Assembly (NCBI GenBank): GCA_919901855.1
Contig: CAKKQC010000073.1
Coordinates: forward strand, 1 to 20,785
From: a bacterium
GTDB taxonomy: Bacteria > Oederibacteriota > CAKKQC01
DNA length: 20,785 nt
Direction of reading: 5' to 3'
Positions 1 through 20,785 of the stretch are shown in pieces. The position numbers and the translations under genes were made by a program. The notes beneath the pieces were generated by a model. The model was not told the origin of the DNA and did no database searches. It saw only the letters and a program-made list of their open reading frames with translations. Positions within the stretch are counted from its first letter, which is position 1; each line of letters starts with the position of its first letter.

Positions 1-725
1 ATGGCAAGGACAAGGAAGCTGGCCATGCTTCCTGCGATCGTCATCACTGGCCAAGGAAGAGGCTCGACCAGCCACGCCCGCTGGAGGGTATTCCTGAACT
101 GGTATGCCAGGATCTTGCGGCGATCCTCCTCACTGTGCACCGGATCGTGCACCACTACCACCGACGCCATATAGATAATACGGTAGCCCGCCCCTAGAAG
201 ACGCATGGCGAGAACGGTCTCTTCGCCTTGGCGAAAGAAATGGCCTTCATAGAAACCTACCGTCTCGAGCACGCTTCGACGAAGACAGTGCGCTCCACCA
301 TTGAAGACATGCACGTAGCGCTCCGCAAACCGGGACACAATCTTCACACCTCCCGGCGGAATCACACGGAATGTCGCCACAGCGATGGCACACTCCCTTT
401 CCATTCGAGTTACCGCTAGGGAAATGGCATCAGCCCCGGCGAACCAGGCATCATCATCTAGGCTCACAATGTACTGACCGCGGGCCTGTTTCATCAGGCA
501 ATTGCGCGCTTCGACAAGCCCGAGGTTCTTCTCGAACGTCAGCAAGCGAACGCCTGGATAGCACTCTCGCACGAAGGACCCTGTCCCGTCGCTCGAAGCA
601 TCGTCAGCTACAAGAATCTCCTTGGGCTCGTAGCTCTGCCGCAGGACACTGTCAAGAGCTCTTCCCACCACATGTCGTCGGTTCCGTGTCGTAATGATTA
701 CGCTGACCAATGCTGCGCTCACCAT
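1..725 (-). CDS. Glycosyltransferase family 2, C-terminus cut by window edge
   Basis: I translated this frame by hand; it runs off the left edge with at least 241 codons and no stop. GT2 (GT-A fold) enzymes transfer sugars from nucleotide-sugar donors at the cytoplasmic face, here presumably onto a lipid-linked surface glycan. Seen: an N-terminal strand VSVIITTRNR (residues 7-16), the DDASSDGT nucleotide-binding loop (41-48), the metal-binding SLDDD motif (88-92), and a later QGEE segment in the acceptor/catalytic region. The ATG at 725 overlaps the end of the upstream GT4 gene by 7 bases (ATGGTGA), so it is translationally coupled as the fourth gene of the operon. A GTG three bases further in (722) is an alternative start. 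Donor and acceptor cannot be told from sequence. Confidence 0.9.
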   Translation of the reverse strand, partial: MVSAALVSVIITTRNRRHVVGRALDSVLRQSYEPKEILVADDASSDGTGSFVRECYPGVRLLTFEKNLGLVEARNCLMKQARGQYIVSLDDDAWFAGADAISLAVTRMERECAIAVATFRVIPPGGVKIVSRFAERYVHVFNGGAHCLRRSVLETVGFYEGHFFRQGEETVLAMRLLGAGYRIIYMASVVVVHDPVHSEEDRRKILAYQFRNTLQRAWLVEPLPWPVMTIAGSMASFLVLA

Positions 726-1864
726 CGCGCCTCGATGAGGTCGCGATACGCCGAGGCATACTGCTCCGCGGTCATCTCTACCGAGTAGCTCTGCTCGGCT
801 TTCCTTCGTCCTTCAGCTCCGAGGCGAAGCAGAAGAGCGGGATCGTCGGCGAGTCGGATCATGGCTTGAGCCATGTCATCGTCCGCCTCCTGGGAGACAA
901 CTATGCCCGTCACATTGTCCTCCACCATGTCCCGAATCCCGGCGATGTCAGTCGTGATCACGGGGAGTGCCGACGCCATGGCTTCAAGCAGAACCATCGG
1001 CTGCCCCTCGAGCACACTCGAAAGAACCAGGAGATCGCTATCCCTAAGGAGAGAAGGCACGTCATTGCGAACGCCCAAGAACACAACGCAATCCTCAAGC
1101 CCCAGCTTACCCCGCAGATCCACTAGCTGCGACAAGAGCGGGCCGGTACCCACGAATGAGAGTCGCGCATGAGGATGCTTCGCGCGCAACTTCGCAAAAG
1201 CTCTCATCGTCAGCGCCTGATTCTTGTTGGCATCCATACGGCCTATCTGGAGTATGTGCGGCCACTCATCGCGACTGCTTGCGTCTGTGCCCCGGCGCCG
1301 CGGGCTGAACCTCGTCAGATCGACACCGTTGTGGATGATCCTGCAACGGCTCCTGGATATTCCTAGGTTCGCGATTGCCATGTCAAGGACTCGGTGGTTC
1401 ACCGCAGCATACCGGACACGCTTCCACCTACCTGTGAATGAGTCGAGCATTCTCTTCAAGCCGGATCGCACTCGTCTCCTCTGAAACCACCAGGGATCGG
1501 TTCCATGGAGCGTCGACATAAGGCGCATCTGCGCTGAACCAGCCAACCGCGAAACAAGATCCGCCATGAATAGGTGACTGTGCACGACATCAAAAGCGCC
1601 ACGTTGGAAGATACGGGAAACCGCTGTCCGAACACGCACCCACCGATCGAGCCGGTAGATGGACGTCGCAGGCACGTCTAGAGAGAGGCACGGCACACCC
1701 GTCTTGGTCAAAGACTCGGATATCTCAGATGACCTGCCGAACAGTATCAGCGACACCTCAATTCCGTGCGGACGGAGCCGAGGAAGCAACTCCTGCAGAA
1801 GCATCTCCGCGCCGCCGCGCTGCAGTCCCGGTATGACATGGCAGACTCGCACTGCAGATCTCAC
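719..1864 (-). CDS. Glycosyltransferase family 4 (GT-B fold)
   Basis: A 381-residue GT4 enzyme, normal length for the family, predicted to be a retaining nucleotide-sugar transferase in glycan assembly. Seen: an N-terminal HVIPGLQRGGAE donor/acceptor loop (about residues 9-20), HSHLFMAD (95-102), the inter-domain IIHNGVD (176-182), QIGRMDANKN at the start of the Glycos_transf_1 domain, and the EGQPMVLLE E-x7-E motif (286-294). The open frame continues 48 codons further upstream, but that stretch lies inside the methyltransferase gene and looks like noise. I chose the GTG at 1864, which overlaps the methyltransferase stop as GTGA. Third gene of the polysaccharide operon. Family confidence is high; specificity is unknown. 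Confidence 0.92.
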   Translation of the reverse strand: MRSAVRVCHVIPGLQRGGAEMLLQELLPRLRPHGIEVSLILFGRSSEISESLTKTGVPCLSLDVPATSIYRLDRWVRVRTAVSRIFQRGAFDVVHSHLFMADLVSRLAGSAQMRLMSTLHGTDPWWFQRRRVRSGLKRMLDSFTGRWKRVRYAAVNHRVLDMAIANLGISRSRCRIIHNGVDLTRFSPRRRGTDASSRDEWPHILQIGRMDANKNQALTMRAFAKLRAKHPHARLSFVGTGPLLSQLVDLRGKLGLEDCVVFLGVRNDVPSLLRDSDLLVLSSVLEGQPMVLLEAMASALPVITTDIAGIRDMVEDNVTGIVVSQEADDDMAQAMIRLADDPALLLRLGAEGRRKAEQSYSVEMTAEQYASAYRDLIEARW

Positions 1865-2592
1865 TTCTTGACGGCCGCTACCGTCACCAGATGGCCAAAG
1901 GCCTGTGGCATTGGCCGCACTCCCAGTAGTCTGTAGATGAACGCGTGGAGCGTTCGCACAACGAAACCACGAGCATTTAGGCCTCGCCAAGGCGCAGACC
2001 AACGCCAACTACGCATGTCCCTGATCGACGGGACGACTCTCGGACTTTGGAATCCAGCGAGTTCCAGCACGTGAATGAGGCTGAATTCCGTGAATCCTCC
2101 CCGGTGCGTATAGTCAATGTAGCGAATGTAGGGCCCCAGAATGCTCGCCATGTTGCCCGTTCGGACAACCGCACATCCTTGACCTCTCAGGCTTGCGTGG
2201 ATGAGCCTGAGCAACCTCAGGACATCATCATGTGGCAGGTGCTCGATCACGTCAAAACATGTGATGAGGTCGTACTTCCTCTTCCGCCCTCGAAGGAAAC
2301 TGAACATATCAGCCCGTGTCAGCCGAATCTCCCCTGGAAGACTGCGCCGCGCAAGCTGAATCTGGTCCCTCGAGAGGTCAACGCCTCCCAGATTACGGTA
2401 GCCCGCACACCAAAGACCCAGAAGCCCATGCCCGAGTCCACAGCCCACATCCAGAACAGCCGCGCCCTTGTTACGTGGGAGCCAAGGGGCACGAACAGCG
2501 TACCGTGCAGGGTTCGATCTAGCCGCCTCGAGGTCAGGAGGTGCATTGGCCCTCAGAAAGTGTCTCGTATAGCCCCTGTAGACATCCATCAT
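1861..2592 (-). CDS. Class I SAM-dependent methyltransferase
   Basis: A 243-residue Rossmann-fold methyltransferase. Seen: motif I VLDVGCGLGHG (about residues 46-56), the acidic ribose-binding residue in GGVDLS (Asp72), a DMFSFL motif II region, and FDVIEHL (113-119), typical of the UbiE/Methyltransf_11-type proteins common in polysaccharide clusters. It probably methylates a sugar or chain end in the surface glycan (inference from neighbours). The frame allows a start at 2619, but the ATG at 2592 overlaps the flippase stop as ATGA, the same coupling used by the next two genes, so I prefer it. The gene ends inside the GT4 start. No motif is missing. Confidence 0.9.
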   Translation of the reverse strand: MMDVYRGYTRHFLRANAPPDLEAARSNPARYAVRAPWLPRNKGAAVLDVGCGLGHGLLGLWCAGYRNLGGVDLSRDQIQLARRSLPGEIRLTRADMFSFLRGRKRKYDLITCFDVIEHLPHDDVLRLLRLIHASLRGQGCAVVRTGNMASILGPYIRYIDYTHRGGFTEFSLIHVLELAGFQSPRVVPSIRDMRSWRWSAPWRGLNARGFVVRTLHAFIYRLLGVRPMPQAFGHLVTVAAVKK

Positions 2593-4031
2593 GCCAAGTC
2601 TCCCTCCATCCGTGCCCAAAATGAGTGCAGCAATCTTCGAGCCTCGCCTGAGAGTACCAACGCGGAAAGAGCCCAGAGAACGACGCCCGCCGGAATGCGG
2701 ATCACCAACGGTGTGTTCAGTCCGATAAGCCCGATGACGCCAGCGACCATCAATATCATATACAAGTAGGTTCTGCCATCAAGTAGCGGCACCTTCCGGC
2801 CTTGCAGGTTCGAGAAGGCATACATCAAACCTACGCTCACCACTAGAGTCCACATTCCAAGCACCGCACCCAAAATCCCCAAGCGCGGAATCGCAACAAG
2901 ATTCACCGCAAGCTGGATCAGGGTCGCCCACATCGTCGAACGAACAATAATGCGCTCCCCATGACGAGCGACGAGCTGCGCAAAGCCAACGGCATTGAAC
3001 GTGGCAAACACCACAGCCAACATCAACAAGCGCAGGCTCAATTCCCCCCCGGCGTACTTATCCGCCCACAGCAACCTCAACAGTTCCGGTCCAATGAGTG
3101 CCCCCCCAACTGAGAGAAGACCGCTCGCCAACAGGACGACGCGAAGAAACCCCGCCGCGCTCGCACCAGGCCGATCTCCTTCACGCGAGAGGGTCGGCAG
3201 GATCGCCGTGAGCGCCATGCCGAGAAGACTCTGGCAAATCTCGTACCACTTGTTTGCCATCGCATAGAGGGCCAGCGCCCCGCTAGAAAGCATCCTGGAG
3301 ACAAGAACCCAGTCAAGCCGATTCTGAATCGTGGTCAGACCAGAAATACCAAGGTAGTCTCGGCGCAATACGCGGAGGACGTTCCTGAGCTGCACCGTTC
3401 TCTGGGGAGACATTCCGGCATGCACACGGAATTCACGGCGCGAGCGAGCGTAGCTTCGCGCCGACCACCAGATCACAATCTCAACAAATAGAAGTGCGCC
3501 GAACAACGTGGCAAGCGAGGGAACGCCGCGCGCATAGACAAGCCCCCCGAGAACAGCAAGCCGACCCAATGATCCGGATGCCAAGAGAGCATTGGCTGTT
3601 TCCTGTCGCTCAACTCCGCGCAGCCAGCATGAGTAGGTATTCGTCGATGTTCGCAGTATCTGTGCGGCCGCCGCAAACGCCACCGCAAGCACCAATTCCT
3701 TGCGCGGATGAAGTCCACATGCCCATAGTGAGAACACCAGTCCACATAGAGCAACTGGGAGTCTCCTGAGTCTCGTGGCTTCCATAACCACCAATCTCGG
3801 CGGATATCGATTCCTTGCAAACTCCCGCACCAGACCGGGAGAGACCCCCATATCAACTGCCAGTGACACAAACGCCATCGCGGCCATTAGACCGCTGTAG
3901 GCGCCGACGGTGGAAAGCGGGAAGCTCCCGAAAATCATCAGGTAGAACAGCAGATCAGAAACATGGGAGAGGGCCATCGCTAGATAGCCTGTCGTCAACG
4001 CGGCTCGAAGGGATCGGCTCGGTGATCTCAC
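2589..4031 (-). CDS. Oligosaccharide flippase / polysaccharide export membrane protein (Wzx-like)
   Basis: A 480-residue, strongly hydrophobic protein with about 12-14 apparent membrane segments spread along its length, and a basic loop near residues 70-90 (REFARNRYPPRLVVMEATRL). This size and pattern match the MATE/MVF-like polysaccharide transporters that flip lipid-linked oligosaccharides across the inner membrane. No signature motif defines the family, so the call rests on topology, length and the neighbouring glycosyltransferases. The start is a GTG at 4031, with no strong Shine-Dalgarno sequence. It is the first gene of the four-gene operon, and its TGA overlaps the methyltransferase ATG. 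A lipid II flippase-like paralogue is the main alternative. Confidence 0.85.
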   Translation of the reverse strand: MRSPSRSLRAALTTGYLAMALSHVSDLLFYLMIFGSFPLSTVGAYSGLMAAMAFVSLAVDMGVSPGLVREFARNRYPPRLVVMEATRLRRLPVALCGLVFSLWACGLHPRKELVLAVAFAAAAQILRTSTNTYSCWLRGVERQETANALLASGSLGRLAVLGGLVYARGVPSLATLFGALLFVEIVIWWSARSYARSRREFRVHAGMSPQRTVQLRNVLRVLRRDYLGISGLTTIQNRLDWVLVSRMLSSGALALYAMANKWYEICQSLLGMALTAILPTLSREGDRPGASAAGFLRVVLLASGLLSVGGALIGPELLRLLWADKYAGGELSLRLLMLAVVFATFNAVGFAQLVARHGERIIVRSTMWATLIQLAVNLVAIPRLGILGAVLGMWTLVVSVGLMYAFSNLQGRKVPLLDGRTYLYMILMVAGVIGLIGLNTPLVIRIPAGVVLWALSALVLSGEARRLLHSFWARMEGDLA

Positions 4032-4724
4032 CGGTCTGCAATCACCTATGTAGTCCCAGCATCGCTTTCTCTCGCGGGTATCCCCGCGTTCCAGCGCACG
4101 AGATGGTTAGCCATTCCCCAAGACTGCCGGAAGGTGCATCCGGAGCCTGAGGATGGGCTCGCCTTGACTGTTCCGTCCCTCTGGAACCGCAGGGAACCCG
4201 AGGGACCAGAGCGAGTTCATCGCGAGAGCCGGTTCTCCGAATGCCGACATGGAATGCTTGGCACACCGCGGCAACTGTCACATCCACATTCTACAACCGG
4301 CCGACCCAAGCCGGGGACCTGTCCTTGACCTCTTCTCCTTCGCCGGAATCCATCTCATGGAGCATTGCAGTTCATCTTTGGTGTGTGCGATGGGTGCCTT
4401 CCCCGGAGGGAGAAGAAGCTGGACACCCGGGATCGCGCGGGGTCAGGTCCCATGCCGATCTCCTTCCGTAAGCCCGTATCGCGATGCCATCTGCACAAAC
4501 GCGTCGGATTAACGATATTCACTCAGAACCCCATCCGCCCCTCAGGGGGGGGGCATAGTACCAATGCGAGGAGTGGAGTGCTCAATCACTATCTTCTAAC
4601 GTGCAAGGGAAAGCCGGGGACAATGCCCGCTGGCGCCGTTATGCGATCGCCGGGGCTGCCAGAATCCCTGTCGCCGCGCTTGGAGATCACTGATGCTCTT
4701 GGACGACGCAACGGATTCGGTCGT
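4032..4724. other. 693-base intergenic region, no gene recognised
   Basis: Frames here on both strands show arginine/proline/serine-rich noise and no family resemblance. It presumably holds the promoter of the flippase operon, but I see no convincing -35/-10 pair. It contains a run of nine G (4545-4553) and two short CCGGGGAC-type heads (near 4312 and 4613). These resemble the start of the repeats found after 6042 but lack the rest of the element. Confidence 0.5.
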
Positions 4725-6008
4725 TCAATACTCCGTTACGTGCCCCGATGTGACGCGGGCTATAGTGCAGTGTTGGGCGCGAACTTTGATGGAGACAGCC
4801 CTCCCCTGATAGGGCACTGTGATACCCACGGACTCTCCGGGAGCTAGGCGAGGGGCCGCAGCCAGTACCAACAGCCCACCATCGCGATCATCGAAGACTC
4901 TGACCAGCGGCGCCTCGTTCCACCAGCATTCCTTCGCAGACGGGCCATCGCGGGGCACCGCCTTCGAGAGGATTGCAGAGATGGCTGCAACTCGCTTCAG
5001 TCCTTCCATGAAATCGACCAGGCGCTCGTACGGTTGTGTCGTGGCCTTCGGTTCATATCCCCAGAGAACTACGCTGCTGGCACCGTAGAAATACGGCAGA
5101 ATGGCAGCGGCTTCAGCCAGTGCGGGTGAGACCTCCTTCTGCGTCCGGTCTTCTAGGCGAAGCCACGCATAGGCATACAAAGGCTTTCGGCTCGCATTAT
5201 TCAGACTGACGGCGTTCTCCTCGACCCCGGCGGTGTTGTAGTAGATCGAATCCGGCGTATCGCGGAAGTAGTAGAAGCCCACGATCGCGAAATCAATGAA
5301 AGGGTCTATCCGGCGCCAGAGCGCTCGCTGACGCATGCGATCCAACTCCCCCTCCATCCAGGGCTTTCTGGCATAGTTGCACTTAATAGGTTGCCTGCCG
5401 TAGATTCCGATCCGTTGATTGGGACGCGCGCTACGGGAAAGGCGGCACGGCAGAATGTACCAGTTCGCCAGCGCTTCGAGGTATCGATCGGCGAACTCAC
5501 TGGCCGACGATGACCCGGAGGAAACACGAGCCCCTGCATCCTTGTAGGCGATGTTAGGATCGTCGCTGAACAGAAGCTCGATGTCGTTGACGAGAATCTC
5601 GGCCTTCCCGACTCGTGACAGATTGTCTTGAATGGCCTCCGACATTGCCACTGGCATTCTCCAGGGATTCGAGTGGTTCGACCCCCGATCGGAATGATCA
5701 GAAGCTGTCAGGCGTCCGCGGTCATCTCGGTAGGAGTCGATCAGGTCTACGCTGGAGAATCCGTGAGCCATTGCCGCTGCATCATCGATCACTCGGTCAG
5801 CAGTTGCCACATTCCAGAATGCCTTGAGCCCGCCCTCCATGTGGAACACCGGCAGTTGATCCCACTGCGGCGGAGCCGAGAGTGCACTTGAGGACAAGAG
5901 AGAAGCCGCCACCAAGATCCCGGCAATGCCACACATTCTGATTGCGCTAACGGCCGCCCAGAGGGTGTATTGGGGAAGAACCGGGGAAATCCGAAAGATA
6001 GATAGCAT
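4725..6008 (-). CDS. Secreted protein, possibly hyaluronidase-like (GH56-like) TIM barrel
   Basis: A 427-residue protein in a single-gene unit. The hydrophobic MCGIAGILVAASLLSSSALSA stretch looks like a Sec signal peptide with cleavage after ALSA. Seen in the mature part: EILVNDIELLF with an Asp-x-Glu pair (Asp142, Glu144), an aromatic stretch IVGFYYFRD, PLYAYAWLRL, then GASSVVLWGYEP (about 309-320). In GH56 hyaluronidases a D-x-E pair is catalytic, and a late strand reading G-A-x-G-V/I-V/I-L/I-W-G closes the barrel, so the resemblance is suggestive but weak. The open frame continues to 6158, but repeat B lies inside that extension, so it is rejected. Start 6008 is chosen; 5936 (directly at the signal peptide) is equally possible. 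Confidence 0.6.
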   Translation of the reverse strand: MLSIFRISPVLPQYTLWAAVSAIRMCGIAGILVAASLLSSSALSAPPQWDQLPVFHMEGGLKAFWNVATADRVIDDAAAMAHGFSSVDLIDSYRDDRGRLTASDHSDRGSNHSNPWRMPVAMSEAIQDNLSRVGKAEILVNDIELLFSDDPNIAYKDAGARVSSGSSSASEFADRYLEALANWYILPCRLSRSARPNQRIGIYGRQPIKCNYARKPWMEGELDRMRQRALWRRIDPFIDFAIVGFYYFRDTPDSIYYNTAGVEENAVSLNNASRKPLYAYAWLRLEDRTQKEVSPALAEAAAILPYFYGASSVVLWGYEPKATTQPYERLVDFMEGLKRVAAISAILSKAVPRDGPSAKECWWNEAPLVRVFDDRDGGLLVLAAAPRLAPGESVGITVPYQGRAVSIKVRAQHCTIARVTSGHVTEY

Positions 6009-6041
6009 GATCGAGCCGGCAACCCCCGCGAGATTTCGAAT

Positions 6042-6076
6042 AACCGGGGCCATACTTAACAAACTAACATTCTCGG
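6042..6076 (+). repeat. Repeat B, copy 1
   Basis: About 35 bases containing GGGGCCATACTTAAC followed by AAACTAACATTC. The same unit recurs at 7121 and 13262 in the same orientation. It lies directly upstream of the secreted protein gene and creates a false N-terminal extension of that frame. Confidence 0.75.
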
Positions 6077-6105
6077 CCTCCCCCCCACGAGGCCCAGCCT
6101 CCCGT

Positions 6106-6276
6106 TCAGGCCTTGAGCAACTCGAGTACCTTGAACACAACGATCGCCGGCCAGACACAGCCCTTCAGGAAGCCGACAACGCATCCCCAGAACCCGACCG
6201 CGTTCTTGATGAAATATACGATCGCTCCTACGACAGTCAGACCGTACGCGCCAGCCAGCGGACCGTGATTGTGCAT
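6106..6276 (-). CDS. Small membrane protein of 56 residues, function unknown
   Basis: Too short for ordinary ORF filters but well supported. An AGGAGGA Shine-Dalgarno (6281-6287) lies 4 bases before the ATG and overlaps the stop of the XRE gene, so the pair is almost certainly one transcript. The protein has a hydrophobic segment GLTVVGAIVYFI (12-23), then NAVGFWGCVVGFLKG (25-39), then VWPAIVVFKVLELLKA to the end, giving one or two membrane passes. The GFWxxVVGFLKxxxWPA pattern is one I associate with small uncharacterised bacterial membrane proteins, but I know no function. Codons 3-10 coincide with a 24-base string that recurs next to repeat C at 13198-13221. A membrane-acting toxin or stress peptide controlled by the XRE protein is possible (inference). 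Confidence 0.8.
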   Translation of the reverse strand: MHNHGPLAGAYGLTVVGAIVYFIKNAVGFWGCVVGFLKGCVWPAIVVFKVLELLKA

Positions 6277-6280
6277 GATT

Positions 6281-6287
6281 TCCTCCT
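6281..6287 (-). promoter_or_regulatory. Strong Shine-Dalgarno of the 56-residue membrane protein
   Basis: AGGAGGA on the minus strand, 4 bases from the ATG at 6276. It overlaps the TAG stop of the XRE gene (6286-6288), which points to translational coupling. It is the strongest ribosome-binding site in the window. Confidence 0.8.
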
Positions 6288-6531
6288 ATGCCCTGAACAG
6301 TCTGCTGATGGAGACTCCCAGTACCCGTGCCAGCGCCACAATGGTGTCCAGGGAGGGCTGCCGGGATCCCTTCTCGAGATGCGCGATAAAGTTCGCGCTC
6401 AGCCTGAGCCGCTCGGCCAATCGCTCCTGGGTGAGGCCAAGGCGGCGGCGCTCGGCTCGGACCCGCAGGCCCAGGTTGAGGGAAACCTGCGTCAGGGTCA
6501 GTGCCTTGGATGATTTTGCCCTTCGTGCCAT
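6286..6531 (-). CDS. XRE-family helix-turn-helix regulator
   Basis: An 81-residue single-domain Cro/C1-type DNA-binding protein. Seen: LGLRVRAERRRLGLTQERLA (about 20-39) with helix 2, then LRLSANFIAHLEKGSRQPSL (42-61) containing the recognition helix and the usual E-K-G-x-R-x-P-S-L turn, and a last helix VALARVLGVSISRLF. There is no effector domain. It precedes the small membrane protein with a 9-base gap and probably regulates that two-gene unit, as XRE proteins paired with a small partner often do. A TACCAT box ends 7 bases before the ATG, so the transcript may have almost no leader. Confidence 0.92.
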   Translation of the reverse strand: MARRAKSSKALTLTQVSLNLGLRVRAERRRLGLTQERLAERLRLSANFIAHLEKGSRQPSLDTIVALARVLGVSISRLFRA

Positions 6532-6569
6532 GGAGCCGATGGTACCACAATGCGCATTGCCGGTCGGGG

Positions 6570-6607
6570 ACCGGGGACATCTATGACTTCATAACTTCCC
6601 GCCACCG
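6570..6607 (+). repeat. Repeat E, copy 1
   Basis: It begins CCGGGGACATCTATGACTTC and continues with ATAACTTCCCGCCACC. A diverged second copy is at 9396-9430. It lies upstream of the XRE gene. The stretch 6608-6743 holds nothing I recognise. Confidence 0.6.
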
Positions 6608-6743
6608 GACCGGAGGCCCGCCCGGAAATACATGGCGCCCGGCGGGAACCTTGAGATGCGGTTTTCTCCCCGGCTTACTGCAGGTCCCGCGGGCGCCGCG
6701 CCGATTGTCTCATGGAATACCCCGGCGCGTCACTCCCTGGCAG

Positions 6744-6802
6744 ACTCGGGGACGCGATTAGCGGTCAGGGGCCGGCCGAGATATGGACGATCTGGCGCGA
6801 GT
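6744..6802 (+). repeat. Repeat F, copy 1
   Basis: It begins with GGGGACGCGATTAGCG and ends with GATATGGACGATCTGGCGCG. The second copy is at 8637-8710 with the same ends but a longer middle. This copy supplies the last codons and stop of the oxidoreductase remnant on the other strand. Confidence 0.65.
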
Positions 6803-7121
6803 GGAGGCCCTGCTCCAGCATCGCCAGCAGCACCTCCGCCACCGTCCGCCGGCTGATGAACCCGCGCACCCGCTCCCCCGGCCGGGCGATCAGGTAGCTC
6901 GCGTCCGTCCGGTTGTCCTTGAGCATCGGCGCCCGCGCCACCGTGTACTCCGCGTCCGACGCCCTCAGGAGCGCCTCCTGCGCCGAGTGGTCGTCGAAGG
7001 CCACCTTGATCCGGCTCGTCCCGATCACGGCGCGCGCGATCCAGGGCAGGTGCGCCCACGACTCCGACGCCCCGATGGTCCCCAGCGCCACGTACCGGGA
7101 CACCCCGCAGGGCTTCACAAA
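6765..7121 (-). pseudogene. C-terminal remnant of an atypical SDR / NAD(P)-binding oxidoreductase
   Basis: The readable part resembles the second half of NAD(P)H-binding proteins of the YwnB/NmrA type: VSRYVALGTIGASES (the usual conserved serine-strand region), an HSAQEALLRASDAEYTVARA segment, where intact members read like E-E-L-I-R-A-S-G-L-x-W-T-I-V-R-P, and then ISRRTVAEVLLAMLEQ. The N-terminal half, including the GxxGxxG cofactor loop, is absent. Its place is taken by repeat B at 7121, and the 3' end runs into repeat F. I see no frameshift within the remnant. Not expected to bind cofactor. The family call is inference from a fragment. Confidence 0.7.
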
Positions 7122-7165
7122 GACCGGGGCCATACTTAACAAATTAACATTCGTCCGCCACCGCT
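7121..7165 (+). repeat. Repeat B, copy 2
   Basis: Contains GGGGCCATACTTAACAAATT and then AACATTCGTCCGCCACCGC. It sits exactly where the oxidoreductase remnant loses its N-terminal half. The 49 bases from 7166 to 7214 hold no recognisable feature. Confidence 0.75.
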
Positions 7166-7214
7166 GACGCCCCAAGTCGCCGGCGGGGGCCTACGTAGAC
7201 CGGATGGCGGGCGT

Positions 7215-7623
7215 TCAGACCAGGGATTCCCCGGGAAGGCACTTCCTCACCGCGTCCCGCGCCTTCCGGGCCATCTCAAGGGCCGCGGTCGCTTCCTCAC
7301 GCGTGGGCGGTTCCCAGTCGCCCGGATACCGGCCCGCAGTCGCGTAAAGGCCATTGCGATGACGCAATGTCCTTTGGAAGCAGTGGAAGGATATTCAGCG
7401 AAGCCGCGTGGCTTCTAATCGATTCAGAGGCAGGACGTCATCGACCTTCAGGATCAGCCCTGCCCCACCGGGGATCAGCGCCATGATGGCTTCAAGATCA
7501 TGGACCTTCGGAAAGTCCACGGCATGGGCAACGAGGAGGGTTTTGCCCGGCGATACTGAAATCCTCTTCCGCCATCCGGATCCAGGGCCGAACCCGGTCG
7601 GCGTCGTCAGTCGTGCCGCTCAT
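7215..7623 (-). pseudogene. HEPN-domain gene (MNT partner), destroyed by deletion and repeat insertion
   Basis: Three pieces align with the intact HEPN gene at 18696-19109. Piece 1, from the ATG at 7623, gives DRVRPWIRMAEEDFSIA. Piece 2, in another frame, gives LLVAHAVDFPKVHDLEAIMA and LILKVDDVLPLNRLEATRL. Piece 3 gives RYPGDWEPPTREEATAALEM and RKARDAVRKCLPGESLV before the TGA at 7215. Between pieces 1 and 2 the stretch matching FHAQQCVEKYIKA is missing, with a frameshift. Between pieces 2 and 3 lies a copy of repeat C. The start overlaps the MNT gene by 17 bases, exactly as in the intact third module. The toxin is therefore dead while its MNT partner is intact. Confidence 0.85.
7343..7421 (+). 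repeat. Repeat C, variant copy inserted in the HEPN gene
   Basis: The right half (GGAAG, CAGTGGAAGGATATTCAGCG, GCCGCGTGGCTTCTAATCG) matches repeat C at 10817 and 13114. The left hairpin has different bases but the same fold: AAAGGCCATTGCG, loop ATGA, CGCAATGTCCTTT (7346-7375, one mismatch). Confidence 0.75.
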
Positions 7624-7951
7624 ACAGAATCCGGCCCTCCCGGACGGCCGGCCGGATGACGGTCCCCACTGCATCCTTGTCGCGCTCAACGTCCTCGGGC
7701 GTGGCCACGATGATGTCCTTGGGAAAACCGAATCCGATGATCGCGCGCTCGATTTCGGTAGCCATGCTCCGGCGCGATCCCTTGATGGGCATGACCACCA
7801 GGAAGTCCGCATCGCTGTCCGGTCCGGCATCCCCGCGGGCGTATGACCCGAACAAGATGATCTTGTCCGGCCTGAACCGCTCCGCGATCCGGTTGGCCAT
7901 CTCCCGGATGATCCCGTTGGCGGCGTCGAGTGTCATTGCCTGGTTCCCCAT
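7607..7951 (-). CDS. MNT-type nucleotidyltransferase (MntA-like antitoxin), partner lost
   Basis: A 114-residue minimal nucleotidyltransferase. Seen: ILFGSYARGDAGPDSDADF (about 32-50), a perfect GS-x10-D-x-D catalytic signature, and a third acidic strand candidate near DIIVATPED. In the characterised HepT/MntA systems the MNT protein neutralises the HEPN RNase, in some cases by AMPylating it. Here the downstream HEPN gene is broken. It is close to the MNT protein at 19093-19434: both carry the E-[ED]-VER-[DK]-D type segment followed by GTVIRPA and REGR-x-LYER. A perfect TATAAT (7968-7973) and an AAGGA Shine-Dalgarno 5 bases before the ATG support expression from 7951. Confidence 0.92.
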   Translation of the reverse strand: MGNQAMTLDAANGIIREMANRIAERFRPDKIILFGSYARGDAGPDSDADFLVVMPIKGSRRSMATEIERAIIGFGFPKDIIVATPEDVERDKDAVGTVIRPAVREGRILYERHD

Positions 7952-7967
7952 GTCGTTCCTTACTTGG

Positions 7968-7973
7968 ATTATA
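7968..7973 (-). promoter_or_regulatory. Perfect -10 box of the orphan MNT gene
   Basis: TATAAT on the minus strand, 16 bases upstream of the ATG at 7951. I see no good -35 hexamer at 16-18 bases. The short leader contains AAGGA. Confidence 0.55.
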
Positions 7974-8082
7974 GCCCGGCCGTCCCAACCACGGAGAGGC
8001 TGCCCCCGGAAGAGGAATTGGGGGGGCTCTTAACAGCGAATGCCGGGGCCACCGGCGGACAGCCGGCCCTCGCTATAGCAGC

Positions 8083-8122
8083 AGGAAATCCAGGGACGCG
8101 CTTTAGATTCTTAGATCTTCGG
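8083..8122 (+). repeat. Repeat A, copy 1
   Basis: Reads AGGAAATCC, then AGGGACGCGCTTTAGATTCT, then TAGATCTTCGG. The family consensus is GGAAATCC followed by GGGGACGCGCTTTAGATT and TTAAGATTCTCGGGG. Directly followed by block H copy 1. Confidence 0.8.
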
Positions 8123-8124
8123 AC

Positions 8125-8278
8125 CGGATGAAGCCTGGCGTCCGGAAGGTGCCCATTGAGATGCAGCTTTTTCCGGTGCCGCTGGGTCCCCCGAACGCCA
8201 GGTGCATTATCGCACACGGAAAAGGGTGGGGGCGTGGCCCTGGTTGCCTAGTACTCCGTGGCAGGCCACAATGGCGGG
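8125..8278 (+). repeat. Block H, copy 1, with promoter-like tail
   Basis: The first 76 bases (8125-8200, from CGGATGAAGCCTGG to CCCGAACGCCA) are identical to 9279-9354 and 10975-11050. They can fold: TGGCGT near the start pairs with ACGCCA at the end, and CCGGAA pairs with TTCCGG inside. The similarity to copy 3 continues, with substitutions, through the promoter to the ATG of the next gene and stops there. Confidence 0.85.
8244..8272 (+). promoter_or_regulatory. Promoter-like pair in block H copy 1
   Basis: TTGCCT (8244-8249) and CACAAT (8267-8272) with a 17-base spacer. Each box matches the sigma-70 consensus at 4 of 6 positions. The -10 ends 6 bases before the ATG at 8279, so transcription would begin at or beside the start codon (leaderless). 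The same pair with the same spacings stands before the gene at 11129. Confidence 0.5.
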
Positions 8279-8497
8279 ATGAAGAAGGGGATGCCGAAAT
8301 ACCTGTCGACCCTGGAGGCCGCGCGCCTGCTGGAGGTTTCGACGTTTTCGATCCAGCGATGGTTCGACTTGGGGCTCTTCACGGGCCCCCACCTCCCGGG
8401 CGGGAAGCGGCGGATTACGCTGGATTCCTTCCTGGCCTTTGCGAAGAAGCACGGGTACGAGCTGAACCCCTCGGAGATCCGCGCCACCCGCGACTGA
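8279..8497 (+). CDS. Excisionase/MerR-like helix-turn-helix protein
   Basis: A 72-residue DNA-binding protein. Seen: MPKYLSTLEAARLLEVSTFS (5-24) with a MerR/excisionase helix-turn-helix, IQRWFDLGLFTG as the recognition helix and wing, PGGKRRITLDSFLAFAKKHG as the second wing and helix. It resembles BldC/HTH_17-type proteins, which bind DNA as small single-domain regulators or recombination directionality factors. The frame opens with a GTG at 8258, but that codon lies between the promoter boxes, so I chose ATG 8279; ATG 8291 is also possible. No Shine-Dalgarno is visible, in line with a leaderless transcript. No integrase is adjacent. Confidence 0.85.
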   Translation: MKKGMPKYLSTLEAARLLEVSTFSIQRWFDLGLFTGPHLPGGKRRITLDSFLAFAKKHGYELNPSEIRATRD

Positions 8498-8520
8498 GCG
8501 CCGGGCCCGCAGAAGAGGCC

Positions 8521-8602
8521 GGGGTCATCCTTCGTGATCGCGCGGTTGAAGACGCAACCGTTGCGAAGATGGCGGGAATATCATCACTTCGCACCGGATT
8601 CT
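8521..8602 (+). repeat. Repeat D, copy 1
   Basis: Begins GGGGTCATCCTTCGTGATCG and ends with CACTTCGCACCGGATTCTCC. Other copies are at 11309 and 13344. It contains a hairpin: CTTCG outside with CGAAG, and CGGTTG(C) inside with GCAACCG. This copy has one mismatch in the inner stem. Confidence 0.75.
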
Positions 8603-8636
8603 CCAGCGAAAGCCGGGAACATACATGACTCTGGAA

Positions 8637-8710
8637 GAACCGGGGACGCGAATAGCGACCAGGGCTCGGGTCAACCCCCGGCCGGGATATGGACGATCTG
8701 GCGCGAGCTG
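8637..8710 (+). repeat. Repeat F, copy 2
   Basis: From CGGGGACGCGAATAGCGACC to GATATGGACGATCTGGCGCG. It matches 6744-6802 but has about 14 extra bases in the middle. It lies just upstream of the second XRE gene. Confidence 0.65.
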
Positions 8711-8761
8711 GAGCATGCTCCCGGCCGTGGCGATCCTGCTAGAATGCCGCCAAGGACACCA

Positions 8762-9172
8762 ATGAAACAACACAAGCTCCCCCTGCGCCTGGTCCCCGGA
8801 GCCACCGAGTTCCGCGCCCGCATGGGCCAGAGGATCCGGGTGGCCCGCCAAGCCATGAACTACACCCAGGCCCAACTCGCGGCACGAAGCGGTATATCCA
8901 CCAACTTCGTCGCCCACCTGGAACGCGGCACGCGGAGCCCGTCCATCGAGACCCTCAATGCGATAGCGAATGTCCTGACCGTCCCGGTCGCGGACTTCTT
9001 CATGACGGGCAAGGCCGGTTCCGCGGCTTCGCCCGGGCGCCCCCTCGTCCGCGCGATCCACCGTCTCCTGGCGCGGATGCCGGATGCCCGCCTGCGCCTG
9101 ATCGCGGAACTGCTGGAAGCCATCGACCCCCGGGGCCCGGTGCTGCCCCCGCGATACCGGCGCCGCTCCTGA
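8762..9172 (+). CDS. XRE-family regulator with C-terminal helical tail
   Basis: A 136-residue protein. Seen: GQRIRVARQAMNYTQAQLAA (about 22-41), SGISTNFVAHLERGTRSPSI (43-62), the recognition helix and E-R-G-x-R-x-P-S turn, then LNAIANVLTVPVADFF. The tail (PLVRAIHRLLARMPDARLRL and LIAELLEAID) is probably a dimerisation helix. The frame is open upstream to 8534, but that part covers repeats D and F. An AAGGA lies 7 bases before the ATG at 8762, and a TAGAAT -10-like box lies at 8739-8744. It resembles the XRE at 6286-6531 in its helix-turn-helix but has no small partner gene downstream. Confidence 0.9.
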   Translation: MKQHKLPLRLVPGATEFRARMGQRIRVARQAMNYTQAQLAARSGISTNFVAHLERGTRSPSIETLNAIANVLTVPVADFFMTGKAGSAASPGRPLVRAIHRLLARMPDARLRLIAELLEAIDPRGPVLPPRYRRRS

Positions 9173-9211
9173 CCCGCTCCCACCTCTGGGGAAACCAGGG
9201 GACGCGCTTCA

Positions 9212-9254
9212 GGGAAATCCGGGGACGTGCTTTAGATTCTTAGATTCTCGGGGT
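9212..9254 (+). repeat. Repeat A, copy 2
   Basis: GGAAATCC followed by GGGGACGTGCTTTAGATTCT and TAGATTCTCGGGG. A truncated head (GGGGACGCGCTTCAGG) lies just before it at 9199-9214. Block H copy 2 follows 24 bases later. Confidence 0.8.
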
Positions 9255-9278
9255 GGACCAGGGCGGGCGGGCGCGGAA

Positions 9279-9389
9279 CGGATGAAGCCTGGCGTCCGGA
9301 AGGTGCCCATTGAGATGCAGCTTTTTCCGGTGCCGCTGGGTCCCCCGAACGCCAAGTGCATTGTCGCACACGGAGACGGGTGGAGGCGG
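9279..9389 (+). repeat. Block H, copy 2 (no promoter tail)
   Basis: The 76-base core (9279-9354) is identical to the other two copies. Similarity continues through CGCACACGGAGACGGGTGG and then ends. The TTGCCT/CACAAT pair is absent, and repeat E starts at 9396 instead. Confidence 0.85.
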
Positions 9390-9395
9390 ACAAGA

Positions 9396-9430
9396 TGGGG
9401 ACACATATGACTTTATAACTTTCTGGCACG
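9396..9430 (+). repeat. Repeat E, copy 2
   Basis: Reads GGGGACACATATGACTTTAT then AACTTTCTGGCAC. It matches 6570-6607 with several changes. The bases from 9431 to 9555 hold no recognised element apart from a TATACAT box near 9444. Confidence 0.55.
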
Positions 9431-9555
9431 ATCGGCGGCCGCGCTATACATCTATGGACTCCCGGGGCACGCCAGAGCCCGGCCAGGCGCCGAGATCCAC
9501 CGGAAGGCGGTCTTCTGCCCGAGTCCCCGGTCGCACTGGAGGCCCGCACGGTGCA

Positions 9556-10788
9556 ATGATACCCGCAGTAATGCGCCACGCCACCGCCGCGCTCCTCCTG
9601 GCCCTGTGGGCCCACCCCGCATCCGGCGCGGAACCCCAGGCCCTCGCGGTCCTCGACTTCCAGCCCACCAACGCCCCCGCTGGCGACGCCGGCGCCCTCA
9701 TGGGCTTCGTCCGGTCCGCGTTCGTGCGGAGCGGCACCTTCGCCATCGTGGACAAGGCCAACATGGACCGCATCCTGCAGGAGCCATCCTCCCAGCGGGA
9801 CGGATGCACGACCCCGGAGTGCGCGGTCAAGCTGGGACGCATGCTCAACGTGAACAGGATCGTGGTCGGCGAGTACACGGTGATGGGGACGACGCGGGTC
9901 CTGACCGCCTCCCTCGTGAGCGTCGACACCGGCCGGATCGAGCAGACGGCGCAGGTCAGGGGCTTCGACCTCGACTCCGCGGACGTGGCCGCCAACACGA
10001 TCGTGGCCCGGCTCCTGGCCGGCGTCGCCGCGCCACCCGCCCCCTACCCGGCCTCCGCCGGCGGTACCTCGATCCTCAAGCGCGGCATCGTCGAGGTCGG
10101 CGTCGGCCCGGCGTTCATGACGGTCGGCCAGCGGATGCGCTTCGGCGAGCCGGGCGCTGTCTACGGCTCCCCCTACGGGACGCGTGCGTACGCGCTCGGC
10201 GTGGACCTGCCGGGGACCCAGCTCCTGCCGGGAATCTCGCTGGACCTCGAGGGACGACTGCCGGTCAACGAGGCAGGGAATGCCGGGATCGGCGTCGGGG
10301 TGTCCTCCGGCGTCCTGCGATCCCCCCCCGCGGTCACGGGGAAGGTGGACTACAGCCTCTGGGAGTCCGGTCCGGATCCCTGGGTCGGCCTCTACCCCTA
10401 CAGCTACCTTATAGGCCTGGGTCGCGCCAAAATCACCGCGGTCTCGTCCTCGACGCCCGTCTTCGTCAAGCCGGCCGCCTTCATCTACCTCCGGGTGCAT
10501 CCCCGCGTCGACGTCACCCTCGGAGCGTCGTCGATGTACGTGGGCGGGCTCAGCCGGAAGGCCACCATCCAGTTCGACGACGGGACGACGCACGTCGTGT
10601 CCCTCCCCCAGCGCGGCGGGATCCACGTGACCGCGTTCCAGGCCGGTGCGATCTACCGGCTCACCGCACGCATCTCGCTTGCCGTGGCCTACGACACGTA
10701 CGGCTCACAATGGCTCGTGAACGGACCCGCCGTCAACGTCACGAACACCTTCCCCATGGCCTCCCTCTCCGTCCGCTACCGGCTGTAG
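9556..10788 (+). CDS. CsgG-like domain fused to probable outer-membrane beta-barrel
   Basis: A 410-residue exported protein. Residues 1-24 form a signal peptide (ATAALLLALWAHPASGA). Residues about 29-155 resemble CsgG/LpoB-type domains: ALAVLDFQP, FVRSGTFAIVDKANMDRIL, CTTPECAVKLGRMLNVNRIV with paired Cys84 and Cys89, and LVSVDTGRIEQTA. The part from about 165 onwards is rich in alternating polar/apolar stretches and ends SLSVRYRL, suggesting a barrel that anchors the protein in the outer membrane (inference). CsgG itself forms the curli secretion channel, but the isolated domain has several roles. GC-rich and intact; start 9571 is the alternative. It shares its domain type with the caspase protein at 13563-15344, which may point to a common pathway. 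Confidence 0.8.
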   Translation: MIPAVMRHATAALLLALWAHPASGAEPQALAVLDFQPTNAPAGDAGALMGFVRSAFVRSGTFAIVDKANMDRILQEPSSQRDGCTTPECAVKLGRMLNVNRIVVGEYTVMGTTRVLTASLVSVDTGRIEQTAQVRGFDLDSADVAANTIVARLLAGVAAPPAPYPASAGGTSILKRGIVEVGVGPAFMTVGQRMRFGEPGAVYGSPYGTRAYALGVDLPGTQLLPGISLDLEGRLPVNEAGNAGIGVGVSSGVLRSPPAVTGKVDYSLWESGPDPWVGLYPYSYLIGLGRAKITAVSSSTPVFVKPAAFIYLRVHPRVDVTLGASSMYVGGLSRKATIQFDDGTTHVVSLPQRGGIHVTAFQAGAIYRLTARISLAVAYDTYGSQWLVNGPAVNVTNTFPMASLSVRYRL

Positions 10789-10816
10789 TCCGCCGCCGGG
10801 GAGGGATCAGGAGAAG

Positions 10817-10917
10817 AGAGGGCCATACTTAGAGGCCGTAGCATTGGGGAACGGCCTCTGGAAGCAGCGGATGGATATCCAACGCGGCCGCGTGGCTTCT
10901 AATCGCGCCAGCCAGCG
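10817..10917 (+). repeat. Repeat C, copy 1
   Basis: Begins GGCCATACTTA, followed by a perfect 8-base-pair hairpin GAGGCCGT/ACGGCCTC (10832-10858), then the palindromes GGATATCC and GCGGCCGC between a GAAGC and its complement GCTTC, and ends CGCGCCAGCCAGCG. It lies just downstream of the CsgG-barrel gene. Confidence 0.8.
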
Positions 10918-10920
10918 AAA

Positions 10921-10958
10921 GGGCCGGGGACGCGCTTCAGATTTTATGATTCTCGGGG
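10921..10958 (+). repeat. Repeat A, copy 3
   Basis: CCGGGGACGCGCTTCAGATT followed by TTATGATTCTCGGGGC. It starts 4 bases after repeat C and is followed by block H copy 3. Confidence 0.8.
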
Positions 10959-10974
10959 CGGGGCGGTCGCGGAA

Positions 10975-11128
10975 CGGATGAAGCCTGGCGTCCGGAAGGT
11001 GCCCATTGAGATGCAGCTTTTTCCGGTGCCGCTGGGTCCCCCGAACGCCAAGTGCATTGTCGCACACGGAGACGGGTGGGGGCGTGCCTCCGGTTGCCTT
11101 CTGCTTCCCGTCAGGCCACAATGGCCGC
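10975..11128 (+). repeat. Block H, copy 3, with promoter-like tail
   Basis: The 76-base core (10975-11050) is identical to copies 1 and 2. The tail is homologous to copy 1 up to the base before the ATG at 11129, with substitutions in the promoter spacer but none in the two promoter boxes. Confidence 0.85.
11094..11122 (+). promoter_or_regulatory. Promoter-like pair in block H copy 3
   Basis: TTGCCT (11094-11099), 17-base spacer, CACAAT (11117-11122), then 6 bases to the ATG at 11129. Boxes and spacings are identical to those at 8244-8272 although the spacer bases differ, which argues for function. Confidence 0.5.
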
Positions 11129-11281
11129 ATGGCCACTCGCCGTCATGCCCAGCCGCGCGGTCGCGCAGGCGGGCTGGCCCGCGTCCGGAAGCTGAGCCCC
11201 GCCGCGCTGCGCCGCTTCGCCTCGCAAGGCGGCCTCGCCCGCGCCCGGAAGCTTCAAGGAAGAAGACGGGGACACGCGTAA
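11129..11281 (+). CDS. Small basic KGG-like protein, 50 residues
   Basis: A 50-residue protein extremely rich in Arg and Ala. It contains the unit GGLARVRKL twice (second time GGLARARKL), separated by SPAALRRFASQ. This resembles the short bacterial repeat G-G-x-A-R-A-x-x-L-(S/T)-P-E-x-R-x-x-I-A found in small KGG-type and histone-like basic proteins, so nucleic-acid binding is possible. The start at 11129 is chosen because the block H promoter ends 6 bases before it. No Shine-Dalgarno is visible. The last codons overlap a CGGGGACACG stretch that looks like the head of a repeat, so the natural C-terminus may have been altered. Alternative: a non-coding basic reading frame. Confidence 0.55.
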   Translation: MATRRHAQPRGRAGGLARVRKLSPAALRRFASQGGLARARKLQGRRRGHA

Positions 11282-11308
11282 GGGGAAGATTCGGGCCGAG
11301 GGAGAAGA

Positions 11309-11364
11309 GGGTCATTCTTCGTGATCGCGCGGTTGCAGACGCAACCGTTGCGAAGATGGCGGGA
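11309..11364 (+). repeat. Repeat D, copy 2 (short)
   Basis: GGGTCATTCTTCGTGATCGC followed by a perfect CGGTTGC-AGAC-GCAACCG hairpin and TTGCGAAGATGGCGGGA. The right part present in the other copies is missing. Confidence 0.75.
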
Positions 11365-11371
11365 GGGTCCG

Positions 11372-11391
11372 GGCGGGACGAATGGCCCGCC
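11372..11391 (-). terminator. Hairpin adjoining the vapC stop codon
   Basis: GGCGGG, an 8-base loop, CCCGCC, starting one base after the TAA of the PIN gene on the minus strand. There is no T-run after it, so it would be an atypical terminator or an mRNA 3' end stabiliser. Confidence 0.4.
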
Positions 11392-11799
11392 TTAAGGAAG
11401 CTGGTCAAATCCGGCCTGTCGGAAGTGCCGGTCGGTTGTCACCGCGAGCGTGAGGCCGAGCCGGCGCATCAGGGCGAAGGACGTGCAATCGGTGTACGAG
11501 TAGTCCTTGTCCCGGTGGCGGACGAAGAATGTCCAGGCGTGTTCCTCGTCCTCCGGGAGGATTCGGACGCACTCCACGGACGGCGTCCCCCGGAGGGCCG
11601 TCCCGGCCCGAACCGCGGCGGCGTGCCCCAGCCTGAGGCTGACCAGGGTCACCACCTCGTCAAACACGAAGTTGCTGGTCACGAGCCGGGCCTCGGGGGG
11701 ATCGAGATGGGGCCGGATCCGCCGGTGGTCGGGATCGTCCGCGCGGATATATGCGTACCAAGCCGAGGTGTCGACGAAGGCCCGGGGCAACGCGGGCAC
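11392..11799 (-). CDS. vapC: PIN-domain RNase toxin (VapC family)
   Basis: A 135-residue PIN-domain protein, the usual VapC size. Seen: FVDTSAWYAYI at the N-terminus with the first catalytic Asp, SNFVFDEVVTL with the second acidic pair, KDYSYTDCTSFALMRRLGL with the third Asp, and AVTTDRHFRQAGF with the fourth. VapC toxins cleave tRNA or rRNA. The frame is open far upstream, but that part lies inside the antitoxin gene. I chose the GTG at 11799, 4 bases after the antitoxin stop, which leaves a natural N-terminus (VPALPRAFVDTSAW). It forms an operon with the RHH antitoxin upstream. All catalytic residues are present, so it is probably active. Confidence 0.92.
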   Translation of the reverse strand: MPALPRAFVDTSAWYAYIRADDPDHRRIRPHLDPPEARLVTSNFVFDEVVTLVSLRLGHAAAVRAGTALRGTPSVECVRILPEDEEHAWTFFVRHRDKDYSYTDCTSFALMRRLGLTLAVTTDRHFRQAGFDQLP

Positions 11800-11803
11800 G
11801 CCC

Positions 11804-12043
11804 TCACCCCCGGTCGCCGTAGAGGATGCGGTCGTGGTCCCGTCCCGCCGGCCCCCGCCGGTCGGTCGCGATCCCCCGGATGTCGGCGAGGCGTGCCACG
11901 CGGCGGCGCCGAGCCCCGCGGCTCCCGAGGAGTTCGTCCACGGCCAGGCGCACGAGTTCCGACAGGCTCCGGTCGGTCTCCCGAGCCCATGCGGAGAGCG
12001 TCTCGTGCTGACGGGGTTCAAGAAGGACCTGGGTACGCTTCAT
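11804..12043 (-). CDS. vapB: Ribbon-helix-helix antitoxin (VapB-like)
   Basis: A 79-residue protein. Residues 1-40 read as a CopG/RHH fold: KRTQVLLEPRQHETLSAWAR (strand and first helix), then ETDRSLSELVRLAVDELL (second helix). The charged C-terminal part (RLADIRGIATDRRGPAGRDH) would wrap the PIN toxin. RHH antitoxins repress their own operon as dimers. Upstream on this strand there are two GTGTAA direct repeats 8 bases apart (12053-12066), a plausible operator. A TAACAT box ends 6 bases before the ATG, so the transcript may be leaderless. Placement directly before the PIN gene makes the call secure; the VapB sub-type is not determined. Confidence 0.88.
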   Translation of the reverse strand: MKRTQVLLEPRQHETLSAWARETDRSLSELVRLAVDELLGSRGARRRRVARLADIRGIATDRRGPAGRDHDRILYGDRG

Positions 12044-12052
12044 GCCGTCATG

Positions 12053-12066
12053 TTACACCATTACAC
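12053..12066 (-). promoter_or_regulatory. Direct repeats at the vapBC promoter
   Basis: GTGTAA occurs twice with an 8-base period, the second copy overlapping the TAACAT -10-like box. Likely operator for the RHH antitoxin (inference). Confidence 0.35.
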
Positions 12067-12087
12067 ACCCATCACGCCAAAGGCCGG

Positions 12088-12159
12088 CGCCATCCTTCGT
12101 ATCACCGGATTCTCCCGCGAAATCCGGGGACGCGGTTCAGATTTGCAGATTCTCGGGGC
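12088..12159 (+). repeat. Repeat D remnant joined to repeat A, copy 4
   Basis: GCGCCATCCTTCGTATCACC carries the two ends of repeat D with its hairpin middle deleted, then GGATTCTCCCGCGAAATCC runs into GGGGACGCGGTTCAGATTTG and CAGATTCTCGGGGC (repeat A, about 12121-12159). Confidence 0.7.
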
Positions 12160-12183
12160 AGGTGAAGGCGTCGTCCGCGACGA

Positions 12184-12300
12184 TCAGCGGCGGCGGACCG
12201 CCTTGCGCGTGTCGGCGAGCACTCGGAGGTATAGTTCGTCCTTCGGCCTCCCCAGCGCCCGCTTACTGGCGATGACGCGGTCGAGGGGCAGAGGAAATCC
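12184..12300 (-). pseudogene. C-terminal scrap resembling an AbiEii-type nucleotidyltransferase
   Basis: The minus strand reads LPLDRVIASKRALGRPKDEL then YLRVLADTRKAVRRR and a stop at 12184. The (D/E)-x-(I/V)-I-A-S-K-R-A-x-G-R-P-K-D pattern is the characteristic C-terminal helix of small nucleotidyltransferase-fold proteins found in AbiEii/DUF-type TA systems. Only about 38 codons remain, and both ends abut copies of repeat A (12121-12159 and 12291-12333). The gene is a relic whose body has been lost. Confidence 0.65.
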
Positions 12301-12333
12301 GGGGACGCGCTTTAGATTTTAAGATTCTCGGGG
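12291..12333 (+). repeat. Repeat A, copy 5
   Basis: GAGGAAATCC, then GGGGACGCGCTTTAGATTTT, then AAGATTCTCGGGG: the consensus form. Read on the minus strand, it supplies the last codons and the TAA of the HEPN gene. Confidence 0.85.
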
Positions 12334-12728
12334 GCGGAGGCCGGCCCCTGCATCCGGGCCTCCACCCAGAGCCTGAGGTCCCGGACCATGCCGCGGCTAC
12401 GGTTCCGGTCGAAGGCCGGGGACCCGTCAAGATCCTCGTACCGGTAGAGCGTCCCGTACGGGGTGAGCTCGTCGATGCCGACCAGTGCTTCGGGAACAGG
12501 GCACTTCCCCTGCTCAAGGACCTCGATCAGGCCGCGCAGGTCGTGCGTCCGACGGAAAGGTAATCCCAGATGCGAGAGCAGGGCCTTGAGCAACTTCTCG
12601 GCGGCCTGCTGGGCGTGGAAACCCACCACGTCATCACTCACCTTGTCCGAGGCAAGGATCAGGTCCAGGACGGCCTCGTCCTCGGCGGCCTTCTTCAGGA
12701 ACCGGGCCGCCTGTTCAGCGGGACTCAT
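12312..12728 (-). CDS. HEPN-domain protein, MNT partner (module 2)
   Basis: A 138-residue all-helical protein. Seen: VVGFHAQQAAEKLLKALLSH (about 34-53), the hallmark of Pfam-type HEPN domains paired with nucleotidyltransferases, then FRRTHDLRGLIEVL (58-71) and YRYEDLDGSPAFDRNRS. HEPN partners of MNT proteins are candidate RNases. The HDL segment may hold active residues, but the canonical R-x4-6-H motif is not obvious. The ATG at 12728 overlaps the MNT gene by 14 bases. The last residues (PENLKI) and the stop codon are encoded by repeat A, so the original C-terminus has been replaced. The protein still looks full length. Confidence 0.88.
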   Translation of the reverse strand: MSPAEQAARFLKKAAEDEAVLDLILASDKVSDDVVGFHAQQAAEKLLKALLSHLGLPFRRTHDLRGLIEVLEQGKCPVPEALVGIDELTPYGTLYRYEDLDGSPAFDRNRSRGMVRDLRLWVEARMQGPASAPENLKI

Positions 12729-13044
12729 ACAGGACCCGGCCCTCGGTGGCGGCCTCGTATACCCAGTTGCCGGGAATGGCCGCCTGGTCCCGGAACGACG
12801 CCTCCCCGAGAACGAGGAGGTCGACGCAGACCCGTAGGGGGCTCAGCAGGCGCCGCAGGCGCACCATCTCCCCCACCCGGTCGGGCACGCCGGGCTCGAC
12901 GACGAGCAGGTCGTAGTCACTGCCGCTGTCAGCCGTGCCGCGCGCCTGCGAGCCGAACAGGATGATCCGCGTCGGCCTCGCGGCGTCGCGCAGGACCTCG
13001 GTCATCCGGTCGAGCACATTCGGGGTGATCGGTATGGCGTTCAT
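12715..13044 (-). CDS. MNT-type nucleotidyltransferase (module 2)
   Basis: A 109-residue minimal nucleotidyltransferase. Seen: IILFGSQARGTADSGSDYDL (about 27-46), a perfect GS-x10-D-x-D signature, and CVDLLVLGE as the third acidic strand. It is more diverged than the other two MNT proteins here, sharing mainly the catalytic strand and the REGR/TEGR-x-LYE end. I chose ATG 13044, preceded by a GGGGAGAG Shine-Dalgarno, over 13062. A TATCAT box lies upstream, and its surroundings (CCATGATACCCC on the plus strand, 13059-13070) recur before module 3. Probable antitoxin of the HEPN protein whose gene overlaps its end. Confidence 0.88.
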   Translation of the reverse strand: MNAIPITPNVLDRMTEVLRDAARPTRIILFGSQARGTADSGSDYDLLVVEPGVPDRVGEMVRLRRLLSPLRVCVDLLVLGEASFRDQAAIPGNWVYEAATEGRVLYESR

Positions 13045-13113
13045 GGACTCTCTCCCCACCATGATACCCCGGGGGCGTCCGGACGAGGTGAAGCCGGGGA
13101 CATAAAGAAGAGG

Positions 13114-13221
13114 GGGCCATACTTAGAGGCCGTAGCATTGGAGAACGGCCTCTGCAAGCAGTGGATAGATATCCAACGCGGCCGCGTGGCTTCTAATCGC
13201 GCCAGCCAGCGGACCGTGATT
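13114..13221 (+). repeat. Repeat C, copy 2, with extension
   Basis: GGGCCATACTTA, the perfect hairpin GAGGCCGT/ACGGCCTC (13126-13152), then the same right half as copy 1 ending CGCGCCAGCCAGCG. The last 24 bases (13198-13221) equal 6247-6270 exactly, where they form codons of the small membrane protein. Confidence 0.8.
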
Positions 13222-13256
13222 CAGCGGTAGACCTCACGGCGGTTGCCGACCTTCAA
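13221..13256 (-). pseudogene. C-terminal scrap of a RelE-type toxin
   Basis: The minus strand reads LKVGNRREVYR and stop. The V-G-x-R-R-E-V-Y ending is typical of RelE/ParE-family mRNA interferases, whose last strand carries these residues. Only about 11 codons remain between repeat C (right end 13221) and repeat B (starting 13262). The match is short, so the family call is tentative. Confidence 0.5.
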
Positions 13257-13261
13257 AGAAG

Positions 13262-13302
13262 CTGGGGCCATACTTAACATCTTAACATTCGTCCGCCACC
13301 GC
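13262..13302 (+). repeat. Repeat B, copy 3
   Basis: TGGGGCCATACTTAACATCT then TAACATTCGTCCGCCACCGC. Same orientation as the other copies; it replaces the body of the RelE remnant. Confidence 0.75.
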
Positions 13303-13343
13303 GGATGTCTCGGGTCACCGGCAGCCGGCCGGCCCTCGCAGGC

Positions 13344-13430
13344 CGGGGCCATCCTTCGTGATCGCGCGGTTGCAGACGCAACCGTTGCCAAGATGGCGGG
13401 AATATCATCACTTCGCACCGGATTCTCCCG
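13344..13430 (+). repeat. Repeat D, copy 3
   Basis: GGGGCCATCCTTCGTGATCG, perfect CGGTTGC-AGAC-GCAACCG hairpin, then AATATCATCACTTCGCACC and GGATTCTCCC. The outer stem has one change (CCAAG for CGAAG). The remaining 132 bases to 13562 hold no recognised feature beyond a weak CCACG/CGTGG stem near 13540. Confidence 0.75.
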
Positions 13431-13562
13431 ATTAAGAGGAGATCAGGGACGTATCTCAGTTACCATCAGGGCTTGACCTGTCAGCTCGCGGCCGTTGCCG
13501 CCGGAATCGTCAGCCCCCGAGGCGATCGAGCTACCCCGGCCACGCTCCGTGGTTGCGCATGG

Positions 13563-15344
13563 TCACCGCCTCACGCCCACAGGAAGGTCCTCGCCATTTG
13601 TGAAGTTGTGTGGATGCTGGCTACCGTCCGATATCCTCGCAACCATCCTGGTGACATAGCTGTTCAGCTCAAACAACTGAATCACGCCATCCATGTCGAG
13701 ATCCGCCTCGCCCTGGAGGCCGGTGAGGAGGGCATACGTGAAGGCTCCGTGGCCACGCTTTTCACCGGGGAGCTTCCATGCCGCATCTTCCAGAGATGAC
13801 TCACCGGCACGGCTGGCCGACAGAACGTACGTTCCCTCGGCTTGTCGCAATTGCTTACTGGCTTCTGCCAAGTCCTCTCCCGCCTCGCCACCCCTGGTCA
13901 TCCTCCCCATATCGAGCTCCAAGGCCCCGGAATGACAGCTATCGTTGAATACGAGCAGTTTGGACACGTTTGCCCGGATCTTCCTGGCGCTGTCCTCGAA
14001 ATCCGTCCAGCGCAAGGCATCCTCCGACAGCGTTTCAGCCGTCGAATCATACGTCATGAAGTAGTAAGCGTCAGTCGTCGCGTCCTTTCTGCCGTGTCCG
14101 GACAGGAAGATGACAACGACATCCTGAACGGAGGCTTGCCCTAGGAAGTGTTTCATCTTGCTGAGCACTTCCTTGCGCGTAACCTGCCCGTTCAGCAGGA
14201 CCTGAACATGGACCTCCCCGAAGAGTCTACCTTCCTGGCTCTTGAGCATGGCCCCGAATTGAGACGCATCAAAATCGGCAAACTGCAGCGACAATCCCGC
14301 GTCGCGATATTTCGATACGCCGATGCAGAGAGCCCACAGATTCGTCTTGAGCGCCGGAGAATGCCCGGCCGGAACCTGCTTGCCGAGCAGTTTCCGGAGG
14401 AGGACGGTGGCCACCTTCGCGGCGTCCGCCGAAGCAAAACCCGTCGAGGATTCGGCACGTTCGGTCACGCCAGTCTTCGTGTCGACCAGACGGACGGACA
14501 CCCGCGGAGTGCCCGCATACAGGGTGCATTTCCCGAGAAGGGCCTTTCTGGCACCCATGAGAGCACCCAGTTCGACCGGAGAGGTGTATGGAATGGTTCC
14601 GATCTGCTGGAATTGGTGTTCTTTCAGAGCGCGGTCCATGGTGGCACGGTCCACAACCCGATGCGTTCCGAGCTGGCCGGCGGCGTAACGGAGGATGTTG
14701 CTGAGCACGATGGCATCTCCAGCCGGAGCACCGACAGGTTCAAGATCCATCACACAGAGCACGGGATTTGGTTGGACGGCAGACGCGGCCTTCGGCATTA
14801 CACCTGATTGCACCGCCGGAATAAGCAACTTGCGCATGAGCCGTCGCACCGCAGGATCGGCCTCCGCAGGGCTGAAACCGCCCTCCTGTACCGTCTTCAC
14901 AATACGGCGCCCCTTCGTATCGAGGAGGTCAACCCACAGATAGCACTGGGCACCCAGATACCCATAGCTCCCTGTTGCGAGGAAGTCCACCACCGGCCCC
15001 GGCTCCCCAGGCAGTCCCTCGCTTTGCTCGAATCCCGTCGCCTGAAACATCGAATCCTTGAGCAACCGGAGGGCCTTCTGGTCGCTCTCGACAATCCGGT
15101 AGGTCCCCGCATTGACGGCCTCTTCTCTCACCATGTCCGCAAGAGAGGCTGCATCCACCGTGGAACTGAGCAGGGGTTCGAGATCAAGGATGGCCAGCGT
15201 TGGAGAGCCTGGCGCTCTTCCGGAAGGCTGTGCCGCGATGGCGACCGGCACCCAGCAAGACATCAAGAGGCAGGCGAGTGCCGTCATCGCTTGCGCATCA
15301 CGGTCCGGCCTTCGAGGCGACCGGGCTTGCCTTCGCCCGGTCAT
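13563..15344 (-). CDS. Exported protein: two CsgG-like domains plus caspase-like peptidase (C14)
   Basis: A 593-residue protein. A long basic start is followed by a signal segment (MTALACLLMSCWVPVAIAA). Two CsgG-like domains follow at about 49-176 (TLAILDLEP, YRIVESDQKALRLL) and 195-320 (LCVMDLEPVGAP, HRVVDRATMDRAL, LVDTKTGVTERA). The caspase-like domain spans about 335-584: LWALCIGVSKYRD, VVVIFLSGHGRKD with catalytic His417, and LVFNDSCHSGALE with catalytic Cys470. DLDMDGVIQLFE near the end is a perfect EF-hand-type loop, often seen in bacterial C14 proteins. Both catalytic residues are present, so it should be an active Cys peptidase outside the cytoplasm. The ATG at 15344 overlaps the M48 gene stop as ATGA. 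Last gene of the operon. A frame extension to 15362 is possible but less likely. Confidence 0.87.
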   Translation of the reverse strand: MTGRRQARSPRRPDRDAQAMTALACLLMSCWVPVAIAAQPSGRAPGSPTLAILDLEPLLSSTVDAASLADMVREEAVNAGTYRIVESDQKALRLLKDSMFQATGFEQSEGLPGEPGPVVDFLATGSYGYLGAQCYLWVDLLDTKGRRIVKTVQEGGFSPAEADPAVRRLMRKLLIPAVQSGVMPKAASAVQPNPVLCVMDLEPVGAPAGDAIVLSNILRYAAGQLGTHRVVDRATMDRALKEHQFQQIGTIPYTSPVELGALMGARKALLGKCTLYAGTPRVSVRLVDTKTGVTERAESSTGFASADAAKVATVLLRKLLGKQVPAGHSPALKTNLWALCIGVSKYRDAGLSLQFADFDASQFGAMLKSQEGRLFGEVHVQVLLNGQVTRKEVLSKMKHFLGQASVQDVVVIFLSGHGRKDATTDAYYFMTYDSTAETLSEDALRWTDFEDSARKIRANVSKLLVFNDSCHSGALELDMGRMTRGGEAGEDLAEASKQLRQAEGTYVLSASRAGESSLEDAAWKLPGEKRGHGAFTYALLTGLQGEADLDMDGVIQLFELNSYVTRMVARISDGSQHPHNFTNGEDLPVGVRR

Positions 15345-16726
15345 CCTCCCCCGCCTCCCCATTCGCCAAGAACCCGTTCAATCTCAGGATCGGATTTCGC
15401 TTTGAGGTACTCAACCCATGCGGATCGGCACGCCCCCCGGCACGATGCATCAAGGCTGGCTGCGTCGGCGCGGGCGCGATAGCCGACAAGACCGAGATTC
15501 CGGAGAATCACCAGTCGCGCTTTCTCGTCGGAGGGCCTCAGGCCGGACAGGATTTCGTAGGCCCGGCGCGGCCGGCCGGCATCGAGATGGGCCATCGCCA
15601 GATTGTTTCGTGCCTGCAGGTCCCCCGGACAGGCCGCCACGGCAGACTCGTATTGCTGCTGCGCCTTGACGAGCATCTCCAAGTCGCCTCCGGCCCCACC
15701 CTTGCGCGCCCGGGGCGGACCGACCTTCGCAATGAGTTCCGGCTCGAGGCACGATTCGACCAGCAGGCTGGCGCGCGGGCCCTCCATGCCGGACTCCTCC
15801 CAGAATCTGAGGTGATACGCGCATCCGAGATTACCCAGCGCGGCGGCGCTTTGGGGGAAGAAGCGCAGGATCGAGGTGAAGGTGATCACTGCGTTCCGGT
15901 GGTCTCCCGCCTCGAGCTCACCAGCCCCACTCCCGAACGAGCCCGCGGTTTTCAGGATCTGCGCCCGACCTTCCTCCAACCGGGCCAACCGCTCAGTGCA
16001 GGACGGATGATCGGAGCCCTCGACCCCCGACAGCATGCCTTCGTCTCCGTAGGCCAGATCCCCGTACTTCTCCTTGATATTCCTGAGCAACCGCACCGCG
16101 CCGTCGTACTCATAGCCGGCCCGGAGGATCCAGATGGCCCCGAAGAGGTCCGCGTTGTACTCCTGCTCCTGCCCTTCAAGGACGACGACCGAGCGCATGG
16201 CCCGCCCAAGTACGTTTGTCATCCGTTCCCGCTCGCCTTCGTTCTTCGCGACCGCCAGCACCGTCTCATCCAGCCGGCTCCCAAGTCTGCGCAAGGTCGT
16301 GGCGGTCTGAATGCTCTGCAGGTGGTGCCGGTAGACCACATGAACGGCTTCATGGCCGAGAAGGGCCGCCATAGCAGCCTCGTCCCCAGCCAGCGTCAGG
16401 ACCCAGTCCGCGGGAATGTAAATGGTCCCATCCGAAGAAGTGCAGGGACCTCCGGGATACGGATTACCCCCCTTTCTAGGTCCCACCACGAGCGCGCGCA
16501 TGGACGCACCGCCGTCCGCGACCCGCAGGATCTTCGCAAGGATGGCATCTACCAGTTGGTCATGCCGAAGCGAGTACTTCCCCTCCACGGCCTCTCCCGA
16601 GATGGCGGTGGCATCGAGTGCCTGAAGGAATGCCAAGCCGGACCCGCGATCCGAAGCGCACCACCCGGGCATGGCGAGCATGGCCAGCATGACGCCGACG
16701 GCCGACCGCACGAGATACCGCCACAC
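15341..16726 (-). CDS. Exported M48-family metallopeptidase with C-terminal TPRs
   Basis: A 461-residue protein with a signal peptide (VGVMLAMLAMPGWCA). The zinc site is HEAVH (His125, Glu126, His129), with the third ligand Glu189 in EYNADLFG, the usual M48 E-x-x-A-D. The second half is helical, with TPR-like units (LEAGDHRNAVITFTSILRFF, ALGNLGCAYHL, ARNNLAMAHLDAGRPRRAYE). This layout matches BepA/YfgC-like periplasmic proteases, which degrade or assemble outer-membrane proteins. The GTG start at 16726 lies 8 bases after the upstream stop. The gene ends in the caspase gene's start, so the two peptidases are co-translated. It is longer than the minimal M48 domain and has no membrane anchor beyond the signal peptide. 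Confidence 0.9.
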   Translation of the reverse strand: MWRYLVRSAVGVMLAMLAMPGWCASDRGSGLAFLQALDATAISGEAVEGKYSLRHDQLVDAILAKILRVADGGASMRALVVGPRKGGNPYPGGPCTSSDGTIYIPADWVLTLAGDEAAMAALLGHEAVHVVYRHHLQSIQTATTLRRLGSRLDETVLAVAKNEGERERMTNVLGRAMRSVVVLEGQEQEYNADLFGAIWILRAGYEYDGAVRLLRNIKEKYGDLAYGDEGMLSGVEGSDHPSCTERLARLEEGRAQILKTAGSFGSGAGELEAGDHRNAVITFTSILRFFPQSAAALGNLGCAYHLRFWEESGMEGPRASLLVESCLEPELIAKVGPPRARKGGAGGDLEMLVKAQQQYESAVAACPGDLQARNNLAMAHLDAGRPRRAYEILSGLRPSDEKARLVILRNLGLVGYRARADAASLDASCRGACRSAWVEYLKAKSDPEIERVLGEWGGGGG

Positions 16727-16734
16727 GGCGCCGG

Positions 16735-17559
16735 CTACTCGAGAATCAGCGCCCGGATGCGCGTCACCTCGCGATTCATGGCATCCACAACGTTCCCACC
16801 GGTGTCGGCCGCCGGCGCGGACTTCACTATTCCCGCGAGCGTCTCAACAGACGAGATCAGAGCCTCGGGAACGGCGAGTATTCCTATCAGTGACCGCTGC
16901 AGACTTTCCAGCCTCTCCGCCACCTCGGCGCAGTATTCCGCGCGCGGCGGCTCGTCCGTGCACGCGTCGTACGCGGAGGCGACCTGATAACCGAGGGACA
17001 GATAGGCGAAATCGGCAGCATGCCTGGTCGCAAAATCCTTGCGCACCTCATCGTCGAACCCATCAATGGCCCGGAAGAGGGTCAAACCGGACTCCCTGGA
17101 TGACTGCAGCTGCCGACACCGTTTGAGCAAGGCCGTCGGCGCTCCCAGGCGCTTCAGGAGCTCCTGCATGCCCTTCAGGCGGGCACGGCACGCCGTTCGG
17201 CACTCCTTGGCGCCTTTCCCGGTGTCACCAGACCTGGTCCTGCAGGAGAGCCACATGGCCTTGAACGAAGCATCGCCGTACAGAAACAGCCGGACCTGCG
17301 GGGGCGTGACCTTCTGCCCGTCCTCCTCTGCCGCCTCATCCGACACGATTCCTTTCCTTGCGGTCTTCAATGCATCGAACCCAGCCAGACGGTCGGTGTC
17401 CGCCCAGCCGGTCCCGGACATAACATCTGACAGATGGTTCTTGCCGACAGGAGCGGGAGCTGTGGGGTTGGTGGTCGCTGCAGGCTGGGCGGCCGGAACG
17501 GGCGCGGCGAGTACGACGAGCATGAGCGTGAAGCCGGCGACTATCGAGTTCAGACACAT
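16735..17559 (-). CDS. Exported helical protein of unknown function
   Basis: I do not recognise this 274-residue protein. An N-terminal signal peptide (IVAGFTLMLVVLAAPVPAAQ) precedes a low-complexity Ala/Pro/Thr linker, then a mainly helical body. Cysteines cluster in SCRTRSGDTGKGAKECRTAC (about residues 104-123), with further single Cys near 145, 210 and 221, so disulfides are possible. GGAGG, 8 bases before the ATG at 17559, decides the start against two upstream ATGs (17604 and 17574). It is second in the operon, between the FecR-domain protein and the M48 peptidase, and could be a substrate, inhibitor or adaptor for the peptidases (inference from position only). Confidence 0.75.
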   Translation of the reverse strand: MCLNSIVAGFTLMLVVLAAPVPAAQPAATTNPTAPAPVGKNHLSDVMSGTGWADTDRLAGFDALKTARKGIVSDEAAEEDGQKVTPPQVRLFLYGDASFKAMWLSCRTRSGDTGKGAKECRTACRARLKGMQELLKRLGAPTALLKRCRQLQSSRESGLTLFRAIDGFDDEVRKDFATRHAADFAYLSLGYQVASAYDACTDEPPRAEYCAEVAERLESLQRSLIGILAVPEALISSVETLAGIVKSAPAADTGGNVVDAMNREVTRIRALILE

Positions 17560-17629
17560 GGACGGTACCTCCATCAGATGCATAGTGTGGTTCCCGGACT
17601 GCAACTCACGGGATTATACACCCCACAGG

Positions 17630-18397
17630 TCACAGTCCCTCGATGCGATCCCTCCAACCCCTGGGGATCGGCTTTGGGACCGGGAGCGGCTTCCGCCCTT
17701 CGATCACGATCTGTTCGCCCTCCTCGACCACCGCGCCCAAGCCTTTCCCCGCCTCCCGAGTGTAGGCCTTCATTCCCTCAGTGGTCTCGAGCTCCAGCAG
17801 GCGCGCCGAGGCCACCGCCGGGTCGGCGACTACGTCCTGCAGGATCCAGACGTGGCCCCTGAATACCGAGACCGTTACTCGCTCGTCGTCCCTCGCGACC
17901 TCGAACCAGGTCCCCTTCACGCCCACCAGGGCGTATCCCGCCTGCACCCCGAACACATAGCCGCCGGCGCGCAGCCCCTCGACCTCCGCCCGAATGACAC
18001 CCTTGAGCAGGAGTAGCATGACGCTCCGACCCCAGGTCGAGGCACTCCACGTCAGCCGGACGTCGGTCAGGGGTCCCACCGAGAGGATCCGGCCGGTGTC
18101 CAGGGCGAGGCGGCATCGGCCACTGCTGAGCGTCACCACCTCCGCTCCATTGGCCAGCACCATGCCCGCGGAGGCTGCACGGAAGACGGTTGCCCCGGCA
18201 TCCATGGCGCGCGTCATTGGCCTGACCATGGTCACGACCGCCCCCCGAATCTCCATCCCTTCACCGGTCCGCGAACCGGCGATCTTGAGGTCATCGCCCG
18301 CCATCGCCCGCCCTGCCCATGCCGCGAAGAGGATCCCGGCAGCCAGCGCGGAACGTATCCGTTCGCAACGAATTCCGCCCCGCCGGTTGCCATTCAT
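17630..18397 (-). CDS. Exported FecR-domain protein
   Basis: A 255-residue protein with a signal peptide (SALAAGILFAAWAGRAMA). The FecR-like beta region has GATVFRAASAGMVLANGAEV, SSGRCRLALDTGRILSVGPL, and the diagnostic GYALVGVKGTWFEVARDDER (154-173) followed by VTVSVFRGHVWIL. FecR domains are periplasmic beta-rich modules; some transmit signals to sigma factors, while free-standing exported ones have unclear roles, possibly in the cell wall. No sigma factor or anti-sigma membrane segment is present here. It is first in the four-gene envelope operon, with a 70-base gap to the next gene and a perfect TATAAT 12 bases before the ATG. Confidence 0.85.
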   Translation of the reverse strand: MNGNRRGGIRCERIRSALAAGILFAAWAGRAMAGDDLKIAGSRTGEGMEIRGAVVTMVRPMTRAMDAGATVFRAASAGMVLANGAEVVTLSSGRCRLALDTGRILSVGPLTDVRLTWSASTWGRSVMLLLLKGVIRAEVEGLRAGGYVFGVQAGYALVGVKGTWFEVARDDERVTVSVFRGHVWILQDVVADPAVASARLLELETTEGMKAYTREAGKGLGAVVEEGEQIVIEGRKPLPVPKPIPRGWRDRIEGL

Positions 18398-18409
18398 GTT
18401 TACGCCCGC

Positions 18410-18415
18410 ATTATA
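18410..18415 (-). promoter_or_regulatory. Perfect -10 box of the envelope operon
   Basis: TATAAT on the minus strand, 12 bases upstream of the FecR-gene ATG, which leaves a leader of only about 5 bases. The -35 region would fall at or beside the truncated repeat C at 18436. I see no clear TTGACA. Confidence 0.55.
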
Positions 18416-18435
18416 CGCACACGAGGAGAAGAGAG

Positions 18436-18464
18436 GGTCATACTTAGAGGCCGCAGCATTGAGG
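18436..18464 (+). repeat. Repeat C, truncated copy
   Basis: GGGTCATACTTAGAGGCCGC then AGCATTGAGG. It stops before the second hairpin arm and runs into repeat G. Confidence 0.65.
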
Positions 18465-18465
18465 A

Positions 18466-18503
18466 AGACAGGGGACGCTGTTGCGTTGTTGCGTAGCTCC
18501 CCG
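18466..18503 (+). repeat. Repeat G, copy 1, with degenerate repeat A after it
   Basis: AGACAGGGGACGCTGTTGCG then TTGTTGCGTAGCTCCCCGG. The second copy is at 19492-19533. A worn repeat A (GGGAACGCGCTATAGACTCT) follows at about 18514-18540. Confidence 0.6.
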
Positions 18504-18548
18504 GATAGTGGACGGGAACGCGCTATAGACTCTTAGATCCCCCCGGCG

Positions 18549-18640
18549 CTACTCCTGCCGTGCCGCCTTCGCGAACTTCCCCACCATCGCCTTCACGGCG
18601 AGGGCGACTTCGCGCTGGCGGATGAGCTGTTGCGGAAATC
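18549..18640 (-). pseudogene. C-terminal gene scrap of unknown family
   Basis: The minus strand reads LIRQREVALAVKAMVGKFAK then AARQE and a TAG at 18549. It looks like an amphipathic C-terminal helix. As with the scrap at 12184-12300, it is bounded by repeat A on both sides (worn copy before, intact copy from 18634). No family can be named. Confidence 0.35.
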
Positions 18641-18671
18641 CGGGGACGCGCTTTAGATTCTTAGATTCTCT
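18634..18671 (+). repeat. Repeat A, copy 6
   Basis: GGAAATCC then GGGGACGCGCTTTAGATTCT and TAGATTCTC. It ends 24 bases downstream of the module 3 HEPN stop codon. Confidence 0.8.
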
Positions 18672-18695
18672 GAGCGCACCGGGGCGGGCGGGGCC

Positions 18696-19109
18696 TCAGG
18701 CCAAGGATTCCGCGGGAAGGCACGTCCGCACGGCATCGCGCGCTTTGCGGGCGATCTCGAGCGCGCCGTCCGCTTCCTTGCGGGTGGGAGGCTCCCAAGC
18801 ACCGGGGTAGCGGGATTCCACTGCGAAGCGGTTCAGGGAGATGACATCCTCTACCTTGAGGACCAGCCCGGCGGAAGTCGGCACGAGCTTCATCAGGGCG
18901 TTCAGGTCGTGAACACTTGGGAAGTCCACCGCATGCAGGACCAGCAAAGCCTTGATGTACTTCTCCACGCACTGCTGGGCATGGAAGGTGATGCCGACCA
19001 GGGAGGGATCCTCGACCCGCTCCATCTCGTGTGACGCGATGTGGAAATCCTCCTCGGCCAACCCAACCCATGGCCGCACCCGGCCCGCCCGGTCAGACGG
19101 GACGTTCAT
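18696..19109 (-). CDS. HEPN-domain protein, MNT partner (module 3)
   Basis: A 137-residue helical protein. Seen: RPWVGLAEEDFHIASHEMER (about 12-31), GITFHAQQCVEKYIKALLVL (39-58) as the HEPN hallmark, DFPSVHDLNALMKLVP (62-77), and SRYPGAWEPPTRKEADGALE, a C-terminal pattern typical of HEPN proteins (R-Y-P-x-x-W-x-P-x-x-x-E-A). Probable RNase toxin of an MNT-HEPN pair. The open frame reaches 19160, but the ATG at 19109 gives a 17-base overlap with the MNT gene, as in the broken module 1. It is intact and serves as the template for recognising the pieces at 7215-7623. Confidence 0.9.
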   Translation of the reverse strand: MNVPSDRAGRVRPWVGLAEEDFHIASHEMERVEDPSLVGITFHAQQCVEKYIKALLVLHAVDFPSVHDLNALMKLVPTSAGLVLKVEDVISLNRFAVESRYPGAWEPPTRKEADGALEIARKARDAVRTCLPAESLA

Positions 19110-19434
19110 ATAACGCCCGGCCCTCACGCATGGCCGGGCGGATGACCGTGCCCACCTCATCCCGGTCCCGCTCGACTTCCTCCGGCGTCACGACAATGAC
19201 ATCCTTCGGGATGCTCTCGCCAGAGATCTCGAGCTCGATGCGCGTAGCCAGGTTGCGCCGCGAGCCGGTCACCGGCATGACGACCAGCAGGTCCACATCA
19301 CTGTCCGGCCCCGCCGTTCCGCGGGCATGCGAACCGAACAGGATGATCCGCTCCGGGGAGAACGCCCGCACGATCCGGTCCACCATGGCCCGGATCGACG
19401 CCTCCGTGTTGCGAACAATCACGTCTTTACCCAT
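19093..19434 (-). CDS. MNT-type nucleotidyltransferase (module 3)
   Basis: A 113-residue minimal nucleotidyltransferase. Seen: ILFGSHARGTAGPDSDVDLL (about 28-47), a perfect GS-x10-D-x-D site, DVIVVTPEEVERDRDEV and GTVIRPAMREGRALYERP. It is clearly the closest relative of the MNT protein at 7607-7951. Probable antitoxin of the HEPN protein whose gene overlaps its end, acting by modification or direct binding as in HepT/MntA systems. A TATCAT box and a GGAGG/CAGGGA region precede the ATG. The stretch 19450-19461 on the plus strand (CCATGATACCCC) equals that before module 2. Confidence 0.92.
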   Translation of the reverse strand: MGKDVIVRNTEASIRAMVDRIVRAFSPERIILFGSHARGTAGPDSDVDLLVVMPVTGSRRNLATRIELEISGESIPKDVIVVTPEEVERDRDEVGTVIRPAMREGRALYERPV

Positions 19435-19491
19435 GTCCCTGCTCCACCTCCATGATACCCCCTCCCGCAGACAAACCGGTCGAAGATAGGA

Positions 19492-19533
19492 CGAAGATAG
19501 GGGACGCTGTTGCGTAGTTGCGTATCTCGCCGA
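19492..19533 (+). repeat. Repeat G, copy 2
   Basis: ACGAAGATAGGGGACGCTGT then TGCGTAGTTGCGTATCTCGC. It matches 18466-18503. A further repeat head (CGGGGACGCGCTTCAGGGG) follows at 19561. Confidence 0.6.
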
Positions 19534-19599
19534 TGGCCAGGATGCAGGCGTGGGAAGCCGCGGGGACGCGCTTCAGGGGAAGAACCGGGACGTTCTTGG

Positions 19600-19621
19600 G
19601 CCCTTCGACTTGGCTCAGGGC
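19600..19621. repeat. Short palindromic motif
   Basis: GCCCTTCGACTTGGCTCAGG plus GC, with GCCCT/AGGGC ends. This kind of CCCTTCGAC...CTCAGGGC motif recurs in many unrelated bacterial genomes. Confidence 0.45.
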
Positions 19622-19632
19622 TGGGCGAGGAA

Positions 19633-19654
19633 GACAGGCAGCAAACGGCCTGTC
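19633..19654 (-). terminator. Hairpin downstream of the DUF2283 gene
   Basis: GACAGGC and GCCTGTC form a perfect 7-base-pair stem with an 8-base loop, 16 bases past the stop codon at 19671 on the minus strand. It is followed by only a few pyrimidines (TTCCTC), so terminator activity is uncertain. Confidence 0.4.
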
Positions 19655-19670
19655 CCGACTCTCGGATTCG

Positions 19671-19877
19671 TCAGGCGGCTTGGGCAGCCAGGACCTTCCG
19701 GGTGGCGTTCAGGATGGACAGGCCAACGATACGGCCCTCCCGCAGGCGGACAATGACGCCCTCGTCGGTCACATCGGCGTCATCCGCAGGCTGGGGTGCC
19801 CCGAAGCTGATGTACAGCACGTCCCCGTCCGGATCGTAGGTGAGCTTGGTTTGGTCGATCAGCGCGCTTTTTGCCAT
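19671..19877 (-). CDS. DUF2283 family protein
   Basis: A 68-residue protein matching the DUF2283 pattern: LTYDPDGDVLYISFGAPQPA (12-31), VTDEGVIVRLREGRIVGLSI (36-55), then a short helix. Members are small beta-rich proteins, often encoded next to a small toxin-like gene and suspected to be antitoxins, though this is not proven. An AGGAGG lies 8 bases before the ATG. Upstream, a truncated frame (19859-19937) overlaps its first 19 bases, which suggests a former two-gene unit whose first gene has been lost. The protein looks complete. Confidence 0.85.
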   Translation of the reverse strand: MAKSALIDQTKLTYDPDGDVLYISFGAPQPADDADVTDEGVIVRLREGRIVGLSILNATRKVLAAQAA

Positions 19878-19937
19878 CGCATCTTCCTCCTCATGAGCTT
19901 ACCATAGCGCGAGATAAAGAACGCCGTAATGACGAAG
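19859..19937 (-). pseudogene. C-terminal scrap of the former DUF2283 partner
   Basis: The minus strand reads FFVITAFFISRYGKLMRRKM then RWQKAR and a TGA overlapping the DUF2283 start. The (V/I)-(V/I)-T-A-(F/Y)-(F/Y) strand near the C-terminus recalls small RelE/barnase-like or DUF4258-type proteins, which often precede DUF2283 genes. Repeat A starts where the frame loses sense (19937), so the body was replaced by the repeat. Family assignment is a guess. Confidence 0.5.
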
Positions 19938-19979
19938 AAGGCCGGGGGACGCGCTTTAGATTTTGAGATTATCGGGGCA
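19937..19979 (+). repeat. Repeat A, copy 8
   Basis: GAAGGCCGGGGGACGCGCTT then TAGATTTTGAGATTATCGGGGC. The 123 bases that follow, up to the hicA stop, hold no recognised feature. Confidence 0.8.
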
Positions 19980-20102
19980 CGGACGGGGGGACCGGGGGTA
20001 CGCGTCAGCGTGCCGTCACGAATGCAGCGGTGGCATGGAGCTTGGGGAGACATGCGGGAGGGAGTCTGGGGCTGCGACGTCGTTGGTCGGCCCTCTGGGG
20101 CG

Positions 20103-20324
20103 TCATTGGGCGTTCAGCCATTCCTTCCGGTGGATCCCGGCTTGGCCCAGGATTCGTATCAGAAGATCGACGCCGACTTCATGCTGATGCGGGTTGGGAA
20201 TTGTGAGCGCCAAGCCTTCCTTCAGCATGTAGGGGTGCTTGCCCTCCTGAAATGGCCCGTCGAATCCGAACCTGCGCAACCGTCTGACGAGCTCCGGCCA
20301 CTGGACCGGGCTAAGTCTTGGCAC
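20103..20324 (-). CDS. hicA: HicA-family mRNA interferase toxin
   Basis: A 73-residue protein with the double-stranded-RNA-binding-like HicA/YcfA fold: VQWPELVRRLRRFGFDGPFQ (7-26), then GKHPYMLKEGL with the catalytic His29 in the place of the usual G-S-H, then LTIPNPHQHEVGVDLLIRIL and QAGIHRKEWL. HicA toxins cleave mRNA and tmRNA in the absence of HicB. Its ATG overlaps the hicB gene by 14 bases, antitoxin first. The active-site context is G-K-H rather than the commoner G-S-H, which also occurs in the family. Probably active. Confidence 0.92.
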   Translation of the reverse strand: MPRLSPVQWPELVRRLRRFGFDGPFQEGKHPYMLKEGLALTIPNPHQHEVGVDLLIRILGQAGIHRKEWLNAQ

Positions 20325-20574
20325 CGACGGTCAGGCGGACCGGAGGCCGGACGGTCCTGCCTCCTACCACCGGGATGGCGAGCCCCTTGCGGAGTCGAAG
20401 CGCAATCCATCCGTCGAGCACCTCCCGCAACTCGTCCCGGCAGGCTTCGAGCGTTCTGCCAGTCGCCCAAACGCCCCTGCAGGCGGAGATCTCCCCGTAG
20501 TACGGCTCGGGGTTGTTCGCGATGATCTCGTACTTGGCCTTCGCCATTGCAGCTTCGACGTACTCGAGGATCAT
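20311..20574 (-). CDS. hicB: HicB-family antitoxin
   Basis: An 87-residue protein. Seen: EYVEAAMAKAKYEIIANNPE (4-23), YYGEISACRGVWATGRTLEA (25-44), CRDELREVLDGWIALRLRKG (45-64), LAIPVVGGRTV, the standard HicB degenerate RNase-H fold. There is no C-terminal HTH or RHH domain, so it belongs to the short HicB class that binds HicA directly. I keep the ATG at 20574, because the leading EYVEAAM helix is usual in the family. Just upstream is a 13-base inverted repeat overlapping a TATGAT -10 box, a likely operator. Confidence 0.9.
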   Translation of the reverse strand: MILEYVEAAMAKAKYEIIANNPEPYYGEISACRGVWATGRTLEACRDELREVLDGWIALRLRKGLAIPVVGGRTVRPPVRLTVGAKT

Positions 20575-20575
20575 G

Positions 20576-20589
20576 ATGATTTGATCATA
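20576..20589 (-). promoter_or_regulatory. Operator/promoter candidate of hicBA
   Basis: ATGAT-TTG-ATCAT is a perfect inverted repeat (20576-20588) that overlaps TATGAT (20584-20589), itself 9 bases before the hicB ATG. Binding there would block transcription, in line with TA autoregulation (inference). Confidence 0.45.
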
Positions 20590-20628
20590 GCATCACCGCC
20601 CATGGAGAAGAACCGGCAGATCAAAGAA

Positions 20629-20717
20629 GCTGGGCCATACTTAGGGGTCACTGAAAAGGACCGGGAAGGACCGGGAAGGACCGGGGACGCGCTTTAGATT
20701 TTAAGATTCTCGGGGCA
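20629..20717 (+). repeat. Repeat B fragment, GGACCGGGAA tandem units and repeat A, copy 9
   Basis: GCTGGGCCATACTTAGGGG is the head of repeat B/C. Three successive GGACCGGG units with a 10-base period follow (about 20658-20684). The last unit runs into GGGGACGCGCTTTAGATTTT and AAGATTCTCGGGGC (repeat A, to 20717). Confidence 0.75.
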
Positions 20718-20737
20718 GGTGGTCGCTTTCGGACGGC

Positions 20738-20785
20738 TCAGCCCCCGAGGATCCTCGAGAGGATCTCGCGGATTCGACCGAAATG
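20738..20785 (-). CDS. C-terminal codons of a gene entering from the right edge
   Basis: The minus strand reads HFGRIREILSRILGG and a TGA at 20738, open to the window end. The 15 codons form a plausible amphipathic helix, and repeat A lies 20 bases downstream, as after other genes here. Too short to identify; it could also be another gene scrap or chance. Confidence 0.3.
   Translation of the reverse strand, partial: HFGRIREILSRILGG

Follow-up and report, generated by a model that had tools for sequence, protein, structure and literature searches.

Small structured RNAs that lie head-to-head with the gene of a regulator or antitoxin form a general class, and attC hairpins are a feature of integron gene-cassette arrays. 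In the REP and RAYT system, short hairpin repeats lie beside genes, some of them as inverted pairs (Nunvar et al. 2010, PMC2817692), and a -10 box ahead of the start codon is a known mark of leaderless genes (Zheng et al. 2011, PMC3160421). The locus described here can be set against each of these. The window analyzed, 20,785 bases long, is an entire contig (C73) from a metagenome-assembled genome (G000; 4.68 Mb, 91 contigs), and it holds numerous small toxin-antitoxin-type genes (HEPN, nucleotidyltransferase, PIN, HicA, HTH) amid interspersed repeat families. An initial annotation had drawn attention to a block repeated identically three times within more variable surroundings. Indeed, exactly 76 bases are shared from positions 8125, 9279, and 10975, with flanking sequence that differs between the copies, and three identical 76-mers cannot have arisen through chance.

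A search of the host genome, as had been proposed, returned a fourth full copy on contig C71, which has 74/76 bases in common with the block and carries the promoter, and a fifth, diverged copy on C64 that has neither promoter nor start codon; copies 1–3 and a further copy, numbered 6, lie on C73. No credible relatives of the block were found in viral contigs, plasmids, phages, species genomes, or ∼60 relatives, and the best matches in relatives (E 0.007–0.1 over dozens of genomes) are what chance would give. One plasmid, from Halobaculum, contains a 32-base match to the block. A candidate chromosomal copy at C42:58562-58646 (E 0.1) was dropped because the shared loop motif is absent.

Like the structured RNAs encoded head-to-head with genes, the block combines a compact hairpin, its own predicted promoter, and a divergent gene; unlike them, it matches no Rfam family, at gathering or permissive thresholds. 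The surroundings share with integron arrays the unidirectional hairpin sites that separate small toxin-antitoxin cassettes, but the block has none of the attC core sites (RYYYAAC / GTTRRRY), its hairpin ends being TGCACYTGGCG / CGCCAGGCTTCAT, and was rejected as an attC site. No integron integrase scores above the cut-off, the best model matches for IntI being far below it. With the REP and RAYT system (PMC2817692), the genome shares short hairpin repeats beside genes, some as inverted pairs, and a Y1_Tnp gene that has a REP-like element, REP-A, at the 3' end and, on the 5' side, a similar stretch, GGGGACGCGCT; five of the six block copies adjoin REP-A. The block itself, however, is larger, occurs in six copies, never forms inverted pairs, and is not beside the RAYT gene. 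It was rejected as a REP element, which would be a high-copy short palindrome inverted around a RAYT gene, with only six copies and none at the RAYT gene on contig C21; the REP-like family is REP-A. What had been suspected to be a mobile promoter splits into three parts on our analysis, namely a leaderless promoter of ordinary type that belongs to an antitoxin-like gene family, one probable swap of it onto an HTH gene, and a structured-RNA candidate on the opposite strand that has no known family.

Promoters and genes adjoining the block

In copies 1 and 3, the block is accompanied on the plus strand by TTGCCT, 17 bases, CACAAT, 6 bases, and ATG, as previously noticed. The first of these leaderless promoters (8244–8281) leads into a small HTH_17/excisionase-like gene (8279–8497, plus strand), and the second (11094–11131) leads into a KGG-like gene (11129–11281, plus strand) that encodes 50 aa versus 71 aa in its chromosomal homologue. 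The boxes are kept and the spacers differ. The same promoter type stands before two unrelated genes, with the likeness stopping at the ATG. The arrangement looks leaderless, and a -10 geometry of this kind before the start codon is enriched genome-wide. In 758 kb of the host genome, TANNNT ending 6, 7, and 9 bases before an early ATG was seen 9, 9, and 14 times, where the rates at later ATG codons predict 0.9, 1.6, and 0.7, and Shine-Dalgarno-like strings before first ATGs are uncommon (16%). This enriched TANNNT-like box, ∼10–12 bases before the start codon, is the one described for leaderless genes (Zheng et al. 2011, PMC3160421); we see no difference from that description, which accounts for the ATG-adjacent promoters. 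The promoter adjoining the block is most likely the neighboring genes' own and of a type ordinary in the host genome.

A whole-genome search for TTGCMT-17-MAYAAT-6-ATG returned four sites. Three are those at copies 1, 3, and 4, and the remaining one, on C21 in the chromosome, is where a homologue of copy 3's KGG-like gene is located (57% over 47 aa). The C21 promoter matches the copy 4 promoter at 26/35 positions, and the best among 14,373 other ATG-anchored sites matches at 21. A homologue in G001, a metagenome-assembled genome from a sister genus in the same family (label Candidatus Coatesbacteria), has the same geometry, TTGCGA-17-AATAAT-6-ATG, and the C21 and G001 promoter spacers share the palindrome TGCTTAGCGGTAAGCA. 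The block is absent at the C21 site and at the G001 homologue. Since the promoter is present in both places without the block, the KGG-type gene family itself is the most likely owner of this promoter type. KGG-type small genes are thus seen in two genera, at G000:C21:247602-247849 and G001:C257:7198-7395. On C21 the gene is followed by an AbiEii-like nucleotidyltransferase gene, whose match is just below the Pfam cut-off, and the pair looks like an autoregulated antitoxin-toxin operon.

Copy 4 on C71 precedes a paralogue of the HTH gene of copy 1 (74% amino acid identity), so the copies document only one change of downstream gene. We infer that the HTH family gained the KGG-type promoter once, by recombination with its junction at the ATG, and that later spread would have been a duplication of the segment made up of repeat, block, promoter, and gene. 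This is one promoter swap and no general delivery system. The initial annotation had proposed a mobile promoter cassette that serves any gene beside it, with block and promoter moving together and switching on the adjacent gene. The same block and promoter do stand ahead of two unrelated genes and end at the ATG, but two of the five clear copies (copy 2, whose plus strand has no attached promoter or gene, and copy 5) are block alone, and two of the three promoter-bearing copies precede one gene family. The promoter, moreover, is found alone at C21 and in G001, and block and promoter are hence not a constant unit. Visual inspection of the copy alignments, with no empty site for comparison, showed neither terminal repeats nor target-site duplications. 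We consider a mobile promoter cassette very improbable.

Variation and fold of the block

Among copies 1–4, 0/77 sites are variable inside the block versus 5/28 just to its right (p 0.001). Between copies 1 and 4, 35/216 bases of the HTH gene are different. The low variation is most simply read as constraint on the block, and gene conversion could be a partial cause. The block may otherwise have no function and simply belong to a cassette (REP-A, block, promoter, gene) that was duplicated recently, in which case its identity would stem from recent copying or from gene conversion between the copies. Duplications of this cassette-like type are frequent in the contigs concerned, the whole segment is common to copies 1 and 4, and the repeats offer homology for conversion. 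Nevertheless, the block shows no changes, in sharp contrast to the sequences to its left and right, the promoter spacer and the gene among them, and copy 6 keeps the stem; we regard a non-functional segment as unlikely.

It had also been suggested that the core folds through TGGCGT/ACGCCA and CCGGAA/TTCCGG and may itself be transcribed. The former pair closes a hairpin, but the latter is absent from the best RNA fold, and good folding as RNA is a property of the minus strand, not the plus strand. There, the two ends of the invariant interval form a 15-bp stem, inside which are further helices and seven unpaired bases, AUCUCAA. The hairpins, all on the minus strand, span 8134–8202 in copy 1 (15-bp closing stem; invariant block 8125–8200), 9288–9356 in copy 2 (9279–9354), and 10984–11052 in copy 3 (10975–11050). 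The minus-strand RNA is more stable than its shuffles (z -4.2, with -3.1 and -4.0 for tighter cuts), and its fold is the strongest among 1080 windows across 5.4 kb, whereas the plus-strand fold is ordinary (z -0.7 and -1.6). Plus-strand RNA was rejected as a candidate on z values of -0.12 for the 162-base unit and -0.74 for the core. Up to four pairs of the minus-strand stem are G-U, and the plus strand would have mismatches in their place. The one stem base that varies among copies 1–4 retains pairing (C-G or U-G). On these models, any transcription of the core would more likely use the minus strand and point away from the genes.

A structure model of the core, as had been recommended, points in the same direction. 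Trained on the four near-identical copies 1–4 only, with copy 6 left out, it finds copy 6 (6621–6706, minus strand) with a minus-strand score of 29.2 bits versus 10.0 bits for the plus strand; a sequence-only model gives 10.5 bits. This diverged copy keeps the long stem with altered sequence (GGCGCCCGCGGGA/UCCCGCCGGGCGCC), which amounts to two both-side changes in the alignment from a single diverged copy, and the observed pairing and covariation are reached by 22/500 shuffles. In copy 5, one arm is lost, and the fold is no better than shuffles.

The block can also be read as a fragment of a coding gene, as open frames cross it in both directions, the minus strand giving GGPSGTGKS, a P-loop-like string with weak matches to P-loop ATPases, and the plus strand giving MKPGVRKVPIEMQLFPV. 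All three codon positions are invariant, however, and copy 5 breaks the P-loop string (by reading). There is no Pfam match, the E-values are at chance level, and the coding readings were rejected in both directions; a coding fragment is hardly credible.

Just upstream of the copy 1 hairpin is a predicted extended -10-like box on the minus strand (TGCGATAAT, 8206–8214). At this place, TGCGATAAT or TGCGACAAT occurs in copies 1–4 and TGAGACAAT in copy 6, and the motif TGnGAYAAT has four occurrences in 1.5 million strand-bases sampled. Seven bases downstream of the box is 8199–8200, the edge of the invariant block. Although copy 2 is gene- and promoter-less on the plus strand, it keeps the block together with the ∼35 bases that precede it in minus-strand direction. 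Neither a good -35 box nor an evident terminator is present on the minus strand at the block, and the box is a predicted promoter.

Our best, still tentative, explanation is that the block is a small structured-RNA unit on the minus strand, adjoining leaderless genes that have their own promoter type. The unit would be present in at least four near-identical copies inside an array that is rich in repeats and holds toxin-antitoxin and DNA-binding genes, head-to-head with the HTH gene twice and the KGG-like gene once. Transcription would start at the extended -10 box TGnGAYAAT, at the block edge, and run leftwards through ∼75 bases, and the RNA may work alone or via a bound protein, possibly on the divergent gene. 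A further proposal goes beyond this, namely that these units are a new small RNA family of the Coatesbacteria lineage, head-to-head with leaderless antitoxin or HTH genes, which spreads in an array of toxin-antitoxin genes whose hairpin repeats all point one way, with REP-like sites in the role of attC; we hold this to be quite doubtful.

REP-A elements and the unidirectional array

REP-A (GGGGACGYGCTTTAGATTTTAAGATTCTC) has more than 30 occurrences, single or in inverted pairs, and lies 10–45 bases ahead of copies 1–5 in the same orientation. In the window, the elements before copies 1, 2, and 3 are at 8090–8122, 9218–9253, and 10923–10958, all on the plus strand. The likely source of these repeats is the RAYT-like Y1_Tnp gene at G000:C21:94-1155, the stop codon of which is inside a reverse-oriented REP-A and which has the GGGGACGCGCT stretch on its other (5') side. 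Across the window and contigs C71, C64, C70, and C35, five hairpin or GGGG-headed repeat families keep one orientation per contig (21 plus and 0 minus on C73, 0 plus and 15 minus on C71), and all block copies follow the array orientation. The genes between the repeats are on both strands and are mostly of toxin-antitoxin types. The unidirectional repeats are reminiscent of strand-biased insertion or of an integron array that lacks attC sites. Because of the latter likeness, the toxin-antitoxin array, found in an uncultured phylum, merits its own study.

On the basis of the REP-A adjacency and the single orientation, a DNA hairpin repeat is a serious alternative and the main rival to a structured RNA. 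The block would then be kin to the REP-like and other hairpins of the array, would act or have acted as single-stranded DNA recognized by a transposase or recombinase, and would not itself be a gene. Consistent with this, REP-A precedes copies 1–5 closely and is found at the RAYT-like gene, repeats and block copies all share one orientation per contig, and the two strands, when modeled as single-stranded DNA, have folds of similar strength (z -2.9 and -2.7). The other array repeats likewise form hairpins, and therefore a hairpin alone is no proof of RNA. A DNA repeat is, however, at odds with the low number of copies (six), with the lack of inverted pairs and of any copy at the RAYT gene, with the RNA-type strand asymmetry via G-U pairs, and with a diverged copy that keeps the promoter-like box at its edge. 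We judge a DNA hairpin repeat to be less likely than the structured-RNA unit.

Several further features of the repeats were observed. Near-perfect inverted REP-A pairs, which form ∼60-base palindromes, are found in large contigs (C21:55092-55150, C33:22175-22232, C38:159508), and the small repeat-rich contigs have REP-A as single copies only. The HEPN gene at 12312–12728 takes its stop codon and last residues (ENLKI) from the REP-A at 12298, and further minus-strand frames likewise end in REP-A. Two contig ends, C21:1-55 and C64:1-55, share a 50-odd-base sequence (GGCCGAGGCCCCAAATCAGTTGTCG...), which is probably another repeat that broke the assembly. Finally, the minus strand of the window at 13563–16726 carries a caspase-domain (Peptidase_C14) gene beside an M48 peptidase gene with TPR repeats.
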